In this document: positions 1 through 64,000 of the stretch, one piece after another
Numbering within the stretch: the first letter of the stretch is position 1
How the letters are laid out: the number at the start of each line of letters is the position of its first letter
NCBI GenBank assembly: GCA_005792285.1
Contig: SXSI01000047.1
Coordinates: 102,058 to 166,057 of the forward strand
Direction: 5' to 3'
Length of the DNA: 64,000 nt
From: Bacteroidota bacterium
GTDB lineage: Bacteria > Bacteroidota > Ignavibacteria > UBA10030 > UBA8401
Position numbers and translations under genes: made by a program
The notes under the pieces: model-generated
What the model saw: only the letters and a program-made list of their open reading frames with translations
The model's database searches: none
What the model was told of the DNA's origin: nothing

Positions 1-639
1 AAAAACAATTAACGGTAATTTATTTTCTTTGCAAAGTGTAATTGCAGTTAGATCCATAACTTTAAGATTTCTTTTTAGAACTTCAGAATAAGTAGTTGAC
101 TCATATTTTTTAGCTTTAGAATTTTTTTCTGGGTCGTCCGAATAAATTCCGTCGACTCGTGTACCTTTAATAATTACTTCAGCATTTATTTCTACTGCAC
201 GAAGAACTGCGGCAGTATCAGTTGTAAAATATGGATTTCCAGTTCCCGCAGCGAAAATTACAATCCTTCCCTTTTCCAAATGTCGGATTGCGCGTCTTCG
301 AATATATGGTTCGGCAATTTTTTCCATTGCAATTGCAGATAGACATCTTGTTTTCAATCCATGTTGTTCTAATGAACTTTGAAACGCTAATGCATTAATA
401 ACTGTCGCGAGCATTCCCATATAATCGCCAGTAGATTTATCAACTCCATCACTTGAATTTTCAACACCACGATAAATATTTCCTCCACCAATTACAATTC
501 CAATTTGAACACCTTTTTCGTGAATTTGTTTTATTTCTGCAGAATATTTATTAAGAATTTCAGAATCAATTCCATATTCCAATTTTCCCATTAACGCTTC
601 ACCACTTAATTTTAAAAGTATTCGTTTATACTTTGCCAT
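1..639 (-). CDS. pyrH: UMP kinase, C-terminus cut off by window edge
   Basis: Manual reverse translation from CAT at 637-639 gives [18 protein letters not shown]...[12 protein letters not shown]...[17 protein letters not shown]...[13 protein letters not shown]; follows tsf. Absent from ORF track because it is open at the edge. Confidence 0.95.
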
Positions 640-655
640 AATTTATATTCAATGA

Positions 656-694
656 TAAAAAAAAAGGTCTCAAGTTACAATAACTGAGACCTTA
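656..694 (-). terminator. Rho-independent terminator between tsf and pyrH
   Basis: Minus strand AAGGTCTCA-N12-TGAGACCTT followed by TTTTTTT; 9-bp perfect stem plus U-tract. Confidence 0.85.
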
Positions 695-700
695 AATTGG

Positions 701-1561
701 TTATTCACCAAGTTGATATCTTAAAAACCTTTTGACTGTAACTTTTTCTCCGATTTGCTTGCTTGCATCATTTAGAATATCAGTAATAGTTTTTCCTGCG
801 TCTTTAATAAAACTTTGTTCTATTAACACAAATTCCTGATAATATTTTTCTAATCGACCAAGTGATATTTTTTCAGCAATTGCTTCAGGTTTTCCTTCGT
901 TCTTAGCATTGGTTTTATATATTTCTATCTCTTGTAAAATTGTATTTTTTGAAACTGATTTTCTACTGACTACAGTTGGATTCATCGCAGCTATTTGCAT
1001 AGCAATATCTTTTGAAAGAGTTTTCGTTATGTCATTATTTTTTGAAGTAGTTAATTCAACTAACACGCCAATTTTATTTCCCATGTGAGTATAACTATTA
1101 ATTAATCCATCAGAAGTTTTGAAAACTTCTAATCTGCGAATAGCAACTTTCTCACCGATTTTTCCTACCAAATCATTCACTCTGTTTTCAACTGTAACTC
1201 CATCTTGTATTTGATGAGATAAAAGTAGTTCAACATTGCTCAGTTTATTTTCTTCTATAATTGTTAAAAGTTGATTTGCAAAAGAAATAAATTCTTCATT
1301 TCGACCGACAAAATCAGTTTCGCAATTAACTTCTAAAATAATTCCTTCATTTGATTGAGAATTAATTTTAGTAATTATAATTCCTTGCTTTGCAACTCTA
1401 TCAGCTCTTTTTTGTGCAGTTGAAATTCCTTTTTTTCTTAGAACTTCAATTGCTTGTTCAATAATACCATTTGCATCTTCAAGTGCTTTTTTGCAATCCA
1501 TCATTCCTGCACCTGTTTGGTTGCGAAGTGTTTTAACTGCTTCTGCTGAAATATTCGTCAT
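701..1561 (-). CDS. tsf: Translation elongation factor Ts
   Basis: MTNISAEAVKTLRNQTGAGMMDCKKALEDANG..., CETDFVGRNEEF signature; next to rpsB. Confidence 0.98.
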   Translation of the reverse strand: MTNISAEAVKTLRNQTGAGMMDCKKALEDANGIIEQAIEVLRKKGISTAQKRADRVAKQGIIITKINSQSNEGIILEVNCETDFVGRNEEFISFANQLLTIIEENKLSNVELLLSHQIQDGVTVENRVNDLVGKIGEKVAIRRLEVFKTSDGLINSYTHMGNKIGVLVELTTSKNNDITKTLSKDIAMQIAAMNPTVVSRKSVSKNTILQEIEIYKTNAKNEGKPEAIAEKISLGRLEKYYQEFVLIEQSFIKDAGKTITDILNDASKQIGEKVTVKRFLRYQLGE

Positions 1562-1591
1562 CTTTATTTAAAATTTATTTTTTTATTAATT

Positions 1592-2332
1592 CTATTTAAC
1601 AATCTCTTTTTCATCTGCACTCACAGATTCTTCTTTTAATTTTGCTTTTGCAGCTTCTTTACCTTCAAGGATTGCATCTGCAATTGTTTCAGTAATAAGT
1701 TGAATAGATTTAATTGCATCATCGTTCGAAGGAATAATATAATCGATATTTTCAGTATCACAATTTGTGTCAACAATTGCAAAAACTGGAATATTCAATC
1801 GTGCTGCTTCTTTAATTGCAATAGATTCTTTTTTAACATCAACTACAAATAATGCGCCTGGTAGTCGATTCATTTCAACTACACCAGCTAAAGTTTTTCC
1901 CAATTTTTCTCTTTCTCTTTTAAGATTAAGAGCTTCTTTTTTTGTAATTTTGTCGAAAGTGCCATCTAATTCCATTTTTTCGATATTAGTATATCGCTTT
2001 ACACTTTTTCTAATTGTTGTGAAATTAGTAAGAGCGCCACCCATCCATCTTTCAGTTACCCAAAATTCTTCTGATCTTTTGGCTTGTTCAGTTACAACTT
2101 CTCTTGCTTGTTTTTTTGTTCCAACAAATAAAACTCGTTTACCTTCAGCAACAATTTTTGAAATTGCAGTTGATGCGTCTTCCAACATCTCTTGTGTTTT
2201 TTTCAAATCTACAATATGAATTCCATTGCGTTCCATAAAAATATATGGTTTCATTTTTGGATTCCAACGGCTGGCTAAATGTCCGAAGTGTGATCCGGCG
2301 GTCATGAGTTGTTCTAGTGATACTCTTGGCAT
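1592..2332 (-). CDS. rpsB: 30S ribosomal protein S2
   Basis: MPRVSLEQLMTAGSHFGHLASRWNPKMKPYIF..., ERWMGGALTNF. Confidence 0.98.
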   Translation of the reverse strand: MPRVSLEQLMTAGSHFGHLASRWNPKMKPYIFMERNGIHIVDLKKTQEMLEDASTAISKIVAEGKRVLFVGTKKQAREVVTEQAKRSEEFWVTERWMGGALTNFTTIRKSVKRYTNIEKMELDGTFDKITKKEALNLKREREKLGKTLAGVVEMNRLPGALFVVDVKKESIAIKEAARLNIPVFAIVDTNCDTENIDYIIPSNDDAIKSIQLITETIADAILEGKEAAKAKLKEESVSADEKEIVK

Positions 2333-2378
2333 GTTTACTCCTTTTTTAGTTTTTAACTTTTACCTTCATCATTCGAAG

Positions 2379-2407
2379 TCGGGACTTTCAAAAGAAAGCA
2401 CTTCCGA
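2379..2407 (-). promoter_or_regulatory. Candidate rpsB 5' leader hairpin
   Basis: Minus strand TCGGAAGTGCTTTC-TTTT-GAAAGTCCCGA: inner CTTTC/GAAAG and outer TCGG/CCGA with an internal loop, in the rpsI-rpsB gap. Confidence 0.4.
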
Positions 2408-2438
2408 GATCGTCAGAAAGTATGTTTGATTTATAAAA

Positions 2439-2834
2439 TTATCGTTTCGAGAACTGGAATCGTTTTCGAGCTTTTTTGCGTCCGTATTTTTTTCTTTCAA
2501 CCATTCTTGAATCTCTGGTCAACAATTCATTTTTACGTAACACAGTTTTGTTTTCATCATTAACTTTTACAAGAGCGCGAGCAATTCCTAATTGTAACGC
2601 TCCGGCTTGCCCTGTTGGTCCGCCACCTTCAACTCGTGCAAAAATATCGTATTTGTCTACCGACTCTGTTACTAAAAATGGTTTTTTAACTTTTGTTGTT
2701 AAAGTCTGATATTTAAAATATGAATCGAGAGGTTTTTGATTTACTGTAATATTACCATTTCCAAATGTCAAAATAATTCTGGCAATTGATGTTTTTCTTC
2801 GACCAAGGGTATTTATTTTTAGTTCACTATGCAT
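2439..2834 (-). CDS. rpsI: 30S ribosomal protein S9
   Basis: GRRKTSIARIIL...GGGPTGQAGALQLGIARAL...RDSRMVERKKYGRKKARKRFQFSKR. Confidence 0.98.
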   Translation of the reverse strand: MHSELKINTLGRRKTSIARIILTFGNGNITVNQKPLDSYFKYQTLTTKVKKPFLVTESVDKYDIFARVEGGGPTGQAGALQLGIARALVKVNDENKTVLRKNELLTRDSRMVERKKYGRKKARKRFQFSKR

Positions 2835-2845
2835 ATAGAATTATT

Positions 2846-3286
2846 TTACAATTGAATTGTTTCTGGCAATTGAGCAGAATGTGGATGCTCTGGACCAGCG
2901 TAAACTTTTAATTTTTTTAGAATTTGTCTTCCAAGTGTATTTTTTGGAATCATTCCTTGAACTGCATATTCAATTACACGCTCAGGATGATCTTTAATTA
3001 CTTCACGGAATTTTTCAAAAATAGCGCCACCTGGATAACCTGTATTTCGAAAATATCTTTTCTGTTCGAGTCGTTTACCAGTAAATTTAACTTTATCTGC
3101 ATTTATTACGATAATAAAATCACCGCAATCTGCATTTGGAGTATAAGTTGGTTTATGTTTTCCTCGAAGTAAATGAGCAATTCGTGACGAAAAGCGACCG
3201 ACAATTTTATCAGTTGCATCGACTACAAACCATTTCTTTGGTATTTCTGATTCTGTAAAATAATGTGTTGTTTTATCTTTTAGCAT
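2846..3286 (-). CDS. rplM: 50S ribosomal protein L13
   Basis: KWFVVDATDKIVGRFSSRIAHLLRGKHKPTYTPNADCGDFIIVINADKVKFTGKR; upstream of rpsI. Confidence 0.98.
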   Translation of the reverse strand: MLKDKTTHYFTESEIPKKWFVVDATDKIVGRFSSRIAHLLRGKHKPTYTPNADCGDFIIVINADKVKFTGKRLEQKRYFRNTGYPGGAIFEKFREVIKDHPERVIEYAVQGMIPKNTLGRQILKKLKVYAGPEHPHSAQLPETIQL

Positions 3287-3311
3287 AATATTTGGGGTTT
3301 AAAAAGCAGGA

Positions 3312-3343
3312 CAATAATAGTATCTTTTCTTTACTTTTACAAG
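3312..3343 (-). promoter_or_regulatory. Candidate promoter of the rplM operon (Bacteroidota-type -33/-7)
   Basis: Minus strand CTTG-N20-TATTATTG, one mismatch in each element versus TTTG-N19..21-TAnnTTTG, upstream of rplM. Confidence 0.45.
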
Positions 3344-3362
3344 AGTTATTTATGCTCTCTCA

Positions 3363-4547
3363 TTAATTCATTTCAGTTGTGCTTTCAAGTATTTGCTTTA
3401 AAGTTTGCAAAAATCTACCAGCCATTGCACCATCAATAACTCTATGATCGCAAGAAAGTGTAACTTTCATTACTTTTCCAATTACTATTTTATTTGCTGA
3501 TACTATTGGCTTTTCAACAACTGTTCCAACAGCTAAAATTGCTGATTCTGGTGGATTTATGATTGCTGTAAAATTTTCCACATCGAACATTCCGAGGTTA
3601 CTAATTGTAAATGTGCTTCCTTGAAATTCTTCTGGCTTTAATTTTCTTTCTTTTGATTTAATTGCCAATTGTTTTATTTCTGAAGAAATTTCTTGCAACG
3701 ATTTATTATTTGAATTTCTAACAACTGGAGTTGTCAGCCCTTCATCGGTTGAAACAGCTACTCCAATATCAATTTTTTTATGATAAACAATTGAGTCATG
3801 ATTCCAAGATGAGTTTACTTCAGGGTGTTTTTGAATTGCAATTGAAACTGCTCTTACAATAAAATCATTGTAACTAATTTTAACATTTTTTTCTGAATTA
3901 ATTTTCTCGCGCATCTCGGCTACTTTATCCATTCTTATTTCAATTGTAACATAAAAATGTGGAGCAATAACTTTACTTGCAGAAAGTCTTCGTGCAATTG
4001 TTTTACGCATTAATGAAATTGGAATTCTATTTACATCTTCATCAGAAAATTTTACATTCGAAACTAGTGAGTAATTTTCTACATCTTGTTTTACAATTCT
4101 TCCCAATGGCCCAGTTCCAACTAAATAATTTAGTTCGACACCCTTTTCAATTGCAATTCGCTTTGCAAGTGGTGATGCTTTAATACGTTTATCTGAAGTA
4201 GATATTTTTGAAACTGTAGTTTTTGTTGTTTTCGATATTTCTGATGATGCACTTTTTTTATTTTCAAATTTTTTTGTTTCCGTTTTTAATAAATTAGAAA
4301 AATCCTCTCCGGCTTTTCCTATTATAACTAAAGGTGCTCCAATTTTAACAGCTTCTTTTTCTTTTGCAAATAATTTTAAAATTACTCCACTTTCGTAAGC
4401 TTCCAATTCCATGTCAGCTTTATCGGATTGTATTTCTGCAATAATTTCTCCCTGCTTAATTGTATCCCCCTCATTTTTTTTCCATTTAAGAATAATTCCC
4501 TCTTCCATGGTGTCACTTAATTTCGGCATGTCAATTCTTGTAGCCAT
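3363..4547 (-). CDS. pdhC: Pyruvate dehydrogenase complex E2, dihydrolipoamide acetyltransferase
   Basis: N-terminal lipoyl domain (EIQSDKADMELEA), E3-binding region (RIKASPLAKRIAIEKG), catalytic SCDHRVIDGA. Confidence 0.93.
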   Translation of the reverse strand: MATRIDMPKLSDTMEEGIILKWKKNEGDTIKQGEIIAEIQSDKADMELEAYESGVILKLFAKEKEAVKIGAPLVIIGKAGEDFSNLLKTETKKFENKKSASSEISKTTKTTVSKISTSDKRIKASPLAKRIAIEKGVELNYLVGTGPLGRIVKQDVENYSLVSNVKFSDEDVNRIPISLMRKTIARRLSASKVIAPHFYVTIEIRMDKVAEMREKINSEKNVKISYNDFIVRAVSIAIQKHPEVNSSWNHDSIVYHKKIDIGVAVSTDEGLTTPVVRNSNNKSLQEISSEIKQLAIKSKERKLKPEEFQGSTFTISNLGMFDVENFTAIINPPESAILAVGTVVEKPIVSANKIVIGKVMKVTLSCDHRVIDGAMAGRFLQTLKQILESTTEMN

Positions 4548-4552
4548 TTATT

Positions 4553-5533
4553 TTATCTGTTTAATGATTGATGAACTGCTTCAATTACTTTTTCTACATT
4601 TGGAATTGCTTCATACTCTAAATTTTCTGCGTATGGCATCGGAACATCTGCACCATTAATATTTATAATCGGTGAATCTAAATAATCAAATGCTTGTGAG
4701 CTAACTCGTTTTGCAATTTCTGAACCAACACTTGCAAATGGCCAAGAATCTTCTACTATTACAAGATGATTAGTTTTAATTACTGAATTAATTATTAATT
4801 CTTCATCAAGTGGACGAAGTGTACGAGGATCAATTACTTCGCAATCAATTCCTTCATGTGAAAGTTGTTCCGCGGCTTTTAAAGCAACAGGCAACATTTT
4901 TGTCCAAGCGACAATTGTAATATCTCTTCCTTCTCTTTTAATATCACCAACTCCAAGTGGAATTAAATATTCTTCAGATGGTACTTCTCCTTTAATACTG
5001 TACATCAATTCACTTTCCAAAAACATTACAGGATTATCATCTCGAATTGCAGATTTCAACAATCCCTTCGCATCGTACGGAGTTGAACAAGTTACAACTT
5101 TCAATCCGGGAACATGTGCAAGCATAGATTCCAAAGCTTGAGAATGTTGACTGCCGAGCATGTGCGCTGGACCATTTGGTGCACGAACAACAATTGGACA
5201 ATTAAATTGTCCTGCGGACATGTATCGAAGTTTTGCTGCATTATTAAAAATCTGATCGAATGCAAGAATTGCAAAATTCCAAGTCATAATTTCTACAATC
5301 GGACGAAGTCCTGTCATCGCAGCACCAATTCCAATTCCTGTAAATCCGGCTTCAGAAATTGGTGTATCAATAACTCTTTTCGAACCAAATTTTTCTAACA
5401 TTCCTTGTGTAACTTTATACGCTCCGTTATATTCTGCAACTTCTTCTCCCATTATAAAAATATTTGGATCGCGTTCCATCTCTTCACACATCGCTTGATT
5501 CAAAGCTTCTCGTATTTGTAAATTCTGTATCAT
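4553..5533 (-). CDS. pdhB: Pyruvate dehydrogenase E1 component, beta subunit
   Basis: REALNQAMCEEMERDPNIFIMGEEVAEYNGAYKVTQGMLEKFG...DTPISEAGFTGIGIGAAMTGLRPIVE. Confidence 0.95.
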   Translation of the reverse strand: MIQNLQIREALNQAMCEEMERDPNIFIMGEEVAEYNGAYKVTQGMLEKFGSKRVIDTPISEAGFTGIGIGAAMTGLRPIVEIMTWNFAILAFDQIFNNAAKLRYMSAGQFNCPIVVRAPNGPAHMLGSQHSQALESMLAHVPGLKVVTCSTPYDAKGLLKSAIRDDNPVMFLESELMYSIKGEVPSEEYLIPLGVGDIKREGRDITIVAWTKMLPVALKAAEQLSHEGIDCEVIDPRTLRPLDEELIINSVIKTNHLVIVEDSWPFASVGSEIAKRVSSQAFDYLDSPIININGADVPMPYAENLEYEAIPNVEKVIEAVHQSLNR

Positions 5534-5534
5534 T

Positions 5535-6557
5535 TTAATTTTTGTAAACGTTTTGATAAAGATAATCTAACGGTGGTTGATCGCTTTTTTCTGCAAATTC
5601 AACACATTCAATAACTTTATTTTTAATTTCTGATTCGAAATTTTCAATTTCAGATTCTGAAATTATTTTATCTTCTATAAGTTGGTTGCCAAAAATAATA
5701 ATTGGATCATTCACTTTTGCTAATTCAACTTCCTCTTTTGCGCGATATGTTGCGGGATCAGACATTGAATGCCCTTTGAATCTATAAGTAATTGCTTCAA
5801 GAAGAGTTGGCATTGAATTTGTACGCGCAATATTTACTGCATCCTTCATAGTTTTGTATGCTTCAATAATATTCATTCCATCGAAAGAACCTCTATTCAT
5901 ATCTAAATATTTTCCTGTGCGATAAAGTTCATTCCCGGCAAATGATCGTTCAATTGAAGTTCCCATTCCATATTTATTATTTTCGATTATAAAAATAACT
6001 GGCAACTTCCAAAGTTGAGCCATATTCAAAGTTTCAAAAAATATTCCCTGATTAATTGCTGCATCACCAAAATAACAAATTGCAATATTATCTGTCCCCA
6101 AATATTTTGCAGAAAATGCAGCTCCGGCAGCTAATGGAATATGAGCGCCAACAATTCCATAACCTCCCATAAAATTAATTTCAGAATCAATAAGATGCAT
6201 CGATCCGCCAACTCCTTTTGTAATTCCGGAATGTTTTCCAAATAATTCTGCCATAATTAATTTTGGATCCATTCCCCGTGCTAATGCTTGACCATGATCT
6301 CTGTATGATGCATAAATAAAATCTTTATTATTGAGCGCGGAAATTGTTCCGACTGCTACAGCTTCTTGACCGATATATAAATGACAGAATCCGGAAATTT
6401 TTCCTTTTCCATATTCTTGTGAACATCGCTCTTCAAATCTTCTGATGAGCAACATTTTTTTATACATCGCAATCAACTGTTGATGTGAAAGATCTGTGTA
6501 ATCGTTTTTTCTCAACTTTGGAGATGAAATATTTTTTGTACTTGTAGAAGCTTCCAA
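5535..6557 (-). CDS. pdhA: Pyruvate dehydrogenase E1 component, alpha subunit
   Basis: MLLIRRFEERCSQEYGKGKISGFCHLYIGQEAVAVG...GDAAINQGIFFETLNMAQLWKLPVIFIIENN (ThDP-binding region). Confidence 0.95.
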   Translation of the reverse strand: MEASTSTKNISSPKLRKNDYTDLSHQQLIAMYKKMLLIRRFEERCSQEYGKGKISGFCHLYIGQEAVAVGTISALNNKDFIYASYRDHGQALARGMDPKLIMAELFGKHSGITKGVGGSMHLIDSEINFMGGYGIVGAHIPLAAGAAFSAKYLGTDNIAICYFGDAAINQGIFFETLNMAQLWKLPVIFIIENNKYGMGTSIERSFAGNELYRTGKYLDMNRGSFDGMNIIEAYKTMKDAVNIARTNSMPTLLEAITYRFKGHSMSDPATYRAKEEVELAKVNDPIIIFGNQLIEDKIISESEIENFESEIKNKVIECVEFAEKSDQPPLDYLYQNVYKN

Positions 6558-6566
6558 TTGATTTTT

Positions 6567-7451
6567 TTAAAGTTGTTCAGAAGCATGATACGAGCTTCTT
6601 ACTAAAGGTCCAGATTCAACATGTTTGAATCCCATTTGTAAACTTTTTTCTTTTATTAAAGAAAATTCTGAAGGATGAACAAATCTTTCGACAGGAAGAT
6701 GTTCTTTTGTTGGCTGAAGATATTGGCCAACAGTTAAAATATCACACTCAACTGCTCTTAAATCACTTATTGTATCCATCACTTCATCGATTTTTTCTCC
6801 AAGTCCAAGCATAATTCCGGATTTAGTTAAAAATCCTCTTTGCTTAGCGCGATAAAGAACTTCCAATGACCGATTAAAATGTGCTTGTGGCCTGACTCTT
6901 TTATAAAGTCGCGGAACAGTTTCAATATTATGATTTAAAATATCTGGTTGCGAATCGAGAACTATATTTAATGCAATCTCACTTCCAAGAAAATCAGGAA
7001 TCAAAACTTCTATTCTGCAATTTGAATCTCGACTTCTTATTTCATGAATTGTATTTGCAAAAATATGAGCTCCGCCATCAACAAGTTCATCACGATTAAC
7101 AGAAGTAATTACAACATGCCGAAGATTCATAATTGAAATTGTTTCAGCAACACGTCGAGGTTCATCCTCATCAACAAATCCCATCGAGCCTGTTTTAACT
7201 GCACAGAATCCACAACTTCTTGTACAAGTATCTCCAAGAATCATAAATGTTGCAGTTCCTAAATTCCAACATTCACCAATATTTGGACATCTAGCTTCTT
7301 CGCAAACTGTGTTTAAATTATTTTTGGAAAGTAATTGTTTTATTTTTGAATAATTTTCTCCACTGGGAAGTTTTGCTTTTAACCAATCTGGTTTACGTGG
7401 AGGTAAATTATTAGTTCGTTCAACAGAAATTTCTTGAATTAGAAACTGCAT
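6567..7451 (-). CDS. lipA: Lipoyl synthase
   Basis: CEEARCPNIGECW plus radical-SAM CTRSCGFCAV; C-terminal GPLVRSSYHA. Confidence 0.97.
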   Translation of the reverse strand: MQFLIQEISVERTNNLPPRKPDWLKAKLPSGENYSKIKQLLSKNNLNTVCEEARCPNIGECWNLGTATFMILGDTCTRSCGFCAVKTGSMGFVDEDEPRRVAETISIMNLRHVVITSVNRDELVDGGAHIFANTIHEIRSRDSNCRIEVLIPDFLGSEIALNIVLDSQPDILNHNIETVPRLYKRVRPQAHFNRSLEVLYRAKQRGFLTKSGIMLGLGEKIDEVMDTISDLRAVECDILTVGQYLQPTKEHLPVERFVHPSEFSLIKEKSLQMGFKHVESGPLVRSSYHASEQL

Positions 7452-7455
7452 TGGA

Positions 7456-8691
7456 TTAAACGCTTTGAGTAGTGTTAAAATTTTCTAAATATTCAACCAC
7501 TCGTTGTAGAAATTTCCCACCTAAAGCGCCATCTATTATTCTGTGATCGTACGACATTGAGATATAAACCATTGATCTAATTTTAATTTCATCATTAATA
7601 ATTACCGGTCGTTTTTTAACTGCACCAATTCCAAGTATTGCAACTTGCGGCTGATTGATTATTGGAAAGCCATAAAGATTCCCAAAAATTCCGGGATTTG
7701 TAACTGTAAAAGTTCCGCCTTGAACATCAGTCGGTAAAAGTTTTTTCGATCTTGCTCTCGTGGCTAAATCATTTCCAGATTTTGCAAAATCAGTAATATT
7801 TTTGGATTCCGAATTTTTAATAACAGGAACTATCAATCCACTTTCAAGTGCCACTGCAATTCCGATATTAATTTCTTTGTGAAGTAGAATTGAATCTCCT
7901 TCAATAGAAGAATTTAAATATGGAAAATCTTTCAAAGATTTTGCAACTACCAATAAAAAGAATGGAGTTAAAGTTAGTTTGAAACCTTCTCTTTTTTCAA
8001 AATCAGACTTATTTTTTTCTCTATAATTTACAATTGATGTAACATCGGCTTCGGTAACAGAACCAACATGAGCTGAAGTATGAACACTTCGAACCATATG
8101 TTCAGCAATTAACTTTCTCATATTATCCATTTTAACTACTTCAGATTTTTGAGATGAATCTGTTTTTGGGGTTAAACCTTTTTTCTTTTGTTCAGAAAAA
8201 TTAATTATATCATTTTTGGTTACTCGTCCTTGTGAACCAGTTCCTACAATATTTTCAAGTTCGCTTACTGAAACACCTTCCTCTTTTGCAATATTCAAAA
8301 CAAGTGGAGAGAAAAATTTATCTCCAGAAGTTTCTTTTTGTTTATCAAGATTGAGTTTTACGGTTGCAAAATTTTGGTTACTTGAAGAAGTTTTTACTTC
8401 ATCAACTTTTGGTTGAGATTGAGGAGCTGGAGTATTTACAGAGGCTGCATCATTATTATTTATTCTTGCAATAATTGTGTGAACTGGAACTGTCTTTTGT
8501 TCTTCAACTAAAATTTCAACAAGAGTTCCAGCAGCCGGAGATGGTATCTCGGAATCAACTTTATCGGTACTTATTTCAAGAAGAGTTTCATCTTTACCAA
8601 TTTTCTCCCCAATTTTTTTATACCATTTTGTAATTGTTCCTTCTGCGATACTTTCGCCCATTTGGGGCATTTTAACATCTATAATTGCCAT
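7456..8691 (-). CDS. Second 2-oxoacid dehydrogenase E2 (dihydrolipoamide acyltransferase)
   Basis: Lipoyl motif EISTDKVDSEIPSP, E3-binding VGTGSQGRVTKNDI, catalytic SYDHRIIDGALGG; adjacent to fused E1. Confidence 0.9.
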   Translation of the reverse strand: MAIIDVKMPQMGESIAEGTITKWYKKIGEKIGKDETLLEISTDKVDSEIPSPAAGTLVEILVEEQKTVPVHTIIARINNNDAASVNTPAPQSQPKVDEVKTSSSNQNFATVKLNLDKQKETSGDKFFSPLVLNIAKEEGVSVSELENIVGTGSQGRVTKNDIINFSEQKKKGLTPKTDSSQKSEVVKMDNMRKLIAEHMVRSVHTSAHVGSVTEADVTSIVNYREKNKSDFEKREGFKLTLTPFFLLVVAKSLKDFPYLNSSIEGDSILLHKEINIGIAVALESGLIVPVIKNSESKNITDFAKSGNDLATRARSKKLLPTDVQGGTFTVTNPGIFGNLYGFPIINQPQVAILGIGAVKKRPVIINDEIKIRSMVYISMSYDHRIIDGALGGKFLQRVVEYLENFNTTQSV

Positions 8692-8721
8692 AATATTAAA
8701 TTAAGTTAGTGAAAATTTATT

Positions 8722-10731
8722 TCAATACTGAATTAACTTTTGAATTGCTTCAGTAATATTTCTTTCTTGCGGAAGTGTAACATCTTCAAGAACTGGTGCG
8801 AATGGAACTGGTGAATCGATTGCTGCAACTCTTGTAATTGGAGCGTCAAGATATTGAAAACATTCTTCAGCAATTGTACTTACAATTTCTGCGCCGAATC
8901 CTGCAGTTCGTGAATCCTCGTGAGCAACAATTACTTTTCCAGTTTTCTTAACAGAATTCAAAACCGTCTCTTTATCCCACGGAATAATTGTTCGCAAATC
9001 AATTACCTCACAACTAATTCCAATTTCTTCCATTTTACGAGCAGCTTCAAGAGAACGCTGAACCAAAAATCCGTAAGTAACAATTGTAATGTCTGTCCCA
9101 ACTTTTTTAATTTTTGCCAAACCAAATGGTAAACAATAATTTTCATCCGGTTCTGGCGATGCCGCAAATTGTTGGCGATATAAACCTTTATGCTCACAAA
9201 ATAAAATTGGATTTTCTTCACGCATTGCAGTCTTTAATAATCCTTTTGCATCTGCAGCATTAGATGGAAAGGCAATCCATATTCCGGGAATATGTGCAAA
9301 AATAGATTCGATGCATTGGCTATGATATAACCCTCCGCGAATATATCCGCCAACTGCAACTCGAACTACCATTGCGCAACTAAAATCGCCATCAGATCTG
9401 TATCGCAAACAAGCGACTTCATCTTTAAATTGCATAAATGCTGGCCAAATGTAATCGCCAAATTGAATTTCAACAACTGGCTTAAATCCTTTTATCGCTA
9501 AACCAACTGCAGTTCCAACAATACTTGCTTCTGCTATTGGTGAATTAAAAACTCTTTTTGTTCCGAAAGTTGTCGACAATCCTTTTGTAGCTGTAAAAAC
9601 TCCACCTTTGCCATCGGCAATATCTTCACCATAAACAATTATTTTTTTATTTCGTTTCATCTCTTCATGTAGCGAATGATTTATTGCATCAACTAGAACA
9701 ACTGACTTGCCAGAATGTTCCGGTTCTAAAAAATTTTCTTTTGGAATTATAATATTTGGAGAATAGATATTTCTCATTACGGTTGAAGGATCTGGTTGCG
9801 GCATCGATTCTGCAACATCAGCAACTTTATCTATATTAGTTTTAATTTCTTTATAAAGTTCATCAAGTTGAATTTCTGTTAAAATTTTATTTTCAATTAA
9901 AATATTTTTTAATTTAGTAACTGGATCCCGTTTTTTGTCTTCAACTAATTCTGATTCAATTCGATATTTTTTCTGATCGTCTGATGATGAATGTGGAAAT
10001 AGACGAACAACATCTGCTTCCAACATTGCTGGTCCATTTCCAGAACGAACCCATTCAACTGCTTCAACAGAAGCATTGTAAGATTCTTCTAAATTTGTAC
10101 CATCATATTTTATACATTTTAAATTTGGATAAGTTGAATATAAATGTGAAACTGAACCACCAGCAACTTGATCTTTTAACGGAACTGAAATTGCATATTT
10201 ATTATTTTGCACCATAAAAATAACTGGAAATTTTGCGCGTGATGACCATGCAACTGCTTCTGTAAATTCTCCTTCACTTGTTGCCCCTTCTCCTGAAGAG
10301 ACATAAACTATTTCATCACTTTGTGCTATTTGAATTCCCATTGCAGTTCCGGCAGCTTGTAAAAATTGTGTTCCTGTTGGACTTGATTGCGCAACAATTC
10401 TTAAATTTTTATTCCCATAATGGGAAGGCATTTGTCTTCCTTTTGAACTTGGACCAGCAGCACGATTCATATTCTCAGTTAATATTTCTTCAACCGTAAC
10501 GCCAAATTGTAGAGAAAATGCGAGATCACGATAATAAGGATAAGCCCAATCAACTCTGGGTTTCATCGCCATTGCAATTGCAACTTGGCACGCTTCATGT
10601 CCCGGACCGCTGATGTGAAAAAGAATTTTACCTTGTTTCAGCAAAATCATTTCTTTCTCATCTATCAAACGAGATAACAACATTGTTCGATAAGCACTAA
10701 CTAATTTTTCATTCGATAATTTCGATTTCAT
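8722..10731 (-). CDS. 2-oxoacid (probably branched-chain) dehydrogenase E1, fused alpha-beta chain
   Basis: 669 aa; E1-alpha region (GPGHEACQVA...SSGEGATSEGEF) followed by E1-beta region (YGEDIADGKGGVF...NSPIAEASIVGTAVGLAIKG) in one ORF. Confidence 0.92.
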   Translation of the reverse strand: MKSKLSNEKLVSAYRTMLLSRLIDEKEMILLKQGKILFHISGPGHEACQVAIAMAMKPRVDWAYPYYRDLAFSLQFGVTVEEILTENMNRAAGPSSKGRQMPSHYGNKNLRIVAQSSPTGTQFLQAAGTAMGIQIAQSDEIVYVSSGEGATSEGEFTEAVAWSSRAKFPVIFMVQNNKYAISVPLKDQVAGGSVSHLYSTYPNLKCIKYDGTNLEESYNASVEAVEWVRSGNGPAMLEADVVRLFPHSSSDDQKKYRIESELVEDKKRDPVTKLKNILIENKILTEIQLDELYKEIKTNIDKVADVAESMPQPDPSTVMRNIYSPNIIIPKENFLEPEHSGKSVVLVDAINHSLHEEMKRNKKIIVYGEDIADGKGGVFTATKGLSTTFGTKRVFNSPIAEASIVGTAVGLAIKGFKPVVEIQFGDYIWPAFMQFKDEVACLRYRSDGDFSCAMVVRVAVGGYIRGGLYHSQCIESIFAHIPGIWIAFPSNAADAKGLLKTAMREENPILFCEHKGLYRQQFAASPEPDENYCLPFGLAKIKKVGTDITIVTYGFLVQRSLEAARKMEEIGISCEVIDLRTIIPWDKETVLNSVKKTGKVIVAHEDSRTAGFGAEIVSTIAEECFQYLDAPITRVAAIDSPVPFAPVLEDVTLPQERNITEAIQKLIQY

Positions 10732-10734
10732 ATT

Positions 10735-11457
10735 CTAATTTTTTATTAATTCACTTTCAGTTTCTAAAATTGAAGAGCCCAATATTTTTATTAATTCTTT
10801 TTTTGAGATGGGAACAATTTCCATATTAAATACTTCTGTAAAATATTTTTTAAATAAATTTATTAATTCTAAATTCGGAATCTCGATTCCAAATTGTTTT
10901 AACGAAGTAACACCTTTGTGAAAAATTCCGCATGGAATAATTCGATCGAAGAAAGTTAAATCGGGAAAATTATTAAATGCAAATCCATGCATTGTAATCC
11001 ATCTGCTGACTTTAACTCCAATCGCAGCAATTTTTTCGTTCTCAAACCAAACTCCGGTATAATCTGAATTTCTTGTTGATTTAATATTTAAAGATGAAAG
11101 TGTACGAATAATTACTTCTTCTAAATTTCTTAAATATTTATGAATGTCTTCTGAATAATCTGAAAGATTTATAATCGGATAACAAACAATTTGTCCGGGA
11201 CCATGATAAGTTATATCACCACCTCTATCAATTTCAAATGTTTCAATTCCCTTTTTATTAAGTTCATCTTCATTTGCAAGAAGATGATTTTGGTTTGAAG
11301 ATTTACCGAATGTATAAACATGTTCATGTTCTGTAAAAATTAAAATATCAGGATTTCTTTTTTGTTGACGAGCCAAATGTAATTGCTTTTGGATTTTCCA
11401 CATTTCTTCAAAGCGAGAATTTCCATAATTAACTGCATATACAAATTTAGGTAACAT
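10735..11457 (-). CDS. lipB: Lipoyl(octanoyl) transferase
   Basis: RGGDITYHGPGQIVCYPI...IGVKVSRWITMHGFAFN...CGIFHKGVTSL. Confidence 0.95.
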   Translation of the reverse strand: MLPKFVYAVNYGNSRFEEMWKIQKQLHLARQQKRNPDILIFTEHEHVYTFGKSSNQNHLLANEDELNKKGIETFEIDRGGDITYHGPGQIVCYPIINLSDYSEDIHKYLRNLEEVIIRTLSSLNIKSTRNSDYTGVWFENEKIAAIGVKVSRWITMHGFAFNNFPDLTFFDRIIPCGIFHKGVTSLKQFGIEIPNLELINLFKKYFTEVFNMEIVPISKKELIKILGSSILETESELIKN

Positions 11458-11463
11458 TATATT

Positions 11464-12855
11464 TTATGAATTCAATCCAATTCCGTAAGCATCCAAAGCG
11501 GCTTCAGCAATTCCTTCGCTCAAAGTTGGATGTGCGTGAATTGATTGATGGAGTTGTTCGGCAGTTGCTTCGAGTGTTCGAGCAGTTACAATTTCTGCAA
11601 TCATTTCAGTTGCTTCTGGACCGACAATATGTGCGCCAAGAATTTCTCCATATTTGGCGTCAATAATTAATTTTACAAATCCTTCAGGTTCATTCATCGC
11701 CAAAGCTTTTCCATGTGAACGGAATGAATATCTTCCAACTTTAATATCAGTCCCTTTTTCGCGAGCCTTTTCTTCGGTCAATCCAACACTTGCAACTTGC
11801 GGCTGACAATATGTACAACCAGGAATATTATTGTAATTAATTAAATGTGGATTTTTACCGGCTATTTTTTCAACGCAAACAATTCCTTCCATCGATGCAA
11901 CGTGAGCTAACCATGGCGCGCCAATTACATCACCAATTGCAAAAATGCTATCAATATTTGTTTTGTAAAATTCGTTTACTTTAATGTGCGACTTTTCTGT
12001 GATTACACCAATTGTTTCCAAACCAAGATTTTCAATATTTCCCTGAACACCAACAGCAACAAGAACTACATTGGTTGTTAATTCTTTTGTTCCATCTTTT
12101 GTTTTTAATTTTACTTTCACTTCATTTCCAGTTTGAACTGATTCAACAGTTGTGTCGGTTAAAATTTCTATTCCCGATTTTTGAAAACTTCTTGTAAGAG
12201 TTTTTGAAACTTCAACATCTTCTATCGGAAGTATTGTTGGTTTCATTTCTACTAATGTAACTTTTGTTCCGTATGAATTGTAGAAATATGCAAACTCTGC
12301 ACCAATCGCTCCAGCTCCCACAATCAACATTCTTTCAGGAGGCGCGTTTAAAATCATTGCTTCAGAACTTGTGATAATTTTATCTCCGTCAACTTTTAAA
12401 TTTGGAAGTTCACGCGATCTTGCACCAGTTGCAATTATAATATTTTTTGCAGTTATCTTATCAGTCTTTCCCGGCTGCGAAACTTCAACAATATTTTTAT
12501 CAATAATTTTTGCAGTTCCAGTTATGTAATCAACTTTATTTTTCTTGAAGAGAAATTCAATTCCCTTTGATGATTTTGTTGAAATATCTCGGCTACGTTT
12601 TACAGCTTTAGTAAAATCAAATTGTAAATTATCAAAACTAAAACCGAAATCATTTGCATGCTTAAAAAGATTGTAAACTTCAGCATTTTTTAATAGTGCT
12701 TTAGTTGGGATACAACCCCAATTCAAACAGATTCCGCCAAGTTTATCTTTTTCTACAACAATAGTTTTTAATCCTAATTGGCTCGCGCGAATTGCAGCGA
12801 TGTAACCTCCCGGTCCTCCACCAATAATTAGTATGTCGTATTCTCTTTCATTCAT
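11464..12855 (-). CDS. lpdA: Dihydrolipoyl dehydrogenase (E3)
   Basis: GGGPGGYIAAIRASQLG, redox-active GGICLNWGCIPTKALL, C-terminal HAHPTLSEGIAEAA. Confidence 0.97.
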   Translation of the reverse strand: MNEREYDILIIGGGPGGYIAAIRASQLGLKTIVVEKDKLGGICLNWGCIPTKALLKNAEVYNLFKHANDFGFSFDNLQFDFTKAVKRSRDISTKSSKGIEFLFKKNKVDYITGTAKIIDKNIVEVSQPGKTDKITAKNIIIATGARSRELPNLKVDGDKIITSSEAMILNAPPERMLIVGAGAIGAEFAYFYNSYGTKVTLVEMKPTILPIEDVEVSKTLTRSFQKSGIEILTDTTVESVQTGNEVKVKLKTKDGTKELTTNVVLVAVGVQGNIENLGLETIGVITEKSHIKVNEFYKTNIDSIFAIGDVIGAPWLAHVASMEGIVCVEKIAGKNPHLINYNNIPGCTYCQPQVASVGLTEEKAREKGTDIKVGRYSFRSHGKALAMNEPEGFVKLIIDAKYGEILGAHIVGPEATEMIAEIVTARTLEATAEQLHQSIHAHPTLSEGIAEAALDAYGIGLNS

Positions 12856-12878
12856 ATATATTCCTAGTTAATAAATTC

Positions 12879-12910
12879 CAAAATTAATTTGAGGATTCAA
12901 AATATCGAAA
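12879..12910 (-). promoter_or_regulatory. Candidate promoter of the lpd-lip-pdh cluster
   Basis: Minus strand TTTC-N20-TAATTTTG: full TAnnTTTG -7, -33 with one mismatch. Confidence 0.4.
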
Positions 12911-12948
12911 CAAGATAGAAAAGTCAACGCGATAGAAGATAATTCTGA

Positions 12949-12981
12949 ATTGGGAGATGTAAGAAGTATTTCATATATTTG
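12949..12981 (+). promoter_or_regulatory. Candidate promoter of the zinc-ribbon gene/rpsU unit
   Basis: ATTG-N21-TATATTTG; full TAnnTTTG -7 about 37 bp upstream of the ATG at 13018. Confidence 0.5.
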
Positions 12982-13017
12982 TTGTAGAAATTTTTTAAAA
13001 TACATTCATTTAAATTA

Positions 13018-13392
13018 ATGGCTAAATCAAAATTTCGAACTATCTATTGTGATAATTGCAGAGCTGAAAAGAAAATGCAAATTCTTAGCGCTGTTGAAGG
13101 TGCAGAAAATAAAGTCTGGCATAAATGTTCACGCTGCAGACATAATTTTTTATTTGACACTTCAATATTTGAACAAAAAGAAAATGAGAGTAAAGAACTA
13201 AATAGAGAAACCTGTGTTGATTATAATCCAACAAAAAGTTATAAAGTTGGATCATCGGTTTATCACGCAGATTGGGATGATATGGGTTTTATAACCGGAA
13301 AAGAAAAACTTTCAAGTGGTCTTCAGTCAATCGTTGTTGATTTTCAAAAAAATGGCAGCAAACGATTAATTGAAAATTTACAAGAAGATTAA
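13018..13392 (+). CDS. Small zinc-ribbon protein with UvrD/PcrA-C-terminal-like (Tudor-like) segment, uncharacterised
   Basis: CDNC-N25ish-CSRC zinc-ribbon pattern; C-terminal YKVGSSVYHADWDDMGFITGKEK...SIVVDFQKNGSKRLIENL resembles UvrD/PcrA C-termini (VGDRVFHxxFGxGxV...VDFxxxGxKxLL) by eye. Confidence 0.75.
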   Translation: MAKSKFRTIYCDNCRAEKKMQILSAVEGAENKVWHKCSRCRHNFLFDTSIFEQKENESKELNRETCVDYNPTKSYKVGSSVYHADWDDMGFITGKEKLSSGLQSIVVDFQKNGSKRLIENLQED

Positions 13393-13403
13393 AAAAATAT
13401 ATT

Positions 13404-13412
13404 AAGGAGGTG
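13404..13412 (+). promoter_or_regulatory. Strong Shine-Dalgarno of rpsU
   Basis: AAGGAGGTG, 9-nt match to the canonical anti-SD complement, 5 nt before the TTG start at 13418. Confidence 0.85.
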
Positions 13413-13417
13413 TTAGC

Positions 13418-13618
13418 TTGGTTGGTATTATTATAACAGAAAACGAATCGATTGATAAAGCGATACGACGATTCAAAAAGAAATACGAAAGATCTGGGAT
13501 ACTAAAGGAATTCAAAAAACGAACTTCTTTTGTAAAACCATCTGTTCAAAGACGAATGGATAAAATTAAGGCTATTCGCAGGGACCAGCGAACATTGCTC
13601 GAAGAAAAATTGATATAA
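13418..13618 (+). CDS. rpsU: 30S ribosomal protein S21 (TTG start)
   Basis: MVGIIITENESIDKAIRRFKKKYERSGILKEFKKRTSFVKPSVQRRMDKIKA. Confidence 0.96.
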   Translation: MVGIIITENESIDKAIRRFKKKYERSGILKEFKKRTSFVKPSVQRRMDKIKAIRRDQRTLLEEKLI

Positions 13619-13640
13619 CATATCCTTTGCAGTAATTCTG

Positions 13641-13680
13641 AATCCGTTTTGAAGAAATTTAAAACGGATTTTTTATTTTA
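13641..13680 (+). terminator. Rho-independent terminator after rpsU
   Basis: AATCCGTTTT-GAAGAAATTT-AAAACGGATT then TTTTATTTTA; 10-bp perfect stem. Confidence 0.88.
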
Positions 13681-13683
13681 TAA

Positions 13684-14889
13684 CTAATTTGTATTGGCTT
13701 TCAATACTCGCATAAAATTCCCACCAAGTATTTTACTTACATCGTTTTTAGAATAACCCCTTAAAAATAATTCACGAGTTAAATTTGGTAGAAATGTTAC
13801 ATCATCCATTTCTTGCGGTAAAGCCTCAACTCCATCAAAATCAGATCCAATTCCAACATGATCAACTCCAACTAGTTTTGCAATGTAATCGAAGTGATCA
13901 ACAAGTTTTGAAAGTGGTGGTCTTATTGGTTCAATGAATGGAGAAAGATATTTTTCAATTGCCAACGTAATATCATCCGGATGAAGTGGTAAAGTTTTTA
14001 GCGAATCAATTGCTGCTTTATGAAATCGAGCAATCGAATCGGATTTTGGTCGAAATGTGCTATCAATAAATCCGGCATAAAAATTAATGAATACAACTCC
14101 ATTATTTTTTGCAATATTTTTTAATTGATAATCCTTTAAATTTCTAAACGCAGGAGTGAGTTTATATACACAAGAATGAGACGCAATTACCGGCTTTGTA
14201 GTTAATGAAAGTACATCATCCACAGTTTTTTGGCCAACATGTGAGATGTCAATTATTATTCCAAGTTGATTCATTCGTTTTACAATTTCTTTTCCTTTTT
14301 CATTCAAGCCTTTAAATTGTAAAACTGTATCAATTCGAGATTCTTCGCGTGCAGAAGTTGCCCATGGAGTATTTAAATTCCAAGTTAACGTCATATATCT
14401 CATTCCCTTGTTGAACAAAGTATCGAGATAATTAATATTATCTAAAATAGGATAACCACCTTCAACTCCAATTAAAGCTGCAAGTTTTTTTTGATTTATT
14501 AATTTTTGTACATCATTGAAATTTAAAGCAAGTCCAATTTTTTGTGGGTTTCTTTTTATTAATGAATTTAGAGAATCAATCATAGCAGTTGCTCTTTTAT
14601 AAGAATGATCTTTACCATTTACATTTAAAAATGAAGGAGCAACCCAAACCGAAAAAAATTGTACATCGACTCCCCCTTCTTTAAATCTAATTAAATCTGA
14701 ATGACCTTTTGTAGTTCTACCTGAAAGATCTTCACCTTCAACCGCTCGCATTAAAACATCATTATGTGTGTCCGCAACTATCGATTCGAAATGGAATTTT
14801 CGATAATCAGTTTGAGAAAAAAGATTTAAAGGTACTAAAATAAAAAAAAGCAAAAGTTGTAAGTTTTTGCTTTTCATTTTGGATAACAA
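13684..14889 (-). CDS. Membrane dipeptidase (renal dipeptidase family, peptidase M19), secreted
   Basis: Signal peptide; VADTHNDVLMRAVEGEDLSGR; LIGVEGG; DISHVGQKT; IASHS; HVGIGSDFDGV. Confidence 0.92.
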   Translation of the reverse strand: MLSKMKSKNLQLLLFFILVPLNLFSQTDYRKFHFESIVADTHNDVLMRAVEGEDLSGRTTKGHSDLIRFKEGGVDVQFFSVWVAPSFLNVNGKDHSYKRATAMIDSLNSLIKRNPQKIGLALNFNDVQKLINQKKLAALIGVEGGYPILDNINYLDTLFNKGMRYMTLTWNLNTPWATSAREESRIDTVLQFKGLNEKGKEIVKRMNQLGIIIDISHVGQKTVDDVLSLTTKPVIASHSCVYKLTPAFRNLKDYQLKNIAKNNGVVFINFYAGFIDSTFRPKSDSIARFHKAAIDSLKTLPLHPDDITLAIEKYLSPFIEPIRPPLSKLVDHFDYIAKLVGVDHVGIGSDFDGVEALPQEMDDVTFLPNLTRELFLRGYSKNDVSKILGGNFMRVLKANTN

Positions 14890-14909
14890 TTTGTAACTAT
14901 TTATATAAA

Positions 14910-15104
14910 TTACTTTAAAACAGCTGTATCAGTTTGGTTTTTCATTTCTTGAATTTCAATTCTAATTTCTTGGGCTTTTTTCTTTAATTCACCCATACAT
15001 TTACGTACTCTGGTACCGGCTGCTTTATTTCCTTTTTCATAAAATTTAACAAAGTCTGGTTCGAATGACTGTACAAGTACTACTAATTCTGAAAATTTAC
15101 TCAT
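14910..15104 (-). CDS. Histone H1-like (Hc1 family) small protein
   Basis: 64 aa; FVKFYEKGNKAAGTRVRKCMGELKKKAQEIRIEI matches the (EKGNKAAGxRxRK) pattern of Bacteroidota Hc1-type proteins. Confidence 0.75.
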   Translation of the reverse strand: MSKFSELVVLVQSFEPDFVKFYEKGNKAAGTRVRKCMGELKKKAQEIRIEIQEMKNQTDTAVLK

Positions 15105-15109
15105 TACTT

Positions 15110-15937
15110 TTAACTCCTTTTATTTATTGTGAATAATTGTGTCCAATTATAAAAAAATATTAATACAAGTAAAAGAAATAAAAATATTATTCCTTCAACC
15201 ATAAAAATAGAATTCTTTGTAATAAAATAAGAATTGCCATCATAAATAATTGAAGTGCTGATAATTTGTGAAAAGGAAACAATTCCAACTCTGAGACTAT
15301 ATGATTCCCAAATAGTTCCAAATTTGGATACAATTAAAGTTGCTATAATCCCTGAAAAGAAATAATAACTTGCAAGTAAACTAATATTACTCCAAATAAT
15401 ATTAGTTTCTTTTAATATTTGTAGAATAAATTCATCGCTATAATAAAGTGTGAATAATAAATTAGGAATTATGAAAGCAGCAATATTTCCAGATTTAGTA
15501 AATTCACTTAGAATAATTCCTCTAAATATAATTTCTTCAATCAAAATTATCGTAATAGAAAATAACCAGATTGCTGGAAAATCAAAAATAATCCCAAAAA
15601 CAAATAACGTAAAATCCTTTATTTCGCCAGTTTGTATTTCTCCAAAAATTATTCCAATTAACAATAAAAGAAAACTTGCAATAAGTGGGATAATGAGATA
15701 GACAATTACATTTTTTAAATTGAAATTTTTAAGATTTGAGACTACAAACTCTTTTAATGAAGAAAGTCTACTACTATAGATAAGTAAAATAAAAATTAAA
15801 AATAAAATAATCTTCCAACTGAATTGGAATTCCCAAAGAAATATATTTGTCGAAATATTCTGAAAAGCTAAAACTACTCCGAATAAAGCAATAAAAAATG
15901 TGATTAAAGTCAGTTTAAGAATTAAACTAATTTTCAT
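15110..15937 (-). CDS. CPBP (CAAX protease/bacteriocin-processing)-like integral membrane protein, degenerate motifs
   Basis: Multiple TM segments; motif 1 EEIIFRG present; later His-containing motifs not evident. Confidence 0.7.
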   Translation of the reverse strand: MKISLILKLTLITFFIALFGVVLAFQNISTNIFLWEFQFSWKIILFLIFILLIYSSRLSSLKEFVVSNLKNFNLKNVIVYLIIPLIASFLLLLIGIIFGEIQTGEIKDFTLFVFGIIFDFPAIWLFSITIILIEEIIFRGIILSEFTKSGNIAAFIIPNLLFTLYYSDEFILQILKETNIIWSNISLLASYYFFSGIIATLIVSKFGTIWESYSLRVGIVSFSQIISTSIIYDGNSYFITKNSIFMVEGIIFLFLLLVLIFFYNWTQLFTINKRS

Positions 15938-15946
15938 ACTTTTAAT

Positions 15947-15963
15947 ACGACTTAACTAGTCCT
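15947..15963. promoter_or_regulatory. Operator-like imperfect palindrome 1 upstream of feoA
   Basis: ACGACTTAACTAGTCCT; 14/17 identical to palindrome at 16000-16016, 53 bp apart. Confidence 0.55.
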
Positions 15964-15964
15964 A

Positions 15965-15996
15965 TTTGGAATATCATAATACATTCACTATTTTTA
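15965..15996 (+). promoter_or_regulatory. Candidate feo promoter
   Basis: TTTG-N20-TATTTTTA (TTTG perfect; TAnnTTTG with one mismatch), located between the two palindromes. Confidence 0.6.
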
Positions 15997-15999
15997 TAT

Positions 16000-16016
16000 A
16001 CGACTAAATTAGTCGT
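16000..16016. promoter_or_regulatory. Operator-like perfect palindrome 2 upstream of feoA
   Basis: ACGACTAA-A-TTAGTCGT, 8-bp perfect arms, directly after the -7 element. Confidence 0.7.
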
Positions 16017-16031
16017 GTATAGATAATTCAT

Positions 16032-16532
16032 ATGAGCAATTATAAAACAAACGATTGTAAGATGAAAGATGCGCAAACTCTTTCACTTTCGCAAGTTCCT
16101 TCTGGAACGAGAGTTCGCATTGAGAGTTTAACTTCAGACCAAAATATTTGTAATCGCCTTCGCGAACTTGGTTTTTGTGAAGAAGCCGAAATCAGATGTT
16201 TAACTTCCGGTGAGAGTAATATTGTTTGTGAAGTTTGTAATACAAGAATTGTTTTAAATACTGAAGTCGCAGACAAAATACTAGTTACTCCAATTAAGCA
16301 GGAATTAATTCCACTTCTTGAACTTCCACTTTTTACAAAAGCAAAAGTAAATAAATTATTAAAAATAGATCCTTCCTTGAAAGCTCGATTAATGGAAATG
16401 GGAATTACAAAAGGAACGGAAGTTGAAATAATTCGATTTGCACCATTGGGAGATCCAATTGAAATAACTTTACGAGGTTATCGTTTATCGCTTAGAAAAT
16501 CAGAAGCTGAAGCAATTTTAGTTTCATTGTAA
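16032..16532 (+). CDS. feoA: Ferrous iron transport protein A, two FeoA domains in tandem
   Basis: Two FeoA/SH3-like repeats: SLSQVPSGTRVRIESL...RLRELGFCEEAEIRCL and KLLKIDPSLKARLMEMGITKGTEVEIIRFAPLGDPIEITLRGYRLSLRKSEAEAI. Confidence 0.9.
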   Translation: MSNYKTNDCKMKDAQTLSLSQVPSGTRVRIESLTSDQNICNRLRELGFCEEAEIRCLTSGESNIVCEVCNTRIVLNTEVADKILVTPIKQELIPLLELPLFTKAKVNKLLKIDPSLKARLMEMGITKGTEVEIIRFAPLGDPIEITLRGYRLSLRKSEAEAILVSL

Positions 16533-16544
16533 GAAAATATTTAA

Positions 16545-18644
16545 ATGTCGTTATCAACTCTCTCTAAAATAAAAACTGTTGCAATAATTGGGAATCCTAA
16601 TTGCGGAAAAAGTACGCTATTTAATTCTTTAACCGGATTAAAACAAAAAGTTGCAAATTATCCTGGCGTAACTGTTGAAAAGAAAATCGGTAAATTATTT
16701 TTAAAAGATAATATTGAAATCAATTTAATTGATTTGCCCGGAAGTTACAGTTTGTTTGCTAATTCCCCCGATGAAGAAATTTCTTCAAAAGTTTTATTGG
16801 GATTAGTTGACGAGACACCGAAACCTGATCTTGTGCTTTGTGTTATCGACGCAACCAATATTGAAAGAAATTTATATCTTCTTTCACAAATTATTGATCT
16901 TCGACTTCCTGTAATTCTTGTTTTAAACATGATTGATGTTGCAACTCAAGAGAATATTAAAATAAATAAGAATAAACTTTCGGCATTACTTGATCTTCCC
17001 ATAATTGAAACTGTTGCACCAAAATATATTGGTATTGAAGAACTTAAAAATGAAATTACCAAAGTAATAATTCCTTCAACTTCTTTGAGGAAATGGTACA
17101 CTTCAAACGAAGTTGAACATAATACTCAACTACTTTCAAAAAAAATTAGCATTTCAAAAAATATTTCATTCGATATTGCTCACCACTATGCGGTTCAATT
17201 ATTATCTTCAACAAACTCTTCAACAAACGGCGAATTTTCGAAAGATCTAATTTCAATTGCAGATAAAATAAAAGAAAAAATGTCTTTCCTCGATATTGAC
17301 CTTTCTTCAATTTTTATCGAATCAAGATATCATTGGATAAAATCTGTTTGCAATGAATCAATAATTTTCCATCGAGATGACGAATTAACTTTTAGCGATA
17401 AAATTGACAAAGTATTAACACACAAATATTGGGGCTTTATTATTTTCATTTCCATTCTTTCACTAATTTTTCAATCGATATTTACATGGGCTGTACTTCC
17501 AATGAACTTAATTGGAGGTGCTATAAATTTATTTTCCACATTTATTGAATCATCAATTCCTACCGGACAACTTCAACAATTAATTGTAAATGGAATTATC
17601 GCAGGAGTTGGTGCTGTTGTAACTTTTGTACCTCAAATATTTTTGCTTTTCATTTTTATTGGAGTATTGGAAGATTCAGGTTACATGTCTCGCGCAGCTT
17701 TTATAATGGATAAATTAATGAGTAAAGTTGGTTTGCACGGAAAATCTTTCATTCCAATGTTAAGTTCTTTTGCATGCGCAATTCCCGGAATAATGGCAAC
17801 GAGAACAATCGAAAATAAAAAAGATCGGCTCGTTACAATTTTAGTTATTCCACTAATGAGTTGCAGCGCAAGGATTCCTGTTTATACTTTATTAATTGCA
17901 GCATTCATTCCACAATATTTTGTCTTTGGAATTTTTTCTTTACCCGGATTAGTTATGATATCGATGTATCTTCTCGGTTTAGTTGCAGCACTTTGCATGG
18001 CTTGGTTATTTAAAAAAACTTTATTAAGAGGTAACCGCCAAATTTTTATAATGGAACTTCCTCCATACAAACTTCCATCTGTAAAAACTTTATTTCTACA
18101 TGCTTGGGAAAGAGTAAAATTGTTTTTGAAAAGAGCCGGAACAATAATTCTTGGAATTTCAATTGTTCTTTGGTTCTTCGCAACTTATCCAAACGTAGAT
18201 GAAAAAGATTCTTCAAAAAGACTCAAAAATAGTTTTATTGGACAAGCTGGACAATTGATTGAACCATTAATCAAACCTTTAGGATTTAATTGGAAAATTG
18301 GTGTCGGATTAATTACTTCATTATTACAAAGAGAAGTTTTCGTTTCGACAATGGGTGTAATTTATAAAGTTGATGATTCTGATATTTCATCTCAATCTTT
18401 ACAAGAAAATATTAAAAATGATATAGATGAGTCCTCAGGAAATCTCTCATTCACTCCACTTATCGCAATTTGCGTGATGATTTACTACGTACTTGCGATG
18501 CAATGCTTTTCAACACTTGCAGTTGTTCGAAGAGAAACTAATAGTTGGAAATGGCCAATTTTTCAATTCTGCTATATGACTATTTTAGCTTACAGCGTAA
18601 CATTCTTTGCATATCGCTTTGGATTATTTTTAGGATTTACATAA
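16545..18644 (+). CDS. feoB: Ferrous iron transport protein B
   Basis: GNPNCGKSTLFNSLTGLKQKVANYPGVTVEKK; DLPGSYSL; Gate motifs GFIIFISILSLIFQSIFTW, SFACAIPGIMATRTI, MSCSARIPVYTLL. Confidence 0.98.
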   Translation: MSLSTLSKIKTVAIIGNPNCGKSTLFNSLTGLKQKVANYPGVTVEKKIGKLFLKDNIEINLIDLPGSYSLFANSPDEEISSKVLLGLVDETPKPDLVLCVIDATNIERNLYLLSQIIDLRLPVILVLNMIDVATQENIKINKNKLSALLDLPIIETVAPKYIGIEELKNEITKVIIPSTSLRKWYTSNEVEHNTQLLSKKISISKNISFDIAHHYAVQLLSSTNSSTNGEFSKDLISIADKIKEKMSFLDIDLSSIFIESRYHWIKSVCNESIIFHRDDELTFSDKIDKVLTHKYWGFIIFISILSLIFQSIFTWAVLPMNLIGGAINLFSTFIESSIPTGQLQQLIVNGIIAGVGAVVTFVPQIFLLFIFIGVLEDSGYMSRAAFIMDKLMSKVGLHGKSFIPMLSSFACAIPGIMATRTIENKKDRLVTILVIPLMSCSARIPVYTLLIAAFIPQYFVFGIFSLPGLVMISMYLLGLVAALCMAWLFKKTLLRGNRQIFIMELPPYKLPSVKTLFLHAWERVKLFLKRAGTIILGISIVLWFFATYPNVDEKDSSKRLKNSFIGQAGQLIEPLIKPLGFNWKIGVGLITSLLQREVFVSTMGVIYKVDDSDISSQSLQENIKNDIDESSGNLSFTPLIAICVMIYYVLAMQCFSTLAVVRRETNSWKWPIFQFCYMTILAYSVTFFAYRFGLFLGFT

Positions 18645-18787
18645 TGGACTGGCAAGAAATTACAACTTTATTTATTGTAGCCGCTACAATAATATTAATG
18701 ATCAGAAAAAGATTTTTTAATAAAAAACAAATTGGTAAATGTAATGACGATTGCAATTGTCAAACAAACAATCAAAAACATATTTAA
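18644..18787 (+). CDS. FeoB-associated Cys-rich small membrane protein
   Basis: ATG overlaps the feoB stop (TAATG); MDWQEITTLFIVAATIILMIRKRFFNKKQIGKCNDDCNCQTNNQKHI: one TM then Cys-rich tail. Shorter start than the ORF track (18545). Confidence 0.75.
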   Translation: MDWQEITTLFIVAATIILMIRKRFFNKKQIGKCNDDCNCQTNNQKHI

Positions 18788-18796
18788 AAAGGAAAA

Positions 18797-19579
18797 ATGA
18801 AGAAGTTATTACTAGCAGTACTATTGATTACACCACTATTTTTAAATGCAAATTCGCGTAGATTTTCTTACACTTATGAAACTAATGTTTTACCAAAAGG
18901 TATTGCAGAACTCGAAGTTTGGGGAACATTCCGATCGCAAAGGAATTATTTTTACCAAAGATTTGATCAAAGAATGGAATTTGAATATGGACTTGGAAAT
19001 GATTTACAAGTCGCTTTTTATTTGAATTCAACATTTAGAAGTGAAGATGATAATAAAGCAACTGCAGGTGGAACTTTAAAAACTACACAATCCACCTCAA
19101 TTTCATCAGAATGGAAATGGAAACTTTCAGATCGAGTTGCAGATCCTATTGGTTCAGCAGTTTATGCAGAGTACACAGTTGGTACAGATAATTCTAAAAT
19201 TGAAGGAAAAGTTTTTTTTGATAAACAATTTGAAGATTATCTAGTTGCATTTAATTCGATTTACAAACGATCGTGGAAAGTTGGTACAAATCTTGCAAAA
19301 ACTTTTGAAGATGAAGTTGAATTTGATTTAGGAGTTGCATATACAGCTAATCCGGAATATTCATTTGGGATTGAATTAAGAAACCACAACTATATAATTG
19401 ATGGAAATATTACAAATTCTGCTTTATTTTTTGGACCATCTTTTTCCTATTCGACAAAAGCAGGTTGGTTTGTACTTACTGTAATGCCACAAATTAAAAA
19501 TTTAAAAAGTAGCCAGTCACTTGATTTTTCTAAATATGAAAAAGTTTTAACTAGACTATTGTTCAGTATAGAATTATGA
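18797..19579 (+). CDS. Outer-membrane beta-barrel-like secreted protein, unknown function
   Basis: Signal peptide MKKLLLAVLLITPLFLNANS; alternating aromatic/polar strand pattern. Confidence 0.7.
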   Translation: MKKLLLAVLLITPLFLNANSRRFSYTYETNVLPKGIAELEVWGTFRSQRNYFYQRFDQRMEFEYGLGNDLQVAFYLNSTFRSEDDNKATAGGTLKTTQSTSISSEWKWKLSDRVADPIGSAVYAEYTVGTDNSKIEGKVFFDKQFEDYLVAFNSIYKRSWKVGTNLAKTFEDEVEFDLGVAYTANPEYSFGIELRNHNYIIDGNITNSALFFGPSFSYSTKAGWFVLTVMPQIKNLKSSQSLDFSKYEKVLTRLLFSIEL

Positions 19580-19923
19580 TAAAATATAGACTTCTCTTTT
19601 TATCTTTAATTATTATTTCAACATCATTTTTTGTTGCCTCTTGTGCAACATCATTAATCCCAACAATTTCATCTGAACATATTAAATATGCAAATGAAAG
19701 ATGGGGAAATATAAATTCGAGTGATTTAATTGCTGCACGGGAAAAATATATACAGACTTGTTCTGGATGTCATTCACTTCCCTTGATTACAGATCATGAT
19801 GAAAAGAAATGGACTGAACTTATAAATGATATGACAAAAGAAATTAATTTACCTGATGCGGATAAAGAGATAATTCAAAAATATGTTTTTACAATTTTAA
19901 ATACCTACGATAAATCAAAATAA
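19576..19923 (+). CDS. Small c-type cytochrome-like lipoprotein
   Basis: Lipobox FVASC; heme motif CSGCH; ATGA overlap with preceding gene. Confidence 0.8.
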   Translation: MIKYRLLFLSLIIISTSFFVASCATSLIPTISSEHIKYANERWGNINSSDLIAAREKYIQTCSGCHSLPLITDHDEKKWTELINDMTKEINLPDADKEIIQKYVFTILNTYDKSK

Positions 19924-19948
19924 TTTTAAAAACCTAACCAAAATAAAT

Positions 19949-20275
19949 ATGGAAACTAATCAAAATGTAATTTTGCCTCTCACAAAAGAATTAATTCTTG
20001 AAGCATTGATGGATGTAATCGATCCAGAATTTCCAGTTAGCGTTGTTGATCTTGGATTAATCTATGATGTCAAAATTATTGATAATTGGGTTGGAGTTAA
20101 AATGACAATGACTACTCCCGGTTGTGGAATGCAAAATGTAATTGCAAATAATGTTCGTCATAGAGTTAAAATTATTCCAGGTGTTAGCGATGCAGATGTT
20201 AGAATTGTTTGGCAACCAACTTGGACTCCGAGCATGATGAGTGCTTTTGCAAAAGAAAAATTAAAAATGAAATAA
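19949..20275 (+). CDS. DUF59/MIP18-type metal-sulfur cluster assembly protein
   Basis: ALMDVIDPEFPVSVVDLGLIYDV...VKMTMTTPGCGM...GVSDADVRIVWQPTWTPSMMS. Confidence 0.92.
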   Translation: METNQNVILPLTKELILEALMDVIDPEFPVSVVDLGLIYDVKIIDNWVGVKMTMTTPGCGMQNVIANNVRHRVKIIPGVSDADVRIVWQPTWTPSMMSAFAKEKLKMK

Positions 20276-20300
20276 ATCCACTTTTGTTAAAGTGGATTTA
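20273..20300 (+). terminator. Stem-loop terminator closing the feo-DUF59 gene run
   Basis: TAAATCCACTTT-TGTT-AAAGTGGATTTA, 12-bp perfect stem overlapping the DUF59 stop; weak U-tract, so possibly also 3'-end protection. Confidence 0.65.
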
Positions 20301-20317
20301 TTATGTGATTTTATTGT

Positions 20318-21466
20318 TTATAGTTTCCCGGTATGAATTGCATCGTCACCAAATTTATTTTTAATAGCATCAATAGTTTTTAAAACTTTTGTGCGCTTAT
20401 CATCCTCAAATAATGCCAGGTCACTTTCTTCCTGAGAAACTAAATTTGTAACTCCAGCACCCAATAATCTGATTGGTTGTTTTTTACTGAAATTTTCTTC
20501 TAATAACTTTAAAAGGTTTTGATAAATTATTTTATCATCAAATGTTTTCTCAATCCCCTTCATTCTTGTAATAGTTATAAAATCTGAAAATCTAAGTTTC
20601 AATCTAACTGTTTTAGTGGCTAGTTTTTTCTTCCTTAATATTGTTGAAACTTTTTGAGCTAATTCAAATAATTTTTGTTTTAATAATTCCAAATCAGAAA
20701 TATCTTTCTCAAATGTTTCTTCTGAACTAATACTTTTTCTTTCATCATAATTTGAGACTTCGGTGCTTCCTCCACCTTGAACAATATCAATAATATATTC
20801 ACTATACTCGCCCAATAATGTTTTCAAAACATCTGGTTTACAATTTTGTAAATCTTCTATTTTATTAATTCCGTAACTTTTTAATTTAAGTTCTGTCTTT
20901 TCACCAATACCAGGAAAAACACTAATATCAAGTTTCGATAAAAATTCTTTTTCTTCACCATTTTTTAAATGAATTAACCCATGTGGTTTAACAGTACCAG
21001 TTGCAATTTTTGATATTGTTTTACTTGAAGCAATTGCAATTGAACATGGAAGTTGAAATTCAGTATCGATAGTCTGTTGAAGCATCGAAAGAAATTTATT
21101 CCAATCATTATTATAAATTTTTTCACAACCAGTTAAATCAAGATACATTTCATCGATTGACGCTTTTTCGACAATAGGTGCAAAATCACAAAGACGGTCA
21201 TAAATTAATTTTGAGATTTTACCATATTCACCGTGGCTAACTTCAACTAAAATTACTTTTGGGCAAAGTTGTAAAGCTCTAAAAGTTGGCATTGCACTTC
21301 GTATTCCAAATGCACGCGCTTCATATGAAGCCGAAGCAACAACTCCCCTTTTTGATGGATGACCACCAACAATTACAGGTTTTCCACGAAGTGATGGATT
21401 TGAAATTCTTTCGACTGAAACAAAAAAACAATCGAGATCAATATGTGCAATTATTTTATGTTGCAC
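20318..21466 (-). CDS. dinB: DNA polymerase IV (Y-family)
   Basis: IAHIDLDCFFVSVERISNPSLRGKPVIVGG; SYEARAFGIRSAMP; KASIDEMYLDLTG. Confidence 0.96.
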   Translation of the reverse strand: MQHKIIAHIDLDCFFVSVERISNPSLRGKPVIVGGHPSKRGVVASASYEARAFGIRSAMPTFRALQLCPKVILVEVSHGEYGKISKLIYDRLCDFAPIVEKASIDEMYLDLTGCEKIYNNDWNKFLSMLQQTIDTEFQLPCSIAIASSKTISKIATGTVKPHGLIHLKNGEEKEFLSKLDISVFPGIGEKTELKLKSYGINKIEDLQNCKPDVLKTLLGEYSEYIIDIVQGGGSTEVSNYDERKSISSEETFEKDISDLELLKQKLFELAQKVSTILRKKKLATKTVRLKLRFSDFITITRMKGIEKTFDDKIIYQNLLKLLEENFSKKQPIRLLGAGVTNLVSQEESDLALFEDDKRTKVLKTIDAIKNKFGDDAIHTGKL

Positions 21467-21475
21467 TTATTTTTG

Positions 21476-22168
21476 TTAAAAATATTTTCTCTTAAATCGG
21501 TACTTAATCCTTCTCCAATTAATTTTGAAGGATATAAAATATATTTGAATGATTTCTATTACTGTTAATTTTGTTATTCCCATTTTAATAAAAACAGTGT
21601 CGGTTAAATCTTTATACCATATTTCATAATTATTATTTTTCATCCAACTATTTATTTCATTTATAAAAGGATTCAAATATGACTTTCCATGTGTTTCAAT
21701 CGAAATTACTTTTGGTCGACTCAACATATATTTTAGAACAAACCACTCACTTCCTTCAGTATCAATACTTAATAAATCAATTAAACCATCATCAATTTCA
21801 TTAAACGTTCGGCACTCAACTTCAATTTTCTTTTTATCTTTTAAATTCTCTTTTTCATTTTCCAAAGCCGGACTTGATTTAAGAGGTGCAGCAAATGTCG
21901 ACGCAGCATAATGAATTAATTCGAGTTTTCCAGTGTAATCATAAATTGCAACTGGATGGATTGTAATATTATATTTCCCAAAATAATTTTTTATAGCTTC
22001 AATATTATTTTTATCCGGTTCAACTAAAGTAGATCTTGTTCCATCTTCAATAAAATTAATTATATTTGAAGTTTGAGGTAAATAAACTCCAACTTCACAA
22101 ACATGCTGAACTAAAATATTTTTTTCATTAACGCGTTTGTATAATTCTTTTGTTTCGTTGTAATTCAT
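21476..22168 (-). CDS. FkbM-family methyltransferase
   Basis: STLVEPDKNNIEAIKNYF; VAIYDYTGKLEL; IDLLSIDTEGSEWFVLK. Confidence 0.8.
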   Translation of the reverse strand: MNYNETKELYKRVNEKNILVQHVCEVGVYLPQTSNIINFIEDGTRSTLVEPDKNNIEAIKNYFGKYNITIHPVAIYDYTGKLELIHYAASTFAAPLKSSPALENEKENLKDKKKIEVECRTFNEIDDGLIDLLSIDTEGSEWFVLKYMLSRPKVISIETHGKSYLNPFINEINSWMKNNNYEIWYKDLTDTVFIKMGITKLTVIEIIQIYFISFKINWRRIKYRFKRKYF

Positions 22169-23263
22169 TTACACATTAAATCTAAAATGAACAACATCGC
22201 CATCTTCAACTATATAATCTTTTCCCTCAACATGCAGAAGTCCGGCATCTTTTACATTTTGTTCAGTTTTTAATTTAAATAGATCAACACATTTCATAAT
22301 TTCAGCTCTTATAAAACCTTTTTCAAAATCAGTATGAATTGCACCAGCAGCAACTGGAGCTTTTGCATTTTTATTTACTGTCCACGCATGAACTTCTTTC
22401 GGTCCGGCAGTAAAAAAAGTTATTAAATTTAAAAGTTCATATCCTTCTTTTATTACTTGGTCTAAACCGGAATTCAATAATCCCAAACTTTCAAGAAATG
22501 GTTTTCTTTCTTCCTCAGGTAATTCCGAAACTTCTGCTTCTACAGCTGCGCTTATAATTACAACTTTTGCATTTTCCTTTTTTGCAATTTCTTTTACTTC
22601 GACAACATATTTATTTTCATTTAATAAATCCTTTTCATGAACATTGCAAACATACATTATTGGTTTATTCGTAAGTAAATGCATATCCCGAAGAATTAAA
22701 TATTCCTCATCGTGAAAAGTTAAATAACTTGCGAGCCTTCCTCCTTCGAGATGAAGTTTTAATTTTTTAATGAATTCAGATTCGATGATTCCCTTTTTAT
22801 CTCCACTTTTTATTTTTCTTTCAGCTTCAGATAATTTTTTTTCAACTGTATCGAGATCTTTTAAAATTAATTCCGTTTCAATTATTTCAATATCCCTTTT
22901 TGGATCTACACTTCCATCAACGTGAATTACATTTTCATCATCAAAACATCTCACTACGTGGACGATTGCATCTACATTCCGAATTGTTGAAAGAAATTGA
23001 TTTCCAAGTCCTTCACCTTTACTCGCACCTTTTACAAGTCCGGCAATGTCAACGAATTCAATTGTTGAAGCAATTATTTTTGGTGGATTATAAATTGAAA
23101 CAAGTTGATTAATTCTTTCATCCGGAACGGCAACGACACCGACATTCGGATCGATTGTACAGAAAGGATAATTTGCAGCTTCAACTTTTGCTGCAGTAAT
23201 TGCATTAAATAATGTTGATTTGCCGACATTCGGAAGTCCTACAATTCCACAACTAAAACCCAT
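22169..23263 (-). CDS. ychF: Redox-regulated ATPase/GTPase YchF
   Basis: GIVGLPNVGKSTLFNAITAAKVEAANYPFCTIDPNVGVVAVPDERI; TGS-like C-terminus. Confidence 0.98.
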   Translation of the reverse strand: MGFSCGIVGLPNVGKSTLFNAITAAKVEAANYPFCTIDPNVGVVAVPDERINQLVSIYNPPKIIASTIEFVDIAGLVKGASKGEGLGNQFLSTIRNVDAIVHVVRCFDDENVIHVDGSVDPKRDIEIIETELILKDLDTVEKKLSEAERKIKSGDKKGIIESEFIKKLKLHLEGGRLASYLTFHDEEYLILRDMHLLTNKPIMYVCNVHEKDLLNENKYVVEVKEIAKKENAKVVIISAAVEAEVSELPEEERKPFLESLGLLNSGLDQVIKEGYELLNLITFFTAGPKEVHAWTVNKNAKAPVAAGAIHTDFEKGFIRAEIMKCVDLFKLKTEQNVKDAGLLHVEGKDYIVEDGDVVHFRFNV

Positions 23264-23373
23264 TTTGTTCTCTCATTTTGACACAAATATACTGTAAAAT
23301 TATTAATTTATTTTCGATAAGAGTAATTCTTTTAATTGAAATATTTTCAAAACAAACTTATATTGAACTCATT

Positions 23374-24105
23374 ATGACCAATGAAATAACTTTTTTCACA
23401 GCATTTATTTTCGGATTGCTGTCATTTATCTCACCCTGTGTATTACCAATTGTTCCAGGATATATTTCATTTATTTCCGGAGTTTCATTAGATGAAATGA
23501 AAGAACATTCTTCCTCCGGTTTAAAAAAAATGTTGATGAATTCAATTTTATTTGTACTCGGCTTCTCACTTGTTTTTGTTTTGATGGGAGCAGGCGCTAC
23601 AACTTTTGGTAATTTTCTACTTGAACAAAAATCAATTCTCTCTTTAGTAGGTGGCGCTTTAATAATAATTTTTGGAATTCATATGACAGGACTTTTTCGT
23701 ATTTCAGCATTGAATTACGAAAAACGATTTCATATGCAGAATAAATCTTTTGGTTTATTTGGTTCCTTTTTAGTTGGACTGGCTTTCGCTTTTGGTTGGA
23801 CTCCTTGTATCGGTCCAATTTTAGCAACTATTTTAGCAGTCGCAAGTCAACAGGAATCTGTAAATCAGGGAATACTTCTACTTAGTTTTTATTCACTCGG
23901 ATTAGGAATTCCATTTATCATAACTGCAATCAGTATAAATTTATTTTTCAATTTTTTTAATAAAGTAAAAAAATATTTTCATCTAATTGAAGTTATCGGT
24001 GGAATACTTTTAATTGCTGTTGGGATTTTAATTATGACAAATAAATTAACTATAATTGCAAGTTGGTTGATAAAATTATTCCCCTTCCTTTCGAAATTAT
24101 CCTGA
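23374..24105 (+). CDS. ccdA: Cytochrome c biogenesis protein CcdA-type
   Basis: SFISPCVLPIVPGYISFISG and FAFGWTPCIGPILATILAVAS; start at internal ATG 23374 preferred over 23278. Confidence 0.9.
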   Translation: MTNEITFFTAFIFGLLSFISPCVLPIVPGYISFISGVSLDEMKEHSSSGLKKMLMNSILFVLGFSLVFVLMGAGATTFGNFLLEQKSILSLVGGALIIIFGIHMTGLFRISALNYEKRFHMQNKSFGLFGSFLVGLAFAFGWTPCIGPILATILAVASQQESVNQGILLLSFYSLGLGIPFIITAISINLFFNFFNKVKKYFHLIEVIGGILLIAVGILIMTNKLTIIASWLIKLFPFLSKLS

Positions 24106-24112
24106 TAATCTG

Positions 24113-25102
24113 ATGAATAATTCAAATTCAATTCTGGATTTAATAATTGCTGCAAAGAAAATAGTAATCTCGTCACACATTTCTCCAGATGCCGATGCAA
24201 TTGGAAGTGAAGTTGCACTCTGCTCGGCACTTCAACAATTAGGAAAAGATGTAAAAATAATCAATCCGGGAAATCATCCGGCAAATTTACAATTTTTGAT
24301 TAACCATTTTTCAGAGGGAACATATTCTTATTTCAATTCCAAACTGACTGAATTCGATTGTGATTTGGTAATAATAGTTGATACCAGTCAAAGAAAACAG
24401 TTTGAATCAGTTGCAAATTTTATACTGAAATCGAACGCAACAATAATTTGTATTGATCACCACTTAAATCCAGATGACTTATTCCATCATCAACATATCG
24501 ATACAACATTACCCGCAACAGGAATTTTGATTTATAATTTAATATCAAAATTTCCAAATTTTAAATTAACACTCCCAATTGCTGAATCACTTTATGCAGC
24601 GATAATGACTGATACAGGTTCATTTAGATTCACACGAACAACAGGAATGGTTCACGAAATAATTGCTAAATTAGTTGACGCTGGTGCAAATCCATCTTTG
24701 ATTTATGAACATATTTACGAAACTGGCTCAATTCAAAGATTACATTTATTAGGTAAAGCATTACAATCGATACAACTTTGGCATAATCAAAAAACTTCAG
24801 TAATTACGATTACCAAAAATGATTTTGAGGAAACAAAAACATCAACAGAAGATTTAGATAATGTTGTAAATTTAGGATTTACAATTAAGGGAGTTGATGT
24901 CTCTCTAATGATTGTTCAACTCAATGATAATTTTAAAATGAGTTTTCGATCTAAAGGAGACTTCCCGGCAAATAAACTTGCTCAACATTTTGGTGGTGGC
25001 GGTCATTTAAATGCAGCTGGCGCCAGATATAAAGCTAATTCGTTGGAAACTGTTTTAAACGAACTAAAAAGCAAAACAGAAGAATTATACAATTCAATTT
25101 AA
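24113..25102 (+). CDS. DHH/DHHA1 phosphoesterase (NrnA-like oligoribonuclease/pAp phosphatase)
   Basis: SSHISPDADAIGSEVAL; CIDHH; FGGGGHLNAAGA. Confidence 0.92.
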   Translation: MNNSNSILDLIIAAKKIVISSHISPDADAIGSEVALCSALQQLGKDVKIINPGNHPANLQFLINHFSEGTYSYFNSKLTEFDCDLVIIVDTSQRKQFESVANFILKSNATIICIDHHLNPDDLFHHQHIDTTLPATGILIYNLISKFPNFKLTLPIAESLYAAIMTDTGSFRFTRTTGMVHEIIAKLVDAGANPSLIYEHIYETGSIQRLHLLGKALQSIQLWHNQKTSVITITKNDFEETKTSTEDLDNVVNLGFTIKGVDVSLMIVQLNDNFKMSFRSKGDFPANKLAQHFGGGGHLNAAGARYKANSLETVLNELKSKTEELYNSI

Positions 25103-25112
25103 GAGGAATAAA

Positions 25113-26615
25113 ATGAAACTAACTCAAGCTTCCGCAGATGTAAAAAATATTAAAGCAAATGTTATTGTTGTTTTTTCAATTAAAGATGATACTAAAAATG
25201 TAGATCACTTTAATACATTACCAGTTTTACTCAAAAATAAAATATATACTTTAATAAAGTCAAAACAACTTCCTGCTACTTCAAAAGATATTTTAACTTT
25301 GCACACTTCGGGAGAATTAAAATGTGATAAAGTTTTAATTGTTGGAATAGGTGAAGTTAAAAATATTACTTCCGAAATTTTAAGAAGAGCTTCATCATCA
25401 GCCGCGAGAACAGCTCAAAGCGAAAAATCTGTGAAACTCTGCTTTGTTCTGCCAACTTCTTTATTGAATGTTATGAAATCAAAATTATCTCATCAGAAAA
25501 TTGCACAAGCTATTACTGAAGGAGTTATGCTCGGAACATATTCATATAACAAATATATAACTTCAAAAAAGAAGGCTGCAATAAATGAACTTATTTTTAA
25601 AGTCAATTTAAAAGTAACAAAAGATATTTTAGAAGGAAGTCAAATCGGTAGAAAAATTTCTAGTGCAGCAAATTACGCAAGAGATTTAGCGAACGCACCT
25701 GGAAATGAAATTTATCCTGAAACACTTGCGAAGGCTGCACAAGAAACTGCTAAAATTAATGGATTTTATGCAACAGTTTATAAGAAGGATCAAATTGAAA
25801 AACTTGGAATGGGTGGATTAATAGCTGTAAGTAAAGGAAGTTCTCAGCCTCCTTATTTTGTAATATTCGAATATGGAAAAGAGTATAAAAATAAAGGAAC
25901 TTCAGTTTTAGTGGGAAAAGGCGTAACTTTTGATTCTGGTGGAATTTCAATTAAGCCTTCAGCAGGAATGTCCGAAATGAAAATGGATATGAGTGGAGCT
26001 GCGGCTGTAATCGGAACTTTCAAATCTGTTTCATCATTAAAATTAAAAAATCATATCATTGGATTAATGCCGATGGTAGAAAATATGCCCGGAGGGAATT
26101 CTGTAAAACCTGGAGATATTATTCGACATCATAATAAAAAAACTTCTGAAGTTGATAATACCGATGCTGAGGGAAGATTAATCCTTGCTGATGCGTTATC
26201 GTTTGCTTCGCAGTATAAACCGAATATTGTAATTGATTTAGCAACTTTAACCGGCGCTGTTGTTGTTGCATTGGGGCACGTTGCTACCGGAATGATGGGG
26301 AATGATGAAAATACTATGAAAGAACTTTCTGCTTCTGGAAATGAAACTTATGAAAGAGTTTGGCAACTTCCATTATTTGAAGAATACGAATCGCAAATTA
26401 AAAGTGATGTTGCTGACGTTAAAAATGTTGGCGGTAGATGGGGTGGTGCTATTACTGCCGGTTTATTTTTAAAGAAATTTATTGGAAAATATAATTGGGT
26501 TCATCTCGATATTGCAGGTACTGCAATTTTGGAAGAACGTGGATTTTATAATCCAAAAGGTGGAAGTGGTGTTGGTGTCCGTTTATTAACAGAGTACTTT
26601 AGAAATAAAAAATAA
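25113..26615 (+). CDS. pepA: Leucyl aminopeptidase (M17)
   Basis: VGKGVTFDSGGISIKPSAGMSEMKMDMSGAAAV; NTDAEGRLILADAL. Confidence 0.96.
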   Translation: MKLTQASADVKNIKANVIVVFSIKDDTKNVDHFNTLPVLLKNKIYTLIKSKQLPATSKDILTLHTSGELKCDKVLIVGIGEVKNITSEILRRASSSAARTAQSEKSVKLCFVLPTSLLNVMKSKLSHQKIAQAITEGVMLGTYSYNKYITSKKKAAINELIFKVNLKVTKDILEGSQIGRKISSAANYARDLANAPGNEIYPETLAKAAQETAKINGFYATVYKKDQIEKLGMGGLIAVSKGSSQPPYFVIFEYGKEYKNKGTSVLVGKGVTFDSGGISIKPSAGMSEMKMDMSGAAAVIGTFKSVSSLKLKNHIIGLMPMVENMPGGNSVKPGDIIRHHNKKTSEVDNTDAEGRLILADALSFASQYKPNIVIDLATLTGAVVVALGHVATGMMGNDENTMKELSASGNETYERVWQLPLFEEYESQIKSDVADVKNVGGRWGGAITAGLFLKKFIGKYNWVHLDIAGTAILEERGFYNPKGGSGVGVRLLTEYFRNKK

Positions 26616-26620
26616 ATTTA

Positions 26621-27619
26621 ATGAAACCTATTCTTGGAATTACAATCGGGGACTTCAATGGAATTGGTCCCGAAGTTGCATTAAAAGCAATTATCTCACC
26701 TGAAGTTAAAAAAATATGTTCTCCAATCTTGATTGGTTCAGTAGAATTATTTTCACATTATTCTAAAATATTTAAAATTTCTAAAAATATTATTTCTATC
26801 TCGAAAACTGAAGAAGGATTAAATTGCAATGGACTTCCCTGTATAAATATTTATGATGGGAATGTAAAGCAACTTCAAATTGGTAGACCTTCACCAGATG
26901 CAGGCGTTTGCGCTGGAAAATCAATTGAGGAAGCTGTAAAATTAACTTTAGCAAAACAAACTGATGGATTTATAACATCACCAACTTCAAAAGAATCACT
27001 TCATTATGCAGGTTACAATTTTCCGGGGCAAACTGAAATGATTGCAATGTTGAGTCGCTCCGAAAAAGTAATTATGATACTTTCATCGCCAAATATGAGA
27101 GTCGGTTTAATAACTGTTCATTCACCTATTTCAGAAATTAGTTCACTAATTACACAACAAAGAATTTTAGAAAAGTCAGAAACTTTCGCAAAGTCGCTTC
27201 AAGAGGATTACGGAATTACGAATCCAAAAATTGCAGTATTAGGATTGAATCCACATTCCGGAGAAAACGGCGCAATTGGGATGGAAGAAAAGAAAATAAT
27301 TACACCTTCGATCGAATTACTTAAACAAAAAGGGATAAATATTTCAGGTCCATTTAGCGCAGATGGTTTTTTTGCAACTTATAAAAAAGAAAATTACGAT
27401 GGAATTCTTGCAATGTACCACGATCAAGGTTTGATTCCATTTAAAATGACTGAATTTGAAAATGGTGTCAACTTTTCAGCAGGAATGAAAATAATACGAA
27501 CTTCTCCAGATCACGGCACGGCATATAATATTGCTGGAAAAGGGATTGCCAATTTTCAAAGTATGATTTCGGCAATTCAACTTGCAGCAACAATTGCACA
27601 AAATAGAAATTCAAAATGA
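26621..27619 (+). CDS. pdxA: 4-hydroxythreonine-4-phosphate dehydrogenase
   Basis: ITIGDFNGIGPEVALKAI; GLNPHSGENGAIGMEE; MYHDQGLIPFK; RTSPDHGTAYNIAGKG. Confidence 0.96.
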   Translation: MKPILGITIGDFNGIGPEVALKAIISPEVKKICSPILIGSVELFSHYSKIFKISKNIISISKTEEGLNCNGLPCINIYDGNVKQLQIGRPSPDAGVCAGKSIEEAVKLTLAKQTDGFITSPTSKESLHYAGYNFPGQTEMIAMLSRSEKVIMILSSPNMRVGLITVHSPISEISSLITQQRILEKSETFAKSLQEDYGITNPKIAVLGLNPHSGENGAIGMEEKKIITPSIELLKQKGINISGPFSADGFFATYKKENYDGILAMYHDQGLIPFKMTEFENGVNFSAGMKIIRTSPDHGTAYNIAGKGIANFQSMISAIQLAATIAQNRNSK

Positions 27620-28281
27620 TTTCATTATCAAACGTTTCAGTCGTTCGCGATGGTAATTTAATTTTAGATAAAATAAATTTTTTATTAAAGCCACACGAAT
27701 TTATCTCGCTTGTTGGTTCAACCGGAAGTGGAAAAACTACACTTTTCCAATTACTTTACTTTGAATTATTTCCTTCGAGTGGAACTGTAACTGTAACAAA
27801 TTACACATCTTCACAAATAACACAAAAAATGATTCCATATCTCAGAAGAAAACTTGGAATTGTTTTTCAGGATTATAAATTATTGGAAGATAAAACTGCT
27901 TATGAAAATATTGCGTTTGCACTTTATGTCACAAATGTAAAAAATAATGAAATTCAGCATAAAGTTATGGAAGCACTTTCTGCAGTTGGACTTAGCCACA
28001 AAAGAAATTTTTATCCACAACAATTATCGGGAGGTGAACAACAGAGAATTGCAATTGCCCGCGCAATTGTTAATGAACCATTTATTTTACTTGCCGATGA
28101 ACCAACCGGGAATTTAGATCCGCAAACTTCTTTAGATATTTTAAATTTGTTGAAAGAAATTAATAAAAAAGGAACTGCAATTTTTATGGCAACACATAAT
28201 TACGATCTTATGAAAAAAGCAGGCGGAAAAATTTTACAATTAAAAGATAGAAAGCTAACTGAAGTTCAGTTTAAAAATTAA
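27616..28281 (+). CDS. ftsE: FtsE-like ABC transporter ATP-binding protein
   Basis: GSTGSGKTTLFQLLYFELFPSSGTV; LRRKLGIVFQDYKLL; LSGGEQQRIAIARAIVNEPFILLADEPTGNLD. Confidence 0.85.
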   Translation: MISLSNVSVVRDGNLILDKINFLLKPHEFISLVGSTGSGKTTLFQLLYFELFPSSGTVTVTNYTSSQITQKMIPYLRRKLGIVFQDYKLLEDKTAYENIAFALYVTNVKNNEIQHKVMEALSAVGLSHKRNFYPQQLSGGEQQRIAIARAIVNEPFILLADEPTGNLDPQTSLDILNLLKEINKKGTAIFMATHNYDLMKKAGGKILQLKDRKLTEVQFKN

Positions 28282-28517
28282 TTTACAACTGCCTCAACTC
28301 TTTTAACTTCTTCACATTCTAACATTAACGCCCGTTCAACTCCTGCGCGAAGTGTCATGCTTGAAAGTGGACAAGTTAAACAAGAACCAGAAAACCGCAC
28401 TCGCACAATTCCAAACTCATCAATTGAAACAAATTCAATATCTCCATTATCAACTTGTAGATATGGTCTGACTTTTTGCAAAGCAGTATGAATTTTTATT
28501 TCAACTGGACTACTCAC
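28278..28517 (-). CDS. NifU C-terminal-domain-like Fe-S scaffold
   Basis: KVRPYLQVDNGDIEFVSIDE; GSCLTCPLSSMTLRAGVERAL. Confidence 0.93.
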   Translation of the reverse strand: MSSPVEIKIHTALQKVRPYLQVDNGDIEFVSIDEFGIVRVRFSGSCLTCPLSSMTLRAGVERALMLECEEVKRVEAVVN

Positions 28518-28520
28518 CTT

Positions 28521-29621
28521 TTAATTGGATTTTATAGAATCCAAGGAAATTGAAATTGTTGAAGCATTTAATGATTCTGCATTTTTAATACTTACTTGCG
28601 CTGCAAGATTTTTTGCAATTTGTGAAATAATTAGTGATTGCCGAGAATTTGGTTCAGCTTCAACTAAAGGAAGTCCTTTATCAGAACCAATTCGTAACTT
28701 TGTGTCAATCGGAATTTCTCCTAAAAATGGAACATTCATTTCTGTCGCAGCTCGTTTACCACCACCAAAATCAAAAATATTTTCCCGTTCACCGCAATGT
28801 GAACAAGTGTAGTAACTCATATTTTCAATTATTCCGAGAATTGGAACATTGACTTTATTAAACATCATTAAACCTTTTCTTGCATCAGCTAAAGAAATTT
28901 CCTGCGGTGTTGTAACAATTACTGCACCGGTTAAAGGAATTTGTTGAACGATTGTAAGTTGAATATCTCCAGTTCCAGGAGGAAAATCAAAAATTAAATA
29001 ATCAAGTTCGCCCCAATCGACATCGGTAAGAAATTGTTTTACAGCTCCACTCGCCATCGGCCCTCTCCAAATTACTGCTTGCATTGGATCAACCAAAAAA
29101 CCGATCGACATAACTTTAATTCCATATTTTTCTAAAGGAACTAATTTTTGATTATGCATGTGTGGTTTATCTTTAATATCAAACATTAGCGGAATGCTCG
29201 GTCCATAAATATCACAATCAACAATTCCAACCGAAGCTCCCTCTTTTTTTAAAGCAATTGCGAGATTAACTGCAACAGTTGATTTGCCAACTCCTCCCTT
29301 TCCACTTGCAACAGCAATTGTATTTCTAACACCAGTTAAAATTTGTGGGCGAGTTGCAAATTGTCGAGATGTAACATTCGATGTCATATTAATTTCAACT
29401 TTTTCAACATTGATATTTGTTCGGATTGCTTTTTCAGATTCAGCTTTTAATTCTTCCCGAACAGGACAAGCCGGAGTAGTTAACTCAATATCGAGTGACA
29501 AATCATTTCCATTAATAGAAATATTTTTTACAAATTTAAGCGAGACAATATCTTTGAAAAGATCAGGATCTTTTACAACACGCAATGCTTCTAATACATT
29601 TTCTTGAGTTAAGTTTTTCAT
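28521..29621 (-). CDS. Mrp/NBP35-family Fe-S carrier ATPase (N-terminal DUF59)
   Basis: IAVASGKGGVGKSTVAVNLAIAL; PPGTGDIQLTI; ENMSYYTCSHCGE; N-terminal VKDPDLFKDIVSLKFV. Confidence 0.95.
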   Translation of the reverse strand: MKNLTQENVLEALRVVKDPDLFKDIVSLKFVKNISINGNDLSLDIELTTPACPVREELKAESEKAIRTNINVEKVEINMTSNVTSRQFATRPQILTGVRNTIAVASGKGGVGKSTVAVNLAIALKKEGASVGIVDCDIYGPSIPLMFDIKDKPHMHNQKLVPLEKYGIKVMSIGFLVDPMQAVIWRGPMASGAVKQFLTDVDWGELDYLIFDFPPGTGDIQLTIVQQIPLTGAVIVTTPQEISLADARKGLMMFNKVNVPILGIIENMSYYTCSHCGERENIFDFGGGKRAATEMNVPFLGEIPIDTKLRIGSDKGLPLVEAEPNSRQSLIISQIAKNLAAQVSIKNAESLNASTISISLDSIKSN

Positions 29622-29627
29622 TTTATT

Positions 29628-30524
29628 TTATTCCACATCTTTGCCTGTTAATTTTTTTAAAGCTTCACAATATAAATTAGAAGTTTTCTCAATTATATGT
29701 GCAGGCAATTCCGGTGGCGGAGGTTGTTTATTAAATTTAATTGAAAGTAAATAATCACGAACGAATTGTTTATCGTAGCTGTTTTGAGATTGCCCAACAA
29801 TATAGTTATCCTTTGGCCAAAATCGTGAAGAGTCGGGAGTTAATAATTCATCAATAATAATTATTTCTCCATTTAGTTCGCCGAATTCCATTTTTGTATC
29901 GGCAATAATAATTCCTTTTAATACTGCTTCGTTTGCAGCTTTTTCATAAACTGATATTGAAAGTTTTTTTAATGCTTCAGCATTTGAAATTCCAACTAAG
30001 TTTACCATTGTCTCAAAGGAAATATTTTCGTCGTGTGCACCAATATCAGCTTTTGTTGAAGGTGTAAAAAGCGTTTCGGATAATTTTGAAGATTCTTGCA
30101 ATCCATCTTTTAAAGGAATTGAACAAACTGATTTATTTTTTTGATATTCATTCCAACCTGAACCAGAAAGATATCCTCGAACAATACATTCTACCGGAAA
30201 TGGTTTTGCTTTTTTAACCAAAACACTTCTTCCTTGTAATTCATTTCTATATTGATGACAAACTTTTGGAAAGTCGTTAACATCAGTTGCAACAATATGA
30301 TTTTTTACAATATTATTTACTAACTGAAACCAATAAAGTGAAATTTGATTTAATACTTTTCCTTTAAATGGTATTCCTTCATTCATTATTACATCGAACG
30401 CTGAAATCCTGTCCGTTGCGACGATTAATAAGTGTTTGTCAAATTCATAAATATCTCGGACTTTTCCACGATTTCTTAATTTTAAATCTATAAAATTTGT
30501 TTCGGTAATTATTTGAGTATTCAT
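29628..30524 (-). CDS. purC: Phosphoribosylaminoimidazole-succinocarboxamide synthase
   Basis: RGKVRDIYEFDKHLLIVATDRISAFDVIMNEGIPFKGKVL; DELLTPDSSRFWP. Confidence 0.97.
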   Translation of the reverse strand: MNTQIITETNFIDLKLRNRGKVRDIYEFDKHLLIVATDRISAFDVIMNEGIPFKGKVLNQISLYWFQLVNNIVKNHIVATDVNDFPKVCHQYRNELQGRSVLVKKAKPFPVECIVRGYLSGSGWNEYQKNKSVCSIPLKDGLQESSKLSETLFTPSTKADIGAHDENISFETMVNLVGISNAEALKKLSISVYEKAANEAVLKGIIIADTKMEFGELNGEIIIIDELLTPDSSRFWPKDNYIVGQSQNSYDKQFVRDYLLSIKFNKQPPPPELPAHIIEKTSNLYCEALKKLTGKDVE

Positions 30525-30526
30525 TA

Positions 30527-31123
30527 TTAATTAAAATTAGTTGATAAATTTATTGCTCTTGAAAGTAATGTTAAATATTCTGTTTTTGGTATATCGATTG
30601 CACCAAGAGATTTAAGGTGAGAAGTCATAAATTGACAGTCGACTAGAATAAAATTTTTTTTGTTCAGATGCTCAACTAATTTTACGAGAGCAACTTTTGA
30701 AGCATCAACTTCTACACTAAACATTGATTCACCAAAAAACGCTCCTCCAATTGAAACACCATACAAACCACCAACAAGTTTTTTTCTCTTCCACGTTTCG
30801 ACACTATGCACATAACCAAGAGAAAATAAATTTTGATAACTTTCAATTATTTCGTCAGAAATCCAGGTAGTTGTTCTTTTAGAACAATTTGTAATTACTT
30901 CTCTGAAAGATTTATCAAAAGTCACAGAATAAGTTTTGTGTTTAATTCTGCGATTCAAGTTTCGTGATATTCGTAATCCGTATAATGGTAATATTGCCCT
31001 TTTCTCAGGTTCATACCAATTAATTTTTCCAGTTTTTTCATTTGCCATAGGAAACATGCCACATTTATAAGCTGCAAGAAGTTCGTATGCAGGAATAATT
31101 TTTATGCCGATATCGTTCGTCAA
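30527..31123 (-). CDS. aat: Leucyl/phenylalanyl-tRNA--protein transferase
   Basis: LLAAYKCGMFPMANEKTGKINWYEPEKRAILP; HSVETWKRKKLVGGLYGVSIGGAFFGESMFS. Confidence 0.96.
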   Translation of the reverse strand: MTNDIGIKIIPAYELLAAYKCGMFPMANEKTGKINWYEPEKRAILPLYGLRISRNLNRRIKHKTYSVTFDKSFREVITNCSKRTTTWISDEIIESYQNLFSLGYVHSVETWKRKKLVGGLYGVSIGGAFFGESMFSVEVDASKVALVKLVEHLNKKNFILVDCQFMTSHLKSLGAIDIPKTEYLTLLSRAINLSTNFN

Positions 31124-31126
31124 ATT

Positions 31127-32236
31127 TTATTCTGGTAATAATGATTGTTGAGTTGGCTTATCGAGTGTCGATTTAAATTTATCAATTTCCCGTGCTGCTT
31201 CGTCGTATTTATTTTTAGCATTTTGTAAATGCCTGCCAATTACATTGTAATCATCAATAAATCTATTTAAATCACCTTTCAATTGGTCAAGCGTTTGTAA
31301 AATTATTTTAGCATTAGATTCAACTTCCATTCCTTTAAATCCAATTGCAATAATTTGTAAATGGGAATAAAAAGTATTTGGCGAAACTGGTACAACTTTT
31401 TTCTTACGAGAATATTCAAGTAATGTTTCATCGTTTGAAGCACTATCCCATTTGATAATTGTTTCGTAATAAATATTTTCTGCAGGAATATACATTAATG
31501 CAAAATCGAGTGTTCCTTCACTCGGTAGAATATATTTATCAGAAATATCATTAATATGTTTTTTAACATCATTTATAAATAATTTATAGAATTGATTCCT
31601 TTGAGTTTCATCTTGTGTTACATAATATTTCTGAAAATTCTCTCGCGGAAACTTAGCATCAATAGGTAAAATTCCGTGAGAAAGTTTTATGACTGCATCA
31701 ACGATCGTTCCATTTTTAAATTTATATTGTGTATCATAAAAACTTTTCGGAATAACCTGACGAAGTATTTCCTCCAACATAGTTTCACCTAAACCACCGC
31801 GAAGTTTTGGTGCTTTCAAAAGCTCTTCAAACTTTACAAAGTCCTGTGCTAATTTCCGAACCTCTTCTCCGGCTTGCTCCATTCTACCTTGAGATTGTTG
31901 TAGATCTTTCATACTAAAATTTACTGCATTCAATCTTGTATCGAGAGTTTGATTTTGTTTCGAAACAATATTTACAATTTGATTCGAGGATTCGTTTACT
32001 AATTTATTAACCGTTTGAATAAATTGTTGCTGTTGATCCTGTGTATTTTTTATACTCTGCGTAATTGATTCTGAATTAGATTGAAGTTGTTGGTTAAGTG
32101 AGGATTGAATAGAAATTAACTGTTGTTGAATTAATGCTTGTCCATCACTTTCAGTTTTTGGTTTATTTAGTTTAACAAAAATCAATACGCACAAAACCAG
32201 AAGTAAAACGATTGCTATAAATAAAATATTATCCAT
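31127..32236 (-). CDS. rmuC: DNA recombination protein RmuC-like
   Basis: N-terminal TM and coiled coil; LRGGLGETMLEEILRQVIP; LPIDAKFPRENFQKY; VPVSPNTFYSHLQIIAIG. Confidence 0.9.
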   Translation of the reverse strand: MDNILFIAIVLLLVLCVLIFVKLNKPKTESDGQALIQQQLISIQSSLNQQLQSNSESITQSIKNTQDQQQQFIQTVNKLVNESSNQIVNIVSKQNQTLDTRLNAVNFSMKDLQQSQGRMEQAGEEVRKLAQDFVKFEELLKAPKLRGGLGETMLEEILRQVIPKSFYDTQYKFKNGTIVDAVIKLSHGILPIDAKFPRENFQKYYVTQDETQRNQFYKLFINDVKKHINDISDKYILPSEGTLDFALMYIPAENIYYETIIKWDSASNDETLLEYSRKKKVVPVSPNTFYSHLQIIAIGFKGMEVESNAKIILQTLDQLKGDLNRFIDDYNVIGRHLQNAKNKYDEAAREIDKFKSTLDKPTQQSLLPE

Positions 32237-33373
32237 TTAATTTGTAAAGAAGTACAACAAAGATACTAATACAATTCCACCTTTAATAATTGCTGATAAA
32301 CGGGAACTTCTATTTTTTATTTTACTCCATAATATTGCAGTTACAATCATTACCAATATTAAAATAATTGAAAATATCATGACTTCATTTGGGAGCAATG
32401 TTTTGTTAATTATGAAAGATAAACTTTCTTCATCAAAGAACATTCCATAAATAACAAGCAAATGTAAAGTATATAAGAGTAATGATTCGTTGCCGGAAAT
32501 AAGTACTGCGGATTTTTTATCACCAAATATTTTTTGCCAATACCAGAATAGTGAAAGTAAAATAAATACAACTCCAATGCGTGTTATAAAAAACATTGGG
32601 GATATTCTCCAAAACAGTGTATCGTTTTCATTTTGTGAAAGATATTGATAAATCAATCCGCATATTGCCATTATTAAACCAGACGAGATGAGAATTTTAA
32701 AATATTTATCTTCTTTTTTCTTTTCTCTGAATTCTAACCACACATTGCTTGCAAGCGCGCCAATAAAAATAAAAGATGACCAGGGAAATAATGGAAATAA
32801 AGACCCCTGCGATGAATTTAAATAATTTGCAATTCCCAATGGAAGATAATTTTGCATATTTGTTAACCACATAAATCCAGTTAATGAAAGAAAAGCAATT
32901 AGTAATCCTAATATTATCCGAATAAATATTTTTTGATTTTTAATTATACTTGCAATGAACAGCATTAACATCATCGTAGTTGATATACAATGTAGAATAT
33001 CTACTTTTAGAAAGTTGGATAATAGTTTGTCATCTACTCCATTTATAATTCTTTCAAATGAGAAATAAGGAATTCGCAACAAATAGGCAACAAACAATAT
33101 TCCGATTAACTTAATAAAAGTTTTTCGAAATACTGGAGACCATAAATATATTTGTTCTCTTTTTTTATTTAACATTATCATAAATGAATAACCGGCAAGA
33201 AATAGAAATGCAGGAGCTACAATTCCGTTCATGAAATTAATAAGGGAAAATATTTTATTTTCACGATATAAAGGATATAAAAAAGCATTTACAACATGAG
33301 TTTCAATCATAACGATTACAGCCCATCCGCGAAGCAAATCAATATATCCGAATCTCGAAGAATTTTTAGTCAT
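32237..33373 (-). CDS. Polytopic membrane protein, acyltransferase/DUF1624-like, copy A
   Basis: RFGYIDLLRGWAVIVMIETHVVNAFLYP; multi-TM; similar architecture to next ORF. Confidence 0.75.
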   Translation of the reverse strand: MTKNSSRFGYIDLLRGWAVIVMIETHVVNAFLYPLYRENKIFSLINFMNGIVAPAFLFLAGYSFMIMLNKKREQIYLWSPVFRKTFIKLIGILFVAYLLRIPYFSFERIINGVDDKLLSNFLKVDILHCISTTMMLMLFIASIIKNQKIFIRIILGLLIAFLSLTGFMWLTNMQNYLPLGIANYLNSSQGSLFPLFPWSSFIFIGALASNVWLEFREKKKEDKYFKILISSGLIMAICGLIYQYLSQNENDTLFWRISPMFFITRIGVVFILLSLFWYWQKIFGDKKSAVLISGNESLLLYTLHLLVIYGMFFDEESLSFIINKTLLPNEVMIFSIILILVMIVTAILWSKIKNRSSRLSAIIKGGIVLVSLLYFFTN

Positions 33374-33378
33374 ATAAA

Positions 33379-34497
33379 TTAATTAATAACAAAAACTATA
33401 ATTAGTGCCATGATTGTAATAAGTCCCATTTTTTTCATTTCTGGTGAATAATCTTTTTTTGCAGATTCCCATAATTGTAAGAAATAATAAATTAATATTA
33501 CAATCGCTAAATAAATAGCCAATGTATTTTCCAATGAAAGTGAACGATTATATAATAATTTTAATCCGGACGAAATTACACTTCCATATAAAATTAATAA
33601 ATGTAATACATAAATTAGAAGTGATTGTCGTGAGGTAGTTAGAATTATTTTCGGAATTGTTTTTATTTTGTTTGTAACTAAGAATATAAATGATAGAACT
33701 AAAGAAAGAACTGCAGCTTGCTTTATGAAATTAATACCTCCCGATTTCCAAATATCGTGTGGAGGATATAGTGATTCTATTATACTTCCAAAATAAATTG
33801 ATAATATTATAATTATGAGTGATATAACTGTTAACCAAATAAAAAATTGATTAATATTTTTTTTTCTGTATTTATTAAATAGATAACCGACAAATATTCC
33901 TGAGAATAAATAACCAATCCAAGGAAATAGCGGAAACCAGGATTTTAATTGAAATGAGAAATATGAAGCCAGCCACAATGGAAAAATTTCAACAAATTTA
34001 TAATTCCAAAAATATGGAGTTACAACTAATGTAAATAAAAGTATTGAAGCTGAAACTATGAATAATAGTTTTTGGGATTTACTAACTAACACTAAAAGCT
34101 GTGTAAATAATAATGAAACACCGATGCAATGTAAAGCATCAGATTGCACAAATTGTAAATATTCAATTTCAGTTAAACCGAAAACTACTTTACTAAATGA
34201 AAAAATGGGTAAATGTAAAAAATATCCAATTAATATTAATCCGATATATCTATAAATTCTTTTCTTTGTTTCGGGAGAAAATGAAATGTATAAATCCCAT
34301 TTTTTGAAAGTTGAAATAGTAAATGCAATTCCGGAACCAAATAAAAACATTGCCGCAACATAACCATGTAGGTAATCATGAATTGGAAACCAACTTGCGG
34401 ATCTTACACTGTTTTTTAATAATGCATCAAAAGTATGCCCCTGAATCATTAACAAAATTGCAATAAATCGAAAAATATCGATGAAAAAATATCTCAT
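33379..34497 (-). CDS. Polytopic membrane protein, acyltransferase/DUF1624-like, copy B
   Basis: MRYFFIDIFRFIAILLMIQGHTFDALL; FPLFPWIGYLFSG shared with copy A (LFPLFPWSSFIFIG). Confidence 0.75.
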   Translation of the reverse strand: MRYFFIDIFRFIAILLMIQGHTFDALLKNSVRSASWFPIHDYLHGYVAAMFLFGSGIAFTISTFKKWDLYISFSPETKKRIYRYIGLILIGYFLHLPIFSFSKVVFGLTEIEYLQFVQSDALHCIGVSLLFTQLLVLVSKSQKLLFIVSASILLFTLVVTPYFWNYKFVEIFPLWLASYFSFQLKSWFPLFPWIGYLFSGIFVGYLFNKYRKKNINQFFIWLTVISLIIIILSIYFGSIIESLYPPHDIWKSGGINFIKQAAVLSLVLSFIFLVTNKIKTIPKIILTTSRQSLLIYVLHLLILYGSVISSGLKLLYNRSLSLENTLAIYLAIVILIYYFLQLWESAKKDYSPEMKKMGLITIMALIIVFVIN

Positions 34498-34504
34498 CGG
34501 AAAA

Positions 34505-35719
34505 TTAAATAATTCCTAACTTTCTACCAACAACTTTAAAAGATTTCAATGCATCGTCTAAATTCTTTTTTGAATGAGCTGCTGAAATTTGAACACGAAG
34601 TCGCGCTTCCCCTTTTGGCACAACTGGAAACCATAATCCTTTTACATATACACGATGTTTTAATAATTCCTGACTCATTTTTTGCGCAACTTCAGCTTCA
34701 CCTAACATTACTGGAACAACAGGATGAATTCCCGGAATAATTGTAAATCCTAATTCTGAAATTTTTTTTCTAAAGTAAGCTGTATTTTTTTGTAATTTCG
34801 AAACGATTGATGGCTTGGATTTAAGTAATTTTAATGCTGCAATACTTCCTCCAACAACTGCAGGTGGAATTGAATTTGAAAAAGTATAAGGACGAGATTT
34901 TTGTCGAAGAAAAGCAATTAAATCTTTTGATCCACCAATAAATCCACCCAATGCGCCACCAATTGCTTTACCTAAAGTTCCGCTAATTACATCAATTTTT
35001 CCAAAAACATTAAAATGTTCCGAAGTGCCTCTTCCAGTTTTTCCACAAACACCCAAAGCATGACAATCATCTACAAAAAGAAGTGCACTATTTTCTTTTG
35101 CAATTTTTACAAGTTTATCAATCGGCGCTAAATCACCTTCCATGCTGAAAACACCATCGCTTGCAATAATTCGAAAACGATAATTTTTTGTTTTGTCTTC
35201 TTTCAGAATTTCTTGAAGATGTTTCATGTCAGCATGCCGATAAATTCTTTTATCTGTAGTTTCCTGTTTGCATAATCGAAGCCCATCAATTATACTCGCA
35301 TGATTTAGTTGATCAGTATAAATTACATCTCTGTAATTATCGAAACCAATTTTCTCATTCGTAAGAGAAGCAAAAAAAGCATTATTTGCAGCAAAGCAAG
35401 AAGAAAAAAGAATTACATCTTCAGTCCCAATAAACTCTGCAATTAATTTTTCAAGCTCAAGATGAATTGTTTGAGTGCCACATAAAAACCGAACCGACGC
35501 TAATCCATAACCATATTTTTTAATTCCGTTTATTGCTCCTTTACGAACAATCGGATTATTCGACATTCCCAAATAGTTATTTGCAGCAAGCATTATTACA
35601 TTTTTTTTATTGACTCTAACTTTTCCATCTTGCGGACCTTCAAGTGCAGTTTCATATTTAAATGTGTTTGCATTATGGATATTCTTTAACTCATCGGAAA
35701 ATAATTTATTATAATTCAT
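34505..35719 (-). CDS. kbl: Glycine C-acetyltransferase (2-amino-3-ketobutyrate CoA ligase)
   Basis: MLAANNYLGMSNNPIVRKGAINGIKKYGYGLASVRFLCGTQTIHLELE; DDCHALGVCGKTGRG; SGTLGKAIGGALGGF. Confidence 0.95.
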   Translation of the reverse strand: MNYNKLFSDELKNIHNANTFKYETALEGPQDGKVRVNKKNVIMLAANNYLGMSNNPIVRKGAINGIKKYGYGLASVRFLCGTQTIHLELEKLIAEFIGTEDVILFSSCFAANNAFFASLTNEKIGFDNYRDVIYTDQLNHASIIDGLRLCKQETTDKRIYRHADMKHLQEILKEDKTKNYRFRIIASDGVFSMEGDLAPIDKLVKIAKENSALLFVDDCHALGVCGKTGRGTSEHFNVFGKIDVISGTLGKAIGGALGGFIGGSKDLIAFLRQKSRPYTFSNSIPPAVVGGSIAALKLLKSKPSIVSKLQKNTAYFRKKISELGFTIIPGIHPVVPVMLGEAEVAQKMSQELLKHRVYVKGLWFPVVPKGEARLRVQISAAHSKKNLDDALKSFKVVGRKLGII

Positions 35720-36119
35720 TTTTACTTTCTATGAATCGGTCTAAACTATATTTTCCTGAACCATTGAAAATAAAATACAATGCAATAATTAAATATGTAA
35801 AAGCCATTTCCGCTTCTCCAAAAATATCACCTTCATGCGACATAAATGCAGCAACTAACATTGTTAAAAAAATAAATACGGATGAGGTTCGCGTGAATAA
35901 TCCAATTATCAACAATATTCCACCAAAAAATTCTGAACCTTTAGCCATATATCCGAAAATATATGGTAAAGGGAATCCAAGTTTTTCAACTGCTGAACAA
36001 AATCTTTCCATAATTTGTGGATTGAATATTTTGAATACACTATGAGAAATCAAAGCACAACCAAGCCAAACTCTCAAAATTAGTTCTGCAGAAGGATATT
36101 TTTTAAAATTTAATTTCAA
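35709..36119 (-). CDS. DoxX family membrane protein
   Basis: ILRVWLGCALISHSVFKIF...AKGSEFFGGILLIIGLFTRTSSVFIFLTMLVAAFMSH. Confidence 0.8.
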   Translation of the reverse strand: MKLNFKKYPSAELILRVWLGCALISHSVFKIFNPQIMERFCSAVEKLGFPLPYIFGYMAKGSEFFGGILLIIGLFTRTSSVFIFLTMLVAAFMSHEGDIFGEAEMAFTYLIIALYFIFNGSGKYSLDRFIESKNEL

Positions 36120-37339
36120 GGTTTTAACAGTACTTTCATTGCTTCACCACTTGCAATTGCACTGAATGCTTTTTCATAATCAGAAAGTGGATATTGATGA
36201 GAAATAAATCCGGAGTTAAGAAATTTTTTGGCCAATCCTTTTCGTAAAATGCGTTCCATTTGATCCCAAGTTTCAAAAACTTTTCTGCCAATTATTCCTT
36301 TAACTGTGATTCCTTTAAAAATTATATCCTTTGCAAAATTTACAGACATATTTCCTGAAGGTAATCCAAGCAAACTAAATGTGCCACCCATTCTTAATTG
36401 CTGAAAAGCATTATTATATGCATTGTAATTACCGGACATATCAAGTGCAACATCAACTCCCGTTCGGTTTGTTTTTGTTTTAATTGTTTTTGAAAACTTT
36501 TCTCGTTCGCTATCAATTGCTAAATCAAAACATTTGGTTGCACCAAAATATTCTGCCAACTGAAATCGTTTTGAAATTAAATTCTCATGAGAAAATCCTT
36601 CATGAGAAACATCAGTTACAAATATATTTTTTGCACCGGCATATTTTGCAATTGCAGTAGCCATAATTCCTTGCACGCCACAACCAAGAATTAAAACATT
36701 TGAATTTTTAACAGGAACAGAAAATACTGTATGAGTTGCATTTCCCAAAGCATCCATAAATGCAATCATATCAAGCTGCAATTCATTTTTATGATAAAGC
36801 AAAATATTTTCAACAGGCACAACTATAAATTCTGCAAAAGCTCCATCTTCGTGCACACCTTTAATTTTTGTTTTTTGACAAACATGTTTTTCATTTTGCA
36901 TGCACTGATAACATTTACCGCAAGTAACATGCATTTCCGCAGTTACATTAAAATTAGAAATTATTTTATTAAAATCTTCTTTTCTGTATAAAGTTGAAGG
37001 ATGATATCCAGCTAAAAGTTTTTTTGTTGGTTTACTTTTTTTTGCTCGCTCAAATAGTTTTTGTATTAAAATTTTTCTTGCAGAAGTTCCTGCATCAACA
37101 ATCCAACCCGAAAATTCATGTCCAACAATTATTCTCTTCAACTTCGCTTTACTCATTTCATGTCGTAAAGAATCTTTGCAATTGTAAATACCAACGTCAG
37201 TTCCGCAAATAGCTCCGGCATAAACTTTTATTAAAACATCATTCTTAGATTTTATTTCCGGTGACGGAGTATTTATAAATTGAAATCCTTTTTGCCACTC
37301 TTTATTCTCAGTTGGTCTTTCTTTAATTAATGCCTTCAT
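36116..37339 (-). CDS. tdh: Threonine 3-dehydrogenase-like zinc alcohol dehydrogenase with extra insertion
   Basis: GAICGTDVGIY; VGHEFSGWIVDAG; HVTCGKCYQC; IFKGITVKGIIGRKVFETWDQM as in Tdh; neighbours kbl. Confidence 0.85.
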   Translation of the reverse strand: MKALIKERPTENKEWQKGFQFINTPSPEIKSKNDVLIKVYAGAICGTDVGIYNCKDSLRHEMSKAKLKRIIVGHEFSGWIVDAGTSARKILIQKLFERAKKSKPTKKLLAGYHPSTLYRKEDFNKIISNFNVTAEMHVTCGKCYQCMQNEKHVCQKTKIKGVHEDGAFAEFIVVPVENILLYHKNELQLDMIAFMDALGNATHTVFSVPVKNSNVLILGCGVQGIMATAIAKYAGAKNIFVTDVSHEGFSHENLISKRFQLAEYFGATKCFDLAIDSEREKFSKTIKTKTNRTGVDVALDMSGNYNAYNNAFQQLRMGGTFSLLGLPSGNMSVNFAKDIIFKGITVKGIIGRKVFETWDQMERILRKGLAKKFLNSGFISHQYPLSDYEKAFSAIASGEAMKVLLKP

Positions 37340-38697
37340 GAAATTTTCTTTAATCTTACTGCAAACGAACCATCCATATCGTGTATATGTGGAAATGTTT
37401 CTACGATTCCTAAATTATTTATAATTTTTGGATTACAAAAACCGACTGCAGATTCAATTTCGAAATTTGTATTTTCAGCAAGAAATTTTTGAACTAATAA
37501 ATAATTTTCTTCGGGCTCAATAGTACAGGTGCTATAAACAATTATTCCATCTTTTTTTACCAATTTTGCAGCATTAGTAAGAAGTGCAAATTGAAGTTTT
37601 GATAATTTTTCTAAATCAACAACATCCCTTTTTAATTTGATGTCAGGTTTTTTTGTAATTACTCCTAAACCGGAACAAGGAGCATCAACTAAAACTTTGT
37701 CAACTGGTTCATGTTCAAATTCACAACCATCACCTGCGATTGGTTCAATAATAGATAAATGCAATCTTTCTGAAGACGACTTTATTAAATTTATTCGTTG
37801 ACTATATTTTTCAAGTGCAATTATTTTTCCACTATTATTCATCATTTCCGCCATGAATGTAGATTTTCCACCAGGTGCAGCACAAAGATCAATAATTGTT
37901 TCGCCCGGTTTTGCAGAAATTAGTTGGCACGCAAGTCCTGCACTTTCATCTTGTACAGTAATAAATCCTTGTTTAAAAAGTTCTGAATCAGCAATATCTG
38001 CAAACGATGTTGTTTTAAAAAAAGAAGGCAAGTATTCCGATTGAGTAAAAGTAATATTTTTTGATTTAAGAAATTCACAGAATTCAGCAACCTTCATTTT
38101 AAGTGGATTTATTCTGAGCGACAACTGAGGTATTTTATTATTCGCAATTAACAATTTTTCGGTTTCATCAAAACCAAATCTATCGAGCCATCTTTTAACA
38201 ATCCACAATGGATGCGAATACAAAACAGAAAGATATTGTACTTGGTCTTCTTCTTTTTTAGGAAAATGAATATCGTTTACGTTTCGAATTATATTTCTTA
38301 AAACTGCATTTACAAGATTTGCAGCTTTTTCTCCACGCAAGCGTTTTATAAGTTCGACAGCTTCATTTACAGAAGCATGATGAGGAATTTTTTGCAGATA
38401 TAGTATTTGGTATAAAGCTGTACGTAAAGTGTTTTTGATTGGGATTTCAGCTTTTGAAAAATTGCTGTGAAAGAAACCTGTTAACACCCAATCAATTTTT
38501 ATTTGCCACCGAAGTACACCATGAACAATTTCATAAAGTAAATTTTTATCTAGATCATTAAATTGTTGGCTGTGAAGTTCGAAATGCAATAATTTATCAA
38601 GGTAGGAATCTGTTCGTTCTACACGATTTAAAATTTTAACAGCTGATCCCCTCACTCCACTAAACAAATCAGTTGAAAAATTTTTTTGGGTTTCCAT
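37336..38697 (-). CDS. rsmB: 16S rRNA (cytosine-C5)-methyltransferase RsmB
   Basis: N-terminal NusB-like; DLCAAPGGKSTFMAEMMNNSG; VDAPCSGLGVITKKPDIK; YSTCTIEPEEN. Confidence 0.94.
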   Translation of the reverse strand: METQKNFSTDLFSGVRGSAVKILNRVERTDSYLDKLLHFELHSQQFNDLDKNLLYEIVHGVLRWQIKIDWVLTGFFHSNFSKAEIPIKNTLRTALYQILYLQKIPHHASVNEAVELIKRLRGEKAANLVNAVLRNIIRNVNDIHFPKKEEDQVQYLSVLYSHPLWIVKRWLDRFGFDETEKLLIANNKIPQLSLRINPLKMKVAEFCEFLKSKNITFTQSEYLPSFFKTTSFADIADSELFKQGFITVQDESAGLACQLISAKPGETIIDLCAAPGGKSTFMAEMMNNSGKIIALEKYSQRINLIKSSSERLHLSIIEPIAGDGCEFEHEPVDKVLVDAPCSGLGVITKKPDIKLKRDVVDLEKLSKLQFALLTNAAKLVKKDGIIVYSTCTIEPEENYLLVQKFLAENTNFEIESAVGFCNPKIINNLGIVETFPHIHDMDGSFAVRLKKIS

Positions 38698-38698
38698 T

Positions 38699-38736
38699 GA
38701 ATAAAAAACGGAATGTTTTATTCTAACATTCCGTTT
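38699..38736 (-). terminator. Rho-independent terminator after rpmE
   Basis: Minus strand AAACGGAATGTT-AGAATAA-AACATTCCGTTT then TTTATT; 12-bp perfect stem. Confidence 0.88.
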
Positions 38737-38763
38737 AATTAATTTTAGTTAAAATAATCTAGC

Positions 38764-38964
38764 TTATTTCTTTACGTATTTTTTATTAAAACGCTCAACT
38801 CTTCCAGCACTATCAATAAGCTTTTGTTTCCCTGTGTAATATGGATGGCATTGTGAGCAGATGTCAACATGTATATCTCCGACAGTACTTCTGGTTTCAA
38901 AAATAGTTCCGCAAACACAAATGACTTTTGCTGGTTTATAAGATGGATGTATTCCTGTTTTCAT
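38764..38964 (-). CDS. rpmE: 50S ribosomal protein L31 (zinc-binding type)
   Basis: [63 protein letters not shown]. Confidence 0.98.
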
Positions 38965-38989
38965 GGTTATTCCTTAAAAAAATAATATG

Positions 38990-39020
38990 CAAATATATAG
39001 AATTATTCGTTACTCTCAAA
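38990..39020 (-). promoter_or_regulatory. Promoter of rpmE, perfect Bacteroidota-type consensus
   Basis: Minus strand TTTG-N19-TATATTTG, about 25 nt upstream of the rpmE ATG. Confidence 0.7.
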
Positions 39021-39021
39021 T

Positions 39022-40059
39022 CTATAAAATCTTTTTACGCAAGCTATCCGCTCTTATTTTTCTGAACTTTGCAACATTTTCATTATGCATATCAAATGTT
39101 GTTGAAAAATTATGCCCACCCAATCCATTGGCTACAAAATAAAAATATTTATGCTTTGCAGGATATAATGCAGCTATAATTGAGGCTCTTCCAGGGTTAT
39201 TAATTGGTCCTGGTGGAAGGCCAGTATAAATATAAGTGTTGTAGGGTGAATTTATTTTAAGATCGCTGTACTTTAATCTTCTTGGCCCATTTGAAATAAT
39301 ATATTGAATAGTTGGATCGGCTTGAAGTGCCATTCTTATTCTCAACCGATTATGATAAACACCACTCACAATTGATCGCTCACTTTTTAATTTTGTTTCT
39401 CCTTCAATAATTGAAGCCAAAGAAATTACATCTTTTAATGACATTCGCAATTGTACAGCTCGCTGTTTTAAACTATCATGATAAAATCTTTCAAACTCTC
39501 GAACCATTCTTTTTATAATTTCTTCTTCATCTGTTTGCCAAAGTATTTCATAAGTATCCGGCATTAAAAATCCTTCTAATGAATTTATTGATTTAGTGGG
39601 AATGTTTAAATAAGAATAATTTCTACTTAATTCCATAAATCTAGTTGAATCAATCCCGGCACGCAATTTTAAATAACCAGCTATTTCGCGAAGTCGCAAT
39701 CCTTCTAAAATTGTAATTGACGGAGTTTCGGATCCTTTAACGTCAATAATTCTCTCAAGAATTTTGTAATTACTTTCGCCATCATGAATTAAATATCTTC
39801 CCATTTTAATTTCATTATGATAACCAAATAATATCCCTGCTACTTTAAAAAATAATGGCTTACTGATAATTCCCTCATCAGTGAATCTTGTAATTACATT
39901 TTGAAAAGTTTCATTTTTATTTATAACTACATATTTCGATTTTTTATTTAAATAGTTTGGTGAGAAAAGTAGTAAGTAAATGAAAATTGAAAAAAATAAA
40001 ATTAATTCTCCGACAATTAGAATTTTAATAAACGATCTCTTTTTCAGGAATAAACTCAT
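39022..40059 (-). CDS. mltG: Endolytic murein transglycosylase MltG
   Basis: N-terminal TM; LASIIEGETKLKSERSIVSGVYHNRLRIRMALQADPTIQYI; SPYNTYIYTGLPPGPINNPGRASI. Confidence 0.96.
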   Translation of the reverse strand: MSLFLKKRSFIKILIVGELILFFSIFIYLLLFSPNYLNKKSKYVVINKNETFQNVITRFTDEGIISKPLFFKVAGILFGYHNEIKMGRYLIHDGESNYKILERIIDVKGSETPSITILEGLRLREIAGYLKLRAGIDSTRFMELSRNYSYLNIPTKSINSLEGFLMPDTYEILWQTDEEEIIKRMVREFERFYHDSLKQRAVQLRMSLKDVISLASIIEGETKLKSERSIVSGVYHNRLRIRMALQADPTIQYIISNGPRRLKYSDLKINSPYNTYIYTGLPPGPINNPGRASIIAALYPAKHKYFYFVANGLGGHNFSTTFDMHNENVAKFRKIRADSLRKKIL

Positions 40060-41078
40060 GCTAATATTAAATCGGGGACAGCTGAAACTGTCAGTGAAGA
40101 TTTAAATCCGGATAAATATTTTCGATATCCAACATTTGCAATCATAGCGCCATTATCGGTGCAGTAAGCCATTTTTGGAATAAAAATATTTTTTTCATTT
40201 TCTTTACCAATTGTATAAAACCGATTTCTTAATTCTGAATTTGCTGAAACACCACCTGCAATTGCAATATCTGTAATATCATATTTTTTTGCAGCGGACA
40301 TTGTTTTTTTTACAATTGAATCCACTACAGTTTTTTGAAAGCTTGCACAAATATTATTAACGGTTTCTTGCGGCAACCCATTTTTATAATCTGGATAATT
40401 TTCCTTTAAATAATAGAGCACGGATGTTTTTATTCCACTAAAACTAAAGTTGAAATTTCCTTCTTGCGGAAAAGCAGTTGGAAAAGAAATTGATTTATTA
40501 TCACCCGAGACTGCTAACTTATCAATTATCGGACCACCTGGATATGTTAAATTTAATAACTTAGCAACTTTATCAAATGCTTCACCAACTGCATCATCTT
40601 TTGTTTCACCAATAATTTCATATTTAAAATCTGAATTAACTATAATTAATTGGGTGTGACCACCAGAAATAATTAAAGCTAAAAATGGAAAATTAGGTTT
40701 TTCGTCTTCCAGAAAAGTAGAATAAATATGTGCTTCAATATGATTAACTGCGATATAAGGAATTTGCAAACCGAATGCATAAAATTTAGAAAAATTAACT
40801 CCAACCAAAAGTGAACCCATTAAACCCGGTCCATTTGTAAATGCTACTGCATCTAAATCAGTTGCACTAATTTTTGCAATTTCCAATGCTTGGTTAACCA
40901 CCGGGATTATATATTTTTGGTGAGCTCGCGATGCTAGCTCAGGAACAACACCACCATATCTGAAGTGAAATTGTTGTGAAGATACAATATTAGAAATAAT
41001 TTTTCCATCTTGCATAATAGCAGCTGATGTCTCATCGCAAGATGATTCAATTCCAAGTATTGTAATTTGTTTGTTCAT
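40056..41078 (-). CDS. tsaD: tRNA N6-threonylcarbamoyladenosine synthesis protein TsaD
   Basis: MNKQITILGIESSCDETSAAIM; ELASRAHQKYIIPVV; AVNHIEAHIYS; internal start 41078 preferred over ORF start 41093. Confidence 0.95.
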   Translation of the reverse strand: MNKQITILGIESSCDETSAAIMQDGKIISNIVSSQQFHFRYGGVVPELASRAHQKYIIPVVNQALEIAKISATDLDAVAFTNGPGLMGSLLVGVNFSKFYAFGLQIPYIAVNHIEAHIYSTFLEDEKPNFPFLALIISGGHTQLIIVNSDFKYEIIGETKDDAVGEAFDKVAKLLNLTYPGGPIIDKLAVSGDNKSISFPTAFPQEGNFNFSFSGIKTSVLYYLKENYPDYKNGLPQETVNNICASFQKTVVDSIVKKTMSAAKKYDITDIAIAGGVSANSELRNRFYTIGKENEKNIFIPKMAYCTDNGAMIANVGYRKYLSGFKSSLTVSAVPDLILA

Positions 41079-41082
41079 GCTC

Positions 41083-41090
41083 CAAATATA
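41083..41090 (-). promoter_or_regulatory. Candidate -7 element for tsaD
   Basis: Minus strand TATATTTG ending 5 nt before the MNKQ ATG; no convincing -33. Confidence 0.4.
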
Positions 41091-41161
41091 CAAAAAGATT
41101 TTAAGATGAATAAGTTAATCGAATTCTTGAAGCATCTACTCTTTTTATTTAGATTACATCA

Positions 41162-42595
41162 ATGTTTATCAAATTAAAATATATATTTTCGGTTGTAATA
41201 ATTTTCCTTATTACTGGATGTGGAATTACTTCTCCTCAATTAACAACTACTAATTTCAAAGATAAAATCGATTTAATATTAAGAGACTCTATTTTCGATG
41301 CTTCACAAGTTGGCATTAAAGTAGTATCACTTAAAAATAATCGTGTTTTATATTCCAAAAATGAAAAGTTATTACTCCGACCGGCTTCTAATTTAAAATT
41401 AATTACAAGTGCTGCTGCGCTTTCTGTTTTAAAGGACACATTTCAATTCCGTACAGAATTTTATTTTGATTCGTTAACTTCATCACTATTTATAAAAGGA
41501 AGTGGCAATCCATTATTTACCTCCGAAGATATTGCAAAATCTGTTTCGCAACTTAAATCTAATGGACTTAAGCAAATAAATGGAAATGTGGTTGGTGATA
41601 TTTCTATTTTTGATTCTACTCAATGGGGAGAAGGTTGGATGTGGGACGATGAACCTTTTGAGTATGCAGCATATAATTCTCCACTCACAATAAATAATAA
41701 TTGCATAAAAATAATTACAACTCCTTCCAATATAATTGGTGGTAAATTAAATATTCAGACTCTTCCACAAACTTCATTTGTAAATATTATTAATGATGGC
41801 ATAACTTCTAATTCAGAGAGTCCAAATAATCTTAATGTGACAAGAAAATTTTATGAGAGAAGTAACGATATTGTTGTCAAGGGAAATATGAAATTAAATT
41901 CTTCTCCCGATACAACTAAATTAACAGTACTTCATCCGGAAAAATATTTTGTAACATTATTATATGAAGAACTATTGCGACAAGGAATCACAATTAAAGG
42001 AAAGCCAATTATAAGCACAATCCCAAATACCGCTAAATTAAAATACGTTCATTTTCAATCAATTGATTCCGTTTTAGTTAATTTTAATAAAGTCAGCGAT
42101 AATCTTACAGGTGAAAATTTATTAAAATTACTTGGCAAAGAATTAAATAAAAATATTGGTACAACTAAATCTGGAATTAATAATGTTTATAATTTTCTTA
42201 ATAAAATAGGAATTGATACTTCGAAATTTTTGATGGTTGACGGTTCCGGTATGTCGCATTATAATCTTGTAACTGCAGAGATGTACATAAAATTACTTCG
42301 CGCAATGTATAATGATAAAAATAATTTTCAACTTTTTTATAAATCCCTTCCAATTGGTGGAGTTGATGGAACCCTTTCAAATCGGATGAAAAATGGAAAT
42401 GCGTTTAAAAATGTTCATGCCAAAACCGGAAGTATTGGTGGAGTTAGCACGCTATCGGGATATGTTACGACATCAAATAATGATTTACTTGCTTTCTCAA
42501 TTATGATGCAAAATTTTATCGGATCTGCTAAAGAATATCGTAACGCTCAGGATAAAATCTGCGAAATACTCTCATCGATTTCAGATTCTTTATAA
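41162..42595 (+). CDS. dacB: D-alanyl-D-alanine carboxypeptidase/PBP4-type (S13), lipoprotein
   Basis: Lipobox LITGC; SxxK (RPASNLKLITSAAAL), SDN (VSDNLTGENLL), KTG (HAKTGSIGGVSTLSGY). Confidence 0.92.
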   Translation: MFIKLKYIFSVVIIFLITGCGITSPQLTTTNFKDKIDLILRDSIFDASQVGIKVVSLKNNRVLYSKNEKLLLRPASNLKLITSAAALSVLKDTFQFRTEFYFDSLTSSLFIKGSGNPLFTSEDIAKSVSQLKSNGLKQINGNVVGDISIFDSTQWGEGWMWDDEPFEYAAYNSPLTINNNCIKIITTPSNIIGGKLNIQTLPQTSFVNIINDGITSNSESPNNLNVTRKFYERSNDIVVKGNMKLNSSPDTTKLTVLHPEKYFVTLLYEELLRQGITIKGKPIISTIPNTAKLKYVHFQSIDSVLVNFNKVSDNLTGENLLKLLGKELNKNIGTTKSGINNVYNFLNKIGIDTSKFLMVDGSGMSHYNLVTAEMYIKLLRAMYNDKNNFQLFYKSLPIGGVDGTLSNRMKNGNAFKNVHAKTGSIGGVSTLSGYVTTSNNDLLAFSIMMQNFIGSAKEYRNAQDKICEILSSISDSL

Positions 42596-43539
42596 TGCGT
42601 AATTTATTTATTGTTTCAATATTTATTTTTTTTCTTATTTCATGTGATAATCAAAATAAATTAAGCACGCCAAATAAAAATATCAGCAGTTCAGATACTA
42701 TGCATTTACTTTTTAATAAAGATTCAGCTTGGAATTATTTATTAAAACAGACATCATTTGGTCCACGAAATCCCAATTCTGTCGGCCATCAAAGATGTTT
42801 AACTTATCTTCATAATGAATTAAAACAATCAACAAAAACTCAGCTTTTTCAATTTCAACAAGTAGGTTATAATGAAAATCTTTATTTAACAAATATTTTT
42901 GCCTCTTTTCGTCCTGAATTAAAAAATAGAATTTTACTTCTTGCACATTGGGATACAAGACCAAGAAGTGAAAATGATAAAATTATTTCTAAAAGATCAG
43001 ATCCTTTAATTGGTGCAAATGATGGAGCTAGTGGAGTTGCAGTTTTGTTGGAAATTGCCAGAATTTTAAAATATAATCCACCCCCAATTGGAATTGATAT
43101 TCTATTTGTTGATGGAGAAGATTACGGGATTAAACAAGATTTGGAATATTATTCTTTAGGAGCAAAACATTTTGCAAAAAATAAACCTGCTTCATATCAT
43201 CCTCAATATGCAATCCTACTTGATATGGTTGGAGATAAAGATTTACAAATTAATACTGAAATAAATTCAATGAAGTTTGCTCCAGGTTTATCCAAAGAAG
43301 TTTGGCGAAGAGCCGAACAACTTAAACTAAGTCAGTTTAATCCGGAACCGAAATATGAAATTTACGATGATCATATTGTTTTAAATGAATATGGAATTCC
43401 AACAATTGATTTAATAGACTTCGATTATCCTTATTGGCATACAACTGAAGATACTCCAGATAAATGCAGTAAAGAAAGTCTTGATGTAGTTGGAAAACTA
43501 ATATTAAATATTATATTTAATCCACCACCTCACATTTAA
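42595..43539 (+). CDS. M28-family peptidase/glutaminyl cyclase-like lipoprotein
   Basis: Lipobox FFLISC; LLAHWDTRPRSE; GANDGASGVAVLLEIAR; LFVDGEDYG; WHTTEDTPDKCS. Confidence 0.88.
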   Translation: MRNLFIVSIFIFFLISCDNQNKLSTPNKNISSSDTMHLLFNKDSAWNYLLKQTSFGPRNPNSVGHQRCLTYLHNELKQSTKTQLFQFQQVGYNENLYLTNIFASFRPELKNRILLLAHWDTRPRSENDKIISKRSDPLIGANDGASGVAVLLEIARILKYNPPPIGIDILFVDGEDYGIKQDLEYYSLGAKHFAKNKPASYHPQYAILLDMVGDKDLQINTEINSMKFAPGLSKEVWRRAEQLKLSQFNPEPKYEIYDDHIVLNEYGIPTIDLIDFDYPYWHTTEDTPDKCSKESLDVVGKLILNIIFNPPPHI

Positions 43540-43547
43540 ATAATTTT

Positions 43548-44399
43548 TTGACTGATACTTATCTTGAAATAACTATTTTTTCTCCTCCCGATGAGACACT
43601 CAGAGAAACAATTTCTGCAGAGTTGTATGATTTTAATTTTTTAGGAATAAAAGAAGAAGCTGATTTTCTTTTTTGTTACGTAAATAAAAATGATTGGAAT
43701 GAAAACAAAATAAATGAATTAACAAAAACATTAAGCGACTATTCTGATCTTGTTCAATTGCACGAAATAAAAGAACTCGCCACTGTAAATTGGAATGAGA
43801 ATTGGGAGAAATCTATTCAGCCTATGAAAGTCGGAAAGAATTTTATTATTACTCCATCTTGGCATAATGTAGATTCCAAAAATGAAATCGTAATTACAAT
43901 CGATCCTAAAATGTCATTTGGAACTGGTTATCACGAAACAACTCGACTTATGTTAACGCATCTCGAATCAACAAAACTTAAAATTGGAAATGTACTCGAT
44001 GTTGGAACAGGAACTGGAATATTAGCAATTGCCGCTTCAAAATTGGGCTTTAAATCGATTATTGCATTGGATATTGATGAATGGTCATATGTTAATGCAA
44101 AAGAGAACGTAGAGAAAAATGATTGTTCGAATAATATTTTAGTTCATAAAGGTGATCTGAATTCGCTTGTGCATAATAATAATTATGATCTTATTTTATG
44201 CAATATTTTTAGAATAACTATTATAGAACTACTTCCAACTCTTTCGACACTTTTAAATTCTAATGGTAAAATAATTCTGTCAGGATTTTTAGAAAATGAG
44301 CATTCGTTTATTAAAGAAGCAATCAATAATTGTAATTTAATTATCGATTCGCAAACAGTTGATAATAGTTGGGAGTGTTTAACAGTTTCTAAAAAATGA
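43548..44399 (+). CDS. prmA: Ribosomal protein L11 methyltransferase (TTG start)
   Basis: DPKMSFGTGYHETTRLMLTHLE; VLDVGTGTGILAIAASKLG; DLILCNIF. Confidence 0.94.
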   Translation: MTDTYLEITIFSPPDETLRETISAELYDFNFLGIKEEADFLFCYVNKNDWNENKINELTKTLSDYSDLVQLHEIKELATVNWNENWEKSIQPMKVGKNFIITPSWHNVDSKNEIVITIDPKMSFGTGYHETTRLMLTHLESTKLKIGNVLDVGTGTGILAIAASKLGFKSIIALDIDEWSYVNAKENVEKNDCSNNILVHKGDLNSLVHNNNYDLILCNIFRITIIELLPTLSTLLNSNGKIILSGFLENEHSFIKEAINNCNLIIDSQTVDNSWECLTVSKK

Positions 44400-45340
44400 G
44401 AATTGCATCAATTGATATTGGAACAAATACAATTCTGTTATTAATAGCAGAAGTAACTAAAAAGGATGAAAGATTATATTTAGAATCAATTTTTCAAAAG
44501 CAATATATTCCAAGAATTGGAAGAAATACTGACTCAAGTGGTTTAATTCAAGAAAAAGCGTTTTCCGATTGCGAACAAATTCTAAATGAATATAAAATTC
44601 TCGCAGAAAAATACGATTGCCAAAATATTATAGCCACAGGTACAAGCGCTTTACGCGATGCAAACAACAAAGATGAGTTTATTAAACATCAATTCAATAA
44701 AACTGGAATTCGAATTTCTATTTTAAGCGGAGAAGAAGAAGCGCAATGTACTTTTAAAGGGGCTTTAACTAATATTTTTGATGATAATAAATATTGTGTA
44801 ATTGATATTGGTGGAGGAAGTACAGAAATTTCACACGGAACTAATAATGAACTGCAATTCCATAAAAGTATAAATATCGGTGCTGTTAGAGTTACTGAAC
44901 GTTTTTTTACAAAACTACCGATTTCCGATAATTCATTTAAAGATGCAATATCTTTTATTCACGAGAATATAAATATTTTATCAGAAAATAATTTTAGTGA
45001 TTCTAAATTTATTGCCGTTGCTGGCACAGCAACTACGTTAGCTAAAATTGATCTAAAGTTAAGTCTGTTTAATTATGAGTTAATTGAAAATTATAAGTTA
45101 AAATTGGAATCAATAAATAATAGTATCAATCATCTTAAAACTTTGACACTTAGTGAAATTGAGGCAATTCCTTATATAACTAAAGGAAGAAGCGATGTAA
45201 TTTTAGCAGGCGCTTTAATTCTTAAAGAAATTCTTACTTTTTTATCGGTTTATGTTGTAAATGTAAATACGAAGGGATTGAGATTTGGAACTTCACTACG
45301 CGAAGCAAATAAATTATTTTTTAATTCGCTCGACAATTAA
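44396..45340 (+). CDS. Ppx/GppA-family exopolyphosphatase
   Basis: IASIDIGTNTILLLIAEV; ATGTSALRDANN; VIDIGGGSTEIS. Confidence 0.93.
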   Translation: MRIASIDIGTNTILLLIAEVTKKDERLYLESIFQKQYIPRIGRNTDSSGLIQEKAFSDCEQILNEYKILAEKYDCQNIIATGTSALRDANNKDEFIKHQFNKTGIRISILSGEEEAQCTFKGALTNIFDDNKYCVIDIGGGSTEISHGTNNELQFHKSINIGAVRVTERFFTKLPISDNSFKDAISFIHENINILSENNFSDSKFIAVAGTATTLAKIDLKLSLFNYELIENYKLKLESINNSINHLKTLTLSEIEAIPYITKGRSDVILAGALILKEILTFLSVYVVNVNTKGLRFGTSLREANKLFFNSLDN

Positions 45341-46471
45341 TAATAATGCTGAAACAAATTCTTTTAATTCTTCAATTGTAGTATATCTACCAATTGATAT
45401 TCTCAAAGTAGCTAACGCTGTTTTTTCATCTCTTCCCATTGCCAATAAAACATGAGATGCTTGTACACTTCCCGATGAGCATGCAGAACCACTTGATAAA
45501 GCAAATCCTTCCAAATCTAAATTTAAGAGAAGTGCCTCACCATCGATATTTATTTTTGTTGAATCAAATGAGATATTTACAATATTCGATATTGAATTTT
45601 CGACAATACTATTTTGTATTATTACTTCTGAAATCGGTTTAAGTAAAATCAGTAATTCTTTTTTTAAATTAGCAATTCTAATATTTTCAATCTCAAGTTT
45701 AGAATAAGCAAGTTTTGAAGCTTCTGCAAAACCAACGATTAAGGGTAAATTTTCTGTTCCAGCTCTCTTCCCTCTTTCTTGCGAACCACCGTGAATAAGA
45801 GAATCAATTTCAATTCCTTTCCGAATATAAATTGCACCAATTCCTTTTGGACCATAAATTTTATGTGAAGTAATTGACATTAAATCAATTGGCAATTCTT
45901 TCACTGATATTTTTAATTTGCCATACGCTTGGACTGCATCGGTATGAAATAGAATTCCATTTATTCTACAAATATTTCCGATTTCCGAAATATTTTGAAT
46001 TGTTCCTACTTCGTTATTTACATACATCACACTTATTAAAAATGTTTCTGGTTTAATTAGTTTTTTTAATTTTTCTAAATTGATTAATCCTGTTGAAGTA
46101 ACATTTACAACTGAATATTCAAATCCTAAACTTTTTAAATATTCAGCTGAATGTATCACTGCGTGATGTTCGATTGAAGAAATTATAAAATGATTTTTAC
46201 CACTTTTTCTTTTCGAGACAAATGCAGTTCCAATTAATGAATGGTTGTCAGATTCAGTGCCACCACTAGTAAAAATTATTTCACTTGATTCTGCTCCAAT
46301 AGTTAAAGCGATAGTTTGACGAGCTTCTTCGATATGAACTTTACTTATTCTACCAAAGGAGTGTATTGAACTTGGATTTCCAAACGAATCGTTCAAATTT
46401 TTATTCATTATAACTTGAACTTCTTCAGCAATTGGTGTCGTTGAAGAATAATCGAGGTAAATTGGTTTCAT
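45314..46471 (-). CDS. Cysteine desulfurase
   Basis: YLDYSSTTPIAEEV; FTSGGTESDNHSLIG; TSHKIYGPKGIGAIYIRKG; SGSACSSGSVQASHVLLAMG. Confidence 0.95.
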   Translation of the reverse strand: MKPIYLDYSSTTPIAEEVQVIMNKNLNDSFGNPSSIHSFGRISKVHIEEARQTIALTIGAESSEIIFTSGGTESDNHSLIGTAFVSKRKSGKNHFIISSIEHHAVIHSAEYLKSLGFEYSVVNVTSTGLINLEKLKKLIKPETFLISVMYVNNEVGTIQNISEIGNICRINGILFHTDAVQAYGKLKISVKELPIDLMSITSHKIYGPKGIGAIYIRKGIEIDSLIHGGSQERGKRAGTENLPLIVGFAEASKLAYSKLEIENIRIANLKKELLILLKPISEVIIQNSIVENSISNIVNISFDSTKINIDGEALLLNLDLEGFALSSGSACSSGSVQASHVLLAMGRDEKTALATLRISIGRYTTIEELKEFVSALLLIVERIKK

Positions 46472-46530
46472 ATTTCCCCGTAAAAATAATAAGATACTAA
46501 CAAGGATAGAAAGGTTTAATTTACAAAATT

Positions 46531-47019
46531 TTATTTATCGCGAAGTTGTTTATCAATTTTTTTTCGAGTAGACAAATCATTCATCATAGCTCTCATATCA
46601 TCCCGAAAGTCTTGTTGAAATATTACATACTTAACAACTTGTTGTGGAGAAAGGACATCTTTTATTTCTGATAAAAATTTCTCTTCGTTACTTAACATTT
46701 TATTATTCATGTCAAGATATTGTTGCAAAGTGGCATCCAATTCAGATTGTTGAGAATTATTGCTGATTTGAGTTTTAAGTTTCTTTAGAATTTTATCACG
46801 TTGTTTTGCTAACTCAGACATATTTTCTCTTTGTTTATTATATCTACTGAAAAACTGAATTGATTTTTTTTCATCCATTTCTAAAACTTCCATCATCCGA
46901 ATTTTACGATACTTTTCAATTTTTCCCTGTGAGTTCTCTTTTCTTCTCTCCATTTGCGAGAAGAGGCTTGAAAATGTAACTAGAAATGTTAATGCTAAAA
47001 TTGGTAAAGTTTTCTTCAT
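46531..47019 (-). CDS. Periplasmic Spy/CpxP-like protein
   Basis: Signal peptide; Q/K/E-rich helical; LSPQQVVKYVIFQQDFRDDMRAMM near the C-terminus (LTxxQ-like). Confidence 0.65.
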   Translation of the reverse strand: MKKTLPILALTFLVTFSSLFSQMERRKENSQGKIEKYRKIRMMEVLEMDEKKSIQFFSRYNKQRENMSELAKQRDKILKKLKTQISNNSQQSELDATLQQYLDMNNKMLSNEEKFLSEIKDVLSPQQVVKYVIFQQDFRDDMRAMMNDLSTRKKIDKQLRDK

Positions 47020-47043
47020 ATTGATTCCTTTGTATTAATGATC

Positions 47044-47679
47044 TTATTCAACTAAAATATCTGAAAGTGCTAATAAATAATCATGTTCAGATTCTATTTT
47101 AACTTCACCGTCAAGCAAATATAAAATAACATTATCGAGATTCATTTCTAAATTATATAAACTGGCAATTTTCATTACAGATTTGGATTCAGTTTTTACT
47201 TCTGATTGGATTGAATAATCCTTCTCCAACATATGTGAAATATCATTTTCATTTTGTACATAATATTCATTTGAAATTAAGTGAACTTTTTGATCAAATT
47301 GTCTATTAACAATAAAGGAATTGTTGTAACTATTTTCATTAAGCATTAAATACAAAGCTGATATTATTGAAATAACCAACATTGCCGCAATTGATGTAAC
47401 ATATCTTAAATTGATAATTGAAAATATTGGCATCCATTTTTTATTTTCAATTCTTTGATTTACTTGATAATTAAGTTCACTAAAATAATTTTTAGGAACT
47501 TCTGCTAAAGATTCAGTTTGTAAATATTGATAAGTGTATTTTAATTCCTTAGCAATATTATTACAAGATGAACAGTTAAATATATGCACTTCTACAGATT
47601 TTAATTGTTCGGAAGATAATCCACCTTCAATAAATTCAGGTAATAAATATTTTATGTCATTGCATTTTTGATCTAACAT
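47044..47679 (-). CDS. Zinc-finger anti-sigma factor-like membrane protein
   Basis: HIFNCSSC (Hx3Cx2C ZAS motif), one TM segment; overlaps the sigma gene. Confidence 0.8.
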   Translation of the reverse strand: MLDQKCNDIKYLLPEFIEGGLSSEQLKSVEVHIFNCSSCNNIAKELKYTYQYLQTESLAEVPKNYFSELNYQVNQRIENKKWMPIFSIINLRYVTSIAAMLVISIISALYLMLNENSYNNSFIVNRQFDQKVHLISNEYYVQNENDISHMLEKDYSIQSEVKTESKSVMKIASLYNLEMNLDNVILYLLDGEVKIESEHDYLLALSDILVE

Positions 47680-48208
47680 GTTTTCCTATTTTACTAACCG
47701 CATGAAAATAATTTGCCTTTAATCCGCCAACGCTTGTTTTAAGCAATTTTGAAATTTCATTAAATGGCATTTCTTCATAATATCTTAAAATAAATACTTT
47801 TTTTTGTTTTTCCGATAACATTTCTATCGCTTCACTAATTGCTTGTTTGTGTTCTTCTGAAACAACTTTATCAATTGGAGAATCATCATCACTTTCTACA
47901 TCGATTTCATGTTGTTCAATTGAAAAACTTTTCCGTATTTTTTTTCTTCGTATTTCATTAAAACTAAAATTAACAGCAATCCGATAAAGCCATGTATAAA
48001 AACTTGAGTCACCTTTGAATCCTTTTAAACTTGAATAAACTTTTACAAATACATCTTGCGCAACATCATTTGCAGTGTCATGGTCATTCACAATTCGCCG
48101 AATAAGCCAGTAAACTCGTTCTTGATATCTACTAACTATTTGATTATATGCTTTCTCATTGCCGGCTAAAAATTGCTGTATTAATTCCGAGTCTTCTTGT
48201 TCACTCAT
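47657..48208 (-). CDS. ECF-family RNA polymerase sigma factor
   Basis: YNQIVSRYQERVYWLIRRIVNDHDTANDVAQDVFVKVYSSLKGFKGDSSFYTWLYRIAVNFSFNEIRRKK; sigma-4 MPFNEISKLLKTSVGGLKANYFHAVSKI. Confidence 0.95.
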   Translation of the reverse strand: MSEQEDSELIQQFLAGNEKAYNQIVSRYQERVYWLIRRIVNDHDTANDVAQDVFVKVYSSLKGFKGDSSFYTWLYRIAVNFSFNEIRRKKIRKSFSIEQHEIDVESDDDSPIDKVVSEEHKQAISEAIEMLSEKQKKVFILRYYEEMPFNEISKLLKTSVGGLKANYFHAVSKIGKHVRSKMQ

Positions 48209-48255
48209 CCGGTAGTAAATATTGACACTTTATATTGTTTAAAAGTTTAAAACTT

Positions 48256-49905
48256 TTATTGATAATTATATCGAATTCCTAAAAATAGATCGAATTTTGA
48301 AGTGTAATTTGCTTTTGTTTTGGAAAATTGTTCAATTAATGGGATTGCTTCTTCTTGAGAAAAGCTTGTATTTCTAATATGAAAATCGACAACCACATCT
48401 CTAAATGGTTCATACCTTGCCTTCAAACCAAAAAAGGAATCAATAATTGTTGGTGAATATAAAAATTCTGGAGTCGGCAACATATATTGATATATATTTT
48501 CTTTCTTTCCCCCTTTTCTAACTTTTTCAAATTCAAATGTAAGTTGCAAATTAAAAAGTGGTGAATAAGTAATTCCGGAATAAAATAAATCACCATTTTG
48601 TCCAACCCAATGCCCTAAATCATAATTATGACTTTGGTAAGTTGCATCGGGAAATTTATGATTATAAACCCACGGATTAAGACGAGTATATTCAAAAAGG
48701 AAGTTAGTATGCTCGTAGATTAGATCATAAGCTTGCATTCCTACAGTAAATGCTATTTGGTTTCGCTCTCGATCTTCACGTAAAAATTCTTCTGTAGAAA
48801 ATTCATCAATAAATAAACTTGCATAAAAATTATAATTCGGAATCATATTTATATCAATCGAGGCAAACATTTGGTTATTATCTAAATCAACAGTGTAATG
48901 TTCAGATGATTTTATGAACATAGTTGGAATTAAAAATAATAATTCCGGACTTCGATTACCATAAATATTTGATTCTCCAACTGCAATATCAATTCCATTT
49001 ATCGGAGAAAATTCAAGCATGTGTGCGGAAAGATATTTTTGTCTATAGATTGTTCTCATTGTAGAATCAGACGAACTAAGTGGAGTGATGTACGAATTCA
49101 TAGGGTCAATTAATTCTGAATGCAAACTGGAATGAATGTAAGTAAAATGCACTTTCTCTCCCAACTTTGCGCGAATTTTTACTTGCGGATATGAAGGTGG
49201 CTTTGTTGAAAGAATTATATTCCCACGATTTCCAGCTCCCCAAACATTACTCATTTTTTCAATCGAGAATGTTACATACGGTACATCAAAATTAAGTTGT
49301 GCATCGGCATAATCATACTCAACATGTTCACTAGTATAACGAACTGGTAATTGACCTTGTTCAGGTGAAAAACGAAATGATGGATCTTTGTATGAACCAC
49401 CTTGCTGATGATCTCTGAAATATAGATACCCTCCAATATTATTTCCTAAATAACCATAAGTAATCAGACCGTTTGACCTAGTTCGAGTATTTTTATCAAA
49501 GGCCCAATCCCGATAAGTGTATCCGCCAACAAAATTTCCATTTACAATTGCGCCACCACTTTTATAAGAATATAGATTCCAACGCTCATTAAGAATTACT
49601 GAATCCGATTCAGAGATTAGATTCATTAATTTTAATTCCTGATAAAATTCTTCTTTATAATAATTTAGTAAATCAATATCTACTTTAGAAAGTTTAATTT
49701 TTTGCGAATCCACAACTGCCAAAAAGTAAGCTATGTCGGTTCTGGTTAGTGGTTTAACAGCGTCTCTATAATTTGTAATTAGTTGTTTCGCTTCTACTTT
49801 TTTTAGAAATGAATATACTTGATGACTGGAATGTAAATAAACAGACTGCGCAAATAATTGTTTACTACAAATTATAAATAGCAAATAAATAACATATTTT
49901 TTCAA
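48256..49905 (-). CDS. Outer-membrane beta-barrel protein, Wzi/capsule-assembly-like
   Basis: Signal peptide; N-terminal helical domain then aromatic-rich barrel strands; NVWGAGNRGNIILSTKPPSYPQVKI. Confidence 0.65.
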   Translation of the reverse strand: MKKYVIYLLFIICSKQLFAQSVYLHSSHQVYSFLKKVEAKQLITNYRDAVKPLTRTDIAYFLAVVDSQKIKLSKVDIDLLNYYKEEFYQELKLMNLISESDSVILNERWNLYSYKSGGAIVNGNFVGGYTYRDWAFDKNTRTRSNGLITYGYLGNNIGGYLYFRDHQQGGSYKDPSFRFSPEQGQLPVRYTSEHVEYDYADAQLNFDVPYVTFSIEKMSNVWGAGNRGNIILSTKPPSYPQVKIRAKLGEKVHFTYIHSSLHSELIDPMNSYITPLSSSDSTMRTIYRQKYLSAHMLEFSPINGIDIAVGESNIYGNRSPELLFLIPTMFIKSSEHYTVDLDNNQMFASIDINMIPNYNFYASLFIDEFSTEEFLREDRERNQIAFTVGMQAYDLIYEHTNFLFEYTRLNPWVYNHKFPDATYQSHNYDLGHWVGQNGDLFYSGITYSPLFNLQLTFEFEKVRKGGKKENIYQYMLPTPEFLYSPTIIDSFFGLKARYEPFRDVVVDFHIRNTSFSQEEAIPLIEQFSKTKANYTSKFDLFLGIRYNYQ

Positions 49906-50765
49906 TTACTATTTTCTTTTTTTCTTGTAGCTAATATTGAGAATAATATTGAAGTAGCTAAAACAGAAATTATAACCACTAATGATGTTAAAATATCTAT
50001 ATGTTCACCAAAATAAAGGAGTATCATTTTTGTACCAACGAAAGCCAAAACTATTCCAACGCCATATTTAACATAACTAAAAGAGGACTGAGCACTCTCA
50101 AGTACAAAATACAATGAGCGTAAACCTAAAACTGCCATTAAGTTCGATGTGAAAATAATAAACGGATCAGTTGTAATTGCAAATATAGCTGGTATCGAAT
50201 CAATTGCAAAAACCAAATCTGTTGATTCAACTAAAATTAAAATTACCATCATTGGAGTTGCAAAATATTTACCATTTTCTTTGACAATAAATTTCTCACC
50301 ATGGAATTCTGTTTTTAATGGCATAATCTTTTTGAACATCCGAAGCATTATATTTTTTTCAGGATGAATTTCTTTTTCTTTTCCAAACGCCATTGTGTAA
50401 CCTGTATAAATTAACAATGCTCCAAAAATATAAAGTATCCACTCAAATCTAGTAATCATCGATATACCAATTAAAATAAAAATACCTCTCATAATTATAA
50501 CACCTACAATCCCATAATTCAAAACTCTTCTTTGAGCGTGAGATTTTAATTTGAATAGTGTAAAAATATACAGAAACACAAAAAGGTTATCTACACTTAA
50601 AGATTCTTCAATTATATATCCTGTTAAATATGCAAGCGCAGCATCTTTATTTGAGAGTGAACTGCTTGGTGAAATAATATCCCAATAATAATAAATTATA
50701 ATATTAAGAATGAAGGACAGGGAAACCCAAAATATTGTCCAGTAGATTGCTTTTTTAATTGGCAT
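49902..50765 (-). CDS. TerC-family integral membrane protein
   Basis: GYIIEESLSVDNLFVFLYIFTLFKL; ILVESTDLVFAIDSIPAIFAITTDPFIIFTSNLMAVLGLRSLYF. Confidence 0.95.
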   Translation of the reverse strand: MPIKKAIYWTIFWVSLSFILNIIIYYYWDIISPSSSLSNKDAALAYLTGYIIEESLSVDNLFVFLYIFTLFKLKSHAQRRVLNYGIVGVIIMRGIFILIGISMITRFEWILYIFGALLIYTGYTMAFGKEKEIHPEKNIMLRMFKKIMPLKTEFHGEKFIVKENGKYFATPMMVILILVESTDLVFAIDSIPAIFAITTDPFIIFTSNLMAVLGLRSLYFVLESAQSSFSYVKYGVGIVLAFVGTKMILLYFGEHIDILTSLVVIISVLATSILFSILATRKKENSN

Positions 50766-50828
50766 TATGATTCAAATTTATTAAAAGTTGTCTTAAATAT
50801 AAAGTAGTTTTAAAAATAAACTGTACTA

Positions 50829-50860
50829 ATTGTAGAAAGAAATGTTTGTTTGTATTTTTG
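50829..50860 (+). promoter_or_regulatory. Promoter of tRNA-Leu
   Basis: ATTG-N20-TATTTTTG, -7 ends 6 nt before tRNA position 1. Confidence 0.6.
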
Positions 50861-50866
50861 CTTCAA

Positions 50867-50949
50867 GCCCAAGTGGTGAAATGGCAGACACACCGTCTTC
50901 AGGAGGCGGCGCTCGCAAGAGCATGGGAGTTCAAGTCTCCCCTTGGGCA
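50867..50949 (+). tRNA. tRNA-Leu (anticodon CAG)
   Basis: GCCCAAG...CTTGGGC acceptor stem + A; anticodon loop TTCAGGA; class II variable arm CGCTCGCAAGAGCA; T-arm GGGAGTTCAAGTCTCCC; CCA not encoded. Confidence 0.95.
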
Positions 50950-50986
50950 CATAATTGAACATCCCTAATATTTAATTTGTATAAAT

Positions 50987-52018
50987 TTATTTTATTACTA
51001 AAGAATTTATTGATTTATCAAATGCAGATATAATATCTTTAGACATTGGTTTATACCAAGTTGAAAATATTCGATAGACCTTATCATTCTTTACAACAAA
51101 ATAAACTTTCCTATCAATTTTAGCAACTGGAGAATAACTTAATACTTTTGCAGGAAGTCCACCAACAGTTACATCATTAACAGAAGTTGCATTGTATTTA
51201 TTTTTATTTTGCTCATAAACTTTTTCCAATGATAATTTTTTCGCAGGAAGTATATCGATAAGTATTGTACAATCCTGCCTGTAACCAATTAATTCCACAG
51301 ACATAATTGTTTCTCCTTTTACAGTTGGAAATATTGCTTGGAAATTATCCGGATGAGAAATGCTAAAATATTCATTTTCAAATGTTGTATAAGTCTCGGA
51401 TGGAATCGATTCATCTATTTCTTTTCCTTTAACTTTTGCTTTCGGTAAAATAACTGATGCAAGAATTGAATCAAATATTAGTGAGTAAGTTTCGAAGTAT
51501 TCATTAAATCCAGAATATTTTAAATAATAAAATGTACTATCGCTCGAACTAACAATTTGTTTAACTTGCAACTTTGCTTTTGCTCCAGCTTGTGCATTAA
51601 ATGAAAACTCAATCCCTTCTTTCTTTTCCATGTACGCAACTTTATTTTCGGAAAAAGTAATTCCCTGCCAACCCATTTCTTCATTACTTTTAAATTCGTT
51701 CAAAGTCGAGAATTTCGCATCTTTAAATTTTACTGAACCAAATTCAATTTCAACTCCAGTTGGAGTACCACTAACTGATCCTTGTGAATATAATTCGTAA
51801 AATTTATCAGCAGCTTCCTGAGAAGAATAAATTTTTATTTTTTTCGAATCAGTGCTGAACATCCAATTTCCTGGATATTTAATTTCAGTTCCAAAAAATC
51901 TATCATTATAAAGTTTCCATGATTCAACTTTTGGTGCTTCTACTTTACCTCCACATGATGTTACTAATAAAGATATTGCCACAAATATTATACTATATAA
52001 TTTGAAATTGTTTCTCAT
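50987..52018 (-). CDS. PsbP/DcrB-like lipoprotein
   Basis: Lipobox LLVTSC; two repeats of FxxYPGNWxF / FSISHPDNFQAIFP type. Confidence 0.65.
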   Translation of the reverse strand: MRNNFKLYSIIFVAISLLVTSCGGKVEAPKVESWKLYNDRFFGTEIKYPGNWMFSTDSKKIKIYSSQEAADKFYELYSQGSVSGTPTGVEIEFGSVKFKDAKFSTLNEFKSNEEMGWQGITFSENKVAYMEKKEGIEFSFNAQAGAKAKLQVKQIVSSSDSTFYYLKYSGFNEYFETYSLIFDSILASVILPKAKVKGKEIDESIPSETYTTFENEYFSISHPDNFQAIFPTVKGETIMSVELIGYRQDCTILIDILPAKKLSLEKVYEQNKNKYNATSVNDVTVGGLPAKVLSYSPVAKIDRKVYFVVKNDKVYRIFSTWYKPMSKDIISAFDKSINSLVIK

Positions 52019-52030
52019 AATAAACCTCGT

Positions 52031-53761
52031 TTAATTAATTTGACTAAGTTCCTTTTTAGCAGTTGCATTATTTGGATTAATTTTAAGTACTAATTTATAT
52101 TCCTCAATTGATTTCTTTTTCATTAGTTCTTTTGTTTTAGAATCCATTTTTTTATCAACTCTGGAAACATTGTACATTTGAGCAAGGAATAAATGAGTTC
52201 CCTCTTTTTTATTTTTAACTTCTTTTGATTCGAATGCAATAACTTTTATAAGTTCATTTATCGCACCAAGATAGTTTTCAGATTTGTATTCAATTACAGC
52301 TAATGCATTATAAATTTCTGATTTAGTATTTTTATTCTTCTCTATTTGAATGCTATCTTGATTTTTTATTGTATCAACTGTTAACAGTATATTATTTAGC
52401 ATTTCTTTTGCAACTAAAAATGAATCTTGAGCTTGATACATTCGAGCATAAAACATTCTTCCTTGAATATATTCTGGTCTTAATGCAACGACTTGACGAA
52501 ACTTTATCTTTGCTTCTTCAAATTTTTCTAACATGAAACTTGCAAATCCACCATAAAATTGTGCGCTAAAATTTGTTGGATCATTTCTAATAATTCTGTC
52601 ATATTCCTTTTCGGCTTCAATAAAATTTTTCTGAGCAATAAAAATTGCAGCCATCTCTCCTGAAACTTCGGATGACATTGGTTCTTTTTCATACGCCAAA
52701 CGATAATTCAAAATAGCAGTAACTGTATCTTGTACTTTTAGAAATAATTTTCCCTTTTTAATTAAATCTTTATAAGTTATCGAATCAATTGGGATTGAAT
52801 TAAATGTTGTAATTGCATCTTGAATTGCATCTGTTTCCGAATAACAATGTACAAGTTGTTTTTGGAATTCGGCTGAGGAATTGAGTTTAATTATTTTTTT
52901 TAGTTGCGGGATTGCTTCGCTATACGCTTTAGTTTCATATAAAGATTTCGCATAACGGACTAAAATTTCAAAGTCATTTGGTTTTAATTCTAAATATTTT
53001 TTATAGTAAACAACAGCTTCTTTATAAATTCCACTTTTATAATACATCTTTCCTAAATCAAGTAATACCTGTGTATTAGTTGGATCTAAATCAACCGCTT
53101 CTTTCAAAGCTTTCGCAGCTTCATTCCCCTTTTTCATTTTTGTATAAACCAATCCTAATTTAATTAATATCTGCGGATTAGTTGGACTTAATATTTTTGC
53201 CTCATTATAGTTGCTGATTGCAAGTGAACTTATATTTTGTTTAGCATAACTATCTCCCAATCCAATAAATATTTCAGAAAGTTTTCCCTCAATATCTAGT
53301 TCACGTGCTTTTGTAAAATATAGAGTTGCTTTATCAACAGAGTCTACTTCTAAATATACATTCGCAAGTCCCAGTGGTATATATGGATTTTTCTTGTCTT
53401 CTTTTTCAGCATCTGTAAATTCTTTTAATCCCTTTTTCCACTGATTTTGTTTTGTATAAACCGAACCTAATGAAATTAAAGTTTTAATATGTTCATCATC
53501 AATATCTTTTGCAACAAGAAGATATTTTTCAGCTAACTTATAATTTTCTTCTACTCGATAAGATTCACCCAACATATAATTCGCTTCAAGTTTATCTTTT
53601 TTACTTAAATTTTCAAACTTGGTATTTTTAGATAGAAGAGAAATGACTTCATTGTATTGGTACCGTTGAAATACCTTTTTAGCTAATTCATAATCCGATT
53701 GCGAAAATAACGTTTGAGTGCAAACAAAGATTAAAAAACTTATAAATATTTTATTGTACAT
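52031..53761 (-). CDS. Secreted tetratricopeptide-repeat protein
   Basis: Signal peptide; many TPR units (e.g. AAKALKEAVDLDPTNTQVLLDLGKMYYKSGIYKEAVVYYKKYLELKPND). Confidence 0.9.
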   Translation of the reverse strand: MYNKIFISFLIFVCTQTLFSQSDYELAKKVFQRYQYNEVISLLSKNTKFENLSKKDKLEANYMLGESYRVEENYKLAEKYLLVAKDIDDEHIKTLISLGSVYTKQNQWKKGLKEFTDAEKEDKKNPYIPLGLANVYLEVDSVDKATLYFTKARELDIEGKLSEIFIGLGDSYAKQNISSLAISNYNEAKILSPTNPQILIKLGLVYTKMKKGNEAAKALKEAVDLDPTNTQVLLDLGKMYYKSGIYKEAVVYYKKYLELKPNDFEILVRYAKSLYETKAYSEAIPQLKKIIKLNSSAEFQKQLVHCYSETDAIQDAITTFNSIPIDSITYKDLIKKGKLFLKVQDTVTAILNYRLAYEKEPMSSEVSGEMAAIFIAQKNFIEAEKEYDRIIRNDPTNFSAQFYGGFASFMLEKFEEAKIKFRQVVALRPEYIQGRMFYARMYQAQDSFLVAKEMLNNILLTVDTIKNQDSIQIEKNKNTKSEIYNALAVIEYKSENYLGAINELIKVIAFESKEVKNKKEGTHLFLAQMYNVSRVDKKMDSKTKELMKKKSIEEYKLVLKINPNNATAKKELSQIN

Positions 53762-53763
53762 TC

Positions 53764-54666
53764 TTACTCCGAAGTTAAAGAAATCAAACGCACCGGCATT
53801 GTTGCTGGCACTAAATTATTATTTGTAAATATTTTTTGACCATTTATACTTGATACAAATGTTATAAAACCATCTTCAACTCCTCCAATTAAATTTCTTC
53901 CGACTAAATAAATTGGTCGCTTTAACGGATAATAATTTCTATAAATATGTGCGGGATGTGGTGTAAAATATTCTAAAGTTGAATTTGATTCTCGTTGATA
54001 ATTTTTGTCACCAACAGAAATTATTTTACATTCTTCCGGCAAATTATTTAACCAGCTTGAACCAATTATCCCAAGTAATAATTCATTTTTACTTACTAAA
54101 TCAATTACCTGTTTTGAAGTTGAACAAGGGTAGATAATAGCACCAATTTTGCTGTTTTGCAAGAGTCCTTTTTGAAGAAATTCATTTAAACCACTATTCG
54201 AACTTCCAGTAGCAATTATTATTTTATTTCCATTTTTCCAAGACTTTTTATTTCCAGAAAGTATTTTATGCAATTCTTCAGTTGTAATTTGATTGAGAGG
54301 ATTATTTTTATTTACAAACAATAATAATCCATCATATGCAACTTTGAAAGTATCGATATAAAGTTTATATTTTTTAACAACTTCCCATTCTTCAGGATTT
54401 AAGTTTCTTGGAATTGCTATTAATTTTACACTATCATTTAGTAATTGTACAACTGCATCTCTTGATTGAATTGCTGAATAAGAAATTTTTGCTTCGGGAT
54501 AATATCTTTCAAACTCTTCAACTTCTTTACTAATAATCGATGAAATATCTTCGGAAACCAACATATGTGTTGAACCACGAGTTGCCGTCACAGTTGGTTT
54601 ATATTCACATCCAATTAAAACAAAAATAAATAAAGCGATATAACAAAAACTTTTACTTTGTTTCAT
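53764..54666 (-). CDS. PstS-like phosphate-binding lipoprotein
   Basis: Lipobox FVLIGC; ISSIISKEVEEFERYYPEAKI; LNQITTEELHKILSGNKKSWKN; YPLKRPIYLV. Confidence 0.8.
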   Translation of the reverse strand: MKQSKSFCYIALFIFVLIGCEYKPTVTATRGSTHMLVSEDISSIISKEVEEFERYYPEAKISYSAIQSRDAVVQLLNDSVKLIAIPRNLNPEEWEVVKKYKLYIDTFKVAYDGLLLFVNKNNPLNQITTEELHKILSGNKKSWKNGNKIIIATGSSNSGLNEFLQKGLLQNSKIGAIIYPCSTSKQVIDLVSKNELLLGIIGSSWLNNLPEECKIISVGDKNYQRESNSTLEYFTPHPAHIYRNYYPLKRPIYLVGRNLIGGVEDGFITFVSSINGQKIFTNNNLVPATMPVRLISLTSE

Positions 54667-54868
54667 TTTTTAGCTGCAAGTACGAACGATAATCTTTAAT
54701 AACTCTGATAAGTCGAAATATTCCATAAGAAAAAAGTAGAATTGAAAAAGGATTTTTAATAACACCAAGGGAAAACTTGAAAATTAATAAGTCGAAAAAA
54801 ATTAGGATTCCAAGAAAAATATAAACAAAAGCCAGAAGCCCGCGTAAATAAAGCAACGCATGCTGCAT
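54653..54868 (-). CDS. Small membrane protein
   Basis: Hydrophobic LRGLLAFVYIFLGILIFFDLLIF...; likely start at MQHALLYLRG rather than ORF start 54928, which overlaps tonB. Confidence 0.6.
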   Translation of the reverse strand: MQHALLYLRGLLAFVYIFLGILIFFDLLIFKFSLGVIKNPFSILLFSYGIFRLIRVIKDYRSYLQLKNETK

Positions 54869-54882
54869 AAAATTTGGGAGAA

Positions 54883-55599
54883 TTATCTCCCTTGGTTTAG
54901 TTTGAATTTGAATGGAATTGAAACCCAAACTGCGACTGGACCGTTATTCATAATTGCAGGGGTAAAAACCCATTTCATTGCGGCATCAATAGAAGGTTGG
55001 TTAAATAATTCTGCATCTGATTTTATAACTTGAGCTCTTTTTGCTTTGCCTTCTTTGTCAACCCAAATTTTTACCCAAACAGTTCCTTCAACTCCCGCAC
55101 GTCGAGCAATTTCCGGATAAGCTGGTGCAATTTGTTTTACAGGAACAGGATTTTTTTCAACCGGGACAAAATCTGCTGGAGGACCTTCATCTTCGATTTT
55201 TATTTCTCCGCTACCAACTCCTTCTGCTACAGCATCATTAGAAACAGCTGCTAATTCTTCTTGTGTTGCAATTGTAGCTTCGGGATTTATATCTGCGTCA
55301 GGAACTGGAATTGGAATACCAACTGTTGGTTTTGCACTTGGTTCAGCAATATTTACACGAGGTGCTGCCTCAGCATTTTCAATTGAAGGTGGTGGACCAA
55401 GATCACTGTACTTCATAATCCGTACAGTATAAACTGGCGCATCTTCTTCTAAAAGAAATTGTGTAATAAAATAACTTGAGACTGCTAGTAAATGAAAAAC
55501 AATTGCAAAAGTTAAGGCACGTTTTGCTGACTTGTAATAATATTGTCTTAACTCAATGTAGCCGTAAACTAAAGAAGCAGTATTAATTTGTGTCGTCAT
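54883..55599 (-). CDS. tonB: TonB-family energy transducer
   Basis: N-terminal TM, Pro-rich linker, PVKQIAPAYPEIARRAGVEGTVWVKIWVDKEGKAKRAQVIKSDAELFNQPSIDAAMKWVFTPA. Confidence 0.95.
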   Translation of the reverse strand: MTTQINTASLVYGYIELRQYYYKSAKRALTFAIVFHLLAVSSYFITQFLLEEDAPVYTVRIMKYSDLGPPPSIENAEAAPRVNIAEPSAKPTVGIPIPVPDADINPEATIATQEELAAVSNDAVAEGVGSGEIKIEDEGPPADFVPVEKNPVPVKQIAPAYPEIARRAGVEGTVWVKIWVDKEGKAKRAQVIKSDAELFNQPSIDAAMKWVFTPAIMNNGPVAVWVSIPFKFKLNQGR

Positions 55600-55607
55600 T
55601 TAAATTC

Positions 55608-56093
55608 CTAAATCTTTTCTATTAATTTTTTATCATCATCCGTCATTGGCGCTAAACTAAAACGTGTGATATTATTAATATTGAGTTCATCAATTATGTC
55701 AACCATATTTACATATTTGGCTTTTCGATCTACTTTAATTAATGTGATTAATCGTGGGTTTGCTTTACTTTTGTCGCTCAATATTTTTGCTAATTCTGTG
55801 AATTTTATTTTAACTGGTTTCTCTGAACCGATATTCCAATAAATATTAAATACTTCAGAAATTCTTAAAGTAATTAAATTCGATGCTGCAACTTCAACTT
55901 GTGATTCTCCCGGTGGAAGATTTATTTCCATCGTTTGTGGCTTGCTCATTGTAGTAGTCAACATGAAAAAAGTTAAAAGTAGAAATGCGATATCCACCAT
56001 TGGCGTCATATCGATTCGCACACCTAATCGTTTCGATTTTTTCTTAGTATGTTTTGCTTTTCCGCGAGACTCGCGAACTTGTACATCAGACAT
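55608..56093 (-). CDS. exbD: ExbD/TolR biopolymer transporter
   Basis: RIDMTPMVDIAFLLLTFFMLTTTMSKPQTMEINLPPG. Confidence 0.94.
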   Translation of the reverse strand: MSDVQVRESRGKAKHTKKKSKRLGVRIDMTPMVDIAFLLLTFFMLTTTMSKPQTMEINLPPGESQVEVAASNLITLRISEVFNIYWNIGSEKPVKIKFTELAKILSDKSKANPRLITLIKVDRKAKYVNMVDIIDELNINNITRFSLAPMTDDDKKLIEKI

Positions 56094-56102
56094 TATAAAT
56101 TC

Positions 56103-56555
56103 CTATGATTTTTCTTCGTTAGTGACAAGGTTAAATCTTGTTACGTTTACTTCTTGTAAAACTTTCATAACATCCTCAATAACTCCAAACTCAGCATCTT
56201 TATCCGATTTAATTACAGTACGTAATTTTGGATTTTTCATTCTTGCACGTGTTAATAATCCACCTAATTCCCGGACTGTAACTTCCATTCCTGCTTTCAT
56301 GCTATTTTCATTGCCAAAAATATTTGCACGCATAATTTGAGAATCAAAGCCAAGATAAACTTCTCCTCCTTTTGCGATCAATACAATTGCAACATCAACA
56401 TCTGGTAATTTTATTACAGAATGCGATTCAGGAAGTGTAACTTGCGCTGCTTCATCCGGTTTGAATTGTGTGGTTAACATGAAAAATGTTAAAAGTAAAA
56501 ATCCAACATCCACCATTGGTGTCATATCAACCGCTATACCGACTCTTTTAGCCAT
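56103..56555 (-). CDS. exbD: ExbD/TolR biopolymer transporter, second copy
   Basis: AVDMTPMVDVGFLLLTFFMLTTQFKPDEAAQVTLPESHS. Confidence 0.94.
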   Translation of the reverse strand: MAKRVGIAVDMTPMVDVGFLLLTFFMLTTQFKPDEAAQVTLPESHSVIKLPDVDVAIVLIAKGGEVYLGFDSQIMRANIFGNENSMKAGMEVTVRELGGLLTRARMKNPKLRTVIKSDKDAEFGVIEDVMKVLQEVNVTRFNLVTNEEKS

Positions 56556-56591
56556 AATAGTTTACTCTAATTAAAAATGACTGAAAGTTAA

Positions 56592-57335
56592 TTAATTCTT
56601 GGAATTTAAATTTTCCAATAAATCTTTAGTTGCTTCATCTATAACATATGTAATGCCATCTATTTTAGTTGTAAAGAAGTTGTAAGCAACAATTGCAACG
56701 ATTGCTATTCCAATTCCACCTGCAGTATTAAATAGTGCTTCAGAAATTCCGCGTGAAAGTCCAACTGCATCTGCAGAACCAGCTTTTGCAAGAGCTGAAA
56801 ATGCACGAATCATTCCAATAACTGTCCCGAGCAAACCAACCATCGTTGCGATAGATGCAATTGTTGAAAGTGAAACTAAGTTTTTCTCAAGAACCGGCAT
56901 TTCTAACATTGTTGTTTCTTCAAATACTCTTTTCACTTCAGTGATTTTTTCTTTTTTCTCAGCACCTTTTGTTTCATTAAGTTCTAAATATCTTGAAAGA
57001 CCTGATTTTAAAATATTTGCCATCGAACCTCTTTGTTTGTCGCAAACTTTAATAGCTTCACCAAAATTATTTTCAGTAACGTTTTTAACAACCGATTTTA
57101 AGAAAACCGTTGTGTCTCTAGTTCCTTGTGCTTTTTTTATTGATAGCGATCTTTCAACAATATAAGTTACAACCAAAATTGACATGGCCATTAAAACCGC
57201 AATAAGTGGACCACCTTGAAATAAATCGTGCAATAAAGTTTTTTCTGGCGCAGCTCCGAAAACTAAATAGTAAATTGAAAATGCAACACTAAAAGCTACG
57301 AGCAGTAAAATTGTATTAAATGAACCCTGCTTCAT
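56592..57335 (-). CDS. exbB: MotA/TolQ/ExbB proton channel protein
   Basis: LVSLSTIASIATMVGLLGTVIGMIRAFSALAKAGSADAVGLSRGISEALFNTAGGIGIAIVAIVAYNFF. Confidence 0.96.
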   Translation of the reverse strand: MKQGSFNTILLLVAFSVAFSIYYLVFGAAPEKTLLHDLFQGGPLIAVLMAMSILVVTYIVERSLSIKKAQGTRDTTVFLKSVVKNVTENNFGEAIKVCDKQRGSMANILKSGLSRYLELNETKGAEKKEKITEVKRVFEETTMLEMPVLEKNLVSLSTIASIATMVGLLGTVIGMIRAFSALAKAGSADAVGLSRGISEALFNTAGGIGIAIVAIVAYNFFTTKIDGITYVIDEATKDLLENLNSKN

Positions 57336-57361
57336 TGTTTTGTAACTCCTTATTATTTATG

Positions 57362-57404
57362 AAAAAAAAAGTATCTTTTTTAGTTTCCGCAAGATAAAAA
57401 CTTT
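57362..57404 (-). terminator. Probable terminator after the giant T9SS gene
   Basis: Minus strand AAAGT-(TTTT bulge)-ATCTT-loop-AAGAT-ACTTT followed by TTTTTT. Confidence 0.5.
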
Positions 57405-57459
57405 CCTTTATAGCTGCAATACAAATATAAAATAAATATTTATTTGGAATTATTAATTT

Positions 57460-60400
57460 TTACTTCAAAATTAACATTTTCTTAATATTAGATTTGAAAT
57501 TATCCCCCGATAAATTTTTAGTTCTCATTATATAATAGTAAACCCCTGTTGTCACATTTGAGTTCCATGTTATGCTGTGGTAACCTATTGACTTTTCAGC
57601 ATTTACGAGCTCTGCAACTTCTCTTCCTAATACATCGAAAATTACAATCGATACTAAACTTGCTTCTGGTAATTGAAATTCTATTGTAGTAGATGGATTA
57701 AATGGATTTGGATAATTCTGCGAAAGATCAAATTGCAATGGAATCTTTGGTCGGTCAGTTATTGAAAATTCAATTGTCGAATTAAGTGTGTGATTATTTT
57801 GTAAATCATAAGCTTCAATAAATCCATTTATTTTTTGATTTCGTTGTTGTTGTAACGCTGTTACATAAACTACAATTGAAGTCTGTTCAATTTCAGAATC
57901 AAATTGTGTATTTCCGAAATTAGCAATTGCTACATCAACTACTCCTTTTTCATTTTGTGTACGATCGAGTAGAATAATATTTTTTCTATCTCCCCACATT
58001 ATTCCTGGAACAATTGAATCAATTCTAACAGCTTCGGGATTGAATTGTAAAGCAACACTAATTGCATCAACTGATTTCATTCCTGAAAGTTTAAATGGAA
58101 TTCCTTTTGACTCACCACGTTTAATTACAATCTCATTTGTCGTATTCAATCGATATTGTTGTTTTCGAGATTGCTGATCTTTAGATATTCCTGCAAGATT
58201 TAATCCACCACTTCTACTATTATCAAATGCCCAGTTCCACATTAATAAAAACACTGAGAGATCTTCAATATTTATTTTTCCATCTCTTAAAGAAGTTACT
58301 TTTGGAATCTTTCCTGTAATTGGACCGATATCTGCAACTTTTAAGTCTCGTTCTTTCCATCCTTTTACAAATATTGCAAGATCTTGTGGCGTTATAAACC
58401 CATCAAAAGTATAGTCACCTAAGAATTCTGTTAAATAAACTTTCTCAACTTTATTGCTGTCTGTATTTCCAAATGAATCTGTTGCCCACATTGTGAAATA
58501 ATAATATGTTGCTGTCTGTAATTTTGTAATAAGTGTTGTGTCCGAAGTGGAAGTTGCATTCGGTGAGTTATAGTTGTAAACCTTTGAAGTCTCGGCCATA
58601 AATACTCTATATGTAATCGGTTGTGATAAATCTGATGCAGGTGTCCAGGATAAAATTACAGATCCCGGAATATTTTTTGAATTATTCAACGCTACTTGTA
58701 TTCCTTGGAATAAAGGAGCTTTCAAATCAATTGTAAATGAATCTGAAATTGCTGGTGTACTTGTTCCTGTTAATCCTGTTGCAAGAACTCTCAATTTCAT
58801 TCCCTTCGATTCTGTATTGTTTGCATCATTTCTGCTTAACCAAATAAGTGTTGATTGTGAATCAACTCCAACTAATTTTGTTGTTTTTCCAATTATACTT
58901 GCTGCCTTTATCCACGTTGCTCCCGCGTTGAACGAATAGTCAAATGATAATGAAACTGTATCTCCACTTGCAGATGAATATGAATAACTAAACTGGACTG
59001 TATCTTTATTTAGTTTCTTCAATACTGTAACATTTTTCATTGAAACTAATTTTCCAGGAGTTCCTTTTTTAATAACTTTATTCGAATCACTATTTCCAAT
59101 ATTGTCTTTTACTCTTACAGCAAAATAATATGCATTAAAGTTTGTAAGATTTGTTGCAGAATAAGTTGTATCTGTAATATTCTGCGGAACAACTGCAAAA
59201 AGTCCGGTTGAATCTCCTTTATTTACATAAACCGAATAAGTTACCGGTCCAAATTTCTCAACTGCTTTATTCCAACTAATCGTTACCGCTCCACCATTCG
59301 GATTTGAAATTACATTTGCAACTCCACTAAATTGCGGTGCACGGTTATCAAGTGAAAATGAATTTGAAATGACTCTGTCACTTGTATCACTTCCAAATGC
59401 AACTCTCGTTCCAATATATATGGTATCTCCTTCAACTTGCGGAGCATCAATTCTAGAATTCCAAATTACTGTATCTGTAACTGGATTTTTAATTGGAAAG
59501 ATATTTACTAAAGTTTTATTTAATCCTGTTAATTTTTTCCAGCTTATTCCTTTTGTATCACTATAATAGAAGTGCAAGTTAACTTCATGTGAAGTATCTC
59601 CTGCTAATAGATAATTGATATTAATATTTCCCGAATGAATTTTTGATACAACTGATAAGATATTTACAAGTGGACCACTATAAATTTTCTTAGTTCTAAA
59701 TTCCCACACAGCCGAAAATGTAGAAGTATCACTTCCTTTTATTCCTCTTACCTTCCAGTTATATTTTTTATTCTGTTGTAAATCAGCCGGCAAAACAGTA
59801 TAAAATGTATCGCTTGTAATTGCGTATAATTGTTGTGTTAGTGTTGTAATTGTGTCAAGTACTTGCAGTTCATATTTTTCGTAAACCGCATTTTTAGACC
59901 ACCTAAATGTAAATGGCATAACCAAGTCAACCGTAAAATTTGTAGGTTGCTGTAAATTTGGTGCATCATAACCTGGTGCAACTGTAAAATCGGTAGCACT
60001 TATTGCCGGCGGACCTTCCATTGTGCCAACAATAATTCTTCCGGTTCGTGCGTTAATTGGAACTGGTGCATTAATTTCGGTGTCGCTAATTTTTGTGTAA
60101 GTAGTAGCATTTGCACCAACTCGAATAATATTTAATAAATTATCTTCTCCACCTGTTATAACATATTTTCTATCAAAGCTGCTTGCCGATGAAGTTATTT
60201 TTTTTGAATGATAGCCATGTGTGCTTTTTATATTGCCAGAAGGATAATCGAAAAAGAAAATTGTACTATCGCTTGTTGCATAGAAAACTGCGTTATCGAA
60301 CAAAATTCCAACACTCGAAATTTCGTTGATGCTCGGTGATGTAATTTTTTTAATTTCGTTGCCGGTTGAAAAATTCAATATCCTTATTTCTTTTCCTGAA

Positions 60401-63400
60401 CTTCCCGATATAATAAATTGTCTACTCCAATCTGCTGCCAGTGCAGTTATTGTACCGGATTGTCCGACGATATCTTTTTCGTAAGTCAATTGTTGGTTTT
60501 GGAATTTATAAACTTTTATTATTCCATTATCTCCACCTACAAAAATCATTTCTCCATCCATCGACATTGCAATAGATTTTATTTCCATCGGAACCGCTAA
60601 AGTTGATCTGAGTTGCTGGTTGCTAACCGAATACATTCTAAGTTCATTAGGGTTTGAAGCAGCAACTGCTAAATAACTATTTCCACCGAATCCTCCGGAA
60701 GCCATTGCTTTAACTTTTCCTCCGGCATTTACTTCTGCAATAAATCCGTTTAAAGTCGAGTAAAAACTAACATTGCCATTATCTCTTCCAACCATAAAAT
60801 TTTGACTCTCGTTTGTCATTACAATACTTGTAATATTCCCATTTGGTATTGGATATGAATTTAAAATTGAGTTTGATTTAATCGAATACAAATCGACACT
60901 GTTATCGCTTTTTCCAATAACTATAAGATCTCCACTTTTAGAAGCAACACTTACAATTTGTTTTGAAGAAGTATGTGACTTCTCTTTTGCCATATCTCCT
61001 AAAAATCCTACAGAATTTAAATTGTTAAAACCACTTCCTTTTATGTTTACAACTGTTCCAACATTTCCAGAACTTGGAGTAAATGAAGTTATCTGAGTAT
61101 TTGGTCCAACATTTAAACTCCTTCCTAAAATTGTAACATTATCAAACTTCCAAGTAGCATTTGTGTTGTAACCTGAATTTACTCCGGTGTACCCCGAACC
61201 ATCAAACATTGCAACTGCTCTTATTGCAAAATTTGGATTATTGCTTGCACTTTGAGGAAAATTATAATCTAGAAAAAACCATTGTGCATTTTGTGCTGTA
61301 ATATTTCCAAATTCTGTCCATTGTTCCGGCATCGATATATTATATTCAAATTTTATTTTATTTGGCGAGCCAATTGTCGGAAACCAATCGATATGTAATT
61401 TTATACTATCAAAATTTATAGTTGCTACGGAAAATTTTACACCAGCTTGCCCGTTGTTTGTACTTTGCGTTGGGAATTGACTTAACGAATAACTTAATCC
61501 ATCGGATAAATTGCCCCAAGGAGCTCCAGGTTCGGTAATTGAAGCAGCCGTATTTCCAATTGTAGAAACTGTTCCTGTGCCAACTGCGGGGCTATAATTT
61601 ACTCCTTGATTAAAATTCCACTGTGTTACAATTCCGGTTTGTGTTGGAACTTGTATTAATTCCGAAATAGGTCGCTTCCAGATTCCCTTACTCCATAAGC
61701 CAATATAAACATCCGATTGGTCGTTTGTAATAGAATTACCTTGGGAATTTAGTTTTCTTATTCCGGTTACATTAGACCAGTTCATTCCATTATCAGCTGA
61801 GACTAATACTTCATCCCAAGTTGTTGAAACTAAAAAGTTTTTTACTCGAGCTATACTTGAAAACCAATTATAAGTTGTGTTGCTTTTTGTCCATGAGTTT
61901 CCATCATTTATTGAAAAGTAAATTCCATCTGAAGAATAAACTACTATTAATCCATTTTCGAACAACCCATTTTGAACTGTACTAGCCGCACCAATATTTG
62001 ATATCTGCTGCCAGCTTTTTCCTTCATCTTTCGAAACATACATTGGCATATTCCAAGATAGAAGATAAATTGAATTTCCAACAACCTCGAATCTATTAAT
62101 ATTATTTGTTGGGTATACAACTCCACTTAATTGCGTAAATGTATTTCCATTATCTGATGAGCGGTATATTTTTGAATCTGATTTAAAAACATATAAATTA
62201 TTTCCACTTGTATCTATATTTATTAAATATCCGTCAAATGTTATTAAATTCGTTTTATCTGACCATGTAATTCCATTATCGTTAGAAAAAAATAAATTAT
62301 TACCCGATGCTGCTATAATTTTACCATTCCATCCAATAATATATCTTATATAATAATCTTTTTTTGTAGCATCTAAATTTACAGCACTCCAGTTATTACC
62401 ACCATCTGTCGATTTTAATAAACTGCTTCCGTAGTGAGCTGCAAACAATGTGTTTCCGTTATGGTATATTGCTTCTTGCGTCGTAGCCGTTAATCCTTTT
62501 GAAATTAAATTCCAAATGGTTGTATATTTATAAACTCCAATACTTGTGCCAGTATAAAAATTAGATTTTGAATAAATTAAAGTTTTTATTTCGTAATAAT
62601 TTATTTCATCTGTAATTTTATTTGATAATTTTATCCAGTTCGCTCCATTGTCGGTAGATTCATATAAACCATCAAAAAAGATCGAAAATAATTTTGTTCC
62701 TTCACTATTACCTGTAAGAATGCGAGCTGAGAAATTATTACTAATTAAACTCCAACTATTGCTAACTTCATTAAAAGTATAAAGTGCGCTATTTAGAGAA
62801 GTATAAAATTTATTATTTACCGATGAAATAAAACTTATATAAGTTGATTGAAGACCTGTGTTAGTTTCAACAAAATTTACACCATTATCAATTGATTTAT
62901 AAATTTTATTTGCTGTTTTCAATAAAACTAAATTACTATTCGAAACTATTTTCTCTATGTGCGGATTCCCCAGTAAAGATAATTTAGCACCCCAAGTATT
63001 GCCGGTATCATTTGAAAGATAGTAATCAGATCCACTAGAACCAATAATAGTCGTACCATTTGATGCAAAATTAATATTAGAAATATTTACACCATTCGGT
63101 AAAGTAATTGTTTTCCAATTAACTCCGGCATCATCACTTATTTTTATAACATTATACCATGTAGAAGCAATTATTTTATTTCCTTTAATAAGGAAGTCCG
63201 ATGTTTCTATTTCATTATTTATACCAAATGTTAGTTCATACCAATTTAGTCCATCATCGCCACTTCTAAAAAGATGACCTTCTACTTGTGCATAAAATGT
63301 ATTTCCCGCAAATTCTAACTTCTTAAATGCTCCACCTGTCGGACCATTTAATTTTGTCCAACTATAAACTGGTGGTGCAGTAGGAATTATAAATCCAAAT

Positions 63401-64000
63401 GCAGTCGCAGTTCCTTCAGGAGTAGTAACTGTAACTGTCCCACTTGCTCCATTGCCAACAGTAGCAGTTATTGTAGTATCATTTGTAATAGCAAATGTAG
63501 AAGCATTAGTTCCGCCAAATTTTACAGAAGTTGCTCCTGTAAAATTTGACCCCTTTATTGTAACAACATCACCGGTTTTTGCAATTGTTGGGAAGAAGGA
63601 TGTTATCACTAAACTTTTCTTTGTCGTAAATTTATTTCTTAAACTCCAACTACTTGTGTCGGTATCTTTTATAGAACGAACCCTCCAATAAAATGTTTGT
63701 CCCCCTTCTATTCCAGAAACCGAAAATATTGTATCACTCGTAAACTGAATTATTTCCAACCTCGCAAATAAAGAATCTTTCGATAATTGTAAATGATATT
63801 TTTTAGCCGAATCTGCTTTTGACCAAGTAAACGAAATTGTACCAATTAAATTTGTAGTATTATTAGGTGGATTAGCTAAATTTGGTGGAAATAAAACAAA
63901 CCCTATATTTCTGTAAACTGAAATTGTGTTTGAACCATTATTCGTAACAGAAATATCAACCTTTCCATCTCCATCTAAGTCTTCTATTGAAATACCAAAC
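57460..64000 (-). CDS. Giant secreted multidomain protein (T9SS cargo), N-terminus beyond the window
   Basis: Frame stays open to 64000 (upstream peptide FGISIEDLDGDGKVDISVTNNGSNTISVYRN... = FG-GAP/VCBS-like; reported TTG start at 63759 is not a real start). Contains FN3-like, IPT/TIG, BNR/YCF48-like, WD40-like, dockerin-like and cohesin-like segments, and T9SS C-terminal sorting domain (QNYPNPFNPSTTIEFQLPEAS...VFDVLGREVAELV). Confidence 0.9.
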   Translation of the reverse strand, partial: FGISIEDLDGDGKVDISVTNNGSNTISVYRNIGFVLFPPNLANPPNNTTNLIGTISFTWSKADSAKKYHLQLSKDSLFARLEIIQFTSDTIFSVSGIEGGQTFYWRVRSIKDTDTSSWSLRNKFTTKKSLVITSFFPTIAKTGDVVTIKGSNFTGATSVKFGGTNASTFAITNDTTITATVGNGASGTVTVTTPEGTATAFGFIIPTAPPVYSWTKLNGPTGGAFKKLEFAGNTFYAQVEGHLFRSGDDGLNWYELTFGINNEIETSDFLIKGNKIIASTWYNVIKISDDAGVNWKTITLPNGVNISNINFASNGTTIIGSSGSDYYLSNDTGNTWGAKLSLLGNPHIEKIVSNSNLVLLKTANKIYKSIDNGVNFVETNTGLQSTYISFISSVNNKFYTSLNSALYTFNEVSNSWSLISNNFSARILTGNSEGTKLFSIFFDGLYESTDNGANWIKLSNKITDEINYYEIKTLIYSKSNFYTGTSIGVYKYTTIWNLISKGLTATTQEAIYHNGNTLFAAHYGSSLLKSTDGGNNWSAVNLDATKKDYYIRYIIGWNGKIIAASGNNLFFSNDNGITWSDKTNLITFDGYLINIDTSGNNLYVFKSDSKIYRSSDNGNTFTQLSGVVYPTNNINRFEVVGNSIYLLSWNMPMYVSKDEGKSWQQISNIGAASTVQNGLFENGLIVVYSSDGIYFSINDGNSWTKSNTTYNWFSSIARVKNFLVSTTWDEVLVSADNGMNWSNVTGIRKLNSQGNSITNDQSDVYIGLWSKGIWKRPISELIQVPTQTGIVTQWNFNQGVNYSPAVGTGTVSTIGNTAASITEPGAPWGNLSDGLSYSLSQFPTQSTNNGQAGVKFSVATINFDSIKLHIDWFPTIGSPNKIKFEYNISMPEQWTEFGNITAQNAQWFFLDYNFPQSASNNPNFAIRAVAMFDGSGYTGVNSGYNTNATWKFDNVTILGRSLNVGPNTQITSFTPSSGNVGTVVNIKGSGFNNLNSVGFLGDMAKEKSHTSSKQIVSVASKSGDLIVIGKSDNSVDLYSIKSNSILNSYPIPNGNITSIVMTNESQNFMVGRDNGNVSFYSTLNGFIAEVNAGGKVKAMASGGFGGNSYLAVAASNPNELRMYSVSNQQLRSTLAVPMEIKSIAMSMDGEMIFVGGDNGIIKVYKFQNQQLTYEKDIVGQSGTITALAADWSRQFIISGSSGKEIRILNFSTGNEIKKITSPSINEISSVGILFDNAVFYATSDSTIFFFDYPSGNIKSTHGYHSKKITSSASSFDRKYVITGGEDNLLNIIRVGANATTYTKISDTEINAPVPINARTGRIIVGTMEGPPAISATDFTVAPGYDAPNLQQPTNFTVDLVMPFTFRWSKNAVYEKYELQVLDTITTLTQQLYAITSDTFYTVLPADLQQNKKYNWKVRGIKGSDTSTFSAVWEFRTKKIYSGPLVNILSVVSKIHSGNININYLLAGDTSHEVNLHFYYSDTKGISWKKLTGLNKTLVNIFPIKNPVTDTVIWNSRIDAPQVEGDTIYIGTRVAFGSDTSDRVISNSFSLDNRAPQFSGVANVISNPNGGAVTISWNKAVEKFGPVTYSVYVNKGDSTGLFAVVPQNITDTTYSATNLTNFNAYYFAVRVKDNIGNSDSNKVIKKGTPGKLVSMKNVTVLKKLNKDTVQFSYSYSSASGDTVSLSFDYSFNAGATWIKAASIIGKTTKLVGVDSQSTLIWLSRNDANNTESKGMKLRVLATGLTGTSTPAISDSFTIDLKAPLFQGIQVALNNSKNIPGSVILSWTPASDLSQPITYRVFMAETSKVYNYNSPNATSTSDTTLITKLQTATYYYFTMWATDSFGNTDSNKVEKVYLTEFLGDYTFDGFITPQDLAIFVKGWKERDLKVADIGPITGKIPKVTSLRDGKINIEDLSVFLLMWNWAFDNSRSGGLNLAGISKDQQSRKQQYRLNTTNEIVIKRGESKGIPFKLSGMKSVDAISVALQFNPEAVRIDSIVPGIMWGDRKNIILLDRTQNEKGVVDVAIANFGNTQFDSEIEQTSIVVYVTALQQQRNQKINGFIEAYDLQNNHTLNSTIEFSITDRPKIPLQFDLSQNYPNPFNPSTTIEFQLPEASLVSIVIFDVLGREVAELVNAEKSIGYHSITWNSNVTTGVYYYIMRTKNLSGDNFKSNIKKMLILK

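Follow-up and report, generated by a model that had tools for sequence, protein, structure and literature searches.

A feo promoter flanked by two candidate operators of a RisR/IscR-like Rrf2 regulator in an Ignavibacteria genus without Fur

Two related palindromes flank the probable feo promoter

The ferrous iron uptake (feo) operon analysed here raises the question of which regulator its promoter answers to: two related palindromes lie on either side of it, and a preliminary description of this DNA had tentatively assigned them to a metalloregulator of the DtxR/MntR or Fur type. The window, by which we mean the whole stretch of DNA analysed, comprises 64,000 nt of contig SXSI01000047.1 (GCA_005792285.1; forward-strand positions 102,058-166,057) from a Bacteroidota bacterium (Ignavibacteria; UBA10030; UBA8401). 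We refer to the genome under study (1.68 Mb, 95.6% complete) as G000, to its congener (listed as 100% complete) as G001 and to their genus as g1. The features around the promoter are as follows.

15110-15937, minus strand: divergent CPBP/Rce1-like membrane protein gene (Pfam PF02517), with its start at 15937
15947-15963, no strand: candidate upstream operator ACGACTTAACTAGTCCT, adjacent to the -33 element, with the ATG of the divergent CPBP gene 9 bp away
15949-15961: core of the upstream operator, GACTTAACTAGTC, 22.2 bits with the matrix from other genera's rrf2 sites
15965-15996, plus strand: probable feo promoter, TTTG (15965-15968), N20, TATTTTTA (15989-15996)
16000-16016, no strand: candidate downstream operator ACGACTAAATTAGTCGT, a perfect 8+1+8 palindrome that covers the expected transcription start
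16002-16014: core of the downstream operator, GACTAAATTAGTC, 22.5 bits with the same matrix
16032-16532, plus strand: FeoA-FeoA double-domain protein, encoded by the gene that opens the feo operon (Pfam FeoA in two stretches, E 7e-37)
16545-18644, plus strand: FeoB ferrous iron transporter (TIGR00437, 545.6 bits, above cut-off)

The paired palindromes are real and well supported: re-reading the sequence returned the positions and letters first reported, namely a perfect 17-mer and a partner identical to it at 14 of 17 positions (ACGACTTAACTAGTCCT versus ACGACTAAATTAGTCGT), whose starts are offset by 53 bp, or 5.05 turns at 10.5 bp per turn. The letters common to both form the core GACT-N5-AGTC. 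The TTTG-N20-TATTTTTA promoter proposed between them fits exactly and its coordinates agree, with TTTGGA-N18-TATTTT as an alternative reading. A sigma-70 scan returned a single promoter-like match, not above chance; 15965-15996 probably works as the feo promoter.

The operon has some further features. Its FeoA is a two-domain fusion; in several sister genera, two separate feoA genes follow one another. Among FeoB proteins with a named source, the closest (47%) comes from a MAG labelled Armatimonadetes (JACQGJ010000192.1), which may be a mislabelled bin or a case of horizontal transfer. The region 3' of feoB (18545-20275) holds a small Cys-rich frame, weakly matched by Pfam as FeoB-associated, a DUF6662-like protein, a protein of 115 aa that carries a haem-type CSGCH motif, and a SufT/MIP18-like protein.

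The core occurs at three places in each of two species

A pattern search of the whole 1.68-Mb genome returned three occurrences of GACT-N5-AGTC: the two at feo and a third at G000:C50:13371-13383, 10 bp ahead of the sole Rrf2-family gene's start codon. The count itself is not high (3, versus about 14 expected from base composition and 7 for a reversed control), but the placement is far beyond chance: a pair at feo with a 53-bp offset, a third site just before the sole rrf2, and the whole set repeated in a second species. No other genome match to the full 17-mer has fewer than three mismatches, and a wider pattern with three mismatches returned only background (69 matches per strand versus 81 for the control). 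Within 1200 bp upstream of feoB, the exact core was absent from 80 loci of FeoB relatives from named organisms. These genome-wide statements rest on pattern and family searches; the matrix scan described below covered the window and four other G000 loci.

The second species is G001, whose Rrf2 and FeoA are 79% and 73% identical to those of G000. It also has three cores, in the same places and nowhere else, and in both species the feo pair, again 53 bp apart, occupies positions -83 and -30 relative to feoA. Comparison of the region upstream of feo in relatives found the motif in the congener with its spacing kept, and the proposed arrangement of paired operators flanking the promoter in helical phase stands, the spacing being identical. 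Between the two genomes, the half-sites at feo are conserved in 16 of 16 letters and the rest of the intergenic region in 52 of 78 (Fisher p = 0.003); both promoter boxes are identical, and the spacer letters 15969-15985 match at 8 of 17 only. A divergent CPBP-like frame is present in G001 as well (L165, 5858 onward), with the arrangement kept.

The motif is common to feo and the rrf2 genes of other genera

The gene behind the third site is the following.

G000:C50:13394-13789: rrf2, the only Rrf2-family gene in the genome (PF02082, 103.5 bits)

It heads an operon of the order rrf2-iscS-orf-sufA-sufB-sufC-sufD-sufS-sufU-sufT (L150), in which iscS was named by NCBIfam and the suf genes by inspection of their translations; the SufT-like gene at its end (L150:11985-12332) is a second one, besides that 3' of feoB. 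The Rrf2 protein scores above the cut-off of TIGR00738 (94 bits). It reaches 56.2 bits against the IscR equivalog TIGR02010, and as this is far under the cut-off of 207.55, we call the protein RisR/IscR-like rather than IscR. Three cysteines, C92, C100 and C106, are invariant in 26 orthologues and align with those of E. coli IscR. The predicted fold matches IscR, RsrR, NsrR and CymR (Foldseek), with the cluster region (residues 91-110) as its least confident part (mean pLDDT ~50).

We built a matrix from 28 genomes of other genera, taking for each rrf2 the core-like site that fitted best in the 150 bp ahead of the gene and excluding all sequences of genus g1; in 26 of the 28 cases the distance from this site to the rrf2 ATG is 4-20 bp. 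Across 177,870 positions (the window and four other G000 loci), this matrix ranked the two feo sites on top (22.5 and 22.2 bits), followed by the genome's own rrf2 site (9.2 bits), and the best unrelated position scored 5.1. The lower score of the own rrf2 site relative to the feo sites suggests that affinity may differ between them. All three genomic sites also fit the pattern GAC-N7-GTC. Elsewhere, in a Fur-containing relative, two GACT-N5-AGTC-like sites 139 bp apart (G010:C18:127407 and 127546; L189:1362 and 1501) precede an outer-membrane/porin-like gene (418 aa), which may also belong to the regulon.

Proposed regulation of feo

We propose, with a probability of roughly 0.8, that both feo palindromes are operators of the sole RisR/IscR-like Rrf2 regulator, the cluster-loaded form of which represses feo while shortage releases it. 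When Fe-S clusters are sufficient, cluster-loaded Rrf2 dimers would bind both feo operators, one dimer against the -33 element and the other over the start site, and the promoter would be blocked; at the third site, before rrf2, the regulator and its suf operon would be repressed. A shortage of iron or of clusters, or oxidation of the cluster, would release the Rrf2 protein from its sites, so that ferrous iron import and cluster assembly would be switched on together. The spacing of 53 bp, near five turns, would let dimers on one face cooperate. What the sequences show directly is the sites, their uniqueness in the genome, their conservation, the motif in common with rrf2 genes and the lack of Fur; binding, the type of cluster, repression and cooperativity are inferred. 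The downstream operator could also act as a roadblock rather than as a promoter block, and the upstream operator possibly co-regulates the divergent CPBP gene. If the proposal is true, ferrous iron uptake in these bacteria follows the supply of iron-sulfur clusters and not free iron, and the regulon consists of three sites only.

The two sites may instead differ in role, with the upstream one serving mainly the CPBP gene, or an activator, and only the downstream one repressing feo. The upstream site lies 9 bp from the CPBP ATG and in a similar place in the congener, and most sister genera have a single GACT site upstream of the -35, a position also used by activators. Moreover, apo-IscR is required for regulation at some E. 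coli promoters (PMC12594620), which makes activation by the upstream feo site a possibility. However, sister genera with an SDR-like divergent gene have the site at feo as well, and since it is kept there beside a different neighbour, it goes with feo and not with CPBP. We consider this division of roles unlikely, though the most serious competitor to repression from both sites.

DtxR/MntR and Fur as candidate regulators

The regulator had been expected to be iron-related, which is supported, but its assignment to DtxR/MntR or Fur did not survive: no Fur-family gene was found in G000 or G001, the DtxR-type box is different, and the operators match the sites upstream of rrf2. The box in question is listed here.

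L006:1290-1311 (G000:C12): DtxR-type box AGATTTAGGTTAACCTAAATCT, a perfect palindrome that immediately precedes the start codon of the single DtxR/MntR-type gene

Control of feo by DtxR proteins is common, and this genome has one such gene, with MntR as its best NCBIfam match; a metal-loaded repressor of this type could thus be imagined on the feo operators. Its own gene, however, is preceded by the perfect canonical AGATTTAGGTTAACCTAAATCT, which is probably autoregulatory, and no DtxR-type box TTAGGTTAACCTAA is found near feo within 3 mismatches. The DtxR/MntR locus, in turn, is without the GACT-N5-AGTC core. With its own canonical TTAGGTTAACCTAA box so different from the feo operators, DtxR/MntR was rejected by family search and box scans, and we regard it as very improbable.

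A Fur-family protein overlooked by the searches, or absent from the assembly, is more improbable still. In sister genera the feo operon begins with fur, and the G000 assembly is 95.6% complete; but the Fur family (PF01475) has no match in G000 or in the 100%-complete G001, while the same search found Fur in 13 of 14 control genomes, and the separate Fur-box-like palindrome of the sister genera (TTTAGATTAAGTCTAAA, after the -10) is absent from feo here. Fur was accordingly rejected by this family search and by box scan.

That the likeness of the two palindromes is mere chance in AT-rich DNA, as a core count per genome not above expectation might suggest, is refuted for practical purposes by the congener and has next to no probability, given the placement at feo and the sole rrf2 in two species, the exact 53-bp spacing, the half-site conservation and the cross-genus matrix ranking.

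Promoter history across the family

Every Fur gene found in the family lies directly before feoA, and two members without Fur (G006 and G008) also had no FeoA match. The fur-feo promoters carry, just after the -10, the palindrome TTTAGA-N-T-N-A-N-TCTAAA (at most 1 mismatch; TTTAGATTAAGTCTAAA), which we call Fur-box-like on its position before fur and which is found in an outgroup family too. A GACT-N5-AGTC site, with no more than 1 mismatch, starts exactly 80 bp before this palindrome in 11 genomes. At the same threshold, four family members checked (G003, G016, G020 and G007) had no such site, and G013 has one elsewhere. Genus g5 (G005, L152; G013, L159) shows a GACT-like site between the -35 and the -10, besides the Fur-box-like palindrome. 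The feo operon of genus g1 retains neither fur nor the Fur-box-like palindrome; in the place after the -10 it carries a second GACT site.

In the simplest account, the family acquired an Rrf2 site alongside Fur, and the takeover by Rrf2 became complete in g1 with the loss of Fur. On balance, we lean towards an operator replacement in this small-genome genus, in which fur was lost, a second Rrf2 operator came to stand for the Fur box, and iron import passed wholly under iron-sulfur status via a three-site suf and feo regulon. As the presumed ancestral promoter (Fur and one Rrf2 site) and the derived one (no Fur, two Rrf2 sites) occur in one family, this transcription-factor replacement is directly testable.

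Comparison with known systems

The regulator resembles RisR of Myxococcus xanthus, from Rrf2 subgroup IS6, whose reported members include Chlorobi; the footprints of holo-RisR, a repressor, fall on GAC-N7-GTC at isc and suf (PMC9973013). As is the case with RisR, the protein studied here has three conserved Cys residues, its gene heads a suf operon and its sites fit the GAC-N7-GTC palindrome, which has AT-rich flanks at RisR's site. The Cys spacing differs (C92/C102/C108 in RisR versus C92/C100/C106 here), and the known direct targets of RisR are isc and suf, with feo not mentioned in PMC9973013. If our proposal is true, a RisR-like regulator gains a candidate direct target outside cluster assembly.

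Likeness to E. coli IscR and its sites extends to 26% protein identity, three aligned Cys residues and an exact core: GACTAAATCAGTC, in front of iscR in MG1655, is an exact GACT-N5-AGTC core one letter from GACTAAATTAGTC, and the type 1 sites of the E. coli isc promoter bind [2Fe-2S] IscR (PMC12594620). The protein differs from IscR in its score against the equivalog (~56 bits versus a cut-off of 207.55), in having suf genes in its operon and in its shorter C-terminus.

An Rrf2-type regulator also controls iron uptake genes in Rhodobacter sphaeroides, where feoA1 and feoB appear in the gene table for IscR and the Iron-Rhodo-box (PMC4618611); feoAB under IscR in Rhodobacter, and IscR control of feo in Yersinia too, are cited in a passage of PMC11475020. 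R. sphaeroides IscR differs, however, in its 19-bp box of another class, its single-Cys cluster ligation and its large regulon, versus three sites here. For control of suf by Rrf2 in Bacteroidetes, our literature search returned no paper.

The nearest relative of the promoter itself is the Fur-controlled feo of the sister genera (fur-feoA-feoA-feoB), which is the same operon and in most cases retains a GACT-N5-AGTC site upstream, with a second operator just after the -10. There, however, the second operator is Fur-box-like and the operon encodes fur, both of which are missing in g1. The type of regulator is already known, and the new part is the swap of a Fur for an Rrf2 operator.
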